A model generated the notes under the pieces. That model worked only from the letters and a program-made list of their open reading frames with translations. It had not been told where the DNA came from and did no database searches. Position numbers and translations under genes: made by a program. From positions 310,001-374,000 of the forward strand of contig NZ_VTZS01000002.1 in NCBI RefSeq assembly GCF_008367235.1: a DNA stretch of 64,000 bases. Reading direction: 5' to 3'. This document shows, piece by piece, positions 1 through 64,000 of the stretch. How positions within the stretch are numbered: the stretch's first letter is position 1; each line of letters begins with the position of its first letter. The DNA is from Pareuzebyella sediminis (GTDB lineage Bacteria > Bacteroidota > Bacteroidia > Flavobacteriales > Flavobacteriaceae).

Positions 1-84
1 TACTCCATCCAATTTCAAGACGAAATTGTTGTGAAATTCGACAAATTGTACGTGTACGGAAAGGGCCAGACCGTTCATCGGTAA
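1..84 (+). CDS. Possible C-terminal end of a protein (partial)
   Basis: Frame 1 is open from the window edge for 27 codons and closes with TAA at 82-84; the tail ends in YGKGQTVHR. It could be the end of a gene that begins outside the window. There is too little sequence to recognise a family. Another plus frame is open for a similar distance, so this is only the most natural reading. Confidence 0.3.
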   Translation, partial: YSIQFQDEIVVKFDKLYVYGKGQTVHR

Positions 85-237
85 ATTTGGCTATTGGGCG
101 ACCATAGAAATCGGTGATTTTCAGAGTGTAATGGCAATAGAGGCGAAAACAAACCTAGTTGCCCTGGTTAAAATTTTTAGACCTAAGAATCTAGGGTGAT
201 CTACTCGTTGCTGAGATTTAGAGAAGCGAAAACAGTA

Positions 238-546
238 CTACTTTATAATAAGTTTTCGGGTGGCCACTTTGTTGTTCTGATAGACCCGAAGTACATATAC
301 CCCAGCATCCAGATTGTTTAAAAACAATTCAACTCCGTTGAGTTTAGTGTCCAACACTTGGGTACCCAAAACATCGTAGATAGCTATTTGTTTGGGCGAA
401 TTATCCATGGTACGAATAAAGACTTTACCTTCCGTAACGGGATTTGGATATAGTTTGAACCCCTCGATATCCCCGTTGTTTCGGGCATCTTGCCCAAACG
501 CAAAAGAAACGGTCAAAAAGGCTACAATGAGGTAAAAGTGCTTCAT
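238..546 (-). CDS. Small secreted protein consisting of little more than a T9SS type A sorting domain
   Basis: This 102-residue protein has a signal peptide (about residues 1-19, ending AFGQ). Most of the rest resembles a type IX secretion C-terminal domain: FKLYPNPV near residue 31, the IYDVLGTQV strand near residue 56, and a final VLRVYQNNK...RKLIIK strand. In this family the domain directs a passenger through the outer membrane and is usually removed and replaced by an anchor. Here there is almost no passenger, only about ten residues (DARNNGDIEG). It may be a remnant of a larger T9SS protein, a decoy or a small structural surface protein. A good flavobacterial promoter lies upstream (574-607). 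Family assignment is secure; function is unknown. Confidence 0.85.
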   Translation of the reverse strand: MKHFYLIVAFLTVSFAFGQDARNNGDIEGFKLYPNPVTEGKVFIRTMDNSPKQIAIYDVLGTQVLDTKLNGVELFLNNLDAGVYVLRVYQNNKVATRKLIIK

Positions 547-573
547 GTAATAGTGTTAGCAAAAAATATACCA

Positions 574-607
574 CAAATATACGAAATCTTCGTTTTCATC
601 GTTGCAA
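574..607 (-). promoter_or_regulatory. Bacteroidota-type promoter for the small T9SS protein
   Basis: On the minus strand TATATTTG (574-581) is a perfect match to the -7 element TAnnTTTG. A TTG (605-607) lies 23 bp upstream as the -33 element, at the long end of the usual spacing. The start codon is about 28 bp downstream of the -7 box. Confidence 0.6.
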
Positions 608-644
608 CGATTGTACATATGGACTGAAAAAAAGGTTAAAATAC

Positions 645-672
645 AAAAAGCCCGGCATAAGCCGGACTTTTT
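645..672. terminator. Bidirectional intrinsic terminator
   Basis: The arms AAAAAG-C-CCGGC and GCCGG-A-CTTTTT surround an ATAA loop, giving a GC-rich hairpin flanked by A and T tracts on both sides. It lies 28 bp past the stop codon of the minus-strand lipoprotein gene and so ends the receptor/lipoprotein operon. Confidence 0.85.
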
Positions 673-699
673 AAAAGGTGAAAAGGTTTTTAATGAGGT

Positions 700-2937
700 T
701 TAATTCACTCCAACGGTCCATCCTGCGCCCCATGTGGCAACATCGGTTGGAATGCCGTTTCCAACACCGGTGATAAAGTCGCCCTCCACTGGAGTTGTTG
801 CTCCAGTTCCGGCATCACTGTTGAAAGTTGTCGTAATATCATTGAATGTTACATCCACGGCGTTCGAGATGTCGTTTATAATGGCGTCAACAGTTAGCGG
901 ATCGTCAATATCGAAGGCCTCATCAAACCCTTCTAGATAAAGATTGTTAAAAACAGCTTCCGTACCCCTTCGAAGTCGAATCGCTTCAGCCCCCTGCGCC
1001 GATCCGATACCTATTGCGGTAAAATTGTTCAATGTCGGACTTGAATAAGGGGTGGCTGAATTGTCATCTTCGTTGCCATCGGCTTCGATGACCTTATCAG
1101 AATCAGCACTTGTCTGTACGTACACATCGGTCAACGTTCCTCTCCAACCTTCGGTCCAGTCTACAGAATCGTCTTGGGCGTTGGTTATCACTATATTCGT
1201 GCCACTTACCGTTCCACCAAAAAACTCCACGCCGTCATCAGCTCCCTCATTGACCTGAATATATTCTAAGGTGGTACCCGAACCTACTGCATAAAAGGAG
1301 ATACCGTTGAATTCAGATTCTGAATTTATGGCCGCTCCAGTATACTCCAAGACCATATAACTCAGGGTGCCTGAGTCATCGGCATCTTCGGTACCACCGT
1401 AAGTGAAGTTTCCGACTTCTGATGTCGCGGTACTGCCAGAGTTGATAGTGGCATTGCCGAGTATGACCAGACCGCCCCAATCACCCGCTGCGGGTGTATT
1501 TGCGTTTGAAGTCATCACAATAGGATTGGCCGCAGTGCCTTGAGCTTCTATAGTGGCCCCTTGAAGAATGGCAATATAAACATCCGTTCCACCGGCGTTG
1601 GCCCTTATTTCGGTTCCTGCAGGAATGGTCAATGTAGTCCCTGACTGCATCACCAAAGCACCTGAAAGCGTATAGGTGGTGCCGGCATTTAATGTGATAT
1701 TCGAAGAACCATCGCCCAAATCGGTAAGCTCGGCAGATGATGTGGCCGGTTCGGAAAGTGTAGACCAGCCGCTGGACCAAGTTGAAACATCGGTACCCGT
1801 ACCGTTGGAAATGCCAGTAAAAAGATCAGCTTCGGTAGCCTCGGTTGAATTGCTGCCCATATCGCTGACCAATCTTTTGGTAACATCTATAAAAGTAATA
1901 TCGGATACGGATGTCGCATCGTTCAAAATATGGTCGATGGTGGTCGGGTCGTCAACATTAAAACCTTCTTCAAAACCTTCCAGCAAAACATTTATAAAGG
2001 TAGCTTCTGTTCCTCTTCTTAATCGGATCGCTTCAGCACCTTGGGAAGATCCGATACCGACCGCCGTAAAATTTGTAATGGTAGGCGATGAAAGTGGGGT
2101 AGCCGTATTGTTGTCTTCATTTCCGTCTGCTTCGATCACCTTGTCTGAATCTGCGGTTGTCTCTATGTATATATCGGTAATACCACCTGTCCATCCTTCG
2201 GTCCAATCTAACGAATCGTCTTGGGCATTCCTGAGAATAACATGGGTAGCTTGCACCGTACCACCGAAGAATTCGACACCATCGTCAGAGCCTTCATAAA
2301 CCTCAACGTAATCAACGTTGGTTTGACTTCCTATTCCATAGAAGGAAATTCCATTGAATTCCGATTCCGAATTGATGGCTGCACCGGTATATTCCAAACG
2401 CACGTATTGTAAGTTGCCCGAACTGTCAATGTTGTCTGTTCCACCGTAAGTAAAATTACCTACTTCAGAGGTTGCCGTGGCACCTGAATTGATGGGCGCT
2501 TTACCAAGAAGTACCAGTCCGCCCCAGTCACCAGCTGAAGGTGCGGCGTTGTTAGAGGTCATGATAATCGGTGCCGATGGTGTGCCAACAGCTTGAATCT
2601 TTGCATCTTGTAATATGGCGATATAACCGTCGGTACCTGCGCTTGATTTTATTGTGGTACCTGCCGTAATTGTCAACGTCGTTCCACTTTGCATGATTAG
2701 TGGACTTGTCAGTAGATATTCCTCATTCTCACCGGAACCATCCAAAATCAAATCAGCAGTCTGTTCTCCGCCAATTTCCACTATAGTAGATTCACCACCG
2801 TCAGGTGTTCCACCTTGGCCGGTGCCATTATTTGTGGTATTGGTAACATTGAATATAATGTCACTCGAGTCGTCTTCACAGGCGATAAAAGCCGAAAGCA
2901 TGACGGTTATTGCAAAAATTTTAATTGAATTACCCAT
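700..2937 (-). CDS. Surface lipoprotein with two tandem beta-helix-like repeats, partner of a TonB-dependent receptor
   Basis: The ATG at 2937 is preferred over one 16 codons upstream because it opens a lipoprotein signal (MGNSIKIFAITVMLSAFIAC) whose Cys lies just before EDDSSD, as expected for an exported Bacteroidota lipoprotein. A Gly/Thr/Asn-rich linker follows. The mature part is two homologous units of about 340 residues. Both contain the series SGTTLTI.AGT, AGDWGGLV.LG, TSEVGNFTYGGT, YTGAAINSESEFNGISFY, DDGVEFFGGTV, NAQDDS.DWTEGW, ADSDKVIEADGNED and QGAEAIRLRRGTEA. The regular short strands suggest a right-handed beta-helix. It lies 47 bp downstream of the receptor gene, so the two probably work together at the outer membrane. 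The substrate is not visible in the sequence; the PhoB-like context suggests phosphate or an organophosphate. The length is 745 residues. Confidence 0.8.
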   Translation of the reverse strand: MGNSIKIFAITVMLSAFIACEDDSSDIIFNVTNTTNNGTGQGGTPDGGESTIVEIGGEQTADLILDGSGENEEYLLTSPLIMQSGTTLTITAGTTIKSSAGTDGYIAILQDAKIQAVGTPSAPIIMTSNNAAPSAGDWGGLVLLGKAPINSGATATSEVGNFTYGGTDNIDSSGNLQYVRLEYTGAAINSESEFNGISFYGIGSQTNVDYVEVYEGSDDGVEFFGGTVQATHVILRNAQDDSLDWTEGWTGGITDIYIETTADSDKVIEADGNEDNNTATPLSSPTITNFTAVGIGSSQGAEAIRLRRGTEATFINVLLEGFEEGFNVDDPTTIDHILNDATSVSDITFIDVTKRLVSDMGSNSTEATEADLFTGISNGTGTDVSTWSSGWSTLSEPATSSAELTDLGDGSSNITLNAGTTYTLSGALVMQSGTTLTIPAGTEIRANAGGTDVYIAILQGATIEAQGTAANPIVMTSNANTPAAGDWGGLVILGNATINSGSTATSEVGNFTYGGTEDADDSGTLSYMVLEYTGAAINSESEFNGISFYAVGSGTTLEYIQVNEGADDGVEFFGGTVSGTNIVITNAQDDSVDWTEGWRGTLTDVYVQTSADSDKVIEADGNEDDNSATPYSSPTLNNFTAIGIGSAQGAEAIRLRRGTEAVFNNLYLEGFDEAFDIDDPLTVDAIINDISNAVDVTFNDITTTFNSDAGTGATTPVEGDFITGVGNGIPTDVATWGAGWTVGVN

Positions 2938-2984
2938 GATTCTTGATTTATATAATTTTAAGATGTTAGTATTTGCATTTGACA

Positions 2985-5816
2985 TTAGTAGGTATATTTC
3001 AAGCTGACCCCAATGGATATACCCCTTTTAAACGTTTCGATATCTACGGTGCCGTCATTGGTGTTCTCTTGAACAATTTTAATAGTCGGGTCGAAAATGT
3101 TCGAAGCCTTTAGGTTGATTTGAAAGTTTTCACCTATTGAATTCAACCATGAAAGGTTCAAGGTGGGAACAGCTTTTTCTATTTGATTGCCACGCCCTGA
3201 AGATCCCAAAGCAAATATTCTATCGTAGAAATAACTTCCTGATACGGTCAATGAAGTATCATAATTTTCGTAATTTCCTTTATAGGTGATATCGCCATTT
3301 ACCAAAAAGGGGGATGCTCCCTGAAGCTGATCTTCCGTGCGGTCGGGAAAGCTCGCTGTGAAGATGCCATCAACATCCCCTAAATCTTGATGGGTATAGA
3401 GGTATGCCGCATTCGCTCCTACTTTTAATTCACCCGTATCCCCATACTTTGCTATGGTTTTTGCTATTTCAAGTTCAAGCCCTACGGCTTGTCCTTGATT
3501 ACCGGTACGAAAAAAGCGTCGTGTGTTGGCCGCATCATTGGCAATTACCAAATTCACAGGGTCGGAAATCAACTTTCCGAATAGCGCAGCAGAAATAAGT
3601 TCTCCCTCCGTAGGAAAGGCTTCCCACTTGATATCTAGGTTGTAAATGGAAGAAAGGGTGTTCAAAAGATCGGGATTACCTCCAATTTGTTGCGTAACAT
3701 CTTCATAGACAAACGGAGCGACCTCTTTGAATTCCGGTAGTGAAATCGTTCTGCTAAAGGCAAACCTATAATTGCTATTCTCAGAAGGAGAATATTTAAG
3801 GTTTAGTGTGGGCAAAAATTCCGTTTGCGAAAATGCGACGGTTCCGGGATTTACGTTGATGACATCATACGATACATTTTGGTTGAAATTTTCGATTCGT
3901 AACCCTGGTATGGCGGACCATTTTTCGTTGATTTTCCATTGAAAATCGACGAAACCGGCATGGGTGGTCAACTCTCCTGAATAGACATTTTCTGGAAGAC
4001 CGGGGAGGTTATCCCTTGGCCCTCCGAGCGGAAAAATCACATCATTTGTCTGAAGTGCCGGTTTAAGTACGAATAAATTAAAGACATCGTTGTTTGGATC
4101 GTTATCCAGGCTTAAGCGAAAGTTGTCGGCGTTAAAAAGTGCATTGAAGTTATCAAGTTCAATAGGCCCGTAAGAAGCGAGATTGTCGTTGATATTCGTA
4201 TTGTAGCCATAACGGATCGATTCGAAATTTCTCGTTTTGTTCCGTCCAGAGTATCCTATCCTTACTTTTGATTCGTTTTCAAAATCATAGCTCAGCAAAA
4301 AATTTCCGGTGTATTCGTCATCATTGATTTCTTGAAAGAACCGTTGGCTGTCAAAGTTGTTATTGGTGATAAAACGAACATTGGGGACAAAGTTCGTTCT
4401 GGACTCGTCGGTGAATTCGCCGATATCAAGCGTAACCCTTCTACGATCGGGCTGGTCGGCATTTGAAAGGTTGTAGCCCGCACCCCAGAAAAGATTTAAT
4501 CTCTCGGATAATTTATGGTCTCCCAAGAGTTGATTGATAAATATAATGTTCTGATCGAATTGCGAGTTTAACTGATAGTATCCATCATCGGCCAGGTCTA
4601 TTTCTAGCCCTTCGCCCTCAGTACCATAATATCCCACAACACTTTTTGAGTCGTTGATCGCTATAGAATTGAACCGTAATTTATTCTTATCATCAATTCG
4701 ATATACCAAATTGACGATACCGGTGGTGTTCGTATTGTATTGATATCGATCTACATGGGGAAACAGTATGTCTGCCGTTGCCGAATAATTGGCGGACAAA
4801 CCTTGTAAAAACTCAAAGGAATTGGAATAGGAAAAATTTCCGAAAGCACTGAACCGCGACGTTTCACTTAAATTTAAAGACATACCCCCCGCAAGGCTAA
4901 AGGAACTATTGACAGGATATCCGATTTGATCTGGGTCAACACCGTGCTGAATGACCTGTGAGTACTGGGAAGTTGGCGTTCTTTTCCAATATCCCAATGA
5001 ATTTATTCCATCATGAACAGGAAAAAAATTCCATTCCCCTATCGCCCTAGTATTGAAACTTGCGCCAGTATTTACCTCAAAATATCCATCCCCAAAATAT
5101 TGTTTGGAATTAATATCTACATTTCCCGCGGCAAAATCTCCATAGGCCGATGACGAAAAAGTTTTGCTTATGGAAACGTTCTCAATGATGTCGGAAGAAA
5201 AAAGGGCCAGGTCGATATTTTTCTTATCAATATCGTTCGAAGGAACCGAAAGCCCGTTAAGCGTAGTGCTCTGATATCTATCCCCGAGTCCGCGTACATA
5301 TATATTGCTTGAACCTTGTTGTTTAGACACTCCGGAAATCTGTGCGACCGCAGCGGCGGCATCATCAATACCCTTTCTCGAAAGTGCTTCCGCACTTATC
5401 GCTTCTTGAATTACAAGCGCTTTTTTCTGTTGGATCAATAGGGAAACTTCTGAATTTTTCCGGGTGGTCGTGGTTACCACTACCTCATCCAGCGAAACCC
5501 CTTCTGCAGCACTCATCGGTACGTTTATGGTCGTCACTTTGCCAGCTTCAACGCTAACACTGGGTATTTCGACGGTTTCATATCCCAAATAACTGAAAAC
5601 TACGGTGTAGGTTCCTGGTTCGAGACCCGCTATTTCATAAAGCCCATCAAAATCAGAGGTAGTACCTTTAGTTGTGCCTTTTATGATTACATTGGCGAAA
5701 GCAAGGGGTTCGTTATTGTAATCCTTATCAGTAAGCCTACCTGCAATACTAGATGTTTGAGCAGTCGCGTGGGTTGAAAAAAACGCGAATAGCATAAATA
5801 AAATATAGATTCTCAT
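2985..5816 (-). CDS. TonB-dependent outer membrane receptor with carboxypeptidase-regulatory-like N-domain
   Basis: This 943-residue protein has a signal peptide (residues 1-20, ending ATAQ). Next comes a CarboxypepD_reg-like beta-sandwich (about 24-105; GRLTDKDYNNEPLAFANV, GTVVFSYLGYETVE-like strands) and the TonB-box-like SLDEVVV near residue 109. A plug follows (about 130-230; IYVRGLGDRYQSTTLNG), then a long beta-barrel ending in an aromatic residue (SLKYTY). TonB-dependent receptors import scarce ligands using the inner-membrane proton motive force. This one heads an operon with the beta-helix lipoprotein, which takes the place of a SusD-type partner. It is transcribed divergently from a PhoB/PhoR-like pair, with an 11-bp repeat array between them. 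That makes a phosphorus-related substrate the best guess, but nothing in the barrel itself shows this. Confidence 0.88.
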   Translation of the reverse strand: MRIYILFMLFAFFSTHATAQTSSIAGRLTDKDYNNEPLAFANVIIKGTTKGTTSDFDGLYEIAGLEPGTYTVVFSYLGYETVEIPSVSVEAGKVTTINVPMSAAEGVSLDEVVVTTTTRKNSEVSLLIQQKKALVIQEAISAEALSRKGIDDAAAAVAQISGVSKQQGSSNIYVRGLGDRYQSTTLNGLSVPSNDIDKKNIDLALFSSDIIENVSISKTFSSSAYGDFAAGNVDINSKQYFGDGYFEVNTGASFNTRAIGEWNFFPVHDGINSLGYWKRTPTSQYSQVIQHGVDPDQIGYPVNSSFSLAGGMSLNLSETSRFSAFGNFSYSNSFEFLQGLSANYSATADILFPHVDRYQYNTNTTGIVNLVYRIDDKNKLRFNSIAINDSKSVVGYYGTEGEGLEIDLADDGYYQLNSQFDQNIIFINQLLGDHKLSERLNLFWGAGYNLSNADQPDRRRVTLDIGEFTDESRTNFVPNVRFITNNNFDSQRFFQEINDDEYTGNFLLSYDFENESKVRIGYSGRNKTRNFESIRYGYNTNINDNLASYGPIELDNFNALFNADNFRLSLDNDPNNDVFNLFVLKPALQTNDVIFPLGGPRDNLPGLPENVYSGELTTHAGFVDFQWKINEKWSAIPGLRIENFNQNVSYDVINVNPGTVAFSQTEFLPTLNLKYSPSENSNYRFAFSRTISLPEFKEVAPFVYEDVTQQIGGNPDLLNTLSSIYNLDIKWEAFPTEGELISAALFGKLISDPVNLVIANDAANTRRFFRTGNQGQAVGLELEIAKTIAKYGDTGELKVGANAAYLYTHQDLGDVDGIFTASFPDRTEDQLQGASPFLVNGDITYKGNYENYDTSLTVSGSYFYDRIFALGSSGRGNQIEKAVPTLNLSWLNSIGENFQINLKASNIFDPTIKIVQENTNDGTVDIETFKRGISIGVSLKYTY

Positions 5817-5873
5817 TTGTATTTTGTCGACTTTAATATTGCCGCAAATAACGTGAGGGGCTGTAAAGGTCGA

Positions 5874-5928
5874 GTTAGCTGTATGTTAAACCTTTATTGC
5901 AATAAGGTTAGTTAAATGTTACTATATT
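5874..5928 (+). promoter_or_regulatory. Array of five 11-bp direct repeats, probable PhoB-type operator
   Basis: Units start at 5874, 5885, 5896, 5907 and 5918, exactly 11 bp apart: gttagctgtat, gttaaaccttt, attgcaataag, gttagttaaat, gttactatatt. Four of five begin GTTA and the tails are AT-rich. PhoB-family winged-helix regulators bind head-to-tail to 11-bp direct repeats (7 bp contacted plus a 4-bp AT-rich spacer), so this layout fits the adjacent regulator. It lies 57 bp before the receptor start and 75 bp before the regulator start, so it could control both directions. A possible -7 box for the regulator (TATCTTTA, 5963-5970) follows it. Confidence 0.7.
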
Positions 5929-6003
5929 AAATCAACGTTAAGTCGTTTTGCCGTACGGGGATTATCTTTATCTTCGACCGCACAAACCAGATTTAGCTTT
6001 CCC

Positions 6004-6690
6004 ATGAAGAAGAAAGACATTAGGATTCTCTTAGTAGACGATGAGCCCGATATTCTTGAGATAGTAGGGTATAACCTTACCTCGGAAGGCTATCAGGTTT
6101 TTACGGCTACAAACGGAATAGAGGCGGTGTCTATGGCAAAAAAGAAAAATCCGCACCTTATTATTTTAGATGTGATGATGCCCGAGATGGACGGTATGGA
6201 GGCCTGCGAAGTAATTCGAAATACCTCGGGTCTTGAAAATACCTTAATTACATTTCTAACCGCCCGAGGGGAGGATTACTCTCAGGTGGCAGGTTTCGAT
6301 GCCGGGGCCGATGATTATATCACCAAGCCCATTCGCCCGAAAGTTTTGGTCAGCAAAGTGAAGGCTTTGCTCAGAAGACTAAAGGAAGATAATGGCTCTC
6401 AAGAAGAAATTGTTAAGGTTGGCAATATTGTGATTAACAGAGAGGAATACAAAATTGTCAATGATGGTGAGGAGATTGTGTTGCCCAGAAAGGAATTTGA
6501 ACTGTTGGCCCTATTGACTTCCAAGCCCAACAAAGTATTCAAAAGAGAAGTTATTCTTGACAGGGTTTGGGGAAATGAAGTAGTTGTCGGAGGCCGAACC
6601 ATCGATGTTCACATCAGAAAACTGAGAGAGAAAATAGGCGAGGAGCACTTCAAGACCGTTAAAGGGGTCGGCTACAAATTCGTACTTTAG
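6004..6690 (+). CDS. OmpR/PhoB-family response regulator
   Basis: This 228-residue regulator has an N-terminal receiver domain: acidic pocket VDDEPD at 11-16, phosphoacceptor D56 in LIILDVMMPEMDG, T86 in FLTARG, and K108 in DYITKPI. A C-terminal winged-helix domain follows (about 130-228), with the DNA-recognition region RTIDVHIRKLREKIG and the final hairpin TVKGVGYKFVL. Proteins of this type are phosphorylated by a partner kinase and bind tandem direct repeats. The kinase gene follows after 118 bp, and a five-copy 11-bp repeat lies in the promoter region. Similarity is closest to PhoB/PhoP-type regulators. Control of the divergent receptor operon is inferred from position and from the repeat. 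Confidence 0.9.
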   Translation: MKKKDIRILLVDDEPDILEIVGYNLTSEGYQVFTATNGIEAVSMAKKKNPHLIILDVMMPEMDGMEACEVIRNTSGLENTLITFLTARGEDYSQVAGFDAGADDYITKPIRPKVLVSKVKALLRRLKEDNGSQEEIVKVGNIVINREEYKIVNDGEEIVLPRKEFELLALLTSKPNKVFKREVILDRVWGNEVVVGGRTIDVHIRKLREKIGEEHFKTVKGVGYKFVL

Positions 6691-6808
6691 GTTCTTGTAG
6701 ATGTGCTTTCGTATTTTATGGTAATTTTAGGGCTCGGGGGCTATAGTGTCCTAAAACTTGGTAGCATGTTCAATGCAACTTTTCCAATGCATGTAAAAAT
6801 CTCTTGGT

Positions 6809-7849
6809 ATGGCCATTAAGCTCAAAAGGTCCTATCGCTTTGCGTTTCGTTCATCCCTAGCCATTACGGTTCTTGTTGTGGCTCTTACGTCGGTATTGGC
6901 CTACTTTGACTTCGGAGTATCATGGAACGCGATTCCCTTTATTGCACTATCTATATTTATAGGGTCATTTATTGTGCTCCAGATTCGAATACAGCATTTT
7001 ATCTATAGACGAATCAAACGGATTTATGACGATGTGGCTCTTTTGGAATCCTCGTCTCCTATTTCCGGTCCGATTACGACCGATATGAAAACCCTGACCG
7101 AAGAAATAGAGAAATTTGCCCAAGACAAGAAGGTAGAAATAGATACGTTAAAGATTCGCGAAGAATATCGAAAGGAGTTTTTGGGTAATGTATCTCATGA
7201 ACTTAAAACCCCTCTTTTCACGGTTCAAGGCTATATCGAAACGCTTATTGACGGTGCGATCAATGATAAAAATGTCCGCAAGAAGTATTTGCAACGCGCC
7301 AACAAGGGGGTAGAACGGCTTATCTATATCGTGAAAGACCTTGACCTCATTACCAAACTGGAGGTCGGGGACCTGAACTTAAGAAAAGAAAACTTTGATA
7401 TTATCGAGGTGATCCAAGGTGTTTTCGACTTGCTCGAAATGAGAACCGAAAAAAAGAAGATTATGCTCACTTTCGACATGGAGTATGATAAGCCTGTTTA
7501 TGTGAAAGCCGATAAAGATAAAATTCAACAAGTGGTATCGAACCTTATCGTAAATTCTATAAAATATGGTCATCATGAAGGTACGACCGAGGTCAGCGTA
7601 GAGAATTTGATAAAAAATAAGGTTATAGTTAGGGTGACCGATAATGGCGAGGGAATACCGAAACAGCACATACCACGTCTTTTTGAACGCTTTTACAGGG
7701 TGGATAAGAGTGGAAGTCGAAGTGAAGGAGGGTCGGGTCTTGGTCTGTCCATAGTTAAGCACATCATAGAGGCACATAACGAAAAAATTTATGTCGAGAG
7801 TGAAATTGGGGTAGGTTCTGAGTTTTCATTTACCTTGGAAAAGGCCTGA
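6809..7849 (+). CDS. PhoR-like membrane sensor histidine kinase
   Basis: The 346-residue protein has two membrane helices (about 14-32 and 42-60) separated by a very short loop, so it has almost no periplasmic sensor domain, as in PhoR-type kinases. A linker leads to the dimerisation/phosphotransfer domain with the H-box FLGNVSHELKTPL (H130). The ATPase domain has an N-box (VVSNLIVNSIKYG), a G1 box (DNGEGIP), an F-box (RLFERFYRVD) and a G2 box (GGSGLGLSIVK). It follows its regulator gene in the same direction. The absence of an extracytoplasmic sensor suggests it reads the state of another membrane complex, as PhoR reads the Pst/PhoU system, but no such genes are in this window. Confidence 0.88.
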   Translation: MAIKLKRSYRFAFRSSLAITVLVVALTSVLAYFDFGVSWNAIPFIALSIFIGSFIVLQIRIQHFIYRRIKRIYDDVALLESSSPISGPITTDMKTLTEEIEKFAQDKKVEIDTLKIREEYRKEFLGNVSHELKTPLFTVQGYIETLIDGAINDKNVRKKYLQRANKGVERLIYIVKDLDLITKLEVGDLNLRKENFDIIEVIQGVFDLLEMRTEKKKIMLTFDMEYDKPVYVKADKDKIQQVVSNLIVNSIKYGHHEGTTEVSVENLIKNKVIVRVTDNGEGIPKQHIPRLFERFYRVDKSGSRSEGGSGLGLSIVKHIIEAHNEKIYVESEIGVGSEFSFTLEKA

Positions 7850-7914
7850 ACAGAAATGGCCTAATTCTACCGTCCTCAACGAGTATTTCCTTAGCTTTGT
7901 GGCAAATTTTTGAA

Positions 7915-8583
7915 GTGGGAAGTAAGAACAAACTAAAACGTTTCAAAGAAAACGAAGGCTTTAAGAATGTCATTCAACCGAAGCGCGAAGAAGTCATCAA
8001 TGGTTTTGCCCTTAAAGGGAAATGGCATGGGCATTTTGGAAACGATAAGCCTATAGTACTTGAACTTGGTTGTGGTAAAGGCGAGTATACCCTGGGACTT
8101 GCAAAACAAGATACCGCAAAGAACTACATCGGTATCGATATCAAAGGGGCGCGTTTATGGCGCGGTGCCAAAACCGCCCTTAAAGAAAAGCTTGACAACG
8201 TCGCTTTTTTAAGAACGCAGATAGAGCTGATCGATTCGGTCTTTGGGGAGAATGAAATAGACGAAATTTGGATAACTTTTCCTGACCCACAGCTGAAATA
8301 TAAACGTACCAAACATCGGATGACCAATGAATCGTTCCTCCAGAAATATCAGAAAATTCTAAAACCTGGCGGACTGGTACACTTGAAGACCGATAGTGAA
8401 TTTATGCACGGTTATACCCTAGGCTTGTTACATGGGTTGAATATCGAAATTGTATATGCGAATCACGATGTGTATAAAAATGAGGGTAGTCCTTCGGCCG
8501 TACTCGAAATACAGACTTTCTACGAAAAACAGTACCTTGAAAAAGGAAAACCGATTACTTATATACAGTTCAGGATGCATTAA
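7915..8583 (+). CDS. trmB: tRNA (guanine-N7-)-methyltransferase
   Basis: TrmB transfers a methyl group from S-adenosylmethionine to N7 of guanine 46 in the tRNA variable loop. The SAM-binding motif VLELGCGKGEYTLGLA, the acidic IGIDIKGARLWRGAK segment and the family motif FPDPQLKYKRTKHRM are all present. The GTG at 7915 is chosen as the start because it gives the usual flavobacterial N-terminus GSKNKLKRFKENEGF; a TTG six codons upstream would add residues not typical of the family. The length of 222 residues is normal. The next gene starts 3 bp after the stop, so the two are probably co-transcribed. Confidence 0.93.
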   Translation: MGSKNKLKRFKENEGFKNVIQPKREEVINGFALKGKWHGHFGNDKPIVLELGCGKGEYTLGLAKQDTAKNYIGIDIKGARLWRGAKTALKEKLDNVAFLRTQIELIDSVFGENEIDEIWITFPDPQLKYKRTKHRMTNESFLQKYQKILKPGGLVHLKTDSEFMHGYTLGLLHGLNIEIVYANHDVYKNEGSPSAVLEIQTFYEKQYLEKGKPITYIQFRMH

Positions 8584-8586
8584 CCG

Positions 8587-9210
8587 ATGGAACATCTATT
8601 GATTCTCTTCTTTGCCACTTTTTCAGCCGCTTTTATGGCAACGGTTCCACCCGGACTTTTAAATATGAATGCCGCCAAGGTAAGTGTCGAAAAGGGAAAG
8701 GCGAATGGTATCATTTTTAGTTTTGGGGTATCGACGATGATTATGCTGCAAGCCACTATTGCGGTATATATTTCAAAATTTTTACATAGAAATCCCGAAG
8801 TTGTCGATGTCCTTCTAGAGATAGCTGTAGCCGTCTTTGGCTTTTTAGCGGTGTACTTTTTTTGGGCTGCAGGACATGCCAAAAAGAAGACCAAAAAACT
8901 GGTGAGGGTCAGCCGAAAGAACAGCTACTTTAAAGGAATGTTACTGGCTACGGTCAATCTGTTGACCATACCCTACTATAGTGGACTCAACGTCATGTGG
9001 CACGCCTCAGGGTGGATAAAATTCGAAGTTTGGGATATCGTTACTTTTATATTGGCAGCGGGTACAGGTACGTTCTCGGTGCTGTACATGTACACCATTT
9101 ATTTTAATAAACTGGAAAATAAGACAAACCGGTTTTCGAAAAATTCCAATTATATATTGAGTGCCTTAATGTTCATATTGATGATAATTACCATCGTTAG
9201 ATTGATTTGA
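8587..9210 (+). CDS. LysE-family transporter
   Basis: This 207-residue integral membrane protein has about six hydrophobic segments. The first helix carries the motif ATVPPGLLNMNAAKVSVEKGKANG, which resembles the conserved PGP.N...A...G.r.G signature of LysE/RhtB exporters. Family members export amino acids or related small molecules using the proton gradient. The substrate cannot be read from the sequence. It follows trmB after 3 bp with no functional link; flavobacterial genomes often pack unrelated housekeeping genes this way. Confidence 0.75.
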   Translation: MEHLLILFFATFSAAFMATVPPGLLNMNAAKVSVEKGKANGIIFSFGVSTMIMLQATIAVYISKFLHRNPEVVDVLLEIAVAVFGFLAVYFFWAAGHAKKKTKKLVRVSRKNSYFKGMLLATVNLLTIPYYSGLNVMWHASGWIKFEVWDIVTFILAAGTGTFSVLYMYTIYFNKLENKTNRFSKNSNYILSALMFILMIITIVRLI

Positions 9211-9250
9211 ACTTTTCTTTTGGAAGGCACGACGATGACACTATGAATCG

Positions 9251-9278
9251 TTTGATACATGTTTGTCGTATATCTTTT
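9251..9278 (+). promoter_or_regulatory. Possible Bacteroidota promoter for the alkyltransferase-like gene
   Basis: TATCTTTT (9271-9278) matches the -7 consensus TAnnTTTG at seven of eight positions. TTTG (9251-9254) lies 16 bp upstream as a -33 element, slightly short of the usual spacing. The start codon is at 9296. Confidence 0.4.
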
Positions 9279-9295
9279 TTAATTTGTGACCGATT

Positions 9296-9631
9296 ATGAA
9301 TCCCGATAACAAAAATTTTTTTCAAAAGGTATACGAAGTGGCACGGCAAATACCCGAGGGTAGGGTTACTTCCTACGGGGCCATAGCCAAGTACTTAGGT
9401 ATGGCGCGTAGCGCCAGAATGGTGGGTTGGGCGATGAACGGTGCCGGTAGACTTGAGGGAGTTCCGGCACATAGGGTAGTGAACAAAATCGGACTGTTGA
9501 CCGGAAAACATCATTTCGATGGTACGAACCTGATGCAACAACTATTGGAAAATGAAGGCGTTAAAGTTGTCGATAACCAAATAATCGATTTTGATAAGCA
9601 TTTTTGGGACCCCTTTAAAGAACTTAGATAG
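9296..9631 (+). CDS. Alkyltransferase-like DNA repair protein (ATL), MGMT fold without the acceptor cysteine
   Basis: The 111-residue protein is only the DNA-binding domain of O6-alkylguanine-DNA alkyltransferase: VYEVARQIPEGRVTSYGAIAKYLG, the arginine-bearing helix SARMVGWAM, and the active-site loop VPAHRVV. In true MGMT/Ogt the loop is PCHRV, with Cys as the irreversible alkyl acceptor. Here residue 58 is Ala, as in alkyltransferase-like proteins. These bind O6-alkylguanine, flip it out and hand the lesion to nucleotide excision repair instead of reversing the damage. The final region (IIDFDKHFWDP) is typical of the bacterial group. Confidence 0.87.
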   Translation: MNPDNKNFFQKVYEVARQIPEGRVTSYGAIAKYLGMARSARMVGWAMNGAGRLEGVPAHRVVNKIGLLTGKHHFDGTNLMQQLLENEGVKVVDNQIIDFDKHFWDPFKELR

Positions 9632-9653
9632 GCCTTTCTAAAAAATAGGTCTG

Positions 9654-11003
9654 TTAATCGAAAGTAAGGGTGAAGACCGTATATTCTCTTGAAGTCACCT
9701 GAATGCTGCCACCATGAAGGCGCATTATCTGCTTTGAAAGACTCAAACCGATTCCAGTTCCTGTGTTTTTGGTAGTAAAAAAAGGTACGAAAACCTTATC
9801 GATCAAATCCTCGGGTATACCAGGGCCATTATCGATGACCTGAATATACTTTTTGTTTTTATCATCGATTCCCGCAAGAAATTGAATTCTTCCATCTTCT
9901 TGTTCTGCCAGTGACTGTTGGGCATTTTTTCCCAAATTTACCAGTACCTGGGTAATTTGTTTCTCGTCGATAAACAACAAAAGATCTTCAGGTCTAATTT
10001 TGGTCTCAATGACATTGACAGTACTTTCTTTTCGCTGTCCATCCATTAGTAGTACCACTTTTTCAAAGAGATCATGGGCGGAAATAAGTTCTTTGTCAGG
10101 TTCGGGCACACTGAGAAACGTTCGGTAAGACTGTACAAAACTCATCAAATCATTACCCTGCTTATGAATAACTTCCAATCCTTTAACGGTACTTTTCACA
10201 TGATGATCATTGAACTCTTCCGCAGAAAGTACCTGTTTATCATCTTTAAAATACTTTAAGACAGATTCAGAGATTGATGTTATGGGGGTAATGGTATTCA
10301 TGATTTCATGGGTCAGCACCCGTATCAGTTTTACCCAAGAGTCCGTTTCCTTCTCCTCGAGTTCTTTTCGTATATCCTGCACGATAATCAAGAGCAAAGA
10401 TTGCCTATCGATCGATATGGGGGTAGCTTTTAACGAAAGCTGTGTTTTTTCACGTTCGTTCGTGAGTTGATAAATCTGGTTGTCAAATGGTTTTAGGGCG
10501 GCAAACAGTTCGTAAAGCTTTTTATCGATTTGGTTAAATTGTTTGATATGGTTTAACGGCTGGTAATTGAAAAGTCTTTCCACGGTAGGATTTGAGTACA
10601 AAATATGACCCTTCTTATTAACGGTCAAAATACCGATGTCGGCCTGCTTAAGTATTTCTTGATAATACTGTTCTTGTGCCTGTTTTTTGAGATGAATGTC
10701 CTGAATCATAGTATTGAGTGTATTCAAACTGTGATTCAGTTCTTCAAGGGATTTTACACTGAGTTTTTCGGGAAAGCGAAGGGTAAAATCCTCATTCTTG
10801 ATGGCATCGAAGAAGTAGGCTATTTTACGGTTGGTCTGGTTTACGTACCGAATCAAAAATACGGTCTGAAAAAATAGGAGAATCAAGGCCAGGCCCGCTA
10901 ACATATATTGCGCTCCGAAAAAGAAAAATCCTGATCCTAAGGCGGTCAAAGAAATCATCACGATACGAAACAACAACTGTAAATAAATATGTCGGCTTAC
11001 CAT
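9654..11003 (-). CDS. NtrB/NtrY-like membrane histidine kinase, partner of the sigma-54 regulator
   Basis: The 449-residue kinase has two adjacent membrane helices (about 10-28 and 33-52), a HAMP-like linker (about 55-105) and a PAS domain (about 110-210; ADIGILTVNKKGHILYSNPTVERLF). The phosphotransfer domain has the H-box VLTHEIMNTITPI (H232). The ATPase domain ends with NLGKNAQQSL, DNGPGIP, FFTTKNTGTGIGLSLSKQI. The H-box style is that of kinases paired with NtrC-type regulators. With hardly any periplasmic part, the input is probably membrane-borne or cytoplasmic (PAS). It lies 113 bp downstream of the regulator gene on the same strand, and the pair faces away from the efflux array it probably controls. 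Confidence 0.87.
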   Translation of the reverse strand: MVSRHIYLQLLFRIVMISLTALGSGFFFFGAQYMLAGLALILLFFQTVFLIRYVNQTNRKIAYFFDAIKNEDFTLRFPEKLSVKSLEELNHSLNTLNTMIQDIHLKKQAQEQYYQEILKQADIGILTVNKKGHILYSNPTVERLFNYQPLNHIKQFNQIDKKLYELFAALKPFDNQIYQLTNEREKTQLSLKATPISIDRQSLLLIIVQDIRKELEEKETDSWVKLIRVLTHEIMNTITPITSISESVLKYFKDDKQVLSAEEFNDHHVKSTVKGLEVIHKQGNDLMSFVQSYRTFLSVPEPDKELISAHDLFEKVVLLMDGQRKESTVNVIETKIRPEDLLLFIDEKQITQVLVNLGKNAQQSLAEQEDGRIQFLAGIDDKNKKYIQVIDNGPGIPEDLIDKVFVPFFTTKNTGTGIGLSLSKQIMRLHGGSIQVTSREYTVFTLTFD

Positions 11004-11116
11004 TTCAGAAATTCAAGTTCGAAAGTTATAATTTTAGGATGGAGACTTGCTGGTTATACTTCAATCCCGAGAAGTGCTTCAGCCTATGGGATTGAAAAAT
11101 CATGAACCGGTAGCCG

Positions 11117-12484
11117 TTACTCTTTTCCCAATTTTTTCATTTTATTGTATAAGGTCTGTCTAGAAATACCTAATTGCTCTGCAGCGGCACTATAGTTTCC
11201 ATCGTTTCGGTTTAATGCGTTCGTAATCATAATCAGTTCCATTTCCTCTAAGGTTTCGGGGCCTGTATCTATAGAAATCGCAGATTTCGTTTGTAATAGG
11301 AAGTCTTCCGGTTTCAATATGTTTCCTTCGGAAAGAATGACCGCCCTTTCCATGGTATGTAGTAATTCGCGAACGTTTCCGGGCCACGAATAGGCCATTA
11401 ATTTCTCTTGGGCCGATTGGTTGATTCGTAAGCCGGGCTTTCCATATTTGACGGTGAATTTTTTCAGATAGAAATCGGCCAAGACCAATATGTCTCCTTC
11501 GCGCTCCCGTAAGGGGGGAACTTCTACCCGAATGGTATTGATACGATAGAGCAGGTCTTCCCGAAAGAGTCCGTCGGCGACCATTTTTTCAAGGTTCACG
11601 TTAGTGGCACAGATCAATCGGATATCGACGGGAATGGTCTTATTAGAACCTACTCTGACAATCGTTTTATTCTGAATGGCGGAGAGAAGTTTGGCCTGCG
11701 CCTGCAAGGATAGATTCCCAATTTCATCCAAAAAAAGTGTGCCCCCGTTCGCGGCTTCGAATTTTCCGGCGCGATCTTCTTTGGCGTCGGTGAAGGAGCC
11801 TTTGATATGACCGAAAAGTTCACTTTCGAAAAGACTTTCCGCTATAGATCCCATATCTACCGATATGAACACTTCGTTGTTACGGCCAGAAAGTTTATGT
11901 ACCTCCCTTGCAATAAGCTCTTTTCCTGTACCATTTTCACCGGTAATAAGTACATTAACATCGGTTTTTGCGACCTTTGACACCAATTTCAAAACCGTAT
12001 TCAAAGACCTCGAATTTCCGATAATATAATTACTGTTTTGGTTGATAACCTGTTTTAAGTTATTCTCCTTTTGCTTGAGCTGATTGACTTGTTTCTGCGA
12101 TTTTCGCAATTCATGGGCAGATTTTACAGTGGCGAGCAACTTGTCATTGTTCCAAGGTTTGAGCACAAAATCGGCGGCCCCTTCCTTTAATGCCTTTACG
12201 GCCAAATCTACGGCTCCATAGGCCGTCATCATAATCACCGAAATCTGGGGAGCTTTTTTTCGAATTTCACGCAGCCAGTAAAGACCTTCGTTTCCTGAAT
12301 TCACGCCTGCCGAAAAGTTCATATCCAATAAAACGATGTCATAATCCTGCAAATCCGGGAATGAAGAAATCTGGTTGGGGTTTGATATGGCTTTTACCCA
12401 CTTGTATTCAAATTGAAGCAGAATTTCAAGGGCACTGAGCACACTTTTATTGTCATCGATGACCAGAATTTTAGCGTCTACCAT
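11117..12484 (-). CDS. NtrC-family sigma-54-dependent response regulator
   Basis: The ATG at 12484 (MVDAKILVIDD) is chosen because the receiver domain begins there; an upstream ATG would add 26 unrelated residues. The protein is 455 residues. The receiver has the pocket IDD at 9-11, phosphoacceptor D54, and K110 in FVLKPW. The AAA+ domain has a Walker A motif GENGTGKE (182-189), the sigma-54 contact loop written GSFTDA (229-234) instead of GAFTGA, and a Walker B motif GGTLFLDEI. The Fis-type helix-turn-helix is at the C-terminus (NYSAAAEQLGISRQTLYNKMKKLG). Such proteins bind paired palindromes upstream and drive open-complex formation by sigma-54 RNA polymerase. Three matching enhancer-plus-promoter modules occur at 12631, 31140 and 38622, so the tolC/permease array is the likely regulon. 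Confidence 0.92.
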   Translation of the reverse strand: MVDAKILVIDDNKSVLSALEILLQFEYKWVKAISNPNQISSFPDLQDYDIVLLDMNFSAGVNSGNEGLYWLREIRKKAPQISVIMMTAYGAVDLAVKALKEGAADFVLKPWNNDKLLATVKSAHELRKSQKQVNQLKQKENNLKQVINQNSNYIIGNSRSLNTVLKLVSKVAKTDVNVLITGENGTGKELIAREVHKLSGRNNEVFISVDMGSIAESLFESELFGHIKGSFTDAKEDRAGKFEAANGGTLFLDEIGNLSLQAQAKLLSAIQNKTIVRVGSNKTIPVDIRLICATNVNLEKMVADGLFREDLLYRINTIRVEVPPLREREGDILVLADFYLKKFTVKYGKPGLRINQSAQEKLMAYSWPGNVRELLHTMERAVILSEGNILKPEDFLLQTKSAISIDTGPETLEEMELIMITNALNRNDGNYSAAAEQLGISRQTLYNKMKKLGKE

Positions 12485-12582
12485 GAGGTGTAGTATTTTT
12501 AGGCTATATCCATTTACACATATCGTTCCGATTTTAAAAGTGCAAACAGGGAACTCCCCCAATCCTCGAAAAAGAGGCGGAC

Positions 12583-12612
12583 CATAGGTAGTGTTAAAAC
12601 TACGATTTGCAA
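12583..12612 (-). promoter_or_regulatory. Probable vegetative promoter of the sigma-54 regulator gene
   Basis: On the minus strand TACCTATG (12583-12590) matches TAnnTTTG at seven of eight positions. TTG (12610-12612) lies exactly 19 bp upstream. Initiation here would leave a leader of about 90 nt before the ATG at 12484. The paired operators at 12631-12669 begin 18 bp behind the -33 box, so the regulator could also act on its own promoter. Confidence 0.5.
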
Positions 12613-12630
12613 TTAATATAAGTATCGATA

Positions 12631-12669
12631 TGTCAAATATTTTGACAAATACTGTATAAGTATTTTACA
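12631..12669 (+). promoter_or_regulatory. Enhancer module C: two 17-bp palindromic operators upstream of the tolC-like gene
   Basis: TGTCAAATATTTTGACA (12631-12647) is a perfect dyad with arms TGTCAAA/TTTGACA. TGTATAAGTATTTTACA (12653-12669) is a degenerate copy. The two start 22 bp apart, about two helical turns, so dimers bound to them would face the same side of the DNA. The first operator starts 102 bp before the -24 element. This paired arrangement is typical of NtrC-type binding sites, and the same pair recurs at 31140 and 38622. Confidence 0.75.
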
Positions 12670-12713
12670 ATTTGAAGAGAGGGTGTCGAGGATTTAGATT
12701 TTATACATCTGAT

Positions 12714-12748
12714 AATCAATAAATTAAAGTCTTGGCATAAGAGTGGTA
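12714..12748 (+). promoter_or_regulatory. IHF-like site and sigma-54-like promoter of the tolC operon
   Basis: AATCAATAAATTA (12714-12726) fits the IHF consensus WATCAAnnnnTTR at every position. TGGCAT (12733-12738) supplies the -24 element (invariant GG present), and TGGT follows at the -12 spacing, with GT where GC is usual. Initiation would be near 12758, about 15 nt before the start codon at 12774. A nearby TGGCAC (12756-12761) was not chosen because its -12 GC is one base out of register and it would leave almost no leader. Enhancer, bending site and promoter together form the standard sigma-54 layout. Confidence 0.65.
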
Positions 12749-12773
12749 GGTACTTTGGCACATCAAATAGCAT

Positions 12774-14123
12774 ATGAATCAAGTTTTAAAAATAGTAGTC
12801 TTTCTTTCGGTCTTTGGGTCCATGACCCTGACCGCCCAAGATACGTGGACGTTGAACGAGTGCGTCGAGTATGCCCTGGAAAACAATTTACAGCTTAAGG
12901 ATTTTAAATACACCACTGAAGCTGGAAGGGAGAGCTACCGCCAATCGATTAGAAATCTTTTGCCAAGGGTAAATGGTTCCTCCAATTATGTAATCAATTT
13001 TGGGCGGAGCACCGATCCGTTTACAAATGATGTGGTGACTACGGATTTCTTCTCTAATAACTATTCGCTTGAGACCTCTATCGATTTGTTCAGGGGTTTT
13101 CAGAAGTTGAACACCATTAAATCCACCCAGTTTTTATATAAGGCCGCCAAGGAAGAAACCGTGCAGCAAAAATACCTATTGGCATTTAGGGTGATGCAGG
13201 CATTTTATGATATTCAGTTTTTTGAAGGGCTAGTTGCCATCTCAAAAGAGCAGCTCGAAGTCTCACAGAACAACTTCGATTTGGTGAGAAAACAAATCGA
13301 ACTAGGATTGAAAGCCGGGGCCGATCTTTATGAAGCGGAATCACTTTTGTTAACGGATAAACTCAACCTGACCCAAAGCAAGAATCAATTAGTGGCCGCT
13401 AAGCTGGCATTGATACAGGAAATGAATTTGGAAGGGGTGTCCGACATTCGCATCCAAAATGAACTTCCGCAAGACCTTGATGAAGGTGGTACCTTTGTAG
13501 CACAGTCCGATTCCATATTTGCGGAAGCCAAGAATTTTATGCCCATTTTGAAAGCGCAGGAACTGCGGGCGAAAGCCGCCAAAAAACAGGTAGCGGCTGC
13601 CAAGGGAGGGCTCTTTCCATCCCTGTCGTTCTTTGCCGGAATGGGAACGGGGTATTTTGAAACTACTCGCGATTCCCTGGGCAATACCCTTCCTTTTCGC
13701 GATCAATTTCGTGACAACACCTTCCAATTTGTAGGGGTCAGTTTGAACGTGCCAATCAGCAATGCATGGTCGGCCCATTCAAGGGTGAAACAACAAAAAA
13801 TCGAACGCCTCCGGGCAGAAAATAATCTTGAGGTACAGCAACAGGTAATCTTTCAAACCATTCAACAATTGGTGCAAGACTATAATTCACTCTCCGTAGA
13901 GCTCGAGCAAAGTTCACAAAAAGTAAAAGCCCAGCGCTTGTCTTTTACGATAGCGCAAAAGCGCTACGAAAAGGGATTGATCAATGCGCTCGAATTATTT
14001 ACCGCCAAGAACCTTTTTGCCAGTGCCCAAAACGAAAACCTGCAAGTAAGGCTTCGCGCAGAGGTGAACAAAAGCACTCTTGATTTCTATAGGGGCTTAC
14101 CCGTATTTGACATCGGAGGTTAG
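12774..14123 (+). CDS. TolC-family outer membrane efflux protein
   Basis: The 449-residue protein has a signal peptide (about residues 1-21, ending LTAQ) and two outer-membrane efflux repeats. The first starts at DTWTLNECVEYALENNLQLKD; long coiled-coil helices surround the strand regions FGRSTDPFTND and LSLNVPISN. Trimers of such proteins form the outer-membrane and periplasmic channel of tripartite pumps. It is the first gene after a sigma-54-type promoter and is followed by MacA-like and ATPase genes. It is the only channel gene in the array, so it may serve all thirteen permeases or only those of the first transcription unit. Confidence 0.9.
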   Translation: MNQVLKIVVFLSVFGSMTLTAQDTWTLNECVEYALENNLQLKDFKYTTEAGRESYRQSIRNLLPRVNGSSNYVINFGRSTDPFTNDVVTTDFFSNNYSLETSIDLFRGFQKLNTIKSTQFLYKAAKEETVQQKYLLAFRVMQAFYDIQFFEGLVAISKEQLEVSQNNFDLVRKQIELGLKAGADLYEAESLLLTDKLNLTQSKNQLVAAKLALIQEMNLEGVSDIRIQNELPQDLDEGGTFVAQSDSIFAEAKNFMPILKAQELRAKAAKKQVAAAKGGLFPSLSFFAGMGTGYFETTRDSLGNTLPFRDQFRDNTFQFVGVSLNVPISNAWSAHSRVKQQKIERLRAENNLEVQQQVIFQTIQQLVQDYNSLSVELEQSSQKVKAQRLSFTIAQKRYEKGLINALELFTAKNLFASAQNENLQVRLRAEVNKSTLDFYRGLPVFDIGG

Positions 14124-14194
14124 TTAAGGTAAGAAATAAAACCAGGTCGTGCGATAGAGTCACGGCGACACTTGAATTTGAATTAGACTAAAAA

Positions 14195-15445
14195 ATGGAT
14201 ATACAATTAGAAAAGAAAAAGGGATTACGGCCAAAACATTTCGGCTATATAGCACTCGGTCTACTCGTGCTTTTTATGGGGTACCAGTTAATTTTTGCGA
14301 GTTCCGTATCCACATTTAGAACGGATAAGGAAAAACTTACCATTGCTCAGGTCACTCAGGGCAAGTTTGACGATTATATTACCATTAATGGTAACGTAGC
14401 ACCTATTGCCACTATTTATATGGACGCTTATGAAGGCGGCCGTGTTAGCGAAAAATTAATCGAAGAGGGTGCCATGGTGAAAAAAGGGGATATTATTTTG
14501 AAGCTTGAGAACATGAGTCTCTATGAACAGATACTTCAAAGTGAGAGCAACCTGGCACTTAAGCAGAACGATCTTCGGTCGACAAAGCTAAACTTCGATT
14601 CAAGGCTTGTGGAGGGGAAAAAATCATTGGCTACGGCCAGTACTGACCTTCATAGGCTACAACGGAATTTCGAACAGAATCAATCCCTGTTCGATGATGA
14701 GCTTATTTCGAAGGAAGAGTATCTGAAGTCAAAAGAAGATTACGAGCTTTCTAAAAAGCAGTTTGAAATTGTAAAAATGCAAACGGAAAATGATCAAGAG
14801 CTCGCCGAAACGTCCCTGAAGGGTCTCGACGCAGATTTGGCAAGAATGCAGAAAACCCTCGGAATGGTATACCAACGCTTAGACCACCTAAACGTTCGCG
14901 CTCCTGCAGATGGCCAGCTCGGGTTTCTTGATGCCGAAATAGGCCAGAGCATATCCCAGGGCGAGCGCATCGGACAGATCAACGTATTGACCGATTATAA
15001 GATCGAAGCCAATATCGATGAACACTATATTGACCGCGTACAGCGTGATTTGACCGCTGTTCTTGAGCGTAATGGTACGGATTATCCATTGCGTGTGCGC
15101 AAAGTGTATCCCGAAGTACGAAACGGAAGGTTCAAGGTAGACTTGGTCTTTACCGAAGACAAACCCGAGACGATCCGTACGGGCCAAAGCTACAATATTC
15201 GACTGCAGTTAGGGGAGTCGAGCGAAGCCTTACTTCTTCCGAAGGGTAGCTTTTTCCAAAGCACGGGCGGTCAATGGATTTTTGTGGTCAATTCCGATGG
15301 GGATGAAGCCTTGCAACGAAACATCCGCATAGGTAAGCAGAATTCTAGATATTATGAGGTATTGGAAGGCCTTCAAGATGGCGAAAAAGTGATTACCAGC
15401 AATTACGATAGCTTTGGGGAAGCAGAAAAAATAGTACTAAAATAA
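14195..15445 (+). CDS. MacA-like periplasmic adaptor (HlyD/RND membrane fusion family)
   Basis: The 416-residue adaptor has one N-terminal membrane anchor (about 17-36) and then a split biotinyl-lipoyl-like domain (VAPIATIYMDAYEGGRVSEKLIEEGAMVKKGDIILKLEN and VRAPADGQLGFLDAEIGQSISQGERI). Between the halves is a long alpha-helical hairpin (about 110-230, heptad-rich, e.g. SKEEYLKSKEDYELSKKQFE). A beta-barrel and a membrane-proximal domain follow. Adaptors of this type bridge a MacB-type permease to TolC. It lies 71 bp after the tolC-like gene and 69 bp before the ATPase, the usual order for a complete MacAB-TolC-type pump. It is the only adaptor in the array. Confidence 0.9.
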   Translation: MDIQLEKKKGLRPKHFGYIALGLLVLFMGYQLIFASSVSTFRTDKEKLTIAQVTQGKFDDYITINGNVAPIATIYMDAYEGGRVSEKLIEEGAMVKKGDIILKLENMSLYEQILQSESNLALKQNDLRSTKLNFDSRLVEGKKSLATASTDLHRLQRNFEQNQSLFDDELISKEEYLKSKEDYELSKKQFEIVKMQTENDQELAETSLKGLDADLARMQKTLGMVYQRLDHLNVRAPADGQLGFLDAEIGQSISQGERIGQINVLTDYKIEANIDEHYIDRVQRDLTAVLERNGTDYPLRVRKVYPEVRNGRFKVDLVFTEDKPETIRTGQSYNIRLQLGESSEALLLPKGSFFQSTGGQWIFVVNSDGDEALQRNIRIGKQNSRYYEVLEGLQDGEKVITSNYDSFGEAEKIVLK

Positions 15446-15514
15446 AGCCTTAACTGTCACATCTTGAATAGATAGACGTCAATAGTATAAACAGCTTATT
15501 AATTCAGTCAAAAA

Positions 15515-16210
15515 ATGATACAGATTCAAAACCTAAAAAAAAGTTTTAGAACCGAAGAGGTCGAAACCCTCGCTTTAAACAAGGTAAACCTCAGTGTAGA
15601 AGAAGGAGAATTTGCCGCCATAATGGGCCCCTCGGGCTGTGGTAAATCGACCCTGTTAAATATTATCGGCATGCTCGACAACCCTACAGAGGGTAGTTAC
15701 AAATTTGCCGGCCATGAGGTCGGTGGTCTAAAAGAACGGCAGCGCACCGAACTTCGAAAAGGGAACCTTGGCTTCGTTTTTCAAAGTTTTAACCTTATCG
15801 ACGAGCTGACAGTTTTCGAAAATGTAGAACTGCCGTTGATTTATCTCAAAGAGAATAAAAGCAGTCGCAAAGAAAAGGTGATGAAGGTCTTGGAGCGGAT
15901 GAAAATTGCACACCGCGCCAAACATTTCCCACACCAATTATCCGGTGGGCAACAACAAAGGGTAGCCATTGCCCGGGCTGTTGTTACCAATCCGAAATTG
16001 ATATTGGCCGATGAGCCTACGGGAAACCTTGATTCAAAAAATGGGTTGGAGGTCATGAACCTATTGACCGAGTTGAACCAAGAAGGCACCACTATCGTAA
16101 TGGTAACCCATTCGGACCATGATTCCCATTTTGCGCACCGGATCATTAATTTATTCGACGGGCAAATTGTCACCGAGAGTAAAAACAGGGCTATCGGAGC
16201 CATCATATGA
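15515..16210 (+). CDS. MacB/LolD-type ABC ATPase, first of two in the array
   Basis: The 231-residue ATPase has all the standard motifs: Walker A GPSGCGKST (about 39-47), Q-loop in FVFQSFNLIDELTVFENVELPL, signature LSGGQQQR (about 143), Walker [11 protein letters not shown]-loop GNLDS and the H-loop His in VTHSDHD. The insertion and length match the MacB/LolD/FtsE group, which drives permeases that transmit force across the membrane rather than passing substrate through a channel. The thirteen permeases downstream lack their own nucleotide-binding domains, so this subunit is the likely shared motor. Its canonical motifs contrast with the altered second ATPase at 48499. Confidence 0.93.
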   Translation: MIQIQNLKKSFRTEEVETLALNKVNLSVEEGEFAAIMGPSGCGKSTLLNIIGMLDNPTEGSYKFAGHEVGGLKERQRTELRKGNLGFVFQSFNLIDELTVFENVELPLIYLKENKSSRKEKVMKVLERMKIAHRAKHFPHQLSGGQQQRVAIARAVVTNPKLILADEPTGNLDSKNGLEVMNLLTELNQEGTTIVMVTHSDHDSHFAHRIINLFDGQIVTESKNRAIGAII

Positions 16211-16365
16211 GCTGCTTAACAACTCTGGTGTTCGTCGAGGGGGCGATCAGGGATATAAAAAATATAAAAAAGAAAAGGGAGTTTATTCATCAATCAATAG
16301 TCAATCGACCGGCCAAACTTTTCTCCTAATCAGGGAAATGAAACATTAGTCAAAAAACGAGTACC

Positions 16366-18801
16366 ATGTTCAAAAACTATCTAAAAATCGCTTGGAGAAG
16401 TCTAAAAAAGCAGCCTTTTTTTACCTTTTTAAATACTTTTGGTCTTGCCATGGGCATGGCGGGGGGGCTTCTTATATCTCTATATATCTATGATGAGCTA
16501 AGTTTTGATACCATGTTTCCCGATGCCGAACGTATTCATAGGGTCAATGTTGACATAAAATTCGGGGGTGATGCGCATGAGTATGCCGTAGCCCCGGCTC
16601 CTATGGGCGAAGCGTTGAAGAACGACTTTTCAGAGGTCGAAATGGTAACTCGTTTTAGAACACAGGGTAGTGCTTTGGTTCGAAAAACGGATGCGGAAAC
16701 GAATACAAAGGAAGAACGGACCACTTTTGTCGATGCCAACTTCTTCGAAATGTTTGGAATTCAGATGCTTGAAGGTGACCCTCAAACTGCATTGAAGGAG
16801 CCGAATACGTTGATATTGACTAAAAGCGCTGCAAAAAAGCATTTTGGGAAAGGAAGTGCGGTTGGAAAGCGTGTTTTATTAGACAATGAAAATACTTTCA
16901 CCGTAACAGGGGTTATCGACGATTTTCCAAAAAACTCTTTTCTAAGGGAGTACACTTTATTGAAGTCTATGGAAACGTATGACGATGCCAAAGTGGTGAA
17001 TTGGGGCAGCAACAACTATCATACCTTCATCAAATTAATTCCCAGTGCAAATGTAGAGGACCTTCAAGAGCCCCTTCAGGGCTTTTTAGGGAAATATGTA
17101 GTGCCCGGCGTGCAAAAATTTATGCCCGGTATTACCGAAGAGCAGTTCAAGGCCGCGGGGAATCACCTGATTTACAGTACCATTCCCTTGACGGATATTC
17201 ACCTTCATTCACATCGAGTGGCTGAAATGAATAGCAATAATGATGTTCAGAGCATCTATATCCTTATGTTCATCGCCATCTTTCTTATTGTGTTGGCCAG
17301 TGTAAATTTTATGAACCTGTCCACCGCCCATTCCTTAAAGCGGGCTAAAGAAGTCGGGGTTCGAAAAACATTGGGTTCGAATAAAACAGATTTGGTACGG
17401 CAATTTCTCGTAGAATCAGGCCTTATATCTTTTTTGTCCATGGCATTAGCCTTACTATTGGCCATTTTGGCACTCCCACTTTTCAATACACTGGCCGATA
17501 AAGATATTTCGATTCCGTTTACAGATGCGTTTTTTTGGTTGATCCTTTTAGGGTCCGTAATCGTGTTAGGTCTTTTCTCAGGGAGCTACCCGGCCTTTTT
17601 CATGTCTCGATTTGTGCCGGTCAAGGTGTTGAAGGGAAGTGGAGATAATGGAATAGGAGGTGCTAAAATCAGGAATGCACTTGTTGTCTTTCAATTTGCC
17701 ATTTCCATTTTTTTGATTGTGAGCACCTTGGTCGTATACCAACAGCTTAAATATATTCAAGGGAAGGAGTTGGGCTACTCGAAAGATCAGGTCTTGATTA
17801 TCAATGATGTGTACACGGCAGGAAATAAAGTTGGTTCCCTCAAAGAGCAGATAAAGCAATTAGCCTTTGTGAAAAATGCTACGGTAAGTAGTTATTTGCC
17901 GACCCCGTCGAGCCGCAGCAATTCTACCTTTAATCCGGAAGGCGAACTTGCAAACCCCGATTACTCAGTGTCAATGCAGGAATGGGAGGTAGATTATGAC
18001 TACGCCAAGACGATGGATTTTGAATTTGTCGCGGGGCGTGATTTTGATAGAAATTTTGGAAATGATTCTTCGGCGATAATTGTTAATCAAACGGCAGTGA
18101 AGACAATGGGGTTCAGTCCTGAAGAGGCTTTGGGCAAGCGGTACGCTTACAAGGATAACCCTGAAAGCCCAACCTTTTATGAAATAATCGGGGTAGTCAA
18201 GGATTTTCATTTTGACTCCCTAAAAGAAGAAATCGACGCCCTCAGCATTCATTTGGGAGACAATAACTACGCTATGGCCATCAAACTAAAGGCGGGTGAT
18301 TTTACGAATGCCATTTCCAGTATCGAAGCCATTTGGGATAACGTGGTGCCCGGCCAGCCCTTCGATTATTATTTTATGGAAGACTCTTTTAATGACACGT
18401 ACCAAAGTGAGCAGCGGTTGGGGAATATATTCATCATTTTCACTGTATTGTCCCTCTTGATCGCCTGTCTTGGACTTTTTGGATTAGCAGCTTTCAATGC
18501 TCAAAAGAGAATCAAGGAAATCGGGGTGCGCAAGGTCTTGGGCGCCAGTGTGAGCCAAATTTCTGTCAGGCTTACCCTTGACTTCTTAAAGCTTGTGGGG
18601 GTCGCTATTCTGATATCCCTTCCCTTGGGCTGGTACGCTATGGATTTATGGTTAAAAGATTTTTCATATCGTATCGATGTGCCCTTGTGGGTGCTCGGCA
18701 TGGCGGCCTTTGTAGGCATTGCTGTTGCGGTGGTTACGGTTAGCTATCAAAGTATCAAGGCCGCTATAGTAAATCCAGTGAAAAGCTTACGCACGGAATA
18801 A
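16366..18801 (+). CDS. FtsX/MacB-type ABC permease 1 of 13
   Basis: This 811-residue protein shows the plan shared by the whole array, two MacB-like halves fused in one chain. An amphipathic start (MFKNYLKIAWRSLKKQ) leads into membrane helix 1 (about 20-43). A periplasmic MacB_PCD-like domain follows (about 45-290), then an FtsX domain with helices near 293-315, 345-370 and 385-415. Helix 436-458 (LVVFQFAISIFLIV) starts the second half, with a second periplasmic domain (about 460-685) and a second FtsX domain (687-800). Each FtsX half carries a cytoplasmic coupling motif: RAKEVGVRKTLGS near 326 and KEIGVRKVLGAS near 719. The C-terminus is NPVKSLRTE. It follows the ATPase after 155 bp. Permease 3 is its closest relative in the array by eye. 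Confidence 0.9.
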   Translation: MFKNYLKIAWRSLKKQPFFTFLNTFGLAMGMAGGLLISLYIYDELSFDTMFPDAERIHRVNVDIKFGGDAHEYAVAPAPMGEALKNDFSEVEMVTRFRTQGSALVRKTDAETNTKEERTTFVDANFFEMFGIQMLEGDPQTALKEPNTLILTKSAAKKHFGKGSAVGKRVLLDNENTFTVTGVIDDFPKNSFLREYTLLKSMETYDDAKVVNWGSNNYHTFIKLIPSANVEDLQEPLQGFLGKYVVPGVQKFMPGITEEQFKAAGNHLIYSTIPLTDIHLHSHRVAEMNSNNDVQSIYILMFIAIFLIVLASVNFMNLSTAHSLKRAKEVGVRKTLGSNKTDLVRQFLVESGLISFLSMALALLLAILALPLFNTLADKDISIPFTDAFFWLILLGSVIVLGLFSGSYPAFFMSRFVPVKVLKGSGDNGIGGAKIRNALVVFQFAISIFLIVSTLVVYQQLKYIQGKELGYSKDQVLIINDVYTAGNKVGSLKEQIKQLAFVKNATVSSYLPTPSSRSNSTFNPEGELANPDYSVSMQEWEVDYDYAKTMDFEFVAGRDFDRNFGNDSSAIIVNQTAVKTMGFSPEEALGKRYAYKDNPESPTFYEIIGVVKDFHFDSLKEEIDALSIHLGDNNYAMAIKLKAGDFTNAISSIEAIWDNVVPGQPFDYYFMEDSFNDTYQSEQRLGNIFIIFTVLSLLIACLGLFGLAAFNAQKRIKEIGVRKVLGASVSQISVRLTLDFLKLVGVAILISLPLGWYAMDLWLKDFSYRIDVPLWVLGMAAFVGIAVAVVTVSYQSIKAAIVNPVKSLRTE

Positions 18802-18828
18802 AACATCATCAATGAAAAATCGAATCCT

Positions 18829-21249
18829 ATGTTCAAAAACTATCTAAAAATCGCGTGGCGAAACCTAATCAAGAACAAAGTATACTCTTGGATCAATATT
18901 GGAGGTCTGGCCATTGGCATCGTCGCCTGTTTGTTGATTCTACAATACGTCGTTTTCGAGTTCAGCTATGAAGATTTTCATGTCAAAAAAGAACGCATTT
19001 ATCGTGTGCAACAAAATCGATACGACAATGGCAAGCTTGCCACACAATGGGCGGCTGGGGCTTACGCTGTTGGTAATTCGTTCAAAGAGGCCATTCCAGA
19101 AATCGAAGAGTATGTCAAAGTGGTAGAGACGGGTGATATTATTGTTGAGGTAAATAACCGTCCGCTCAAAATTAAGGAGGTATATTTCGCGACAAATTCT
19201 TTCTTTGATGTTTTTTCCTATCCGCTGATTTACGGCGATAGCAAATCTGTGTTGAATGAGCCCAATACCGCAGCAATTTCCGAGACGACAGCAGTAAAAA
19301 TTTTTGGGACCAATGATGTTGTTGGAAAAAACTTGCCGATCAGTGGTAATCGTACGTATAAAATTACCGGAGTTTTTAAGGATATGCCGATAAATACCCA
19401 ACTCAGACCCGATTTTTTGGCATCGTACGCCACATATGTCGGTATGAACACAAACGAAGATGGTTCGAGCCCTGAAGATGCCTGGGCCTGGGATGGTTGT
19501 CTGACCTACTTGCTGCTACAAAGAGGGGCGGATCCAACTCAGGTGGAAGCGAAATTCGCTCCAATCGTCGAAGAAGGGGTCGGTGAGTTGCTAAAACGTT
19601 TCAACGCTTCCGTCGAATATCGATTACAGCCGCTAACCAATATACATCTCGACGCGAACTATATGATGGAACCTGCTCCAAACAGTGATGGTAAGACCAT
19701 TTACCTTTTGCTGGGCATCGCATTTTTTGTCATTATAATCGCTTGGGTCAACTATATCAATTTGGCGACCGCACGGGCTATTGGGCGCGCCAAGGAAGTT
19801 GGAATTCGAAAGACCATAGGGTCAAAAAGAACACAATTGATCATTCAGTTCTTTTTTGAATCGGTCTTGTTTAATGGGCTGGCCTTGCTGTTGGCCTTGC
19901 TATTAATGTTGATTGCTTTACCCTTTTTTACCAAAATATCCGGTCAGCCCGTATCCTATGATTTATTTATTGATGCCAAATTTTGGTTTGGTTTGACTGC
20001 CCTGTTCGTTTCCGGTGTAGTCTTATCCGGTTTATACCCTGCAATTGTTATATCAAGGTTCAGACCTGTAGAAGTCCTAAAAGGTCAGATGGGGACTACT
20101 TCCCAAGGTGCGTTATTGAGAAAAGGCCTGGTAGTATTTCAGTTCGCCGCATCGTTATTTTTATTGATAGGCTCCTTGGTCGTCTATCAGCAGATACAGT
20201 TTATGAGAGATCAATCGTTGGGTATAGATATTGATCGGACATTGGTAATCAAACCCCCGATTGCAACCGATTCTACCTTTACAAGCCAAAAATTGGCCCT
20301 TAAGGAATCACTTTTAAAGTACCCCGCGGTAAAAAAAGTAGCAGTCTCCTCGATTGTTCCCGGTGAAGGGCCGGGCGATAACGCGGGGGGAATAAGACTG
20401 CTTACCCAAGACGATTCTGAACAAAAACAATATCGGTTTATTTATGTGGACTATGATTTTCTCAACCTTTATGATGCAGAACTAATCGCAGGTCGTGGGT
20501 TTTCGGAGGATTTCGGTGCCGAACGGGTAAACGTAGTTTTCAATCGAAAAGGAATAGAACAATTGGGGTTTGACGATCCGGAAGAGGCGATCGGAAAGCA
20601 GATTGACTTTTGGGGCGAACAGTGCACCATAGTGGGCGTAATAGAGAATTTTCACCAACAATCGCTCCGTGAGGCGTATGATCCGCTCATACTTAGGTTG
20701 AACCCTGACGTATACGGTTACTTTTCTGTAAAAATGGGAGCAGGTCAGATTACGCAGACTATTGCTCAGGCACAAACGGAATGGAACACGTTTTTTCCAG
20801 GGAATACTTTTGAATATTTCTTTCTAGACGAAAAGTTCAATGACCAATATAAGGCAGACCATAGATTTGGCCAAGTTTTCGGTGTATTTACGCTACTTGC
20901 CATATTCGTAGCATGTTTGGGACTGTTCGGACTCGCTTCGTTTACGGCCTTACAACGAAAAAGAGAAATCGGAATACGAAAAGTATTGGGTGCCTCTATC
21001 CCCGGAATTCTTGGACTTTTATATAATGAATTTGCCCTATTGTTGGTGATTGCATTTGGCATAGCGATCCCAATTGCTGCGTTCACTACCAGCCGTTGGC
21101 TGCAAGGCTACGCCTTTAGAATAGATATGCACTGGTCCTACTTCGTCCTACCATTTTTGGCCATTGTATTAATAGCCTTGGTCACCGTAAGTTTTCAAAC
21201 CATTAAGGCAGCTATGGCCAACCCGGTAAAAAGCTTGCGCACGGAATAA
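18829..21249 (+). CDS. FtsX/MacB-type ABC permease 2 of 13
   Basis: The 806-residue permease starts 27 bp after permease 1. Its first coupling motif is GRAKEVGIRKTIGSKRTQL (about 320) and the second is KREIGIRKVLGASIPGI (about 710). The ends are conserved (MFKNYLKIAWRNLIKNK at the start, NPVKSLRTE at the end), but the two periplasmic domains differ clearly from those of permeases 1 and 3 on either side. It has, for example, the acidic stretch NEDGSSPEDAWAWDGCLTYLL in the first. Because the periplasmic domains decide what such transporters bind, it probably has a different partner or substrate. It sits between two close paralogs, so the array did not grow by simple copying of the nearest neighbour. 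Confidence 0.9.
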   Translation: MFKNYLKIAWRNLIKNKVYSWINIGGLAIGIVACLLILQYVVFEFSYEDFHVKKERIYRVQQNRYDNGKLATQWAAGAYAVGNSFKEAIPEIEEYVKVVETGDIIVEVNNRPLKIKEVYFATNSFFDVFSYPLIYGDSKSVLNEPNTAAISETTAVKIFGTNDVVGKNLPISGNRTYKITGVFKDMPINTQLRPDFLASYATYVGMNTNEDGSSPEDAWAWDGCLTYLLLQRGADPTQVEAKFAPIVEEGVGELLKRFNASVEYRLQPLTNIHLDANYMMEPAPNSDGKTIYLLLGIAFFVIIIAWVNYINLATARAIGRAKEVGIRKTIGSKRTQLIIQFFFESVLFNGLALLLALLLMLIALPFFTKISGQPVSYDLFIDAKFWFGLTALFVSGVVLSGLYPAIVISRFRPVEVLKGQMGTTSQGALLRKGLVVFQFAASLFLLIGSLVVYQQIQFMRDQSLGIDIDRTLVIKPPIATDSTFTSQKLALKESLLKYPAVKKVAVSSIVPGEGPGDNAGGIRLLTQDDSEQKQYRFIYVDYDFLNLYDAELIAGRGFSEDFGAERVNVVFNRKGIEQLGFDDPEEAIGKQIDFWGEQCTIVGVIENFHQQSLREAYDPLILRLNPDVYGYFSVKMGAGQITQTIAQAQTEWNTFFPGNTFEYFFLDEKFNDQYKADHRFGQVFGVFTLLAIFVACLGLFGLASFTALQRKREIGIRKVLGASIPGILGLLYNEFALLLVIAFGIAIPIAAFTTSRWLQGYAFRIDMHWSYFVLPFLAIVLIALVTVSFQTIKAAMANPVKSLRTE

Positions 21250-21275
21250 AGAATCATCTGTCATAAACGAGAACC

Positions 21276-23708
21276 ATGTTTAAGAACTATATAAAAATCG
21301 CGTGGCGAAGTCTTAAAAAGCAGCCCTTTTTTACTTTTTTGAATACGCTGGGCCTCGCCATCGGAATGGCCGGAGGTTTACTGATATCACTGTACATCTA
21401 TGATGAACTGAGCTTCGACAAGATGTTTCCCGATGCGGACCGAATTTATCGCATTAATGCCGACATCAGGTTTGGCGGCTCCGATATGAAATCTGCTGAA
21501 GTATCGGCCCCTATGGCCCAAGCCATACAAAATGATTTTTCCCAAATAGAGACTACGACCAGAATACGAAACCGTGGAAGCCTACTTCTCCGAAAAAGTG
21601 GTGCCGAGTCGAATACAAGGGAGTCTAACGTGGCGTTTGTCGATTCTACCTTCCTTAAAATGTTCGGTATCGATCTATTGGTGGGGGACGCCAAAAGTGC
21701 GTTGACCGAGCCCAATACCCTAGTGCTTACAAAGACCGCTGCAGAAAAACATTTCGGGTTGCAAGAGGCCTTGGGCCAAAAAATGTTGTTGAACAATTCT
21801 GAAACCTACACCGTTACCGGCGTTATAGATGATCTGCCGGCAAATTCATTATTACGCGATCATAGCGTCTTTATGGCCATGGCAGGTTTCGAAGATGCAC
21901 AGCAAATGTTATGGACCAGCCACAATTATTTTACGTTTATCAAACTCATTCCCGGGGCTGATATCGCCGACTTTCAAGAGCCGCTTCAATCGATGCTCGA
22001 TACATATATCTTTCCATATGTACAGGGTTTTTTCCCTGGAATTACTAAAGAGGGTTTCATCGCCTCCGGCAATTATTTGAATTACAGTACCATCCCGCTT
22101 ACAGACATCCATCTATATTCTTCGAGGGACAGTGAGCTCAGCGCCAATAGCAGTATTCAGAATGTGTACATTCTCTTTTTTATCGGTCTCTTTCTCATTG
22201 TATTGGCAAGTGTAAACTTTATGAACCTGTCAACGGCGCATTCGCTAAAACGGGCCAAAGAGGTGGGTATTAGAAAAACCTTGGGCTCCAATAAATCGGA
22301 ACTGATCCGTCAATTCTTGACCGAATCCGGGTTGATTGCATTCATCTCCTTGTTACTGTCAATTATCATTACGATGGTAGCCCTTCCTTTTTTCAATGAG
22401 CTTTCAGGCAAGTCGGTTTCCATTCCTTTTGCACATCCGATTTTCTGGATTATTTTACTCATGGCTACATTACTTCTGGGCATCTTCGCGGGTAGTTATC
22501 CTGCGTTTTTTATGTCGCGTTTCGTAGCGGCCAAAGTGCTTCAGGGAAGTGGTCAAAACAGTATTGGGGGTGGACGAATTCGTAATTCCCTGGTCGTTTT
22601 TCAGTTTGCAATTTCGGTCTTTTTGATTGTGGCAACCTTGGTTGTCTTTCAACAATTGCAATACATTCAGGGCAAAGATCTCGGGTATGCCAAAGATCAG
22701 ATTTTGATTGTTGAGGACGTCAGTGTAGTGGGTGAACAGCTACAATCCTTCAAAAAGGAAGTGCAAAAACTGGCGCAGGTGAGCAATGCCACCTTAAGCG
22801 GCTATTTGCCGATACCTTCCTTTCGTAATAATAATTCCTTTTTTAAGGAGAGGGCCACCGAACAGGAAAATGCATTGCAAATGCAAGAATGGCGCGTAGA
22901 TCATGATTACCTTTCAACTCTGGATATTGCGCTTGTCGCGGGTCGGGACTTTGACAGAAAATTTGCGACCGACTCTACGGCCATGATACTTAACGAGTCG
23001 GCAGTAGACCTCATGGGCGTTACCCCCGATGAGGCCCTGGGAATGCGGATTTCAGGGGATCTGGGGGAGGAAAGCCCTATATTCTATACGGTAATAGGGG
23101 TGGTGAAAAATTTCCATTTTGAATCGTTGAGGGAGAACATCGGGCCGTTGAATCTTTCTTTGGGAGGTTTTCCCGGAGCTATGGCGGTAAAGATAAAGGC
23201 CGGAGACTTTACCGATACCTTACGGCAGATCGAAAGCATTTGGAACCAAATGGCTCCTGGGCAACTCTTCAACTATAGGTTTATGGAAGATGCCTTCAAC
23301 GCGACCTATGAGGCAGAACAAAAACTAGGGCATATTTTTGTTGTATTTACCATCCTCTCTATTCTTATAGCCTGTCTCGGGCTTTTCGGTCTAGCGGCGT
23401 TCAATGCACAGAAAAGAACCAAAGAGATCGGTATTCGAAAGGTACTCGGGGCGAGCGTAGGTCAAATAACCTTCCGGTTGACTACCGATTTCTTAAAAAT
23501 GGTCGCTGTCGCTATACTCATTTCCTTGCCTTTGGGGTGGTATGCCATGAACAAATGGTTGGAAGACTTTACATACCGTATCGACATACCGTGGTGGATA
23601 TTGGCTTTGGCGGCATTTTTATCGGTTGCCATAGCCGTTGTTACGGTCAGTTTTCAGAGTATCAAAGCGGCCATAGTGAACCCGGTAAAGAGTTTACGCA
23701 CGGAATAA
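21276..23708 (+). CDS. FtsX/MacB-type ABC permease 3 of 13, close paralog of permease 1
   Basis: The 810-residue protein is strikingly similar to permease 1 along its whole length. Shared segments include WRSLKKQPFFTFLNT, AGGLLISLYIYDELSFD, LASVNFMNLSTAHSLKRAKEVG, SGSYPAFFMSRFV and LGLFGLAAFNAQKR. The coupling motifs are RAKEVGIRKTLGSNKSEL and TKEIGIRKVLGASVGQI. Differences concentrate in the periplasmic parts, as expected if the pair diverged in what they bind. It starts 26 bp after permease 2. The pair 1/3 with a dissimilar gene between them suggests either duplication of a two-gene block with later replacement, or insertion of permease 2. Confidence 0.9.
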   Translation: MFKNYIKIAWRSLKKQPFFTFLNTLGLAIGMAGGLLISLYIYDELSFDKMFPDADRIYRINADIRFGGSDMKSAEVSAPMAQAIQNDFSQIETTTRIRNRGSLLLRKSGAESNTRESNVAFVDSTFLKMFGIDLLVGDAKSALTEPNTLVLTKTAAEKHFGLQEALGQKMLLNNSETYTVTGVIDDLPANSLLRDHSVFMAMAGFEDAQQMLWTSHNYFTFIKLIPGADIADFQEPLQSMLDTYIFPYVQGFFPGITKEGFIASGNYLNYSTIPLTDIHLYSSRDSELSANSSIQNVYILFFIGLFLIVLASVNFMNLSTAHSLKRAKEVGIRKTLGSNKSELIRQFLTESGLIAFISLLLSIIITMVALPFFNELSGKSVSIPFAHPIFWIILLMATLLLGIFAGSYPAFFMSRFVAAKVLQGSGQNSIGGGRIRNSLVVFQFAISVFLIVATLVVFQQLQYIQGKDLGYAKDQILIVEDVSVVGEQLQSFKKEVQKLAQVSNATLSGYLPIPSFRNNNSFFKERATEQENALQMQEWRVDHDYLSTLDIALVAGRDFDRKFATDSTAMILNESAVDLMGVTPDEALGMRISGDLGEESPIFYTVIGVVKNFHFESLRENIGPLNLSLGGFPGAMAVKIKAGDFTDTLRQIESIWNQMAPGQLFNYRFMEDAFNATYEAEQKLGHIFVVFTILSILIACLGLFGLAAFNAQKRTKEIGIRKVLGASVGQITFRLTTDFLKMVAVAILISLPLGWYAMNKWLEDFTYRIDIPWWILALAAFLSVAIAVVTVSFQSIKAAIVNPVKSLRTE

Positions 23709-23734
23709 CATAACCTATCAAAAACAAAAAAATC

Positions 23735-26149
23735 ATGTTAAAAGCACATCTAAAGATAGCTTGGCGAAGTATTAAAAGGGATAGGCTCTTTACCTTAATA
23801 AAGATTGGTGGTTTCGCTGTTGGAATTGCCGCCTGCCTGCTGATTGCCTTGTTCATTAAGAATGAACTAAGCTATGATGCGCACTATCAGAATAAGGATA
23901 GAATATATAGGGTAGTCATGCAAGGTCAAATGAACGGGGAGACCTTAAAAAGTGTTCACTTTCAACGTCTATTTGCTGAAACGCTCGAATCCACCTATCC
24001 TGAAATTGAAAAAGCGGGTAAAATCAATACCAGTGAACTCTTTGGTGCCGGAAGAAGATCGTTACGGGTAAAAGGAGCCTCTCAGAGTAACTTTGAGGAG
24101 GGCTTTATTTTCGCAGACCAACAGGCTTTTGAAATATTGGAGTTCGATTTAAAAGAGGGCAATTTGCATCAAGTGTTGGCCAACCCCGGCAGTATTGTAA
24201 TGACGGAGGAGAAAGCCTCCAAATATTTTCCCAATGGGAATGCCCTTGGTAGTACCATTTTTTTAGATAACGATACAGGTAAGCCCTATACGGTAACGGG
24301 CGTTATCAAAGAAAACCCTTTAGAGAAATCCCATCTCGATTTCGATTTTCTATTAGTAATCGAGGATAAAAATACGAGCTGGACGACTACCAATTATTTT
24401 ACCTATCTGTTGGTGGACCAAAATACAAGTATTGCATCCCTAGAAAATAAAATGAGTGCCATATTGGAAGATTACTTCATTCCTGCCCAAATGGAACGAG
24501 GGGCAGGGCAGGATTTCGTAGAGGTCTTGAAAACGTTGGAATATAGATTACAACCCATAACGGACATTCACCTAAAGTCGGACATCAAAATGGGAGACAG
24601 GTTAAAGCATGGTGACATTCGTTTTGTTTGGTTGTTCGCGGCCATTGCCGGTTTTGTGCTTCTTTTGGCAGTGATTAATTTCATAAATCTTTCCACGGCG
24701 AAGTCTGCAAACAGGGCAAAAGAGGTGGGCTTGAGAAAAACCGTCGGGGCCTTTAAAGGTAATTTGGTCAGTCAGTTTTTAACGGAATCGGTTATATTTA
24801 GCCTTATTTCTTTTGTAATCGGGGTATTGTTGGCATGGACGTTATTGCCAACATTCAATTCGATCGCTGTGAAGAACATGGTGATGCCATGGGCGGCATG
24901 GTGGTTCTTGCCTTTAATAGTATTTGTTGCCCTAATCGTCGGGGTATTGGCAGGGCTGTACCCTGCACTCTATCTGTCGGCATTCAAACCAGTTAACGTT
25001 CTTAAGGGAAATTTGAGCATAGGAAGTAAAAGTGGCAGATTACGCAGTGGTTTGGTCGTTTTTCAATTTACCACCTCGGTCGTTTTGATTATAGGTACGC
25101 TGATTATTTACCAACAAATGAACTTCATTCTGGATAAGAAGCTGGGATTTGATAAGGAGCAGGTGCTAATGGTAGAAGGAACAAATTTATTGAACGACAA
25201 CATTCAGACCTTTAAGGATAGACTGTTGGCATTGTCGGAAGTTAAAAGTGTATCGGTAAGCGATTATCTTCCAGTGGACGGTACTAAGCGCAATGGAAAT
25301 TCTTTTCAAAAAGCGGATGGTGGGGACCAGGAACGCCGTGTGCCCAGCCAGAAATGGCGGGTGGATTTTGATTATATAAACACGCTAGGAATCCATGTAA
25401 AAAAGGGTAGGGGGTTTTCTAAGGAATTTGCCAGTGATTCCTCTGCAATAGTGATCAACACAGCCATGGCAAGGGAGCTGGGATTTGATAACCCTATCGG
25501 AAAACATATCGATAATGGTCAAGATTGGACCATTATTGGGGTGATGGAAGATTTTCATTTTAAAAACCTTAAGGAAGAAATTACACCCCTTAGTTTGGTC
25601 ATTGGTAATAGCCCGAGCATTGTATCCATAAAATTAAATGCAGGTGCTACAACCCCGGCATTGCAAGATATTGAAGAGGTGTGGCAAGAATATGTGCCGA
25701 ACCAAGCTTTTGAATATACCTTCCTTGATCAAGAATTTGCCCAAATGCACGATGATGTGCAACGCATGGGAAAAATATTCAACAGTTTTGCTTTGTTTGC
25801 CATACTTGTCGCTTGCTTGGGTTTATTCGCTCTTTCAGCCTTTTTGGTAGAACAACGCAAAAAGGAAATCAGTATTCGTTTGGTTCTAGGCGCTCCGTTT
25901 AAAAGCATTTATCAATTATTGACCATGGAATTTATGAAGTTGATTGTTGTTTCTATCTGTATCGCCATACCTATTGGTTGGTATCTAATGAACCGTTGGT
26001 TAGAGGATTTTGCCTATAGAATTACGATAGGGTGGGGAATTTTTATCTCAGCCGCCATGATTGCACTTGCTATCGCCATGCTCACTATAAGCTATCAATC
26101 TATCGCAGCAGCTTTTATGAAACCTTTAAAAAGCTTACGAACGGAATAG
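23735..26149 (+). CDS. FtsX/MacB-type ABC permease 4 of 13
   Basis: The 804-residue permease lies 26 bp after permease 3. The start MLKAHLKIAWRSIKRDRLFT is a variant of the usual amphipathic leader. The first coupling motif is NRAKEVGLRKTVGAFKGNL. The second, KKEISIRLVLGAPFKSI, has lost the RK pair found in most copies (SIRLV instead of GIRKV) and may engage the ATPase differently. The C-terminal tail is MKPLKSLRTE, so the SLRTE end is kept even though the preceding NPV is changed. The tail is therefore under selection across the array, perhaps for ATPase contact. Confidence 0.9.
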   Translation: MLKAHLKIAWRSIKRDRLFTLIKIGGFAVGIAACLLIALFIKNELSYDAHYQNKDRIYRVVMQGQMNGETLKSVHFQRLFAETLESTYPEIEKAGKINTSELFGAGRRSLRVKGASQSNFEEGFIFADQQAFEILEFDLKEGNLHQVLANPGSIVMTEEKASKYFPNGNALGSTIFLDNDTGKPYTVTGVIKENPLEKSHLDFDFLLVIEDKNTSWTTTNYFTYLLVDQNTSIASLENKMSAILEDYFIPAQMERGAGQDFVEVLKTLEYRLQPITDIHLKSDIKMGDRLKHGDIRFVWLFAAIAGFVLLLAVINFINLSTAKSANRAKEVGLRKTVGAFKGNLVSQFLTESVIFSLISFVIGVLLAWTLLPTFNSIAVKNMVMPWAAWWFLPLIVFVALIVGVLAGLYPALYLSAFKPVNVLKGNLSIGSKSGRLRSGLVVFQFTTSVVLIIGTLIIYQQMNFILDKKLGFDKEQVLMVEGTNLLNDNIQTFKDRLLALSEVKSVSVSDYLPVDGTKRNGNSFQKADGGDQERRVPSQKWRVDFDYINTLGIHVKKGRGFSKEFASDSSAIVINTAMARELGFDNPIGKHIDNGQDWTIIGVMEDFHFKNLKEEITPLSLVIGNSPSIVSIKLNAGATTPALQDIEEVWQEYVPNQAFEYTFLDQEFAQMHDDVQRMGKIFNSFALFAILVACLGLFALSAFLVEQRKKEISIRLVLGAPFKSIYQLLTMEFMKLIVVSICIAIPIGWYLMNRWLEDFAYRITIGWGIFISAAMIALAIAMLTISYQSIAAAFMKPLKSLRTE

Positions 26150-26173
26150 CTCATAAAATAAAAAACGGGAACC

Positions 26174-28621
26174 ATGTTCAAGAACTATTGGAAAACTGCA
26201 TTTAGAAATATTACCAAACACAAGTTCTTTTCGTTGATCAAGATTACAAGTTTGGCAATTGGACTCAGTGCTTCTTTTGTAATTGGACTGATGGCCTATT
26301 ATGACCTTAGTTTTGATAAATTCCACCCAAATAGAGACCGAATCCACAGAATTACTACCGAGTTTACTACTCCAGATGGAAAATTTTATAATTCTGGGGT
26401 AACGGTGGCATTGGGAACTGACTTAAAAGAAGGATTGCCGGGACTAGAGACAGTAGCACCGCTATTTTTGACGTATCCGTTGTATGTCAAGAACCTTGAA
26501 AATGAAAAGGTATTCAAGAAACCAAAATATGTGGTTTACGCGGATGAAGGCTATTTTAATCTTTTTAAGTATCGATGGCTTGCTGGGTCTAATGAAAACG
26601 TATTGCAAAACCCCAATGAATTGGTGTTGACGGAGAAAAGGGCCAAGATGTATTTTCCAGACAAGGATTTAAGTGAAATTGTAGGAAGTACTTTGATTTA
26701 TCAAGATACGATACCGACCAAAATTACAGGAATTGTTGCCAATTGGGAAAACCGTACCGATTTGGTCTTTGAGGAATTTATCTCTTTGAAAACGGCGGAC
26801 AACTCGGATATGACAAATCTTTTGAAATATTCCGGATGGAACAGTACAAGTTCCGCTTCCCAATTGTTTGTGGGTATTGCCGAAAATGCCAGTTCTAAAA
26901 CCATTCAATCCGAATTGGATAAGATTGCTGAAAAACAGGCTGATGCGGAAATGAAATCATATGGGCAGACCAGAAAGTTTTATATGCAACCCATCGCTGA
27001 TCTGCATTTTGACCCTAACTATAACACCTTTGATTTCAATTCGAGTAGGGCCAGTAAATCAGTGCTGCTAAGCTTGGGCTGTATTGGTTTGTTCCTATTG
27101 CTGTTGGGGTGTGTTAATTTTATCAACCTAAATACCGCACAGGCCACACAACGTGCCAAAGAGATAGGAATTCGAAAAACGTTGGGCAGTTCTAAAAAGC
27201 AGTTGGTATATCAATTTTTGGGAGAAACTTTTTTATTGACACTTGCAGCAGCATTGTTATCACTGTTTCTAGCTTTTGGTTTGATAAGGGCCTTCTCCGA
27301 TTTTCTTCCTGCTGGTCTAGATTTTGAACTCTTTTCGGACCCATTTTTAATTCTATTTATGATACTGACACTGGTCGTGGTAACCTTCCTGTCCGGGTTT
27401 TATCCTGGAATGGTACTTTCCAATTTCCGCCCCATATCTGTTCTAAAAAATCAAGGGCAGGCCAAAGGCAATAAATCTTTATTGCGAAAGTATTTGACGG
27501 TTTTTCAGTTCGTCATTGCCCAAGTTTTTATCATCGGTACAGTATTGGTCGGCAAACAACTTAACTTTTTGATGACAAAGGATATGGGCATAAAAACGGA
27601 GGCTGTCGCGAATATACAGACCCCGTGGCATTATGAATCTATGGAGAAACGTATGCTATTTATGAATGAAATCAAGGCACAGCCCTTGGTCACAGGTGTA
27701 AGTCTAAGCAGTCATCCACCTGCTTCTTTCAGTTCCAACTCCTCGCATGTCACCTATTATGCTGATGACAAGGAAATCAACACGGAATTATTGTTTCTCT
27801 ATGGTGATAGAAACTATTTGAATTTATATGATATAGCGCTTCTGGCAGGCAGGCAGCAGTTAAATGACACCATACGGGAGTTTGTCATCAACGAGGCCTA
27901 TGTAAAGCGATTGGGTTTTAAAAATCCGCAAGATGCCCTTGGTAAAATGCTGAAGATCAATGACGAATCTTACCCAATTGTTGGTGTTATGGAAAATTTT
28001 AACCAAAGGTCGTTGAAATCGGATATAGAACCAATGGCATTTGCCGGTGATTGGTATCGCGAACGTTTTACAAGATTCAATACCGTCCATTTTTCCCTTA
28101 ATACCGGCCAATCGCCAAATTGGTCGGAAACCCTTGCACAGATTGAAAAATCTTGGAACAATATTTATCCCGAGGCGGATTTTAAAGTCCAGTTTATGGA
28201 TGATATGGTTCAGAGGTTCTATGAGCAGGAACGCAGAACGTCCACTTTATTGCAATGGGCCACTAGTCTGGCTATTCTGATCAGTTGTTTGGGGCTTTTG
28301 GGACTAGTGGTCTATACCACGGAAAGGCGTACAAAAGAAATTGGTATAAGAAAAGTACTGGGTGCTTCTTTAACACAACTAAATGTTTTGTTGTGTAAGG
28401 AATTCTTGATCTTGGTGGGAATTGCATTTTTGATTGCCGCCCCAATTGCATGGTATGGATTACATAATTGGCTACAGGATTTTGCCTATAAAACCAAAAT
28501 GAGCTGGTGGGTATTTGCCTTGAGCGGTATGATCATGGGCATCATTTCTCTAATCATAATGAGCATTCGAACTATCGCAAAGGCAAATACAAACCCCGTA
28601 AAAAGTTTGCGAACGGAATAA
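26174..28621 (+). CDS. FtsX/MacB-type ABC permease 5 of 13
   Basis: The 815-residue permease, the longest in the array, starts 24 bp after permease 4. The leader is MFKNYWKTAFRNITKHK and the coupling motifs are RAKEIGIRKTLGSSKKQL and TKEIGIRKVLGASLTQL. The second half has GETFLLTLAAALLSLFLAFG as a membrane segment and the tail KANTNPVKSLRTE. Its reading frame looks richer in A/T than that of permeases 7 and 9, which hints at a different history. Like most of the array it ends with the conserved sequence encoding SLRTE. Confidence 0.9.
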   Translation: MFKNYWKTAFRNITKHKFFSLIKITSLAIGLSASFVIGLMAYYDLSFDKFHPNRDRIHRITTEFTTPDGKFYNSGVTVALGTDLKEGLPGLETVAPLFLTYPLYVKNLENEKVFKKPKYVVYADEGYFNLFKYRWLAGSNENVLQNPNELVLTEKRAKMYFPDKDLSEIVGSTLIYQDTIPTKITGIVANWENRTDLVFEEFISLKTADNSDMTNLLKYSGWNSTSSASQLFVGIAENASSKTIQSELDKIAEKQADAEMKSYGQTRKFYMQPIADLHFDPNYNTFDFNSSRASKSVLLSLGCIGLFLLLLGCVNFINLNTAQATQRAKEIGIRKTLGSSKKQLVYQFLGETFLLTLAAALLSLFLAFGLIRAFSDFLPAGLDFELFSDPFLILFMILTLVVVTFLSGFYPGMVLSNFRPISVLKNQGQAKGNKSLLRKYLTVFQFVIAQVFIIGTVLVGKQLNFLMTKDMGIKTEAVANIQTPWHYESMEKRMLFMNEIKAQPLVTGVSLSSHPPASFSSNSSHVTYYADDKEINTELLFLYGDRNYLNLYDIALLAGRQQLNDTIREFVINEAYVKRLGFKNPQDALGKMLKINDESYPIVGVMENFNQRSLKSDIEPMAFAGDWYRERFTRFNTVHFSLNTGQSPNWSETLAQIEKSWNNIYPEADFKVQFMDDMVQRFYEQERRTSTLLQWATSLAILISCLGLLGLVVYTTERRTKEIGIRKVLGASLTQLNVLLCKEFLILVGIAFLIAAPIAWYGLHNWLQDFAYKTKMSWWVFALSGMIMGIISLIIMSIRTIAKANTNPVKSLRTE

Positions 28622-28665
28622 AAACTTGTGCTGAGAGAAGTCGAGGCATGAAAAAACGAACAATC

Positions 28666-31065
28666 ATGTTTAAGAACCATTTAAAAGTTGCGATTCGATA
28701 TCTAAAGAATCATAGGTCGTTCGCCGTCACAAATATCCTTGGGCTTACCTTGGGCTTTTTCTGTTTTTTCCTTTTGAATTCCTATGTATTGAAAGAGCGT
28801 TCTTTTGATTTAGGTCAAGAGGGTGTTTATCGACTCCTTCAGAACACGACCGATGAAAACGGAACGGAGCGGGAAATGGCAGTCAGCCCTCCAAGAGTAG
28901 GTATTGAGTCCGAAATTGCTTTTGATGAAGTGGAAACACAGACACAGGTTATGACCATGGGGCGTATCACATTCGGAAACGACCCTGCCAATTCCCACCA
29001 CGAACACCTTGCAATTTTAGATGATAATTTCTTGGAAGTATTTGACTTTGATCTAGTCGAGGGGAGTGTAGAAGACCTTAAAAACCATCTCAACGGAATT
29101 ATATTGACAAAGACCATAAAAGAGCGGTATTTTGGAAACGAAACTGCGCTCAACAAAACATTGAAAGCGGGCGGAAGGGATTTTAATGTTGTTGGGGTTT
29201 TGGAAGATTTTCCAGAGAATTCCCATTTTGAGAACATTATTTTTATCACCGAACAAATGGCCTCGGATGTTTATAATTGGTACAGCGACTATATGGACTC
29301 GAATTGGGACAGTAGCCAACTTATCACCTATTTTAAATTGATGCCCAATACAGATGTAGCTGCATTGGGGGATAAAATAACTGCTTTGGCAAGTCGGAAC
29401 AATGCTAATAATCCCAACTACAACAGTGTTTTTTCAGTTCAACCCGTACAGGACATCCATTTATATAATGGCGATGTGGAACATGAGATCAACAAGAACA
29501 AGGGCAACGAATTATATGTAAGGTTGTTTTTTTGGGTCGCCATCCTCATTTTAGTGGTGGCCTGTTTCAATTATGCCGGCTTGCTGAACATTGCTTTTAT
29601 GGATCGGGCAAGGGAAATTGGAATGCGGCAAATAGTTGGTGCCGGAAAAAAACAACTTTTAGCTCAATTTTTAACGGAAAGCTTTTTATTGGTGGCCGTT
29701 TCCATGGTATTGGCGTATCTATTGTTATGGGCCTCACAACCATCGATAAAAAGTTGGTTCGATACAACGATCAGCCTATCCGGAATACCCATTACGGGCA
29801 TTCTTTTAACGATCATCTATGGTCTGGTGCTGAGTCTACTTTCGGTACTCTACCCATTTTGGTTGATCATTAGAACGGGCACTTCGTCATCATTGAAACA
29901 AACCGTTTCCACAAAAGAATCGAAACTGCCTTTTAGAAGGGCCGTGTTGGTCTTTCAATTTGTTGCCGTAATCTCTTTTTTGACCGCCTCCTTTGTGTTC
30001 AACAAACAAATGAATTTTCTTGAAAATAGAGAAATGGGTTTTACTATGGACGGATTGGTCACCGTGGACATAAACAGTAGGATTTTAAGAAATCAGTTTG
30101 AAGCTATAAAAACGGAATTTTTAAGAATTCCCGAAGTGAAATCGGTGAGCGTGGCCTCGCGGGTACCCGGGGAATGGAAAAATTTGGAAGAAATTAAGGC
30201 GATGCAAATGGGACAGCCCAATACCAATGCCAAAGACCTATTGTTCATTGGTGCCGACAAAGACTTCTTAAGCACCTTTCAAATCAATGTATTGTCAGGA
30301 AAAAACTTCTCCGGCATACCTTCCGACAGCACCAAAGTGTTGATAAACAATGCGGTGGTCCAAACCTTGGGAATTGAAAATCCGGTTGGTAAGTACATAC
30401 AAGTACTTGATGAGAATGGAAATATGAATGTGCAGATAGCCGGAGTCGTAGAGGATTTTCAGATGGAAGATTTCAGAACGTCCATCAAACCTTTGATTAT
30501 CGGAAATTGGAACAATCCCATTCAGAGCATTGACTACTATGCATTGCAGATCAGCACATCGGATTGGTCAAAAACTTTGGGCGATTTAAGTGATGTGAAC
30601 GATTCGTTCGATGAGGCCACGCCCATAGAAGTAAATATTCTTTCGGATAAGTTTGCCCGTTTTTTTGAGCAAGACAGGCTACGTTTTAGGCTCCTCAATT
30701 TCTTTGCGGGCATTGTTGTTTTCTTGGCCTGTATGGGATTGTTTGCCATGAGTGCCTTTGTCGCCAAGAGTAGGACCAAGGAAATCGGAATCCGAAAGGT
30801 ATTGGGGTCAAGCGTGTTACAGCTGACTCGTCTGCTATCCCATGATTTTGTAAGGTTAATGCTCATAGGGTTGTTGATCGCAGCACCTATAATCTGGTAT
30901 TTGTTGCATGGATGGCTTTCAGGTTTTGCTTTTCACATAGAATTAAAATGGTGGATGATCGGTATTGCAGGGTTGGCTTGCTTGGCCCTCACCTTGTTAA
31001 CAGTTGGCTTTCAATCAATAAAGGCGGCCATGGCCAACCCCGCAAAAAGTTTACGCACGGAATAA
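28666..31065 (+). CDS. FtsX/MacB-type ABC permease 6 of 13
   Basis: The ATG at 28666 is chosen because it gives the array-typical start MFKNHLKVAIRYLKNHRSF; earlier in-frame ATGs (28507, 28648) would overlap permease 5 or add unrelated residues. The protein is then 799 residues. The first coupling motif is divergent (RAREIGMRQIVGAGKKQL), the second standard (TKEIGIRKVLGSSVLQL). The tail is NPAKSLRTE. It is the last gene before a 231-bp gap that contains enhancer module A, so it probably closes the first transcription unit. No convincing hairpin follows it, only a run of T residues near 31077-31086, so some read-through is likely. Confidence 0.9.
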   Translation: MFKNHLKVAIRYLKNHRSFAVTNILGLTLGFFCFFLLNSYVLKERSFDLGQEGVYRLLQNTTDENGTEREMAVSPPRVGIESEIAFDEVETQTQVMTMGRITFGNDPANSHHEHLAILDDNFLEVFDFDLVEGSVEDLKNHLNGIILTKTIKERYFGNETALNKTLKAGGRDFNVVGVLEDFPENSHFENIIFITEQMASDVYNWYSDYMDSNWDSSQLITYFKLMPNTDVAALGDKITALASRNNANNPNYNSVFSVQPVQDIHLYNGDVEHEINKNKGNELYVRLFFWVAILILVVACFNYAGLLNIAFMDRAREIGMRQIVGAGKKQLLAQFLTESFLLVAVSMVLAYLLLWASQPSIKSWFDTTISLSGIPITGILLTIIYGLVLSLLSVLYPFWLIIRTGTSSSLKQTVSTKESKLPFRRAVLVFQFVAVISFLTASFVFNKQMNFLENREMGFTMDGLVTVDINSRILRNQFEAIKTEFLRIPEVKSVSVASRVPGEWKNLEEIKAMQMGQPNTNAKDLLFIGADKDFLSTFQINVLSGKNFSGIPSDSTKVLINNAVVQTLGIENPVGKYIQVLDENGNMNVQIAGVVEDFQMEDFRTSIKPLIIGNWNNPIQSIDYYALQISTSDWSKTLGDLSDVNDSFDEATPIEVNILSDKFARFFEQDRLRFRLLNFFAGIVVFLACMGLFAMSAFVAKSRTKEIGIRKVLGSSVLQLTRLLSHDFVRLMLIGLLIAAPIIWYLLHGWLSGFAFHIELKWWMIGIAGLACLALTLLTVGFQSIKAAMANPAKSLRTE

Positions 31066-31139
31066 GCTTAGTAGTCTTTTTTTTTGATAAGAAGTATTGG
31101 GTTGAAGGAGTTTTGGTAAAAGGAATATCAGGTTTTACT

Positions 31140-31178
31140 TGTAAATATATTGTACATCAATCGTCAAAATATTTTACA
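31140..31178 (+). promoter_or_regulatory. Enhancer module A: two 17-bp operators upstream of permease 7
   Basis: TGTAAATATATTGTACA (31140-31156) and CGTCAAAATATTTTACA (31162-31178) start 22 bp apart and match the operator pair in front of the tolC-like gene (general form TGTMAAATATTTKACA). The first operator starts 91 bp before the -24 element; in modules B and C the distance is 102 bp. The difference is 11 bp, about one helical turn, so the face of the DNA is kept. Confidence 0.75.
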
Positions 31179-31211
31179 CAATAGGATTCTTTTACGCCTT
31201 AATATTCTGAT

Positions 31212-31246
31212 TATCATTTGTTTGACCGTATGGCATGAATTTGGTT
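31212..31246 (+). promoter_or_regulatory. IHF-like site and sigma-54-like promoter of permease 7
   Basis: TATCATTTGTTTG (31212-31224) matches the IHF consensus WATCAAnnnnTTR at all but one fixed position. TGGCATGAATTTGGT begins at 31231, exactly 19 bp after the start of the IHF-like site, as in the other two modules. The -24 GG is intact and the -12 position has GT where GC is expected. Initiation near 31256 would leave a leader of about 40 nt before the ATG at 31297. Confidence 0.65.
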
Positions 31247-31296
31247 TTAGAATATGAAGAGCCCATTCAACATCGATAAAAATTAAAACAAACTTC

Positions 31297-33711
31297 ATGT
31301 TCAAGAACTATATCAAAATCGCGTGGCGGAACATCCTTAGAAATAAAGGAATATTCTCCATTAACATTACAGGGCTGGCCTTGGGCATTGCCTCTTGTTT
31401 GATGATCATGCTTTTTGTGGTTGACGAATTGAGTTACGATCGGTACAATGAAAAAGCGGACGAAATCGTACGGGTCGTTTTCAAGGCGAAAATTGAAGGT
31501 GAAGATGTACGCGAGGCCGTCGTTATGCCCCCTGTGGCCGAAACCCTAAAGCGCCAATTTCCTGAAGTGGAACAGGCCACACGCCTACGCCGAATGGGTG
31601 AACCGAATATCATCGTCGATAATACCACCTTTCAGAACAGCAAGTACGCCTGGGTAGACCCGAACTTTTTCGAGGTGTTTACCCTACCGATCATAGAAGG
31701 GGAAAGGGCCGACCCCCTAAGGGAGCCTTTTACCATGGTTTTGACCAAAAAGGAGGCCGAGCGCTATTTTGGAAGTATCGAAGGGGCGATCGGAAAACAG
31801 CTGAGACTGAACGAAGAACGGCAGCCTTATGAGGTTACCGCCGTAATCGATGAGGTGCCGCAAAACTCCCACTTTCACTTCAAGGGTTTTGTTTCGATGG
31901 AGGGCCATGAACTGGCGCATTCGGGCACGTGGATGAATTCCGATTTTAATACGTATTTGGTCTTGCGCAAAGGATATGATCATAAGCAGTTGGAAGCGAA
32001 ACTGCCCGAAGTATTAAAACAGAACATGGGCCCGCAGTTACAAGAAGAACTTGGGGTAAGCTATGCCGAATTCAACCAAGAAAACTCCTTAGGACTTTAT
32101 TTGCAACCCTTAACGGACATCCATCTAAATCCTGAATTTTCAAAGGCCTCTACCATAGAGGAAGGCGGAGACATAAAGTACGTTTATATTTTCAGTGCGG
32201 TCGCCCTGTTTATGCTGTTGATTGCCTGCATAAACTTCATGAACCTCTCCACGGCGGCAGCGTCAAAAAGGGCAAAGGAGGTCGGCATTAGAAAAGTATT
32301 GGGGTCGAACAAGCAGCAATTGATCAAGCAATTCTTGGCGGAATCGGCCATTGCGACCGTGATTGCCATGTTGATCGCTACGGTGTTATTGTCTGTTTCG
32401 CTTCCTTTTTTCAACAGTCTTTCCGGGAAGGAACTAGCCTTGGGGCAACTGTTAAAACCTTCCGTACTGGGGGCGCTTTTTGTCGCCACGGTTTTTATCA
32501 GCCTTTTGGCGGGGGGGTATCCTGCGTTTTTTCTTTCGTCCTTTAAACCGATATCCGCCCTGAAAAGTAAATTCTTGGGATTCGGGAAAAGCAAGGGAAT
32601 ACGAAGCGGACTGGTCGTTTTTCAATTTGTGATCTCGGCCGGACTGATTTTGGCGGTTCTGGTAGTAAACCAACAAATGGATTATATACAGCACAAGAAT
32701 TTGGGCTACGATAAAGATCAGATTCTCGTGCTAAGGGATTCCTATCTTTTGTGTAACGATAACGAGGTCCTAAAAAACGAGTTGTTAAAAGACCCGAAAG
32801 TGGCGGGGGTTGCACAATCCTCTTTTGTTCCGGCAGGCCCTTCCGACAATGCAGTCTACGGCATCTACAAGGATGGGAAGTTCAAGCGAAGGAGCGCACT
32901 CTACAATGTAGACGAAAATTACCTCCCGGTTATGGGCATGCAACTGGTGGAAGGGCGTAATTTTTCCGATGCTTTCGGTTCGGAAGAGGGCAAGACCATT
33001 ATCAATCAAAGTGCGGCCAAGGCTTTCGGGTTGGGAGAAAACCCTGTTGGAAAGACCTTTGAAAGGGCTAGCGATCCAGAAAACCAAAAGCTTACCGTAA
33101 TCGGCGTGGTCAAAGATTTTCATCACGAATCGCTCCATCGGGCCATAGAACCCTTGATTATGGTGTACGGTTCGTCCGGCGGACTTATCGTAAGGGCAAA
33201 AACCGGAGCTATGGCCGGACTGATAGCCGATGCCAGAAATTTATGGAACGGTTTCCATACCGATGAAATTTTCAATTATACCTTGTTGAACGAATCGTAC
33301 CGTCAGACCTATGTTTCGGAACAGAAAATGGGCACGGTGCTGAACGTATTTGCGCTGCTGACCATATTGGTAGCTTGCCTGGGTCTGTTTGGGCTGGTGA
33401 CCTTTACGGCCGAACAGCGTTTCAAGGAAATCGGTATTCGAAAAGTGTTGGGTTCCAGTGTTCCTCAGATCATGGGTATGCTCTCCAAAGATTTTTTAAA
33501 ATTGGTCGGATTATCATTTTTGGTGGCCTTTCCCTTGGGCTATTATCTGATGGACAAATGGCTGCAAGGCTTTGCCTATCGGATAGAGATACAAGGGTGG
33601 CTGTTGGCCTTAGCTGCACTGGTTACGCTATGTATTGCCTTTTTAACCATCGGCTGGAAAAGTTATCGGGCCGCGACCATGAATCCTGTGAAAGCCCTAA
33701 GAGACGAATAG
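31297..33711 (+). CDS. FtsX/MacB-type ABC permease 7 of 13, first of the second transcription unit
   Basis: The 804-residue permease follows its own enhancer and sigma-54-like promoter. The leader is MFKNYIKIAWRNILRNKGIFS, and the coupling motifs are RAKEVGIRKVLGSNKQQL and FKEIGIRKVLGSSVPQI. The tail is NPVKALRDE, linking it to permeases 11 and 12 (NPVDALRDE) rather than to its neighbours. Its codon choice looks more G/C-rich than that of permeases 5, 6 and 8. Having a separate promoter means it can be made without the TolC/MacA/ATPase genes, although all three promoters appear to answer to the same regulator. Confidence 0.9.
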   Translation: MFKNYIKIAWRNILRNKGIFSINITGLALGIASCLMIMLFVVDELSYDRYNEKADEIVRVVFKAKIEGEDVREAVVMPPVAETLKRQFPEVEQATRLRRMGEPNIIVDNTTFQNSKYAWVDPNFFEVFTLPIIEGERADPLREPFTMVLTKKEAERYFGSIEGAIGKQLRLNEERQPYEVTAVIDEVPQNSHFHFKGFVSMEGHELAHSGTWMNSDFNTYLVLRKGYDHKQLEAKLPEVLKQNMGPQLQEELGVSYAEFNQENSLGLYLQPLTDIHLNPEFSKASTIEEGGDIKYVYIFSAVALFMLLIACINFMNLSTAAASKRAKEVGIRKVLGSNKQQLIKQFLAESAIATVIAMLIATVLLSVSLPFFNSLSGKELALGQLLKPSVLGALFVATVFISLLAGGYPAFFLSSFKPISALKSKFLGFGKSKGIRSGLVVFQFVISAGLILAVLVVNQQMDYIQHKNLGYDKDQILVLRDSYLLCNDNEVLKNELLKDPKVAGVAQSSFVPAGPSDNAVYGIYKDGKFKRRSALYNVDENYLPVMGMQLVEGRNFSDAFGSEEGKTIINQSAAKAFGLGENPVGKTFERASDPENQKLTVIGVVKDFHHESLHRAIEPLIMVYGSSGGLIVRAKTGAMAGLIADARNLWNGFHTDEIFNYTLLNESYRQTYVSEQKMGTVLNVFALLTILVACLGLFGLVTFTAEQRFKEIGIRKVLGSSVPQIMGMLSKDFLKLVGLSFLVAFPLGYYLMDKWLQGFAYRIEIQGWLLALAALVTLCIAFLTIGWKSYRAATMNPVKALRDE

Positions 33712-33728
33712 CACACCAATGAAATACC

Positions 33729-36110
33729 ATGTTTAAAAACTATCTGAAAATTGCTTGGCGGAATTTTAAAAAAGGGAAATTGTATTCCTTTATCAATTTG
33801 ACGGGTTTGACCATTGGGATGACTTCCTTTATTCTAATCGCTCTCTTTGTTCAGTATGAACTCAGTTATGATAGGCAACACGAAAATGTGGATGATATAT
33901 ATAGGGTTATTAGCCAACAACCGGGCAATGAATACAAAGGCACTGATTTATTTTCCGGCACGCCCTTGCCTTTAGGTACGGCCATGGTCCGTGATTTTCC
34001 AGAGGTAGAGGCCAAAACAACTATTGACTTGCGTTCGAACCTATTGAGCAAAGGCGAAGAGGTATTTAGCGAGAAAGGCATTTTCGCCGATAATGGTTTT
34101 TTTGAGGTGTTTACTATAAAACAGATTTCAGGAGAAGGAAAATCCGCTCTGGAAGAGCCCTTGAACGTCCTACTTACAGAAAGCTTGGCCAAAAAGTTTT
34201 TTGGAGATGAATCTCCTTTGGACCGGAACATAACTTTTGAACGTAAAACCGAATTTACGATTAAAGGCGTTATTGCCGACCCTCCCAAAAATCAACATTT
34301 TAGCTACTCCTATATTGCTTCAATCAGTGAGGCTCCTTATTATTCGCATAATAAGAATGCATGGGGAAATAATGTGGCGGTCACTTACGTGAAACTGGCC
34401 AGTGGAACCGATTCCAAAGAATTGGAAGATAAGCTATTGGTGTATCAAAAAAATTCTGAAGAAGAGTATGCGAAGTATGGACTTGAACCTCCTATTTATA
34501 AGCTTCAACCTTTAAAAGATATTCATCTCTACTCTAAAGTTAATTTTGAACTGGAGCCCAATGGAGATATGAAATATGTGTATCTCTACAGCTTGATCGC
34601 TTTTGTCATCTTGCTTTTGGCGTCGATAAATTATATGAATTTGACCACGGTACGGTCGGCACAAAGATCCAAGGAAATTGGTATGACCAAGGTTTTGGGA
34701 GCCAGTAGAAGACAGCTTTTGTTTCAGTTTTTAGGCGAATCGTTTCTTTTTACCATCATTAGTTTTTTACTCGCCTTGTTTTTGGCCGCTCTGCTTTTGC
34801 CTGAATTTGGGCAGTTGCTAAACAAGAACATTCCGTTGGACCTAGTAGGTAATAGGTGGCTACTTCTCGGTATGTTTAGTATGGCCATTGTAGTAGCGAG
34901 CCTATCGGGGCTGTACCCCTCGGTTTTCCTCTCCGGTGTTTCACCGGCCAAAGCTTTTAAGGGACATTTTTTGAAAAATACAGGAGGAAATGCCTGGCTC
35001 AGAAATGGTTTGGTAGTTGCCCAGTTTACCGCGGCAATCGTTTTGGCCATAGGCAGTTTGATTATCTACCAACAACTTCAATTTACGCAAGACAAAAACC
35101 TAGGCTATGATAAAGACCATATGGTGCACGTACCCTATTCGACTCCTGAAATTGCGGAAAATGAAAATGTCATAAGAAATGAACTGCTTAAAAATCCCAT
35201 GATAAATAAGGTTTCCATAAGTACTCAAATACCATTGGAATTTGATAATCAAGGACCTATTTCTAATTGGGAGGGTAATACCACCAAGCAGCAGCTTGGA
35301 GTTTATAGAACCTTTGTTGACTATAATTTCATAGATGTTTTAGGTATGGAAATCGTTGAGGGAAGGGCGTTTTCCGAAGATTTTGCAATAGATGAAAAGG
35401 AGGGTTATATCATTAATGAGGCAGCGGCCCGATCGTTAGGTTGGAAAACATCGGTAGGAAAAGCATTTGATGAGGGCAAAGTGATAGGCGTCGTAAAAGA
35501 TTTCCATATCCAAAAGTTTAATCTCGCGATAGAACCCCTTTATATGAGAATTAGGCCTGAATGGGCCAAAAATTATGGGGAAGTAATAATGAGCATCAGT
35601 ACCGATAATTATGAGGAAACAAAAAAGTACATCACTTCTGTAATGAACGAGGCAGCACCCTTGGTGCCTTTTGATGTTAAATTTTTAGATGATACCTATG
35701 CCCAACTCTATAACAGCGAAATAAGATTGGGCAATACATTTAACATTTTCACGATACTGGCACTTTTTATTGCGAGTATGGGTATGTTCGGTTTGGTATC
35801 CCATAATGTGGTACAACGTACCAAAGAGATAGGTATTAGAAAGGTATTGGGTTCTTCAACCGTTGCCATAGTCTCACTTGTTACCAAAGATTTTTTGATA
35901 TTGGTTGTTGTTGCACTACTTGCGGCTTGCCCAATAGCCTATTTTTTTATGAACGATTGGCTGTTACAGTTTACCTATAGAATCGATATGGGGTGGACAG
36001 CATTTGTAGTGGCCGGTGTACTGGCAATACTAGTAGCATTAGTAACTATAAGTGTCCAAGCGATAAAAGCGGCGAACACCAACCCGGTAAAAAGTTTGCG
36101 CACAGAGTGA
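33729..36110 (+). CDS. FtsX/MacB-type ABC permease 8 of 13
   Basis: The 793-residue permease starts 17 bp after permease 7. The leader is MFKNYLKIAWRNFKKGKLYS. The first coupling motif is altered (RSKEIGMTKVLGASRRQL, with T where R is usual) and the second is standard (TKEIGIRKVLGSSTVAI). The segment GLYPSVFLSGVSPAKAFKGHF corresponds to the conserved SGSYPAFF...KVLKG region of permease 1 at the end of the first FtsX domain. It ends NPVKSLRTE and uses TGA as stop, unlike most of the array. A gap of 77 bp with no recognisable control site follows. Confidence 0.9.
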   Translation: MFKNYLKIAWRNFKKGKLYSFINLTGLTIGMTSFILIALFVQYELSYDRQHENVDDIYRVISQQPGNEYKGTDLFSGTPLPLGTAMVRDFPEVEAKTTIDLRSNLLSKGEEVFSEKGIFADNGFFEVFTIKQISGEGKSALEEPLNVLLTESLAKKFFGDESPLDRNITFERKTEFTIKGVIADPPKNQHFSYSYIASISEAPYYSHNKNAWGNNVAVTYVKLASGTDSKELEDKLLVYQKNSEEEYAKYGLEPPIYKLQPLKDIHLYSKVNFELEPNGDMKYVYLYSLIAFVILLLASINYMNLTTVRSAQRSKEIGMTKVLGASRRQLLFQFLGESFLFTIISFLLALFLAALLLPEFGQLLNKNIPLDLVGNRWLLLGMFSMAIVVASLSGLYPSVFLSGVSPAKAFKGHFLKNTGGNAWLRNGLVVAQFTAAIVLAIGSLIIYQQLQFTQDKNLGYDKDHMVHVPYSTPEIAENENVIRNELLKNPMINKVSISTQIPLEFDNQGPISNWEGNTTKQQLGVYRTFVDYNFIDVLGMEIVEGRAFSEDFAIDEKEGYIINEAAARSLGWKTSVGKAFDEGKVIGVVKDFHIQKFNLAIEPLYMRIRPEWAKNYGEVIMSISTDNYEETKKYITSVMNEAAPLVPFDVKFLDDTYAQLYNSEIRLGNTFNIFTILALFIASMGMFGLVSHNVVQRTKEIGIRKVLGSSTVAIVSLVTKDFLILVVVALLAACPIAYFFMNDWLLQFTYRIDMGWTAFVVAGVLAILVALVTISVQAIKAANTNPVKSLRTE

Positions 36111-36187
36111 AACATTTAGTAAAAATACGAGTCCTTACTGTAAAGGGCCTCTTATTTTCAAAGAAGCATTAATCAAATCGAACAATC

Positions 36188-38587
36188 ATGATAAAGAACT
36201 ATTTGAAGATCGCGTGGCGAAACTTGAAGAAGAACAAGGGCTACTCTGCTATCAATATTGGGGGGCTGGCCTTAGGGATGGCCGTTACCTTGATTATCGG
36301 GCTGTGGATGGAAGACGAGTTGACCCATAACGATTATTTCGAGAATCGAAACGAAATCGCCCAAATATACCAATCGCAGACGTTCAACGGCCAAACGGGT
36401 ACCGGCCCGGCCATACCGCGACCTTTGGAAATGGCACTCCGGGAAAGCTATGCGGATAATTTCAAGCATCTGGTCATGTCGTCGTGGAACGTGTCGAGGT
36501 ATTTGAAGTATAAAGAGAAAAGCCTCTCCAAGACAGGGAACTTTATGCAGCGCGAAGCTCCGGAATTGTTTGACTTAAAAATTCTAAAAGGGGAAAAAGA
36601 TGGGCTACGTGAGCTGAATTCGGTAATGCTTTCCAAATCCGTGGCCGATGCCCTTTTCGGGGAAGAGGAACCTATTGGGAAAACCGTGGAAGTGAACAAT
36701 CAGTATGATGTGGTCGTTAGTGCCGTCTATGAGGATATTCCTTTCAATAATTCGTTCAACGACCTAGAGTATCTAATGCCATGGGACAAGTTATTGGCCA
36801 CCCAAGAGTGGATGAAAAATGCGGAGGACCAATGGGGAAACAACTCGTTTCAGATGTTCGTCCAAATTGCCGACAACACCACTATGGAACAGGTGACCGA
36901 TCGCATTCTAAACGTCAAAAAAGACCTGAACGAGGATACGGCCGAATTTGACCCGCAAATATTTCTTTTTCCTATGAAAGAATGGTACCTGCGGGGCAAT
37001 TTCGAAAATGGAAAGCAGGTCGGGGGCCGAATCAAATATGTGTGGCTGTTCGGTATTATCGGGGCGTTCGTGCTTATACTGGCCTGTATCAATTTCATGA
37101 ATTTGAGCACGGCACGATCTGAAAAACGGGCGAAGGAGGTCGGCATACGAAAATCTATAGGGTCGCAACGAAAACAATTGATCAATCAGTTTTTGAGCGA
37201 ATCTTTTTTGGTGACCCTTTTCGCTTTTATCCTTGCGCTACTTATTGTGTTAATGGCTCTGAACGGCTTTAACGACTTGGCGAAAAAGGAAATCACATTT
37301 CCTTGGGGCGAACCTGTTTTTTGGATATGGTCGCTCGTTTTTATTCTATTGACAGCGGTATTGGCAGGTAGTTATCCCGCTCTGTATTTGTCGTCTTTCC
37401 GGCCCGTTGACGTATTGAAAGGTACATTTAAGGGAGGTAAATATTCCGGCTTGCCCCGTAAAATATTGGTGGTGTTGCAATTTACCGTTTCCGTAGCTTT
37501 CATCATCGGCACTTTCATCGTCATGCAGCAGATCAACCATGCCAAGAACCGGCCCGTGGGTTATGATAAGGAAGGTTTGGTACAAATACCGACCTTTAGC
37601 CAAGACTTTGCAGGGAAATATGACTTGATGCGCAGTGAGTTTTTGAACTCCAATGCGGTCGTTGAAATGTCGGCATCAAGTAGCCCGACCACCCAAATCT
37701 GGTCGAATCGAAGTGGCTTCGATTGGGACGGGAAGCCCGAGGGGTTCCAAGAAGATCTCGCATGGACGGAAGTCACGCCGGAATATGCCAAATCATTGAA
37801 CCTAAAGATTATCGAGGGCAGGGATTTTTCACGGGAATTCGCCACGGATTCCAATGCCGTGCTGATCAATGAAACTGCCAAAAAATATTTAGGTATCACC
37901 GATCCCGTGGGTAAATTTTTAAGGGACGATGATGAAGAGGATCCTGGCCCGCCACTTAAAATTATTGGCGTGGTTCAAGATATGATTACGCAATCCCCCT
38001 ACCAACCGGTAAAACAAGGGGTGTATGTGTACGACAAATACGGCAATTCGAGTTTCTATAATCTACGATTGAACCCTAAGCAAAGTGCAAGCCAGAATAT
38101 AGCTATTATTGAACGGGTATTTAAAGAGCATTTTCCCGATCTTCCGTTTCAATATGACTTCGTTGACGAGGAATATGGAGACAAATTTGCCGCCGAAGAA
38201 CGCATAGGTACCCTATCGGGAATTTTCACCGCACTTGCCATTTTGATCAGTTGTCTTGGGCTGTTTGGCCTTACCTCTTTTGTGGCAGAGCAACGTACCA
38301 AGGAAATCGGTGTTCGAAAAGTACTTGGGGCTACTGTATTCAATGTGTGGAACATGTTGTCGAAAGACTTCTTAAAACTGGTGATTATCTCCTGTTTTAT
38401 AGCGATTCCGATTTCCTATTATGTGATGAACGGTTGGTTGCAAGACTACCCCTATCATGTCATTCTCGAATGGTGGATTTTTGCCTTGGCCGCTATAGGC
38501 GCCTTGGCCATAACAATGCTAACGGTGAGTTTTCAGGCCATCAAGGCAGCCAATGCCAACCCGGTAAAAAGCTTGAGAACGGAATAA
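36188..38587 (+). CDS. FtsX/MacB-type ABC permease 9 of 13, last of the second unit
   Basis: The 799-residue permease has the leader MIKNYLKIAWRNLKKNKGYS and coupling motifs RAKEVGIRKSIGSQRKQL and TKEIGVRKVLGATVFNV. The second periplasmic domain carries an acidic insertion (RDDDEEDPGPPLK) not seen in its neighbours. It ends NPVKSLRTE at the edge of the 186-bp gap that holds enhancer module B. A weak inverted repeat just past the stop (38589-38612, CCCC/GGGG arms) could slow transcription but has no T tract. Confidence 0.9.
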   Translation: MIKNYLKIAWRNLKKNKGYSAINIGGLALGMAVTLIIGLWMEDELTHNDYFENRNEIAQIYQSQTFNGQTGTGPAIPRPLEMALRESYADNFKHLVMSSWNVSRYLKYKEKSLSKTGNFMQREAPELFDLKILKGEKDGLRELNSVMLSKSVADALFGEEEPIGKTVEVNNQYDVVVSAVYEDIPFNNSFNDLEYLMPWDKLLATQEWMKNAEDQWGNNSFQMFVQIADNTTMEQVTDRILNVKKDLNEDTAEFDPQIFLFPMKEWYLRGNFENGKQVGGRIKYVWLFGIIGAFVLILACINFMNLSTARSEKRAKEVGIRKSIGSQRKQLINQFLSESFLVTLFAFILALLIVLMALNGFNDLAKKEITFPWGEPVFWIWSLVFILLTAVLAGSYPALYLSSFRPVDVLKGTFKGGKYSGLPRKILVVLQFTVSVAFIIGTFIVMQQINHAKNRPVGYDKEGLVQIPTFSQDFAGKYDLMRSEFLNSNAVVEMSASSSPTTQIWSNRSGFDWDGKPEGFQEDLAWTEVTPEYAKSLNLKIIEGRDFSREFATDSNAVLINETAKKYLGITDPVGKFLRDDDEEDPGPPLKIIGVVQDMITQSPYQPVKQGVYVYDKYGNSSFYNLRLNPKQSASQNIAIIERVFKEHFPDLPFQYDFVDEEYGDKFAAEERIGTLSGIFTALAILISCLGLFGLTSFVAEQRTKEIGVRKVLGATVFNVWNMLSKDFLKLVIISCFIAIPISYYVMNGWLQDYPYHVILEWWIFALAAIGALAITMLTVSFQAIKAANANPVKSLRTE

Positions 38588-38621
38588 CCCCCTAGCATTT
38601 CACTTTGAGGGGTATCTACGC

Positions 38622-38660
38622 TGTAAAAATATTGTACAGAGATTGTCAAAATATTTTACG
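38622..38660 (+). promoter_or_regulatory. Enhancer module B: two 17-bp operators upstream of permease 10
   Basis: TGTAAAAATATTGTACA (38622-38638) and TGTCAAAATATTTTACG (38644-38660) again start 22 bp apart. Together with modules A and C they give six operator copies with the shared form TGTMAAATATTTKACA. The first operator starts 102 bp before the -24 element, the same as in module C. Confidence 0.75.
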
Positions 38661-38704
38661 CTTTGTGGTGTCTTTCTATATTGGTACATAATTAATATAC
38701 TGAT

Positions 38705-38739
38705 AGTCAGTTATTTGTTAGCGTGGCATGAAAATCGTT
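38705..38739 (+). promoter_or_regulatory. IHF-like site and sigma-54-like promoter of permease 10
   Basis: AGTCAGTTATTTG (38705-38717) is a weaker IHF match (two mismatches at fixed positions) at the same relative place as in the other modules. TGGCATGAAAATCGT begins at 38724, 19 bp after the start of the IHF-like site. All three promoters share TGGCAT, T at the twelfth base and GT at the -12 dinucleotide. Initiation near 38749 would give a leader of about 25 nt before the ATG at 38774. Confidence 0.62.
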
Positions 38740-38773
38740 TCTGAATAACCATCCTGATACTAAAGCGACTAAA

Positions 38774-41158
38774 ATGCTCACAAACCATCTCAAACTATCC
38801 CTCCGAAACCTATGGAAAAACAGGATGCTTTCTACACTCAATCTATTGGGACTGAGCATTGGCATCGGTAGCGTTTTGACCTTAATTTTTTCGGTGTATG
38901 CGTACTACACCGCAGATTCGAATTTAGAAGGGCAAGAGCATATATATTACTTAAAAACTACGGGCACCGATGGCCTTTCATTCGTTGATAATGTGTTTCC
39001 CTTACTAGATGAAATCGTAAAATCGTCACCCGATGTAATTGCGGGCACACATGTACATGGCTGGGGTAATATGTGGCTGAAAAAAGGCGATTTGGAGCTT
39101 CAGGAACGTACCGACTATGTAGACAATGACTTTTTTAAGGTATTCACCTTGCCCTTGAAGTATGGCGATCCTGAGACAGCCCTGAACAAAAAATATTCCA
39201 TCATCTTAACCGATAGGGTAAGCCAAAAGATTTTCGGCACTAAGAACCCGGTAGGGGAGACCTTAATTGCGGATGATTCATTACACGTTACCGTGACCGG
39301 GGTTTTTGAGCCGATCAGTCCGTATTCTACGTTTCGTTTGGGGGTCATACTGCCCAATGAATTGTTGAGGGATAATCCGACTTTTATGGCAAATTCAGGT
39401 TGGTACAATAGCTTTACCCCTAGCTATTTGAGGCTACGGCCCAATACTGATATTTCCCAGTTCAATCAATTGGTGTATGGATTGGTACAGAAAAACTATC
39501 CTGATCCAAGTACTGTCGCATCTATAAAAGCGATGCCCCATGCCGATATGCGTATGGATGCCATTCCCGTAGTCAAGACAATCATCCATGGGTCAATTGC
39601 AGTAGCATGTTTTGTACTGCTTATCGTGTTGGTAAACCTACTCAACCTAAACACCTCGACCATGTTTCGGCGTATCAAGGATATTGCGGTACGCAAGATA
39701 TTGGGAGGGAGCAAAAAAAGTGTCATCTTTCAGTTCTGTCTAGAGAACGGCATTTTGGTTTTTTTGTCCATCCTTATTTCCGGGGTCTTATTTCTTGCTT
39801 TTTTATTGCCCGGGATTAACGAGGCCTATGGAGCGGATTTTGGTAAGATATCCTTCAATGTGACCAAAGATTATCCTGTTGTTCTCTATGCTTTTGGTTT
39901 GGGAATACTGGTAACTTTGGTAGTAGGTATATTGCCGACCTTGCGTTTTATTTCCGTACCCGTATCGACGGGAATCAAGGGAAAGATAGAGGCCGTGAAA
40001 AGTAACTTTCTCCTTAAAAATTCATTTATCATCCTTCAATTTTCCATCGCCATTCTTTTTATCTGTGTCGCTATCATTCTTAACAGTCAGATCGACTACA
40101 TGAAAGAGGCGCCCCTGGGCTTTGAAAGGGAACATATTGTGGTGGGTAAAATTGATTTGGATTATAGGGATGCGGATGCTGCCGTTTCGAACTTCGAAGC
40201 CCTATTGAACCGGTTACAGGCCGACCCGTATGTTGAGAGTATTTCGACAAGTGATGTGGTTCCCTCGGACTATCCTTTCAGATACTCGCCATTTTATGAT
40301 GCCAATACCAAAAGGGATGTCCGTATGCGCCGTGCCTTCACGGATGACGGCTACCTCGAAACGTTGAAGATTCCAATAGTAACTGGTAGGGACTTTGATG
40401 AAACTATCGATAATGCAGCAGATAACCCGGTAATCATCAACCGAACTGCCATGGAGGCGCTAGGCTGGAATACCATCGAAGGAAAAAGATTGAAATATAA
40501 AGATGATCCCTCATCGGGATTCCCTGTCGTTGGCGTCATGGAAGATTTTCATTATCAGAACATGCAATACGCCGTAGAGCCTTTGGTACACTTTTATCAA
40601 GATAAGGAAAACCTGGTTGCCCATCGTTTTCTCTCTGTACGGATTATGCCGGGTCATGAAAAAAGCGTAGAAGAACTAATTGCCTCGGAATTCGAAAATA
40701 TGAATTCGCGCAGAACCTACTCGCAAGAAGTATTGACCGATATGGTAGGCGCACAATACCGATTGATAGATGGCATATTAAAAACGGTCAATATCGTCGC
40801 CCTTCTGACCATTTTTATTTCCTGTTTGGGTATGTTCGGCCTCATCTCCTTTATGGCCAAAAGAAGGGTTAAGGAAATTGGAATACGCAAGGTGTTGGGG
40901 GCCGGAATATTTAAAATTATAGTGTTGCTGTCTAAAGACTATATCGTTCTTGTGGGTATCGCGGCCTTGGTCGCTTTCCCCATAGCGGGGTATGTAATGA
41001 ACACATGGTTGGGCAGTTTTGCCTATAGCATCAGCATTCAATGGTGGATGTTCGCGCTCAGCGGCTTGATAGCATTTCTCATTACCGGTTTTACCCTAGG
41101 CCTTCAAGCAGTAAAATCGGCCTTGGCCAACCCGGTAAAAAGTTTGCGCACAGAATAA
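38774..41158 (+). CDS. FtsX/MacB-type ABC permease 10 of 13, first of the third transcription unit
   Basis: This is a clearly divergent 794-residue member. The leader is MLTNHLKLSLRNLWKNRMLS, the first coupling motif RIKDIAVRKILGGSKKSV and the second RVKEIGIRKVLGAGIFKI. The region before the second half lacks the usual KVLKG segment (PVSTGIKGKIEAVKS instead). The tail still reads NPVKSLRTE. It has its own enhancer and sigma-54-like promoter. The divergence suggests it joined the array from a different subfamily and kept or acquired the common C-terminus. Confidence 0.9.
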   Translation: MLTNHLKLSLRNLWKNRMLSTLNLLGLSIGIGSVLTLIFSVYAYYTADSNLEGQEHIYYLKTTGTDGLSFVDNVFPLLDEIVKSSPDVIAGTHVHGWGNMWLKKGDLELQERTDYVDNDFFKVFTLPLKYGDPETALNKKYSIILTDRVSQKIFGTKNPVGETLIADDSLHVTVTGVFEPISPYSTFRLGVILPNELLRDNPTFMANSGWYNSFTPSYLRLRPNTDISQFNQLVYGLVQKNYPDPSTVASIKAMPHADMRMDAIPVVKTIIHGSIAVACFVLLIVLVNLLNLNTSTMFRRIKDIAVRKILGGSKKSVIFQFCLENGILVFLSILISGVLFLAFLLPGINEAYGADFGKISFNVTKDYPVVLYAFGLGILVTLVVGILPTLRFISVPVSTGIKGKIEAVKSNFLLKNSFIILQFSIAILFICVAIILNSQIDYMKEAPLGFEREHIVVGKIDLDYRDADAAVSNFEALLNRLQADPYVESISTSDVVPSDYPFRYSPFYDANTKRDVRMRRAFTDDGYLETLKIPIVTGRDFDETIDNAADNPVIINRTAMEALGWNTIEGKRLKYKDDPSSGFPVVGVMEDFHYQNMQYAVEPLVHFYQDKENLVAHRFLSVRIMPGHEKSVEELIASEFENMNSRRTYSQEVLTDMVGAQYRLIDGILKTVNIVALLTIFISCLGMFGLISFMAKRRVKEIGIRKVLGAGIFKIIVLLSKDYIVLVGIAALVAFPIAGYVMNTWLGSFAYSISIQWWMFALSGLIAFLITGFTLGLQAVKSALANPVKSLRTE

Positions 41159-41172
41159 TAGAAAAAACACCT

Positions 41173-43590
41173 ATGTCTACCCTATTCTTAAAAATCGCCA
41201 CGAGGTACCTGCTCAAAAACAAGCTGTACTCCTTTATCAACATTGTTGGCCTCGCCATAGGGATAGCCTCATTTATCTTAATAATGCTTTACGTAAACTA
41301 CGAGAATAGTTATGACAAATTCGAAGGTTCTGAAAATGTACATCGGGTGTATATGGATTATCTGGAGGGCGGCGAATGGGTGCCCGGGGATGCTAACGCC
41401 TATATCGTAAGTGGCCCGGCATTAAAGCAGGAATTCCCTGAAATTCAAGATTTTGTGAGGTTAAGGCGTGTCAAAGGAGTGATACTACTTCATAACAATA
41501 CTGTTTTTGATAAGAATACAGGGGCATTGGCAGACCCGTCTTATTTTAATGTTTTTGACCGTACATTGAACAAGGGTGACCTTAGCACTGCGTTGAACGA
41601 ACCCTACTCCATTGTGTTGACATCGTATTTGGCACAAAAAATATTTGGGAACGAGGACCCTATGGGAAAAACAATTCAGATTGCAGCGGATGGCAATACC
41701 CCTTTTACCGTTACAGGAATTCTAGACAGCACTGGGCCAAATACCCATATCAAAAACGATTTTTTAGTCTCCTTCAAAACCTTTTATACCTGGCCTATCT
41801 TTGAACGTGATTGGGAATATACATGGAACCAAAATGAATATTTTACCTATTTAAAATTGGATGGGAATGCCGATGTCGCTTCCTTGAACGAAAAGATAAT
41901 GGCGTATGAACCGGAAGGTTTAAAAAATGAAAGACATCATTTAGAACCGATTGAGGATATACATCTTAATTCGAACAAGCCCTATGAGGCCGAGGCAAAT
42001 GGCAATGCAAATAGCATCCGGCTTTTAGCCATTATTGCTTTTATCACCATTCTGCTGTCTTGGATGAATTATGTCAATCTCTCTACCAGCAAATCCCTAG
42101 AACGTGCCAAGGAAATAGGTGTTCGTAAGGTCGTTGGGGCAAGAAGGCCACAATTGATCTTGCAATCCCTTATCGAATCAGGTCTCTTAAACTTTATCGC
42201 CATAGTCTTGGCCATCGGTGCGGCCTATGTTTTACTTCCTGTTTTTAATCGGTTCGTGGGGTTAGATTTAAAACTAAACAGTACCCAAATTAAGGGGCTC
42301 TTGCCGTTTTTCGTGTTCATGCTCTTAGGGGCTACCTTGTCGGCATTCTATCCGGCTTTTGTTTTGAGCAAGTACAAGTCGATAACGGTGCTAAAAGGGA
42401 AATTGCAGACTTCCACCAAAGGGCTCAATTTGAGAAGAGGATTGATTATTGGACAATTTTTGACGACGATAACCCTATTGACCGGGGCCTTTATAGCCAA
42501 TAAACAAATTCGTTTTCTCCAAGATCGCCCGATTGGTGCCGATTTAAACCATTTGGTGACCCTGAACGGCCAAGTACTGAACAGGGATAGGGATTCTTTG
42601 CTCAAGCGAGATTTTAGTACGTTGATGAACGAACTTAAGAAAAGTCCTTATGTAGACAATGTGACCTTATCGCAGACATATCCCGGGGATGATTTTACAA
42701 ATTTGAATTCTAGTTTTGGCATTACTTTTCCGAACGGAAAAACCGATGATAAACGCATATGGTATAACTACACCGTTCAGCCCGATTATTTTGATTTGAT
42801 GGGAATGGAATTTATCGCAGGGGAAGGCTTTCCGCAAACAGCCCAAGAATGGAGCCATAACATCGTAATTAACGAAAAAATGGCAAGTTTTATAGAAGTC
42901 ACCGATTTGCAGGGCATGATAGGAAAGACCATCAAATTTTGGGATCAAGATTGGACTGTGACCGGAATCGTAAAGGACTATCATCATTTCGGATTGAAAA
43001 CCCCTATCGAGCCTATGATTATAACCCATAATAAAGCGATTAGCAATGTCTTGGTAAAACTCGATAAACGTACGGCCTCTTTGGCAAGCATGACGCAAGC
43101 CTTGGAACAATTAAATAAAATTTGGCATCAAGTTTTTCCGGAAAGCACATTTGGCTACACTTTTTTAGATCAAAATTTTCAGAAGCAATATGTAGAGGAT
43201 AGAAAATTTGCCAAAGCTTTTCAGATTTTTACCATCCTGGCCATACTGATTGCCTCCATGGGCCTTTTCGGATTGACCTCCTATACGTGCATACAGCGTC
43301 GAAAAGAAATCGGCATACGTAAGGTCAACGGTGCAACGATCACACAAATTCTCGCACTCTTAAATAAAGATTTTGTCACATGGGTCGCCCTCGCTTTTAT
43401 TGCCGCGGTACCCCTTTCGTGGTACGCCATGAACAAATGGCTCGAGGGTTTTGCCTACAAGACCGAGATGAGTTGGTGGATCTTCGGCTTGGCCGGTCTA
43501 ACAGCCTTACTCATCGCCCTACTCACCGTTAGCTGGCAAAGTTTTCGGGCAGCGGTAGCCAATCCCGTTGATGCGTTGCGCGATGAATAA
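41173..43590 (+). CDS. FtsX/MacB-type ABC permease 11 of 13
   Basis: The ATG at 41173 (MSTLFLKIATRYLLKNKLYS) is chosen; an in-frame ATG at 41041 would overlap permease 10 by more than 100 bp and add unrelated residues. The length is 805 residues. The coupling motifs are RAKEIGVRKVVGARRPQL and RKEIGIRKVNGATITQI, the second with Asn where most copies have Leu. The tail is NPVDALRDE. The last 74 coding bases (43513-43586) are almost identical to the end of permease 12 (four mismatches), which points to recent duplication or gene conversion. Confidence 0.9.
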   Translation: MSTLFLKIATRYLLKNKLYSFINIVGLAIGIASFILIMLYVNYENSYDKFEGSENVHRVYMDYLEGGEWVPGDANAYIVSGPALKQEFPEIQDFVRLRRVKGVILLHNNTVFDKNTGALADPSYFNVFDRTLNKGDLSTALNEPYSIVLTSYLAQKIFGNEDPMGKTIQIAADGNTPFTVTGILDSTGPNTHIKNDFLVSFKTFYTWPIFERDWEYTWNQNEYFTYLKLDGNADVASLNEKIMAYEPEGLKNERHHLEPIEDIHLNSNKPYEAEANGNANSIRLLAIIAFITILLSWMNYVNLSTSKSLERAKEIGVRKVVGARRPQLILQSLIESGLLNFIAIVLAIGAAYVLLPVFNRFVGLDLKLNSTQIKGLLPFFVFMLLGATLSAFYPAFVLSKYKSITVLKGKLQTSTKGLNLRRGLIIGQFLTTITLLTGAFIANKQIRFLQDRPIGADLNHLVTLNGQVLNRDRDSLLKRDFSTLMNELKKSPYVDNVTLSQTYPGDDFTNLNSSFGITFPNGKTDDKRIWYNYTVQPDYFDLMGMEFIAGEGFPQTAQEWSHNIVINEKMASFIEVTDLQGMIGKTIKFWDQDWTVTGIVKDYHHFGLKTPIEPMIITHNKAISNVLVKLDKRTASLASMTQALEQLNKIWHQVFPESTFGYTFLDQNFQKQYVEDRKFAKAFQIFTILAILIASMGLFGLTSYTCIQRRKEIGIRKVNGATITQILALLNKDFVTWVALAFIAAVPLSWYAMNKWLEGFAYKTEMSWWIFGLAGLTALLIALLTVSWQSFRAAVANPVDALRDE

Positions 43591-43617
43591 TTAAAAAATT
43601 GATATACTGAATACCCA

Positions 43618-45927
43618 ATGAACCTTAAGATTCCATTTCGCAATTTTAATAGATATCGGCTTACTTCGAGTATCACGGTGCTAAGTCTGGCAGTTGGGCT
43701 GGCCTGTGTTTACCTCATTTCTATTTTTTTGCTTCGAGAATACAATCCGGATAGTTTTCAGGAACATGGGGAAAGAATATATGCCCTGGAAGCTGAAAGT
43801 CCTTTTGGAAATACGGCAAAAATGCATGTGGTCAGGGAAGGTGGGGCCGAATATATAAAACAAAACTTTACTGGGGTAGCGGACTTTTGTCGGTACAAAA
43901 ATTCCGGTTCACCAAGGGTAAGTGTCCGTACTAATGATTTTGACGAAACTTATAAAGTAATTTCGGCCTCCCCCAACTTCTTTGATTTTTTTACTTATCG
44001 GCTCATAGCAAAAGCATCAGACGGAATTTTGGAAGTATCCGATCAAGTGGTCATTTCTGAAAGATTAGCGGAAAAATATTTTGGAAACGAAAATCCGATC
44101 GGTAAAAGAATAACACTGACCAACAATTCGGGAAGCGAGCAACTATATGTTTCGGGGGTATTCGAAAAGCCATCGAAAACAACCGTGTTGAACTTTGATA
44201 TGGTCAAGAAAATAGGAGCCGGTGATTCCTTTGCTTTTGTAATGTTGTCCGATGAGGGCAACGCATCCCGGCTAGAAGCACAGTTCAGTGAGCAAAAGAA
44301 TACCATTCCGATAATTCATAATGGTAATCCCGGTGCATATAGTCTTCAAAAACTGAGGAAGGTTTATTATGACACTTCCCTTACCGCAGCAATCCACAAT
44401 GTGCGCGATCGGAAAGACTTGCACATAGCTCTGATTATAGGTCTAATGATAATAAGCGTGGCCATTTTCAACTACCTGATGCTAGTTAGAAACCTCCTGG
44501 TTCAAAAGACGAAAGAAATGTCCATTCGTCGTATCAACGGTTGTTCGGATGTAGGATTGGTATTTGGTTTTATGGGCACCTTGGTATTGCCGGTTTTTTT
44601 GGCCGTGGTACTGGGGCTGTTCATTGTGCTATGGATGCTTCCTTTTTACAATGATCTGGTGAATACCGGTATTGAAATGCGCCATCTAATGGATGGGTCA
44701 AGTCTATTTTTTATACTGGGAATACCACTTTTACTATTGGGGGGTTCGGCATTGTTCGTTTGGAAAAATGTAGCCAAATCAAGGTCGTTCATAGGGATGG
44801 GAAATTTTATGGGCCCCAAACCTAAAATTCATATGCCTGCGTTCAACGTACTTCAATTGGCCATTACCTTCTTGTTGATGGTGGGGGCCACAGTGATTTT
44901 AAAACAGATGCGCTACATTTCTGACAAGGATATCGGCTTGAACAAGCAAGTTGCCGAGGTACGCATTCCAATGGCCCAAAAAGATAAGGCATCGGTTTTT
45001 AAGACTGAACTTGAAAAGCTTCCTATGGTAGATAAGGTTGCCGTGGCTATGGCCTCTCCCGTGCTAGAACATTATTTGTTACGGCTTACGTATGAAGAAC
45101 AAGGGGAAGAACGTGAATATACGGCCTCGGCTTTTATGGGTGATCGGCAGTACCTCGATGTTCTGGGCATCGATGTCGTTGCCGGTAATGGCTTTTCCCC
45201 GACACCGAGTGCGAGCAGGAATACCTGTGTCATCAATAAGAGCTTGGCCGGTCTTTTCCCTGACCGTGATTTGATCGGTAAACCCCTTCCGGGAAATGAA
45301 GAGCTTACGGTGGTCGGTATCGTAAATGACTTTCATTACGACAACCTGAAGAACCGGGTAGCCCCGGGATATGTTTTTTACGGGGATAGTGGCAATTATT
45401 TAATGGTCAAACCGATTACGGGCCAGGAAAAAGAAGTGAAAATGGCCATTCAAACGCTATGGAAGAAACTGATTCCCGATTACCCATTGAACGTCGAAAC
45501 GATTGGAGAGCGATTTGAGTGGATGCACAGGGACAACACCAACTACATAAAACTTATCGGGGCTTGTAGTGCCATAAGCATCTTTTTGTCGATGATGGGG
45601 CTGTTTGCGGCTGCCTTCCTCTCGGGACGAAGAAGAACGAAAGAGATCGGTATACGCAAGGTTAACGGTGCCAAGATTTCTGAAATAATAACCTTGCTCA
45701 ACAAAGACCTTGTGAAATGGGCCGTTATAGCCTTTTTATTTACCATGCCTTTGGCCTGGTATATTATGAAGCGCTGGCTTGAGAATTTTGCCTATAGAAC
45801 CGAGCTCAACGGGTGGCTCTTTATACTTGTCGGCGCGATTATAGTATTGATCGCCCTACTCACCGTTAGCTGGCAAAGTTGGCGTGCGGCGGTAGCCAAT
45901 CCCGTTGATGCGTTGCGCGATGAGTAA
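43618..45927 (+). CDS. FtsX/MacB-type ABC permease 12 of 13, shortest and most diverged
   Basis: At 769 residues this is the shortest copy. The leader (MNLKIPFRNFNRYRLTSSI) lacks the usual FKNYLKIAWR. The first coupling motif is heavily altered (TKEMSIRRINGCSDVGL), and that half may engage the ATPase poorly. The second, TKEIGIRKVNGAKISEI, shares the Asn variant with permease 11, as does the tail NPVDALRDE. It starts 27 bp after permease 11. The whole protein could be a partly degenerate or regulatory member, but the frame is intact. Confidence 0.88.
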   Translation: MNLKIPFRNFNRYRLTSSITVLSLAVGLACVYLISIFLLREYNPDSFQEHGERIYALEAESPFGNTAKMHVVREGGAEYIKQNFTGVADFCRYKNSGSPRVSVRTNDFDETYKVISASPNFFDFFTYRLIAKASDGILEVSDQVVISERLAEKYFGNENPIGKRITLTNNSGSEQLYVSGVFEKPSKTTVLNFDMVKKIGAGDSFAFVMLSDEGNASRLEAQFSEQKNTIPIIHNGNPGAYSLQKLRKVYYDTSLTAAIHNVRDRKDLHIALIIGLMIISVAIFNYLMLVRNLLVQKTKEMSIRRINGCSDVGLVFGFMGTLVLPVFLAVVLGLFIVLWMLPFYNDLVNTGIEMRHLMDGSSLFFILGIPLLLLGGSALFVWKNVAKSRSFIGMGNFMGPKPKIHMPAFNVLQLAITFLLMVGATVILKQMRYISDKDIGLNKQVAEVRIPMAQKDKASVFKTELEKLPMVDKVAVAMASPVLEHYLLRLTYEEQGEEREYTASAFMGDRQYLDVLGIDVVAGNGFSPTPSASRNTCVINKSLAGLFPDRDLIGKPLPGNEELTVVGIVNDFHYDNLKNRVAPGYVFYGDSGNYLMVKPITGQEKEVKMAIQTLWKKLIPDYPLNVETIGERFEWMHRDNTNYIKLIGACSAISIFLSMMGLFAAAFLSGRRRTKEIGIRKVNGAKISEIITLLNKDLVKWAVIAFLFTMPLAWYIMKRWLENFAYRTELNGWLFILVGAIIVLIALLTVSWQSWRAAVANPVDALRDE

Positions 45928-46025
45928 TCCACATCAAATATGTTCCGTACGTTGGGAAAATTGAAAAGAAAAAAGGAGTATAACAGATTCCCGGCCTTTT
46001 GGGAATGAAACGAAAACAGATAGTG

Positions 46026-48386
46026 ATGCTTTTAAATAACATAAAAATCGCTTTTAGAAACCTCGGCAAACGAAAAGGCTTTGCATTGATCAATATCGTG
46101 GGACTTTCCCTCGGTCTTTGGTGCACCTTGTTGATTGCGCTATGGATCGCCGATGAGGTTGCAAAAGACCGTTTTCATAAAAAGGGAGATCGCATCGGCC
46201 TCGTAATGACCAATATTGAATCGGAGGAAGGGGAGATAAGCACATGGGGCCAAACAGGATACCCGGTTGCCGAAGCCTTGGAAGAGCAGATTCCAGAGGT
46301 GGAAATGGCAGTTCGCCGTTCAGGCCCCAGGGAAGCCATCCTAAGGGTGGATGAAAAATCTATGGGTGCCGATGTCGTCGGGGCAGATGCCGGTTTTTTC
46401 GATCTGTTTTCATTTCCCCTTAAAGAAGGTCAAGTTTCCAAATGCTTGAACGGCCTGAAAAATATCGTACTGTCCGAAGAATTGGAAGCCATTTATTTTC
46501 CGAACGGAAATGCGGTCGGAAAAATGGTCGAACTCATGCTCGACGAAACGTCGGAACCTTTTTTGGTGACCGGTGTTTTTAAAAAAATCCCTGGGCAATC
46601 TACCCTGCAATTCGATGCGGTCGTTCCGATCGACAATTTCTTGCCCATGAACAATAAAAGCTGGGGCAATACATGGATGAATACCTACTTGCTTCAAAAA
46701 GAGAACGCCAGTCTTGAAGCTATAGGCCGAAAGATAAAGCACCTTCCCGAAAAAGCGGGGGACGATACGTTTCGAACGTTATCAGTACAGCCTTTGGAAG
46801 ACAACTACCTCTATTCGAAATTCGAGAACGGGCAAGCGGTCGGCGGTAACATCGACTATGTCATTCTTTTTGCGATTATTGCCCTTTTTACGCTGCTTAT
46901 TGCCTGTTTTAATTTTATCAACCTGACCACGGCATGGGCCGTAAAACGTTCTAAGGAGGTCGGCATCAAAAAAGTATTGGGGGCGGGCCGGGGGTCTTTG
47001 TTGGGGCAGTTTTTTACCGAATCGGTCGTGCTTGTCGTACTATCGGTCGGGGTCGCCGTACTACTGGCCGTACTCACCATGCCCATGTTCAATACAATAA
47101 CCGAAAAGGAGTTGTCCGTAGATTTTACCGATGGTCACCTATACGGTATTCTTGGGGGTATTGCCTTGGCGACGGTACTGCTTTCGGGACTGTATCCGGC
47201 TTTCTCACTTGCCTCTTTTAAGGGCGTGACCGCGTTGAACGAAAAGCTGAAGGGCAATAGGGGCGAAAACCTTTTGCGTAAAAGCCTGGTCGTTTTTCAG
47301 TTTTGCCTATGTATGGTGATGATTACGGGTACCTTGGTCGTTTATTTACAACTGCGATTCGTTCAGAACAAAAACTTGGGTATCGATAGGGAAAATATCA
47401 TCTATATGCCCATAGATCAGGAAACTTGGCTACAGTCGCGGACCATCAAGGCCGAACTGGCCAATTATTCAGGTATTCAAGACGTAAGTTCGGCCAGCAG
47501 CAATTTTATAGATATTGGGGGTACCACTTCCGATCCCGTTTGGGAAGGAGGAAACCCTCAAGATGGCCAAAAGTGGTTTTCCATTCTAACCGTAGATTTT
47601 GAATTGACCGAAATGCTGGATATCCCGATACGGGAAGGCCGAAATTTTTCCCCGGAATTTACGACCGACACCTTGAATTATTTGGTCAATGAGGAGGCGG
47701 TCAAAGCGATGGGCCTTCAAGACCCTATCGGAAAATCACTTAGTTTTTGGGGGGATGAAGGCGGCAAGATTGTCGGGGTTACCGATAACTTTCACTTTGC
47801 TTCGTTGCACCATGCGATCGGACCCATGATCATCAGGTGCCGCCCCACGCAAACGTATCTTTTTTATGTGAAGACCGCCCCCGGAAGAACAACGGATGCC
47901 CTTGCCCATATGGAGGAGGTACACGATAAGTTCAGTGCATTGCCGTTCACCTATCATTTTTTGGACGAGGCCATAGAAAGAGGATATAAACAGGAGCAAA
48001 AAGTTCAGCAATTGGCAGGAACCTTTGCCGTTCTTGCCATCATCATATCTTGTTTGGGCCTTTTTGGGCTGGCCATGTTTACGGCGCATCAGCGCATCAG
48101 GGAAATTGCGGTGCGAAAAGTTTTGGGGGCCAATGTAGCCGGCCTTTTTCGGTTGCTATCAAAAGATTTTATGAAGTTGATCGCGATCGCCATGCTGATT
48201 TCCCTGCCGTTCGCATGGTATCTTATGAACGATTGGATTCAAGGTTTTGCCTATCGTATCGATATCGAATGGTGGATGTTTGCATTGGCCGGTTCGATAT
48301 TGCTGGGTATCGCGTTGCTAACGGTAAGCTACCAGACAATAAAAGTGGCGACCACCAATCCGACCAAAAGTTTGCGCATGGAATAG
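46026..48386 (+). CDS. FtsX/MacB-type ABC permease 13 of 13
   Basis: The ATG at 46026 (MLLNNIKIAFRNLGKRKGFA) fits the family start; the in-frame ATG nine codons upstream adds only MGMKRKQIV. The length is 786 residues. The coupling motifs are RSKEVGIKKVLGAGRGSL and IREIAVRKVLGANVAGL, and the tail is NPTKSLRME. The frame is visibly G/C-richer than permeases 5, 6 and 8. A gap of 98 bp precedes it and 112 bp separate it from the second ATPase; no promoter was recognised in either. It is the permease nearest to that ATPase, so the two may form a pair. Confidence 0.9.
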   Translation: MLLNNIKIAFRNLGKRKGFALINIVGLSLGLWCTLLIALWIADEVAKDRFHKKGDRIGLVMTNIESEEGEISTWGQTGYPVAEALEEQIPEVEMAVRRSGPREAILRVDEKSMGADVVGADAGFFDLFSFPLKEGQVSKCLNGLKNIVLSEELEAIYFPNGNAVGKMVELMLDETSEPFLVTGVFKKIPGQSTLQFDAVVPIDNFLPMNNKSWGNTWMNTYLLQKENASLEAIGRKIKHLPEKAGDDTFRTLSVQPLEDNYLYSKFENGQAVGGNIDYVILFAIIALFTLLIACFNFINLTTAWAVKRSKEVGIKKVLGAGRGSLLGQFFTESVVLVVLSVGVAVLLAVLTMPMFNTITEKELSVDFTDGHLYGILGGIALATVLLSGLYPAFSLASFKGVTALNEKLKGNRGENLLRKSLVVFQFCLCMVMITGTLVVYLQLRFVQNKNLGIDRENIIYMPIDQETWLQSRTIKAELANYSGIQDVSSASSNFIDIGGTTSDPVWEGGNPQDGQKWFSILTVDFELTEMLDIPIREGRNFSPEFTTDTLNYLVNEEAVKAMGLQDPIGKSLSFWGDEGGKIVGVTDNFHFASLHHAIGPMIIRCRPTQTYLFYVKTAPGRTTDALAHMEEVHDKFSALPFTYHFLDEAIERGYKQEQKVQQLAGTFAVLAIIISCLGLFGLAMFTAHQRIREIAVRKVLGANVAGLFRLLSKDFMKLIAIAMLISLPFAWYLMNDWIQGFAYRIDIEWWMFALAGSILLGIALLTVSYQTIKVATTNPTKSLRME

Positions 48387-48498
48387 GATAATGGAAAATG
48401 CCTCTATAAAAAAGGTGAAAAAGTTAAAAATGGTTTAGATTGTCGCCTATTTGGAATCAAGAACGCTTAGCACAGGAATACTATAAAAAACAAAAACA

Positions 48499-49161
48499 AT
48501 GCTTTTACAACTAAACAACATTTTTAAATGGGTACAACAAGGAGGGCAGCGTGTCTTCCTTCTGAAAGATATCAACCTGCAGGTCGAAGAAGGCGAATTT
48601 ATCTCCGTCATGGGGCCTTCGGGTTCGGGTAAATCGACCTTGCTCAACGTTATCGGCATGCTCGATGATTTTGACGAAGGCGAATACGAATTTTTGGATG
48701 AACCGGTACATCAACTCAAAGAAAAACATCGCGCAAACCTGTACAAACAGTATATCGGTTTTGTGTTTCAGGCCTACCATTTGATCGATGAACTGACGGT
48801 CTATGAGAATCTGGAAATGCCCTTGTTGTATAAAAAACATTCAGGCTCGGAAAGAAAGGCCATGGTCGCCGATATGTTGGACCGTTTCAATATTGTCGGC
48901 AAGAAAGATTTGTTCCCGACCCAGTTAAGCGGGGGCCAACAACAATTGGTAGGGGTGGCCCGCGCCCTGATTTCGAAGCCGAAACTGATACTGGCCGATG
49001 AACCCACAGGCAATCTAAACTCGGCACAAGGGGAAGAAATCATGACACTTTTTAAAGCACTGAACGATGAGGGCGTCACCATTATTCAAGTGACCCATTC
49101 CGAAAAAAATGCGGAATACGGCAAACGCATCGTCAATCTGTTGGATGGGCGTATGGTGTAG
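48499..49161 (+). CDS. MacB/LolD-type ABC ATPase, second in the array, with altered motifs
   Basis: The 220-residue ATPase has Walker [11 protein letters not shown]-loop [22 protein letters not shown], Walker [10 protein letters not shown] and the H-loop His in VTHSEKN. Two positions depart from the group. The signature reads LSGGQQQL instead of LSGGQQQR, and the D-loop reads GNLNS instead of GNLDS. The D-loop Asp helps coordinate the two ATP sites across the dimer, so turnover may be slower or asymmetric, for example in a heterodimer with the ATPase at 15515. It is the last gene before the terminator at 49339. Confidence 0.9.
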
Positions 49162-49338
49162 GTTTATGCCGGGCTTAAAAAGGTCATAGCATAGCAAAAT
49201 GGCTTTTATAAAAAACGGGCCTTTCGTTAAAATGTGGCACTCCATCTTTGATGATGTTGGATTCAGCCACTGGCTAACCCAATAATACAAAATGTAGTAT
49301 AATGTTCTGCGTTATGCAACTTTGCTTGGATAAGGCAT

Positions 49339-49372
49339 AAAATTGCAAGGTCAGTGACCTTGCAATTTTTTT
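49339..49372 (+). terminator. Strong intrinsic terminator closing the permease array
   Basis: The sequence AAAATTGCAAGGTCA and its complement TGACCTTGCAATTTT form a near-perfect dyad centred on one G, followed by more T residues to 49372. It lies 178 bp past the second ATPase stop codon and marks the right end of the efflux system. Confidence 0.85.
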
Positions 49373-49657
49373 AGCGGGTTGGTGTGCGTCGTATTTGGCA
49401 CTTCACTTTCTTTACATTTTTCTTTAAAAAACAAATAATTGGCAATTAATAAGCACTTTTTACACGACCCGATGTAGGAGGGGAGTGTAATGTGTGTGAA
49501 ATGGTATTTTACTCAAATGACAATTCTTTACAGAAAACCGTAATTGGTTTCTTGTTAAATCCATATCTTAGAAAACACTCCAAAAATTACCTGATTCCTT
49601 ATCTATTTTACTCTGGCTTGAACTTTAAGTCAATTTTCATGAAGCAATAACAATAAG
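49373..49657. other. Gene-free stretch between the terminator and the AT-rich cassette
   Basis: No open reading frame, RNA gene or clear promoter is visible. Base composition turns strongly A/T-rich from about 49420 on, so this is the probable left boundary of the acquired segment. No direct repeat shared with the right side (53867-54185) was found by eye. Confidence 0.5.
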
Positions 49658-51619
49658 ATGAGGGTATTAACAAAGTCTAAATATAAACTTGGATTAGAAT
49701 GTCCAAATAAACTTTATTACGCTGGTAAAAAAGTATATGCGAATTTAAAAAAGGAAGACTCCTTTTTAGAGGCTTTAGCGCAAGGTGGCTTTCAAGTAGA
49801 AGAACTAGCTCGAATGCATTATCCGAATGGCATACTGGTCGAAGGAGAACCAGGGGAATATGAAGCTGCATATAATCAAACAAAAGAATTACTTAAAAAA
49901 GAAAACGTTTCAATTTATGAAGCCGCCTTTTTAGTTGATGGACTCTTTATTAGAACTGATATTCTAGTAAAAGTGGGTAATTTGGTAAAATTGATTGAAG
50001 TAAAATCAAAATCTTTTGACCCAGAAGATGAGTTTCTATTGATTGGTAAACGAGGAGGAATTGTAAGTACATGGAAGCCATACTTATTTGATGTCGCATT
50101 TCAAAAACATGTAATGCAACTTTGTTATCCAAATTGGAGCATTGAGTCCTATTTGATGTTGGCCGATAAGAAGAAAAAAGCTAGTATTGACGGGCTAAAT
50201 CAATTATTCAGAATAAATAAAACTAAAGAAAATAGAACTGGCATATCCAAGAAAGTATCTACTTTGGAAGAAACGGGAAGTTCTGTTCTTGGTTTAAAAA
50301 AAGTAACAGATGTTGTTAAAGAAATAGAGTCTGATAAAATTGAGTATACAAAAGGATTGAATTTTACAGAATCTATTTCAAAATTCAAAGAACTATATCA
50401 CAACGACCAGTACGCAAATTGGCCAACAAGTTTTATGAGCTGCAAAAATTGTGAATTTAAAACCTCTATCGAAGACAAGAAGATAGGTCTAAAATCCGGT
50501 TTCGAGGAGTGTTTCAGAAAACAGCACAAATGGTCGGAAGAAGAGTTTAATAAACCAAATATTCTTGATATCTATTCTTTTAGAAGAGGTGCTAAGCTTT
50601 TTCAAGATGGAGTTCAATTTAAGTCTGAACTTTCTGGAGATCTAATAGGTTTAAAGATTGAACCAGACGAATTAACAACATCACATCGGCAGTGGCTACA
50701 AATTGAAAAAGAAGTTCAAAATGATAGCTCAATTTATGTGAACAAAGATGCTTTGATTCAAGAAATGAAATCATGGGATTTTCCACTTCATTTTATTGAT
50801 TTTGAAACCAGTGCTGCAGCTTTACCGTTCAATAAAAACACTAAACCTTATGAACAAATTGCTTTTCAATTTTCTCATCATATTTATAATAATGAAGGGA
50901 ACATAATACATGCTACTGAATATATCAATAGTCAAGCAGGTGAATTTCCCAATTTTGAATTTACTAGAGCATTAAAAAAAGCTCTTGAAAATGACAACGG
51001 AACCATATTTAGATATTCGAACCATGAGAACAGTATTTTGAATGCAATTTATTGTCAATTGGATGATTCGAAAGAAGCCGATAAAAGAGAATTGATGAAC
51101 TTTATTAAAAGCATTTCACACTCTACTCGAAATAGCGCCTTTTCTTGGACTGGAAATAGGGATATGGTTGACCTTTGGGAAGTTGAAAAAAAGTATTACT
51201 ACAACCCTATAACTAAGGGTTCAAATTCCTTGAAAGAAGTGTTACCGGCAGCACTCCAAACAAGTGAATATTTGAAGAATAAATACTCCCGACCAATCGG
51301 CGAAATAAATATTACTAGCAAGAATTTTAGTTCGGAAAAAATTTGGTTGAAAATTAAAGAAGGCCAGATTTCAAATCCATATGACCAACTTCCTCCGGTT
51401 TTTGATAACTGGAACGAAGAAGAGATTGAAAACTCTCTATCTGATATTGAAAACATTGCTAATGGAGGAGCGGCTTTAACTGCATATTCTAAATTACAAT
51501 ATACTGACATGACAGATTATGAGCGAAAAGAACTTGAAAAAAGTTTGCTAAAATATTGTGAATTGGACACGTTGGCTATGGTAATGCTTTATGAACATTT
51601 CGTAGAAATAACAACATGA
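49658..51619 (+). CDS. DUF2779 protein: Cas4-like Fe-S nuclease fused to a DEDD-type exonuclease domain
   Basis: The 653-residue protein has two nuclease modules. The N-terminal part (about 1-290) has the plan of Cas4/RecB-like nucleases: a single early Cys (C15), D101, the PD-(D/E)xK pair E114/K116 in IEVKSKS, and three late Cys (C262, C265, C285). This one-plus-three spacing is that of Cas4 and AddB, where it holds a [4Fe-4S] cluster. The C-terminal part has RNase H-fold exonuclease motifs: HFIDFET (D381, E383), SNHENSIL near 456 and YCELDTLAM near the end. DUF2779 proteins have no settled function. It starts a same-strand, AT-rich set with a dGTPase 79 bp downstream. A role in degrading foreign DNA is an inference. 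Confidence 0.8.
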   Translation: MRVLTKSKYKLGLECPNKLYYAGKKVYANLKKEDSFLEALAQGGFQVEELARMHYPNGILVEGEPGEYEAAYNQTKELLKKENVSIYEAAFLVDGLFIRTDILVKVGNLVKLIEVKSKSFDPEDEFLLIGKRGGIVSTWKPYLFDVAFQKHVMQLCYPNWSIESYLMLADKKKKASIDGLNQLFRINKTKENRTGISKKVSTLEETGSSVLGLKKVTDVVKEIESDKIEYTKGLNFTESISKFKELYHNDQYANWPTSFMSCKNCEFKTSIEDKKIGLKSGFEECFRKQHKWSEEEFNKPNILDIYSFRRGAKLFQDGVQFKSELSGDLIGLKIEPDELTTSHRQWLQIEKEVQNDSSIYVNKDALIQEMKSWDFPLHFIDFETSAAALPFNKNTKPYEQIAFQFSHHIYNNEGNIIHATEYINSQAGEFPNFEFTRALKKALENDNGTIFRYSNHENSILNAIYCQLDDSKEADKRELMNFIKSISHSTRNSAFSWTGNRDMVDLWEVEKKYYYNPITKGSNSLKEVLPAALQTSEYLKNKYSRPIGEINITSKNFSSEKIWLKIKEGQISNPYDQLPPVFDNWNEEEIENSLSDIENIANGGAALTAYSKLQYTDMTDYERKELEKSLLKYCELDTLAMVMLYEHFVEITT

Positions 51620-51698
51620 TTATATGACAAAACTAAATATTCGGATTATATGGTTAACACTAACTAAGCCAAACTAACTATAAACAAAGAATAATTAT

Positions 51699-53057
51699 AT
51701 GAAAAAATGGGAACAACTATTACAGCCTTTGACATTCAGAAATCGAACAAAGGCTAGAGAAATTGATGGAAGAGATCCTTTCGAACAAGACTACGGTCGT
51801 TTGATATCAAGTTCTCCAATTCGAAGATTGCAGGACAAAACTCAGGTATTTCCATTGGAAACAAGTGACTATATTCGAACGCGTTTAACGCACTCATTAG
51901 AAGTTTCTTACATAGGAGGTTCTATTGGAAAGAGTATTGAAAAATACCTAATAGAAAAAAAAGAATTAAATCAAGATTTTAAAGGACAATTAAGTTCTCT
52001 TTTAAGGTGCTCAGGGCTAGTACACGATTTAGGAAACCCACCTTTTGGCCACTTTGGCGAATCTGCTATCAAAGATTATTTTAAAGAATATTTCGAAAAA
52101 AGCGAGGTTAAACTCACTAAACAAGAAAAAGCAGATTTTGAAAATTTTGATGGAAACGTTCAGACTTTTAGGATTCTTAGAAAATTACACTTTTTCAAAG
52201 ATGAGTATAGTTTTAATTTGACTTTCCCGACGTTAGCAAGTATCATTAAATATCCATCTAATTCATTAGAGGGTAATAAGAAAAAAGAGGCCAAAGAAAT
52301 TAGAAATAAAAAATATGGCTATTACTGTTCTGAAGAATCAGATTATCAAGAAATCAGTAAGAAATTAGGATTAAATGGTAAAAGACATCCAATAGTATAT
52401 CTTATGGAAGCCGCAGATGATATTGCCTATTGCGCTGCGGATATTGAAGATGGCGTAAAGCTAGGAATTTTAAATTATGAAACACTAAGAAGGATTTTTG
52501 ATGAAAATTTAAAAGCGAATAGAGACTTGTTGGAAATTCTCGATAAGATGCATAAAGGCAATGACAACAAATTATCTGACAAGTTGTCCTTGACCGTTCA
52601 ACAATTCAGGGTAGAAACACAGGGCAGAATGATAGAGGGTATTGTAGACTGCTTTAAAAAAAACTATGTTAAAATAATGGATGGGGGATTTCAATATGAA
52701 TTAATTGACAAGTCTACTGGCAATGATATAAGAAAATCATTTGAGGCATTACAAACAGTAGTTTTTGATAATAAAAAAATAATGCAAACTGAACTCGCTG
52801 GTTGGGAAATAATCTATGGTTTGCTAGATATTTTTGTTCCAGCAACCGAATCTGAAAACTTTAAAGCTGGGGGTAATACAAAAGAAGCGAGATTATTTAA
52901 GAATATTTCATCAAGTTATAGATATATTTATAGTGAGTATAACAAGTATGATAATGAAGCTTACAATAGAATACAATTGATTGTAGACTTTATTGCCGGA
53001 ATGACTGATACTTATGCTTTAAATCTTTACAGAAAACTAAAAGGTATTAGATTGTAG
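51699..53057 (+). CDS. dGTPase-like HD-domain deoxynucleoside triphosphate triphosphohydrolase
   Basis: The 452-residue protein belongs to the dGTPase family, which splits dNTPs into deoxynucleoside and triphosphate. Visible marks are the N-terminal DYGRLISSSPIRRLQDKTQVFPL, the first metal His in RTRLTHSLEVS (H65), the HD pair in GLVHDLGNPPFGHFGE (H109, D110) and a later metal Asp in AADDIAYCAADIEDG. Known roles are control of dNTP pools and, in phage-defence systems, starving phage replication of nucleotides. It is too A/T-rich to match the surrounding core genes. Its stop shares one base with the GTG start of the next gene, so the two are co-translated. Confidence 0.87.
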   Translation: MKKWEQLLQPLTFRNRTKAREIDGRDPFEQDYGRLISSSPIRRLQDKTQVFPLETSDYIRTRLTHSLEVSYIGGSIGKSIEKYLIEKKELNQDFKGQLSSLLRCSGLVHDLGNPPFGHFGESAIKDYFKEYFEKSEVKLTKQEKADFENFDGNVQTFRILRKLHFFKDEYSFNLTFPTLASIIKYPSNSLEGNKKKEAKEIRNKKYGYYCSEESDYQEISKKLGLNGKRHPIVYLMEAADDIAYCAADIEDGVKLGILNYETLRRIFDENLKANRDLLEILDKMHKGNDNKLSDKLSLTVQQFRVETQGRMIEGIVDCFKKNYVKIMDGGFQYELIDKSTGNDIRKSFEALQTVVFDNKKIMQTELAGWEIIYGLLDIFVPATESENFKAGGNTKEARLFKNISSSYRYIYSEYNKYDNEAYNRIQLIVDFIAGMTDTYALNLYRKLKGIRL

Positions 53058-53866
53058 TGTTAGAAATAATAGAAGACAAAAATCTCTTTAAAAGACTTTT
53101 CGCAGCTAGGTTCAAAGAAGTATTGCGAAAGTATCCTGACTTTTATGAGTTCATGATGAACTTGTTAATATCAGGCACGGCATATGTTGTTGGAGGTTTT
53201 GTAAGAGATTCTATAAATAATAAACAATCAAGGGATTTAGATATGATTGTTTCACTATCTCATACGGATTTGAATAATTTATTAAAAGAATCGGACCTTA
53301 CGTTTTCTATCAATAGGATGTTAGGAATAAAAATCGATTTAGGTGGATTTGAGGTAGATATATGGAGTATCGATAACAATTGGGCATTTCGTGATTCTGT
53401 GGTAAAAAGAAATGAAGACTATATTTTAGACAATATCTCGGATGGCTGTTTTTATAACTACGATGGACTTGTCGTAAATGTTCACTCAAATAATTTTAGG
53501 TCAAATCATTACAACGACTTTGTTCGGGAAAAGAAATTGAACATTATTCAAAAAAGTAAATATTATAAAGTCAAAAATCCAACAATTGAGGCAAATCTAT
53601 TGCGAGCTATTTACTTAAATACTTTTTATGGAGTAGATATTGCTCCAAATTGTATGAGTTATTTGGACAAAGTAATAAGTCAGATAGGAGATAATTATGA
53701 CGTTCAAGATAGATTGAACATTTACTTGAATAAATATGACAAGTATAAAAAAGTGTTATCTATTGAAGATGTTATGGACACCGTTAGGCTGATTAAGTAT
53801 ATTCATGCCAATAGGGAAGCCAAGAAACAGCTTAACTTTGGTTTCGGTCAATTAATGGAGGATTAG
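53057..53866 (+). CDS. Class II nucleotidyltransferase (poly(A) polymerase/CCA-enzyme head-like)
   Basis: The 269-residue protein starts at a GTG overlapping the dGTPase stop by one base. Residues 40-105 carry the head-domain motifs of CCA-adding enzymes and poly(A) polymerases: GGFVRD (46-51), the metal pair D60/D62 in RDLDMIV, and a third Asp, D101, in EVDIWSID. The helical region that follows is shorter than in real CCA enzymes and no HD domain is attached. It is therefore unlikely to be the housekeeping CCA enzyme. Adding nucleotides to RNA, or making a nucleotide signal, are both possible. Tight linkage to a dGTPase and a nuclease suggests one functional unit. Confidence 0.78.
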   Translation: MLEIIEDKNLFKRLFAARFKEVLRKYPDFYEFMMNLLISGTAYVVGGFVRDSINNKQSRDLDMIVSLSHTDLNNLLKESDLTFSINRMLGIKIDLGGFEVDIWSIDNNWAFRDSVVKRNEDYILDNISDGCFYNYDGLVVNVHSNNFRSNHYNDFVREKKLNIIQKSKYYKVKNPTIEANLLRAIYLNTFYGVDIAPNCMSYLDKVISQIGDNYDVQDRLNIYLNKYDKYKKVLSIEDVMDTVRLIKYIHANREAKKQLNFGFGQLMED

Positions 53867-54132
53867 AATGTTTGAAAATGAGCTTCTGGCGTAAAAGAAT
53901 TTTAGTTCATAACTAATTATTATTTTAAAACGGATTTCATGAATCTTTAATGAGTTTGCCTATCGGCTAATCTCATTTTTCGATTTGGCAAAACACGCGA
54001 TTAAATAAGTGCGCCAATAAAACAATTATTTTTCTAGCGATTTGATGCGGCTACTTAAGAAGGGTCTCAAAAAAATTCATGTTAATAAATTTTTGATAAT
54101 TCCACCACCCCCTATCTTTTCAAGGTCAACGC
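53867..54132. other. Gene-free AT-rich stretch, right boundary of the cassette
   Basis: No gene or RNA was recognised. A/T-rich sequence extends to about 54080 and then gives way to the normal composition of the Fe-S assembly genes. There is no evident terminator hairpin after the nucleotidyltransferase. Confidence 0.5.
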
Positions 54133-54163
54133 TTTACCTTCTCGCCCCTATACTGTATCTTTG
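54133..54163 (+). promoter_or_regulatory. Bacteroidota-type promoter of the Mrp/NifU operon
   Basis: TATCTTTG (54156-54163) is a perfect match to the -7 consensus TAnnTTTG. A TTTA-like -33 element lies about 19 bp upstream (from 54133). Initiation near 54170 gives a short leader before the ATG at 54186. Confidence 0.6.
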
Positions 54164-54185
54164 TTGTTTAGAATGATTTTACATA

Positions 54186-55328
54186 ATGAAGATAGCTAAG
54201 AAAGACGTTTTAAAGGCTTTAGAGCACATCACCGTTCCCGGTGAGGGCCAGAACATGGTCGAAAGTGGCGCGGTAAAGAACCTACAGATTTTCGGCGATG
54301 AGGTCGAAATCGATATCACCATCAACAATCCCAGCTTACAGGCCCGCAAAAAGACCGAGGTAGAGATATTAAAGATCATCCATCAAGAAGTCTATGCCAA
54401 GGCGAAGATCAAGGTCAACATAAAGGTCGATGCCCCGGCCGCCAAACCAAAAGTAAATGAAATTAAAGGGAAACCCATTCCCGGTATTCAAAACATTATT
54501 GCGGTAGCCTCGGGTAAAGGGGGCGTAGGTAAATCAACGGTAACGGCGAACCTTGCGGTAACCTTGGCCAAAATGGGCTTTAAGGTCGGTTTGTTGGATG
54601 CCGATATTTATGGCCCTTCCATGCCCATTATGTTCGATGTGGCCCAAGAAAAACCCTTGGCGGTCAATGTCGATGGAAAATCAAAAATGAAACCGGTCGA
54701 AAGCTACGGGGTCAAATTGTTGTCCATTGGCTTTTTCACGCAACCGAACCAAGCGGTGATTTGGCGGGGCCCCATGGCCTCAAAGGCTTTGAACCAAATG
54801 ATTTTCGATGCCCATTGGGGCGAAATCGATTTTATGTTGGTAGACCTTCCCCCGGGAACAGGCGATATCCACCTCAGTATTATGCAATCTATGCCCATAA
54901 CTGGGGCAGTGATCGTAAGTACCCCTCAGGAAGTAGCGCTGGCAGATGCACGAAAAGCGGTAGCCATGTTCCGTCAAGATTCGATTAATGTACCCGTGTT
55001 GGGCATTGCCGAGAATATGGCCTATTTTACACCCGAGGAACTTCCTAACAACAAATATTATATCTTTGGAAAAGAAGGTGCCAAACACTTGGCCGAAGAT
55101 CTGGAAGTGCCATTTTTAGGGGAAATACCTTTGGTGCAAAGTATCCGTGAAGCGGGCGATGTAGGCAGGCCTGCGGCCTTGCAAACCGCGACCCCGGTCG
55201 AAGAGGCCTTCGAGGCCTTGACCAGAAATACGGTACAGGAAGTGGTGAACAGAAATAAAAACCTTCCACCGACCGAGGCGATAAAGATAACAACAATGGC
55301 CGGATGTTCCGCCGTTAAGAAGAAGTGA
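54186..55328 (+). CDS. Mrp/ApbC-family iron-sulfur cluster carrier ATPase
   Basis: The 380-residue protein has an N-terminal DUF59/MIP18-like domain (about 1-90; LKALEHITVPGEGQNMV...) and a ParA-like P-loop ATPase with the deviant Walker A GKGGVGKST (110-118), LDADIYGPSMP and DLPPGTGD. Family members hold and hand over Fe-S clusters as dimers. The CxxC that often bridges the dimer-bound cluster is missing: the expected region reads MAYFTPEELPNNKYYIFG, and the only late Cys is in the tail (MAGCSAVKKK). It overlaps closely with the NifU-type gene, whose start is one base past its stop, which supports a shared role in cluster supply. Confidence 0.9.
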   Translation: MKIAKKDVLKALEHITVPGEGQNMVESGAVKNLQIFGDEVEIDITINNPSLQARKKTEVEILKIIHQEVYAKAKIKVNIKVDAPAAKPKVNEIKGKPIPGIQNIIAVASGKGGVGKSTVTANLAVTLAKMGFKVGLLDADIYGPSMPIMFDVAQEKPLAVNVDGKSKMKPVESYGVKLLSIGFFTQPNQAVIWRGPMASKALNQMIFDAHWGEIDFMLVDLPPGTGDIHLSIMQSMPITGAVIVSTPQEVALADARKAVAMFRQDSINVPVLGIAENMAYFTPEELPNNKYYIFGKEGAKHLAEDLEVPFLGEIPLVQSIREAGDVGRPAALQTATPVEEAFEALTRNTVQEVVNRNKNLPPTEAIKITTMAGCSAVKKK

Positions 55329-55329
55329 T

Positions 55330-55578
55330 ATGACAACAATGACAGCCGAAGAACTGCGAACGAACGTCGAGAAGGCGTTGCAAGAGATCCGCCCCTTTTT
55401 ACAGAGTGACGGCGGTGATATTTCGTTGGTTTCCATCGATAACGAGAATTCCGTAAAGGTGAAATTAGAAGGGGCCTGTGTCGGTTGTACGGTGAATCAG
55501 ATGACCTTGAAGAGCGGGGTAGAAATGACCATCAAAAAATATGCCCCCCAAATCGAAGAGGTCATCAACATTGCATAA
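55330..55578 (+). CDS. NifU-type iron-sulfur scaffold/carrier domain protein
   Basis: The 82-residue protein is a stand-alone NifU C-terminal domain: helix LRTNVEKALQEIRPFLQSDGGDISLV, then the cluster-binding pair C50 and C53 in GACVGCTVNQMTLKSGVE, and a final amphipathic helix. Such Nfu proteins carry [4Fe-4S] clusters to targets. It is encoded one base after the Mrp/ApbC gene and is probably translationally coupled to it. Confidence 0.92.
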   Translation: MTTMTAEELRTNVEKALQEIRPFLQSDGGDISLVSIDNENSVKVKLEGACVGCTVNQMTLKSGVEMTIKKYAPQIEEVINIA

Positions 55579-55649
55579 CAGTCTGACAATAGTCATAAAT
55601 TAAAGGAAATTCTCCCCATACCTTCGCAAAGATTAAAACTCCACATTTA

Positions 55650-56708
55650 ATGATTCAAACAGATATACTGATTATTGGCGCTGGCCCGACGGGGCTTTTT
55701 GCCGTTTTTGAGGCCGGGCTATTGCAACTGAAGTGCCATTTGATCGATGCCCTTCCCCAAGCAGGGGGGCAGTGTTCCGAAATCTACCCCAAGAAACCGA
55801 TTTATGATATTCCCGGTTTCCCCGAAGTATTGGCGGGCGAGCTGGTCGACAACCTTATGGAACAGATCAAACCCTTTCAACCCGGTTTTACCTTGGGGGA
55901 ACGGGCAGAGTCCATCGAAAAACTCGAAGACGGTTCGTTCATCGTTACGACCAATAAGGGTACCCAACATCAAGCGCCCATAGTAGCTATCGCCGGCGGA
56001 CTCGGAAGTTTTGAGCCGAGAAAACCCCTCCTCGAAAATCTTCAAAAATACGAGGACCATGGGGTTGAATACATGGTGAAAGACCCCGAAATGTATCGTG
56101 ATAAAAGGGTGGTCATCGCCGGGGGCGGTGATTCGGCCTTAGATTGGAGTATCTTCTTGGCCGACGTGGCTGCCGAGGTAACCCTGGTGCATCGGCGTAA
56201 CGAATTCCGTGGGGCTTTGGATTCCGTAGAAAAGGTACAGCAACTTAAGAATCAAGGAAAAATAAACTTGGTAACCCCCGCCGAAATTGTAGGTCTTCAT
56301 GGAGAAGACAAACTAGAGTCCGTACTGATACGAAAAAAGACCAATGCCGTCGAGGATTTTACCTTGGCCGTCGATCATTTTATAGCGCTTTTCGGCCTGT
56401 CACCAAAATTAGGCCCTATAGGCGACTGGGGGCTCGAAATAGAAAAGAATGCGATCAAGGTCGATACCTTCGACTATCAAACCAATGTGCCGGGTATCTA
56501 TGCGATCGGTGATATCAATACCTATCCGGGAAAGCTGAAATTGATTCTTTGTGGATTTCATGAAGCCACCTTGATGTGCCAGAGTGCCTATCAACGCATC
56601 TTCCCTGATAAAAAATACGTGATGAAGTATACGACGGTAGGTGGTATCAGCGGGTTTGATGGTAGTAAGAAGGAGGCTCCGAAGGCGGTGGTGAAGGCGA
56701 TTGAATAA
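55650..56708 (+). CDS. Ferredoxin-NADP+ reductase of the thioredoxin-reductase-like type
   Basis: The 352-residue flavoprotein has an N-terminal FAD-binding GAGPTGL motif (residues 10-16), the segment GGQCSEIYPKKPIYDIPGFP, an NADPH-binding GGGDSALDW motif near residue 158 and a second FAD motif TNVPGIYAIGDI near 285. The catalytic CxxC of thioredoxin reductases is absent, which places it with the single-domain ferredoxin/flavodoxin-NADP+ reductases (YumC type). The partner ferredoxin gene lies 514 bp downstream; a four-helix-bundle gene with flanking repeats separates them. It probably supplies electrons to Fe-S assembly or biosynthetic enzymes. Confidence 0.88.
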   Translation: MIQTDILIIGAGPTGLFAVFEAGLLQLKCHLIDALPQAGGQCSEIYPKKPIYDIPGFPEVLAGELVDNLMEQIKPFQPGFTLGERAESIEKLEDGSFIVTTNKGTQHQAPIVAIAGGLGSFEPRKPLLENLQKYEDHGVEYMVKDPEMYRDKRVVIAGGGDSALDWSIFLADVAAEVTLVHRRNEFRGALDSVEKVQQLKNQGKINLVTPAEIVGLHGEDKLESVLIRKKTNAVEDFTLAVDHFIALFGLSPKLGPIGDWGLEIEKNAIKVDTFDYQTNVPGIYAIGDINTYPGKLKLILCGFHEATLMCQSAYQRIFPDKKYVMKYTTVGGISGFDGSKKEAPKAVVKAIE

Positions 56709-56717
56709 TAAGTTTTT

Positions 56718-56820
56718 AGGAGCTAGGAGCTAGGAGCTAGGAGCTAGGAGCTAGGAGCTAGGAGCTAGGAGCTAGGAGCCAGAGGAGCCAGGAGTTAGGA
56801 ACTAGGGGCTAGGAATCAGG
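56718..56820. repeat. Tandem heptamer repeat AGGAGCT
   Basis: Eight perfect copies of AGGAGCT run from 56718 to 56773. Six degenerate copies follow (AGGAGCC twice with a 2-bp insertion between, AGGAGTT, AGGAACT, AGGGGCT, AGGAATC). The array ends 12 bp before the four-helix-bundle start codon. Degenerate copies near the gene and perfect copies away from it suggest recent slippage growth at the far end. Related heptamers in the opposite orientation lie past the gene (57186-57211). Confidence 0.9.
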
Positions 56821-56832
56821 GAAAATTTAGAA

Positions 56833-57180
56833 ATGGCAGTAAAAAAGTTTGAGGATTTATTGGTTTGGCAAAAATCACAAGACTTTGCTATTTCAATCTA
56901 TAAAGATTTCGCCACCCTTAATGATTATGCATTTAAAGACCAAATCACTAGAGCTGTAGTCTCTATTTCCAATAACATAGCAGAGGGTTTTGACAGAAGA
57001 ACAAATCCGGATTTCATAAGATTTCTATATTTTGCAGTAAGTTCAAATAGCGAAGTTAGATCTATGTTATATTTGTCTGCAAGATTAAAGTATGTTCAAG
57101 AAGAAAGGACAGTAGAATTAATTGAAAAATCAAATGAGATTTCTAGAATGCTTTTTGGTCTAATACAGTCAATGAAATAG
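56833..57180 (+). CDS. Four-helix-bundle protein of the 23S rRNA intervening-sequence (IVP/S23) family
   Basis: This 115-residue protein has the family start KFEDLLVWQKSQDFAISIYKDF, the central DQITRAVVSISNNIAEGFDR, and RFLYFAVSSNSEVRSMLYLSARL. Proteins of this fold were first noted in intervening sequences of 23S rRNA genes and are related to Avd of diversity-generating retroelements. Stand-alone copies are common in Bacteroidota and have no settled function. It lies between a ferredoxin reductase and its probable ferredoxin, with heptamer repeats before it and inverted relatives after it. No reverse transcriptase is nearby, so it is not part of a retroelement here. Confidence 0.87.
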   Translation: MAVKKFEDLLVWQKSQDFAISIYKDFATLNDYAFKDQITRAVVSISNNIAEGFDRRTNPDFIRFLYFAVSSNSEVRSMLYLSARLKYVQEERTVELIEKSNEISRMLFGLIQSMK

Positions 57181-57185
57181 TTCAC

Positions 57186-57211
57186 TAATCCCTAACTCCT
57201 GACCCCCTAAA
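57186..57211 (-). repeat. Inverted relatives of the AGGAGCT heptamers
   Basis: Read on the minus strand this stretch gives AGGGGGTC, AGGAGTT and AGGGATT in series, matching the degenerate copies before the four-helix-bundle gene. The gene is thus bounded by heptamer repeats in opposite orientation. Confidence 0.65.
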
Positions 57212-57222
57212 CCATCTTTTTA

Positions 57223-57549
57223 ATGGATATCAAAATAAAAATAACCGACCGTGACGGTGTAACCCACGAAGTAGAAGCGCCCACGGATATGAACATGAAC
57301 CTCATGGAAGTAGTACGCGCCTACGAATTGGCCCCTGAAGGAACCATTGGGGTCTGTGGTGGAATGGCCATGTGCGCCTCTTGTCAATGCTACGTGAATT
57401 CGGATCATATGCTACCTGAAAAATCAGACGAAGAGGAGGCGATGCTGGCCGAGGCCTTTTATGTAGAGGACAACAGTCGATTGGGTTGCCAAATTCACAT
57501 GACCGACGCATTGGATGGCCTAGAGGTCGAGCTGGCCCCTGAAAGCTAA
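57223..57549 (+). CDS. [2Fe-2S] ferredoxin
   Basis: The 108-residue ferredoxin has the cluster cysteines of the adrenodoxin-like type: C45, C51 and C54 in GVCGGMAMCASCQC, and C89 in RLGCQIHM. An acidic stretch (EKSDEEEAMLAEAF) between them is the usual interaction surface for reductases. It carries single electrons, most likely from the reductase encoded at 55650. The stop lies 13 bp from the stop of the convergent GH9 gene. Confidence 0.92.
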   Translation: MDIKIKITDRDGVTHEVEAPTDMNMNLMEVVRAYELAPEGTIGVCGGMAMCASCQCYVNSDHMLPEKSDEEEAMLAEAFYVEDNSRLGCQIHMTDALDGLEVELAPES

Positions 57550-57562
57550 GGGTACAGAAAGA

Positions 57563-59365
57563 TCAATTTCCCAAGTTCGCCCAATAAGCGAATAGAAGTA
57601 TGGAACCCGCAGTTCCATCCATGGTAGGTTCATTTGTAGAATAGTCGCCAATGTCGTCGTGATAGACCACGAAGTCGTTCTGGAAAGCTTCAAATTCGTC
57701 CGGGTGATCCAGTTTTAAACCTCTTAAGGAGTTGTATATCGTTGCATAAACGGGTCCATCGACCAATCCGCCGGGTACTTCCTTGCGCGTAATGGCCCAA
57801 GTTGCGGTATGGACGTCCAAAGGATATTCCCCATTTTCAGGCATCTTTGTGAACATTGAGGTTCCCCAGGGATTTCGGCCGAGCAACCAATCTCGTTGGG
57901 CGATCTTGAATCGGTCGTACGATGTGTCCCCGGTCATACGCTCGTATAGCACTATTTGCGTGATCAGGCTGGTCAGCAGGTTGTTGGAACACCATATAAA
58001 GGGCACTCCCACGCGATATGGGTTGGTCTCGCCTCGTTTGATATTATCCTCGATGCCACTTTTATAAAAACCGGCAAGCTTGGTCTTAAAACCTTCATCG
58101 ACATGTTCGTAAAGGGCAAAATGGCCGAGGTTTACAAACGGGTAATACTGATAATGGGGTACCGAATCGTAGGGCATCCAAGTGTCTGTATTCGCTTTTA
58201 ATGCGTAGCTTTTGGCATCTTCCAAGTAAGCTTTGTCCCCGGTTTCTTTAAAAAGTTCGGCAGCCCCCCATTCCATATCATCGGCCCATGTTTTTTCAGA
58301 ATACCTATAAGGAGCACCGAATGAATTTCCCTGTTGAAATCCTTCATTGTCCTTGCCCATTTTGTACAACGATCTGGCCGCTTTTAAACAGGTCTCGGCA
58401 AAAATGGAATCCTTTAAACGGGCTTTCCAGATACGCGAAGCAATGGCCATGGCGGCGGCCGATCTACCGGCCAAGTTAGATACGCCGGTGGCTTCGCTCA
58501 TATACTTATTGAGGCCTTGGGGCCTGCCATTGGCGAAATAGGCCGTTCTGTAAGAATTGGGGCCCCATCCATAGTCGGCATTGTCCTTGTCCGGTAATTT
58601 GAAGCCAACGCGATGGTCGCGATCATCACCCACCTGATGGATCAATTGATTTGGCGAAGCATGTAATTTGAGTATCCAGTCAAGCCCCCATTTGGCTTCG
58701 TCCAAAACGTCTGCAATACCATTGGGGCCCGGTTGGCCCAATGCGTTGGAACCGTCTTCGAAAACATCCGGATATAGTTCGTAGGCTTTCAACATATGTG
58801 CGGTGGCATAGCTTCCGGTCATCAAATATTTTAGTTGGTCACCGGCATCGTGCCAACCCCCGCTTGCCTCGACAAAGGTCGAATCGGGCATCGGACCATA
58901 GAAAGAGCGACCATCGCCCTGGTGGCATACCACGTCGAAAAAAGGATTGTAGCCACAGCGTTGCTGGCGCATAAACCCCAAAAGTTGTTCGGTCTTATGT
59001 TTATAGGCATTTTCGGAAATCTTGAATTCTTGTGACCTGTGGTCGGTTTTCTCGCCCTTAAGGTAAAAAACACCTTCTGTGGTAACCGTCGTGAAATCAA
59101 TCTCGTAGTAATACTCGAACGTGCCCCAGCCTTTGGTCTTGGTGCGTTTTAGGGGAAATGAAGCGATTGTTCTTCCGTCGGTTTCGGAAACCAACAAAAA
59201 GTTTTCTTTTACCTTATCGTTAGAAAAGACAAGGGCTATTTTGGTTTCGTTGGGCAGATAACCGATTTGGTTGATTCGGATATAGAAACTGTCTTCGGCA
59301 CCAAATGCGAAGATGCTTTGAAGGACAAAAAAGACGAAAAGGGGAAACGAGGAGGATAAAGGCAT
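57563..59365 (-). CDS. Secreted glycoside hydrolase family 9 enzyme
   Basis: The 600-residue protein has a signal peptide (about 1-23, ending FAFGA). An N-terminal immunoglobulin-like CelD_N domain follows (about 26-115; RINQIGYLPNETKIALV), then the (alpha/alpha)6 catalytic domain. GGWHDAGDQLKY holds the GH9 catalytic-base aspartates (D173, D176). The C-terminal GDYSTNEPTMDG holds the probable acid Glu (about 579). GH9 includes endoglucanases and exo-glucosaminidases. The operon partner is a NodB-like deacetylase, which could expose glucosamine for such an enzyme. The sequence alone does not settle cellulose against an amino-sugar glycan. Confidence 0.88.
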   Translation of the reverse strand: MPLSSSFPLFVFFVLQSIFAFGAEDSFYIRINQIGYLPNETKIALVFSNDKVKENFLLVSETDGRTIASFPLKRTKTKGWGTFEYYYEIDFTTVTTEGVFYLKGEKTDHRSQEFKISENAYKHKTEQLLGFMRQQRCGYNPFFDVVCHQGDGRSFYGPMPDSTFVEASGGWHDAGDQLKYLMTGSYATAHMLKAYELYPDVFEDGSNALGQPGPNGIADVLDEAKWGLDWILKLHASPNQLIHQVGDDRDHRVGFKLPDKDNADYGWGPNSYRTAYFANGRPQGLNKYMSEATGVSNLAGRSAAAMAIASRIWKARLKDSIFAETCLKAARSLYKMGKDNEGFQQGNSFGAPYRYSEKTWADDMEWGAAELFKETGDKAYLEDAKSYALKANTDTWMPYDSVPHYQYYPFVNLGHFALYEHVDEGFKTKLAGFYKSGIEDNIKRGETNPYRVGVPFIWCSNNLLTSLITQIVLYERMTGDTSYDRFKIAQRDWLLGRNPWGTSMFTKMPENGEYPLDVHTATWAITRKEVPGGLVDGPVYATIYNSLRGLKLDHPDEFEAFQNDFVVYHDDIGDYSTNEPTMDGTAGSILLFAYWANLGN

Positions 59366-59388
59366 ATTGTAGTTATATGCCTATAAAT

Positions 59389-60195
59389 TTAGAGTTTAAT
59401 ACGATCGAACGCAAGGTGCTCTTTTAGACCTGTAAAAATATAGCCCCTTGATCGCAATTCATCGACAAGTGCTGAAAGGCGCAAATAGAATTTGTCCTTG
59501 CGCTCGGGATCGGTGCCGATATGAATCAACAGGAGAAAGCCGTTCAAACCGCTGCCATGACCTTCTTCATAATCGAGAATGTTGTTGTAGATGTCCTGAC
59601 TTGTTTTATAGTTGGTCATCGACGGTGTGGTGTAATCGGCATTGGAAGAAGTTCCTGAGGTGAAATTTATTAGTTGCAGATGCTGCTCATACGTCCATTT
59701 TGAAATCGTGTCGCTGTACCATTCATAGGGCGGTAAAAAGAACGGGGCATCTTCTTTCGTGATACCGAACCGTTCCATCTCACTATAATTGTTTTTAAGA
59801 TCGGTAACAAACTGGTTTTTGGTTATCAATAGGCTGTCACGATCTTCCCAACTACAATAGAGCAAGTGCCGATCCGAATGTGCGCCGAGATAATGTTGGT
59901 CTTTAATGAGCTTTTTTATGGATTTCGCGAAACTAGGGTTTCGGTAAAAATTACCGGTAAAAAAGAAAGCCGCCTTTATTCGCTTTTTTCTAAGTACCCT
60001 TGAAATTCGGGCAGCGCCATCGGCAAAGGAATCTCCGGTAAAAATCAGGGTCAATTTTTTTTGCGTGCTGTCACCGCGAACTATGGCCCCGTATTTTTTA
60101 GATATAGGGGCATCGAACGATGGATTTTGATGTTGGCCCCATAGTATTTGTCCGATCGACAAATAGGCCATTAGCAAATACGATCGCATAATCAT
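59389..60195 (-). CDS. NodB-like polysaccharide deacetylase with a variant metal motif
   Basis: The ATG at 60195 gives a signal peptide (MIMRSYLLMAYLSIGQILWG) and avoids a long overlap with the ABC exporter gene; 60189 is also possible. The protein is 268 residues. The metal motif HSDRH (H106, H110) is intact and RIKAAFFFTGNFYRNP is typical. The first motif, usually TFDDG, reads FTGDSFADG, so the catalytic base and metal Asp must be supplied by D55 and D59 in a changed spacing. A conserved FFLPPYEWY follows. It lies between the ABC exporter (4-bp gap) and the GH9 gene (23-bp gap), so a joint action on one glycan is likely. Confidence 0.78.
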   Translation of the reverse strand: MIMRSYLLMAYLSIGQILWGQHQNPSFDAPISKKYGAIVRGDSTQKKLTLIFTGDSFADGAARISRVLRKKRIKAAFFFTGNFYRNPSFAKSIKKLIKDQHYLGAHSDRHLLYCSWEDRDSLLITKNQFVTDLKNNYSEMERFGITKEDAPFFLPPYEWYSDTISKWTYEQHLQLINFTSGTSSNADYTTPSMTNYKTSQDIYNNILDYEEGHGSGLNGFLLLIHIGTDPERKDKFYLRLSALVDELRSRGYIFTGLKEHLAFDRIKL

Positions 60196-60199
60196 AGGT

Positions 60200-61936
60200 T
60201 TATATCCTCGCTTGATAGGTAAATAGGTTGTAGTACCTTCCCTCTTTGGCGATAAGCTCGTCATGGGTGCCTTCTTCGGCAATTCTCCCATTTTCAATGA
60301 CCAAGATTTGATCGGCTTTTCGAATGGTACTCAAACGGTGGGCGATAACAAAGGTGGTTCGGCCTTTGGTGAGGGCGGCCAGACTTTTTTGGATCAAGGC
60401 CTCGCTTTCGGTATCGAGGTTCGAAGTGGCTTCATCGAGTATCAAAATCTTGGGGTCGGCCAATACCGCTCTTGCGATGGCAATGCGCTGGCACTGCCCC
60501 CCGGATAGTTTAACGCCGCGTTCCCCGATCAGCGTGTCCAGACCGTCTTCGAACCGATCGGTAAACTCGTTCACATAGGCCGTGTTTACCGCTTGCTGTA
60601 GGCGTTCTTCGGAAGCATCAGGGCGTGGGAACATTATATTTTCCCGAATGGTACCCTCGAACAAGAAGTCGTCTTGTAATACGACCCCCAAATGCCTTCG
60701 GTAGCTGTTCAGGTTGACCTTTGAAATATCTTTTCCGTCAATCGTAATCTTTCCCGACTCTGGATTCAAAAAGGTGGCGGCCAACCCGGCAATGGTCGAT
60801 TTTCCGGAACCGGAGCTTCCTACCAAAGCTACCACAGCACCTGATTTGACTTCAAAATTGATGTTGTGCAACACTTCCTTGTCCTCTTCATAAGCAAAGG
60901 ATACATCGTCGAAAACGATATCTCCTTTAATATGCTCCAAAACGATGGTTCGGTTTTTCTCGTCCGATTCGGGGGTCATGTTCATGAGTTCCTCGGTACG
61001 GTCCAATCCGGCCAGTGCCTCGGTCAATTGACTGCCGATATTGCTCATTTGAACGATGGGTGCGATCATTTGGGCCAAGAGTATTGTAAACATAATAAAT
61101 TCCCCTTCGGTAAGACTGCCCTGTATGATCTTATATCCTCCGTAGCCCATGACCCCGGTGGTGGCCAGGCCTATAAGAAAAGTGGCCGAACTCGTCATGG
61201 CCGCCGTAGTAACCAAACTCTTTTTGACATTCCGAAAGAGTTCGGCTACCCCTGCTTCGAACACCGAATGTTCCTGGGCTTCGGCATTGAAACCTTTGAT
61301 GACCCGAACACCGCCTAGGGTTTCCGTTAAACGACCCGTCACTTCGGCATTGATTTTTCCTCGTTTCCGGAAAATGGGGCGAATAATCTTAAACGCCTTT
61401 AAGGCAATGAATCCGAAAATGGCTAGGGGTATGAGTGTAAAAAGGGTCATTCCCGTGCTAATGTTCAGTAAAATAATCAACGCTACAATCGCGGTGACGC
61501 TGCCTCCGACCAATTGCACCAATCCTGTGCCGATAAGGTTGCGTACCCCCTCAACATCCGTCATGATGCGGGATACCAAGGCTCCCGATTTTACATTGTC
61601 GAAGAAGCGTATGGGCAGCGAAAGCACCTGTTTCTGTACTTGGGCGCGAAGCTCCGATATCATAAATTGCGCCTGCACACTGAGAATATAGGTGAGTAGG
61701 AAGGAGGTCGCGGATTGGATCAAAATGGCCACAATGACAATTACGACCAAAATTTTTAGGGTTTCAAAATCCTTATTGGGTAGAATATTATCGAAAAGAT
61801 ATTTGGAGGCGTAGGCCGGTACGAAGCTGGCCGCCTTACTTACCGCTATCAAGAGCAAGCCAATAAAAACGAGATTTCTTCTGGGCCAAATGATGGTTTT
61901 GAAGGCGGTAAGGATACTAACTTTTTTTTCAGCCAT
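60200..61936 (-). CDS. ABC exporter, MsbA-like half transporter
   Basis: The 578-residue protein has six membrane helices (about 15-305) fused to an ATPase with Walker A GSSGSGKST, Q-loop VVLQDDFLFEGTIRENI, signature LSGGQ, Walker B ILILDEATSNLD and H-loop IAHRLSTI. Such half transporters work as homodimers exporting lipids, lipid-linked glycans or drugs. It is the first gene of an operon with a deacetylase and a GH9 hydrolase. A glycolipid or glycan-related substrate is a reasonable guess but cannot be read from the sequence. Confidence 0.9.
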   Translation of the reverse strand: MAEKKVSILTAFKTIIWPRRNLVFIGLLLIAVSKAASFVPAYASKYLFDNILPNKDFETLKILVVIVIVAILIQSATSFLLTYILSVQAQFMISELRAQVQKQVLSLPIRFFDNVKSGALVSRIMTDVEGVRNLIGTGLVQLVGGSVTAIVALIILLNISTGMTLFTLIPLAIFGFIALKAFKIIRPIFRKRGKINAEVTGRLTETLGGVRVIKGFNAEAQEHSVFEAGVAELFRNVKKSLVTTAAMTSSATFLIGLATTGVMGYGGYKIIQGSLTEGEFIMFTILLAQMIAPIVQMSNIGSQLTEALAGLDRTEELMNMTPESDEKNRTIVLEHIKGDIVFDDVSFAYEEDKEVLHNINFEVKSGAVVALVGSSGSGKSTIAGLAATFLNPESGKITIDGKDISKVNLNSYRRHLGVVLQDDFLFEGTIRENIMFPRPDASEERLQQAVNTAYVNEFTDRFEDGLDTLIGERGVKLSGGQCQRIAIARAVLADPKILILDEATSNLDTESEALIQKSLAALTKGRTTFVIAHRLSTIRKADQILVIENGRIAEEGTHDELIAKEGRYYNLFTYQARI

Positions 61937-62078
61937 TGTTTTTTATATATAGTCTGGTCCGTTGGAGCGAGGTTGGACATTGGCCTGCAAGTTACCTAAA
62001 TAGGCCCAAACCATTTGAGCGAAAAAGTAGTATTTCAATTAGAAGTGCCTAAATTTAGGGGAATACTATGCCATGCCT

Positions 62079-64000
62079 ATGAAAACTATATTTCTCATTC
62101 TTGTGGCCCTGTCCTGTTCCGCCCAGTCCGTTCCATCGAACGAAGTGCAACAGTGGAAGAGCCAGGCCAAAAACATAACCATTATCCGTGATGATTTTGG
62201 TATTCCACATATCTACGGCAAGACCGACGCCGATGCGGTTTTCGGACTGCTCTATGCACAGTGCGAAGACGATTTTAACCGTGTGGAGCAGAACTATATT
62301 TGGGCTACCGGAAGATTGGCCGAGGTCGAAGGGGAGGAGGCCCTGTATAGTGACCTGCGGGCCAAATTGTTTATGACCGAGGAAGAAGCCAAGCTGAATT
62401 ACGAGAAAAGTCCGGAGTACCTAAAAAAACTATGTGATGCTTTTGCCGATGGTATCAATTATTATCTCTATACCCATCCGGAAGTGACCCCAAAATTATT
62501 GACGCGTTTCGAACCGTGGATGCCCATGTATTTCAGTGAAGGTTCTATCGGAGGTGATATCGAGCGCATCTCGACCGAAAAAATCAAAGCCTTTTATGAA
62601 AAGGGCTCCGTGCAGCAGGTCCATGCCCATTTGAAACAACAAGGGAAAGAAAGGCCGGAGAAAAAGGAGGCCGTTGAAGAACCCCAGGGCTCCAATGGTA
62701 TTGCCATATCGGGTGCGCTGACCCGATCAGGAAACACATTGTTACTGATCAACCCTCATACCTCTTTCTATTTTCGGGGGGAAGTACATATGGTTTCGGA
62801 AGAGGGACTGAACGCCTATGGTGCCGTCACTTGGGGGCAGTTTTTTGTGTATCAAGGGTTTAACGAAAAGACGGGGTGGATGCATACGTCGACCTATACC
62901 GACGTAATGGACGAGTTCGTAGAAAAGACAGGGGTTATAGCGGGTGACAGTACCATCTATTATCAATATGGCGAAGAGCTTAGGCCTGCTATAAGCTATG
63001 ATATCACACTTCACTACCAGGTTGACGGAGCACTTCGAGCGAAAACCTTTCCAGCCTTCCGAACGCATCACGGGCCCATTACCCATGAAACAAAGGGGCG
63101 ATGGACGGCCTCGGCGATGATGTGGGAACCGGTTAAGGCCCTTGAACAATCCTTTATTCGAACCAAGCAGGATGGCTATTCGGGATTTCGGAAAATGATG
63201 GACATGCGAACGAATTCAAGCAACAATACGGTATATGCCGATGCCGAAGGAAATATTGCCTATTTCCATGGGAATTTTATTCCTAAACGCGACATCCGCT
63301 TCGATTACTCCAAACCGGTGGATGGAAGCGATCCACAGACCGATTGGCAAGGGCTGCATACCGTCGATGAAAATATTATGCTCTTGAACCCGGAGAACGG
63401 GTGGCTTCAAAATTGTAATTCGACGCCCTATACAGCTGCGTTGGAATTTAGCCCCAAGAAGAAGAACTATCCCTATTATATGTCGAGGGACCAAGAGAAT
63501 TTTCGAGGAATCCATGCCATCGAGCTTCTGAAAGATAGGCAGGGATATACCCTTGACGGTCTAATTGAATTGGCCCATGATCCTTTTTTACCCGCGTTTG
63601 AAGTTTTGATTCCTGGGTTGATACAAGCCTATAATCGGTACGATGATAAAAATCCGAAACTTAGGGAAGCCATTGAGATACTGTCGAGATGGGATTTTAA
63701 AACCAATGAGAAGTCTGTTGCAATGACTTTGGCCCACTTTTACGGTACGGCCATGGGGCGTACTGCCCAAAGACCGGAGGGCCTGAGCGATATGGAAACT
63801 ATGCAATACTTCGGGGCACATGCACAGGAAGGGATTCGGGTCTTGGAAGAAGTGTTGGATCAACTAGTTTTAGATTTCGGTACATGGAAAATACCTTGGG
63901 GCGAGGTGAACCGTTATCAACGGTTGACAGGTGCTATTCGGCAGCCTTTCGATGATGCCAAACCCAGTCTTCCCATCGGTTTTGCGTCTGGGCGTTGGGG
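62079..64000 (+). CDS. Penicillin acylase family N-terminal nucleophile hydrolase (partial, runs off the window)
   Basis: The frame is open from 62079 to the window edge (640 codons, no stop). The ATG at 62079 starts a signal peptide (MKTIFLILVALSCSAQ); one at 62073 would add two residues. The N-terminal alpha-chain part has ITIIRDDFGIPHIYGKTDADAVFGLLYAQCEDDFNRVE. The precursor is expected to be cut before S205 in EEPQGSNGIAISG, which becomes the nucleophile of the beta chain; NPHTSFYFRGEVHMVSEEGLNAYG follows. Family members hydrolyse amides such as acyl-homoserine lactones, penicillins or aculeacin. The substrate is not predictable here. It is divergent from the ABC exporter. Confidence 0.9.
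   Translation, partial: MKTIFLILVALSCSAQSVPSNEVQQWKSQAKNITIIRDDFGIPHIYGKTDADAVFGLLYAQCEDDFNRVEQNYIWATGRLAEVEGEEALYSDLRAKLFMTEEEAKLNYEKSPEYLKKLCDAFADGINYYLYTHPEVTPKLLTRFEPWMPMYFSEGSIGGDIERISTEKIKAFYEKGSVQQVHAHLKQQGKERPEKKEAVEEPQGSNGIAISGALTRSGNTLLLINPHTSFYFRGEVHMVSEEGLNAYGAVTWGQFFVYQGFNEKTGWMHTSTYTDVMDEFVEKTGVIAGDSTIYYQYGEELRPAISYDITLHYQVDGALRAKTFPAFRTHHGPITHETKGRWTASAMMWEPVKALEQSFIRTKQDGYSGFRKMMDMRTNSSNNTVYADAEGNIAYFHGNFIPKRDIRFDYSKPVDGSDPQTDWQGLHTVDENIMLLNPENGWLQNCNSTPYTAALEFSPKKKNYPYYMSRDQENFRGIHAIELLKDRQGYTLDGLIELAHDPFLPAFEVLIPGLIQAYNRYDDKNPKLREAIEILSRWDFKTNEKSVAMTLAHFYGTAMGRTAQRPEGLSDMETMQYFGAHAQEGIRVLEEVLDQLVLDFGTWKIPWGEVNRYQRLTGAIRQPFDDAKPSLPIGFASGRW

Follow-up and report, generated by a model that had tools for sequence, protein, structure and literature searches.

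Gene content of the locus

The sequence analyzed (the window) is a 64,000-nucleotide stretch of the Pareuzebyella sediminis genome, positions 310,001–374,000 of contig NZ_VTZS01000002.1. Two divergent groups of genes near its beginning share an intergenic region with a G+C content of 37%. On the minus strand, a TonB-dependent receptor of 943 aa (2985–5816; PF13715, PF07715 and PF00593) is the first gene of the predicted controlled operon. It is followed by a lipoprotein-like protein of 761 aa (700–2985), which has no Pfam match and whose homologues adjoin receptors in relatives, and then by a 102-aa protein whose sequence has a type IX secretion (T9SS) tail (238–546). On the plus strand are a PhoB-like OmpR-family response regulator of 228 aa (6004–6690) and a PhoR/PnpS-like sensor histidine kinase of 346 aa (6809–7849; PF00512 and PF02518).

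The regulator has the two domains of the OmpR/PhoB family, Response_reg (PF00072) and Trans_reg_C (PF00486). Its best NCBIfam model is TIGR02154, PhoB, with 211.6 bits, below the cut-off of 296.2; the score against the PhoB equivalog model NF053854 is likewise 211.6 bits, below the cut-off of 270. The kinase scores 247.7 bits against PnpS (cut-off 400) and 242 bits against PhoR (cut-off 334.2). From its sequence the regulator is best called PhoB-like, and it would take the name PhoB only by synteny with Fjoh_0544 of Flavobacterium johnsoniae.

The lipoprotein-like protein contains a fused duplication, and over 320 aa the two halves share 66% identity; several of the receptor-adjacent lipoprotein homologues in relatives have about 390–440 aa. 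The T9SS-tail protein is about 45–47% identical to a small protein that is directly divergent from phoBR in three other loci (L105–L107), and in the window its gene is separated from phoB by those for the receptor and the lipoprotein. Elsewhere in the window, a 7-bp unit, TAGGAGC, is repeated 13.7 times at 56717–56814, between two plus-strand ORFs.

An array of 11-bp repeats upstream of the receptor

The initial annotation of this DNA reported five 11-bp direct repeats, each with GTTA, in the intergenic region. The plus-strand unit starts that it gave (5874, 5885, 5896, 5907 and 5918) are confirmed by the coordinates and are in exact 11-bp register. GTTA is present in four of the five units, those at 5874, 5885, 5907 and 5918. 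The middle unit at 5896 reads ATTGCAATAAG (ATTG, two of four letters in agreement with GTTA), and on this ground a description as five perfect copies was rejected. The array also extends past the five units: there is a sixth half-site at 5863–5866 (GTAA on the plus strand, TTAC on the receptor strand), and a further pair of half-sites at 5926–5940, on the phoB side, is set apart from the array. On the receptor strand the array has the form TAAC-N7-TAAC-N18-TAAC-N7-TAAC, and its six slots read TAAC, TAAC, CAAT, TAAC, TAAC and TTAC.

The array stands out from the rest of the window. Scored as five GTTA slots at 11-bp spacing, it reaches 18 of 20 in the 64 kb; the second-highest score, 17 at 5863, is the same array one slot upstream, and the remaining sequence scores at most 14 on either strand. 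A scan with all 4-mers of at least three different letters, at periods 7 to 20, singled the array out: at 11 bp, no other place in the window has four of five units identical. Periods 7 and 14 also gave matches. The array is absent from the Tandem Repeats Finder output for the window, which is expected because the core is only 4 bp inside a variable 11-bp unit. Over the whole genome (20 contigs, 4.9 Mb), the array in the window is the single exact match to TAACN7TAACN18TAACN7TAAC; there is no match with one mismatch, and one with two mismatches (C14:761344). A looser search of this genome, with up to 3 mismatches in 16, returned noise, with 43 matches compared to 148 for the reversed pattern. 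The array is not a chance repeat.

Six-slot layout and promoter geometry

The receptor was searched for in 100 genomes of the family, its own included, and 84 had a match at 1e-50. A logo was made on the receptor strand from the region before the start codon in 30 receptor loci, the window's own and the 29 best. Loci in which at least 13 of the 16 array letters matched were kept (27 of 30) and the 3 below this threshold were dropped. In the 27 loci the array is mostly about 100 bp before the receptor start codon, and their consensus is TAAC-N7-TAAC-N7-xxAY-N7-TAAC/T-N7-TAAC-N7-TTAC-N14-TTTG. No signal was seen in these loci in the flanking slots, 0 and 7. The Fisher values calculated for these loci count related genomes as independent and serve only for guidance.

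All six half-sites in the window are on the minus strand. Half-site 1 (5918–5921) is TAAC in 27 of 27 loci and half-site 2 (5907–5910) in 24. Half-site 3 (5896–5899) is degenerate, CAAT in the window and TAAC in none of the 27, with A at the third position in 25 and C or T at the fourth in 22. Half-site 4 (5885–5888), TAAC in the window, is TAAC in 16, TAAT in 10 and TTAC in 1, and half-site 5 (5874–5877) is TAAC in 26 of 27. Half-site 6 (5863–5866), missing from the initial annotation, is TTAC within TTTACA; TTAC is found here in 21 loci and TAAC in 1. The layout is that of a PHO box, 11-nt direct repeat units with seven well conserved and four less conserved positions, at least two in tandem (PMC4415409), here with six slots in register. 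The simplest reading of the sequence is that the six half-sites pair up into three 22-bp PHO boxes that adjoin one another in the receptor promoter.

The -7 box of flavobacterial sigma-A promoters, TAnnTTTG, is at -12 to -5 in F. psychrophilum (PMC9723704). A predicted element of this kind for the receptor operon, GTTATTTG, is at 5845–5852 on the minus strand, with TTTG (5845–5848) at the matching distance in 26 of the 27 loci. Since TTTG ends at -5, the receptor transcript is predicted to start near 5840, which would put half-site 5 at about -37 to -34 and half-site 6 at about -26 to -23. The TTTACA of half-site 6 is followed by 9 bp and then by the 8-bp predicted -7 box. As in PHO boxes, in which the last repeat takes the -35 region, this region is taken by the last repeat relative to the predicted -7 box.

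The pair at 5926–5940 (TAAC at 5940–5937 and TAAT at 5929–5926, minus strand) is offset by 8 bp from the register of the array. A predicted -7 element for the phoB-like gene, TATCTTTA, was recognized from sequence at 5963–5970 on the plus strand, and several named relatives have TAnnTTTA-like stretches. Because the pair would be at about -42 of the predicted phoB start, it is read as a predicted phoB-side PHO box with two half-sites, which probably serves autoregulation of the phoB-like gene.

Distribution in the family and phylum

With up to one mismatch, the array was found in 77 of the 100 family genomes at 131 places, a number that counts overlapping matches of one array separately (as in G073, G088 and G090). 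Of these places, 87 (in 63 genomes) are between -3.5 and +9 kb of a receptor homologue, and 44 are away from one; for some of the 44 the gene context was examined. At the receptor loci the array is on the same strand as the receptor in 87 of 87 cases, with positions relative to the receptor clustered at -103 to -126 bp, about -770 bp, about -1500 bp and +4.5 to +5.6 kb. In the two cases at about -1500 that were opened (L132 and L133), the order is array, lipoprotein homologue, receptor.

Control patterns were searched for in the same genomes. A pattern with altered spacing (N8/N17/N8) had 49 places in 38 genomes, and 0 of the 49 were near a receptor. For the reversed pattern there were 72 places, spread over 45 genomes, and for the reversed altered-spacing pattern 228. 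The excess of the array in raw number is thus modest (131 compared to 72 and 49), and the case for it comes from location.

Across the phylum, an exact search returned 24 places in 20 of 296 genomes, some of which are low-complexity repeats (e.g. in G101 and G221). Beyond the receptor sites in the organism's own genome (G000) and in G001, 12 regions in 11 genomes were examined, covering 13 of the 24 places. The genes of seven of the phylum-wide regions (L126, L128, L129, L130, L142, L143 and L144) were searched with Pfam.

Gene served by the array

The initial annotation proposed the array as a likely operator for the adjacent regulator. To see which of the two divergent genes it follows, phoB loci were collected with a PhoB query from L156, a relative in which phoBR and the receptor are in the same order. 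This gave 80 loci from titled records, nearly all of them Flavobacteriaceae by record title; 2 at contig ends were dropped, leaving 78. The array, with up to two mismatches, is within 400 bp upstream of phoB in 42 of the 78 (12 of them exact), and it points away from phoB in all 42. The other 36 loci have no array upstream of phoB. At the same 78 loci the altered-spacing pattern was found in none and the reversed pattern in one.

Whether a phoB locus has the array depends on its neighbor. The array is present in 33 of 36 loci in which the neighbor is a divergent receptor, 3 of 25 with a homologue of the T9SS-tail protein, 3 of 4 with a lipoprotein homologue, 3 of 11 with some other neighbor, and 0 of 2 with a receptor in another orientation. 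It tracks the receptor, not phoB with a T9SS-tail neighbor, and so it belongs to the receptor promoter and not to the regulator's own gene. An operator of phoB alone was rejected on these counts.

The extra pair (TAAC-N7-TAAT) has a different distribution. Among the 42 phoB-adjacent array loci, TAAC is found at -19 in 25 and TAAT or TAAC at -8 in 28. In receptor arrays that do not adjoin phoB, the figures are 2 of 20 at -19 and 2 of 20 at -8; this set had 22 receptor loci, of which 2 had no array at three mismatches and were dropped.

Arrays at phosphate genes

If the array served phosphate control, as the initial annotation had it, similar repeats were expected at phosphate genes, and they were found before PstSCAB(-PhoU), in porin/PHO4 clusters and beside phoBR. 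The P. sediminis genome has no match to PstS (PF12849), the Na/Pi cotransporter (PF02690) or PhoX (PF05787). Only one other strong site could therefore be checked there, and the pst genes were checked in relatives. The strong site, C14:761344, was also recovered by the promoter-coupled pattern. It reads TAAC, AAAG, TAAT, TAAC, TAAC, N14, TTTG, equivalent to slots 2 to 6 plus the -7 box, and it precedes the gene for a 132-aa CarbopepD_reg_2 protein. The cluster also encodes a MORN_2 protein, a Porin_O_P porin and a PHO4 transporter.

In one family genome (L102), the array is directly before genes for PstS, two permeases and an ATPase, as assigned by Pfam. From a different class of the phylum come L128 and L129, with the array 62–64 bp before PstS, two permeases, an ATPase and PhoU (also by Pfam), and L130, L143 and L144, in which it precedes TonB receptors 26–28% identical to that of the window. 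Arrays adjoin phoBR in L105, L106, L107 and L137, and in L115 an array precedes the gene for a CarbopepD_reg_2 protein, with a Na/Pi cotransporter gene in divergent orientation to it. The array is directly in the promoters of phosphate genes at L102, L128 and L129, and it is beside phoBR; in the porin/PHO4 clusters the distance or the direction is less clear.

Seven arrays (L097, L098, L099, L104, L114, L116 and L139) have a small MORN_2-like gene beside them, and their direction is away from this gene. The MORN_2 matches are weak, under the Pfam cut-off, and the 117-aa gene of L139 has no match. In L098, L099 and L104, the array points at a Porin_O_P gene 304–356 bp away, followed in L098 by PHO4. 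No phosphate gene is ahead of the array in L114 or L116, the sequence ends in L097, and in L139 the porin and PHO4 genes are on the opposite side of the array. The claim that arrays precede porin and PHO4 genes was weakened, given the distance of 304–356 bp and the misfits L114, L116 and L139. Some sites, namely these MORN_2-side arrays, do not fit a simple promoter role.

Comparison with known systems

In E. coli K-12, the phoA repeats are CTGTCAT and TTGTCAC, and 10 bp separate the last 7-mer from TATAGT, the -10 element. The window array resembles this PHO box in having 11-bp direct repeats that run along the direction of transcription, with the last repeat about 10 bp before the -10/-7 element. 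A class II activator is likely because this repeat-to-box geometry matches. It differs from phoA in its core (TTAAC(A) compared to CTGTCAT), in its six half-sites compared to two, and in a -7 box of the TAnnTTTG type in place of TATAGT. The window cores, TAAC and TTAC, do not match the enterobacterial consensus CTGTCAT, a difference that the initial annotation had foreseen. In Bacillus subtilis, PhoP boxes are of the TTAACA type with several direct repeats in register; their core is nearly that of the window array, in a different phylum and with a different sigma promoter.

Riemerella anatipestifer, which we take to belong to the same order as P. sediminis, has a regulator, PhoP, that is similar in motif and in sites. 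Its DAP-seq motif is TTTAACA, and EMSA sites precede its own phoPR operon (-156 to -121) and moxR (PMC9603813); arrays in the present study also precede MoxR genes (L111 and L112). In that paper, the motif is likened to that of ArcA, and the term "direct repeat" does not occur. Riemerella PhoP is not known to sense phosphate.

More generally, a PHO box consists of two 11-nt direct repeats with a consensus that differs by species (PMC4415409). Pho boxes have been predicted at plcP clusters of marine bacteria (PMC4796936), though the part of that paper available to us does not give their sequence. No described Bacteroidota PHO box was recognized in a search of open-licence papers.

A close published counterpart is the PhoBR cluster of F. 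johnsoniae, in which the genes are in the same order as in the window. Here phoR, phoB, a TonB receptor and a lipoprotein (Fjoh_0543–0546) form one Pi-sensitive cluster (PMC8115612). The first data column for Pi depletion in that paper, whose values we read as log2 fold change, gives 8.02 for the receptor, 9.91 for the lipoprotein and 3.06 for PhoB, and the same table gives 0.76 for PhoR (p 0.056). Its main text has no occurrence of "pho box", "promoter" or "binding site", and an operator is not described there.

Proposed regulation

It is highly likely that the array is a PHO-box operator of a Bacteroidota type, by which the PhoB-like regulator activates the receptor/lipoprotein operon at low phosphate. 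The six-slot architecture is conserved, has a fixed strand and promoter position, and recurs at phosphate genes. Judged by its sequence, the layout is of the known PHO-box kind, with a Bacteroidota core and in a longer, stereotyped form. The link to phosphate-type control that was first suggested for this operon is borne out by the arrays at phosphate genes and by the Pi regulation of the syntenic F. johnsoniae locus (PMC8115612).

The adjacent PhoB-like regulator is probably the binder, and from the data above we infer its binding, the sign of activation, the pairing of dimers and the start sites. When phosphate is scarce, the phosphorylated product of the gene at 6004 would bind the receptor strand as head-to-tail dimers, on half-sites 1-2, 3-4 and 5-6, with 3 and 6 the weaker ones. 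In the receptor promoter, the last box would span about -39 to -18, a position at which the bound regulator could stand in for a -33 element. Recruitment of sigma-A polymerase by the regulator would follow at the -7 box (TTTG, 5845–5848), and the TonB receptor and lipoprotein operon would be switched on. The out-of-phase fourth box (5926–5940) would serve autoregulation of the phoB-like gene. With three boxes for the receptor and one for phoB, the layout agrees with the published induction, which is stronger for the receptor, but this agreement is only suggestive.

A different OmpR-family regulator responding to another signal could bind the array, with the phoB-like gene a mere neighbor, but this is unlikely. 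Binding to direct repeats is general in the OmpR/PhoB family (PMC4832192); the same paper describes tandem dimers, a strict 4-bp spacer and better binding to three and four motifs in a row. In 22 of the 30 receptor loci, phoB was not found within the approximately 1.5 kb examined, and some arrays adjoin genes without an obvious phosphate role. A PhoB orthologue is present in 97 of the 100 family genomes, so nearly universal that co-occurrence cannot name the binder. What favors the PhoB-like regulator over another is that the neighbors of the array across the phylum include PstSCAB-PhoU, Porin_O_P/PHO4 and phoBR, and that the syntenic F. johnsoniae locus is Pi-regulated (PMC8115612).

The chance that the repeats are a purely autoregulatory operator of the phoB-like gene is very small. 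They are 83–130 bp upstream of phoB, PhoP of Riemerella has a site before its own operon (PMC9603813), and the extra box marks phoB-adjacent loci; however, the array points to and tracks the receptor, and loci with phoB elsewhere also have it, about 100 bp ahead of the receptor. It is scarcely credible that the repeats are due to chance or to AT-rich DNA in phase with the helix, as in curved DNA or an UP-like element. The low G+C of the intergenic region and a repeat spacing near the helical turn might suggest this, but a TAAC core and not mere A/T is conserved; at the 78 phoB loci the altered spacing has no match and the reversed pattern one, and at the receptor the altered spacing has none.

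A wider reading that joins these observations is possible but rather doubtful. The operator may be specific to Bacteroidota, with a fixed grammar in which three contiguous 22-bp boxes are welded to a -7 box and the weak slots 3 and 6 set a threshold, and it may travel with the TonB receptor and lipoprotein. In genomes without a detectable PstS, such as that of P. sediminis, this system and a PHO4 permease behind a porin might then be the main phosphate uptake during starvation.

The phosphate response of one Bacteroidota member has been mapped by expression (PMC8115612), and no described operator was recognized in the literature searched. Because the grammar comes with a spacing control, the regulon can be predicted from sequence, and because the layout is common to many flavobacteria, their phosphate-responsive genes can be searched for from sequence alone. 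The array is a concrete site for footprinting. With both promoters in one shared intergenic region, the locus also offers a test of why induction is strong for the receptor (three boxes) and weaker for phoB (one box).

Arrays near other genes

A few arrays are found next to genes of other kinds. In the family genomes of L111 and L112, they precede MoxR genes (MoxR-DUF58). In L108 (by Pfam) and in L109 and L110 (by layout), they precede an operon for DAP epimerase, GNAT and YceG proteins that is divergent from a trypsin/PDZ protease; for this group a link to phosphate is not obvious, and its nature may be different. The MoxR and DAP epimerase sites could be non-phosphate targets or sites of another OmpR-family regulator. 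In another family of the phylum, a conserved array adjoins an unannotated gene of 284–286 aa (L126:4989–5047, L127:5001–5048 and L158:4797–4857). The arrays of L126 and L158 can be read on both strands, and a thiolase/SDR pair is near that of L126.
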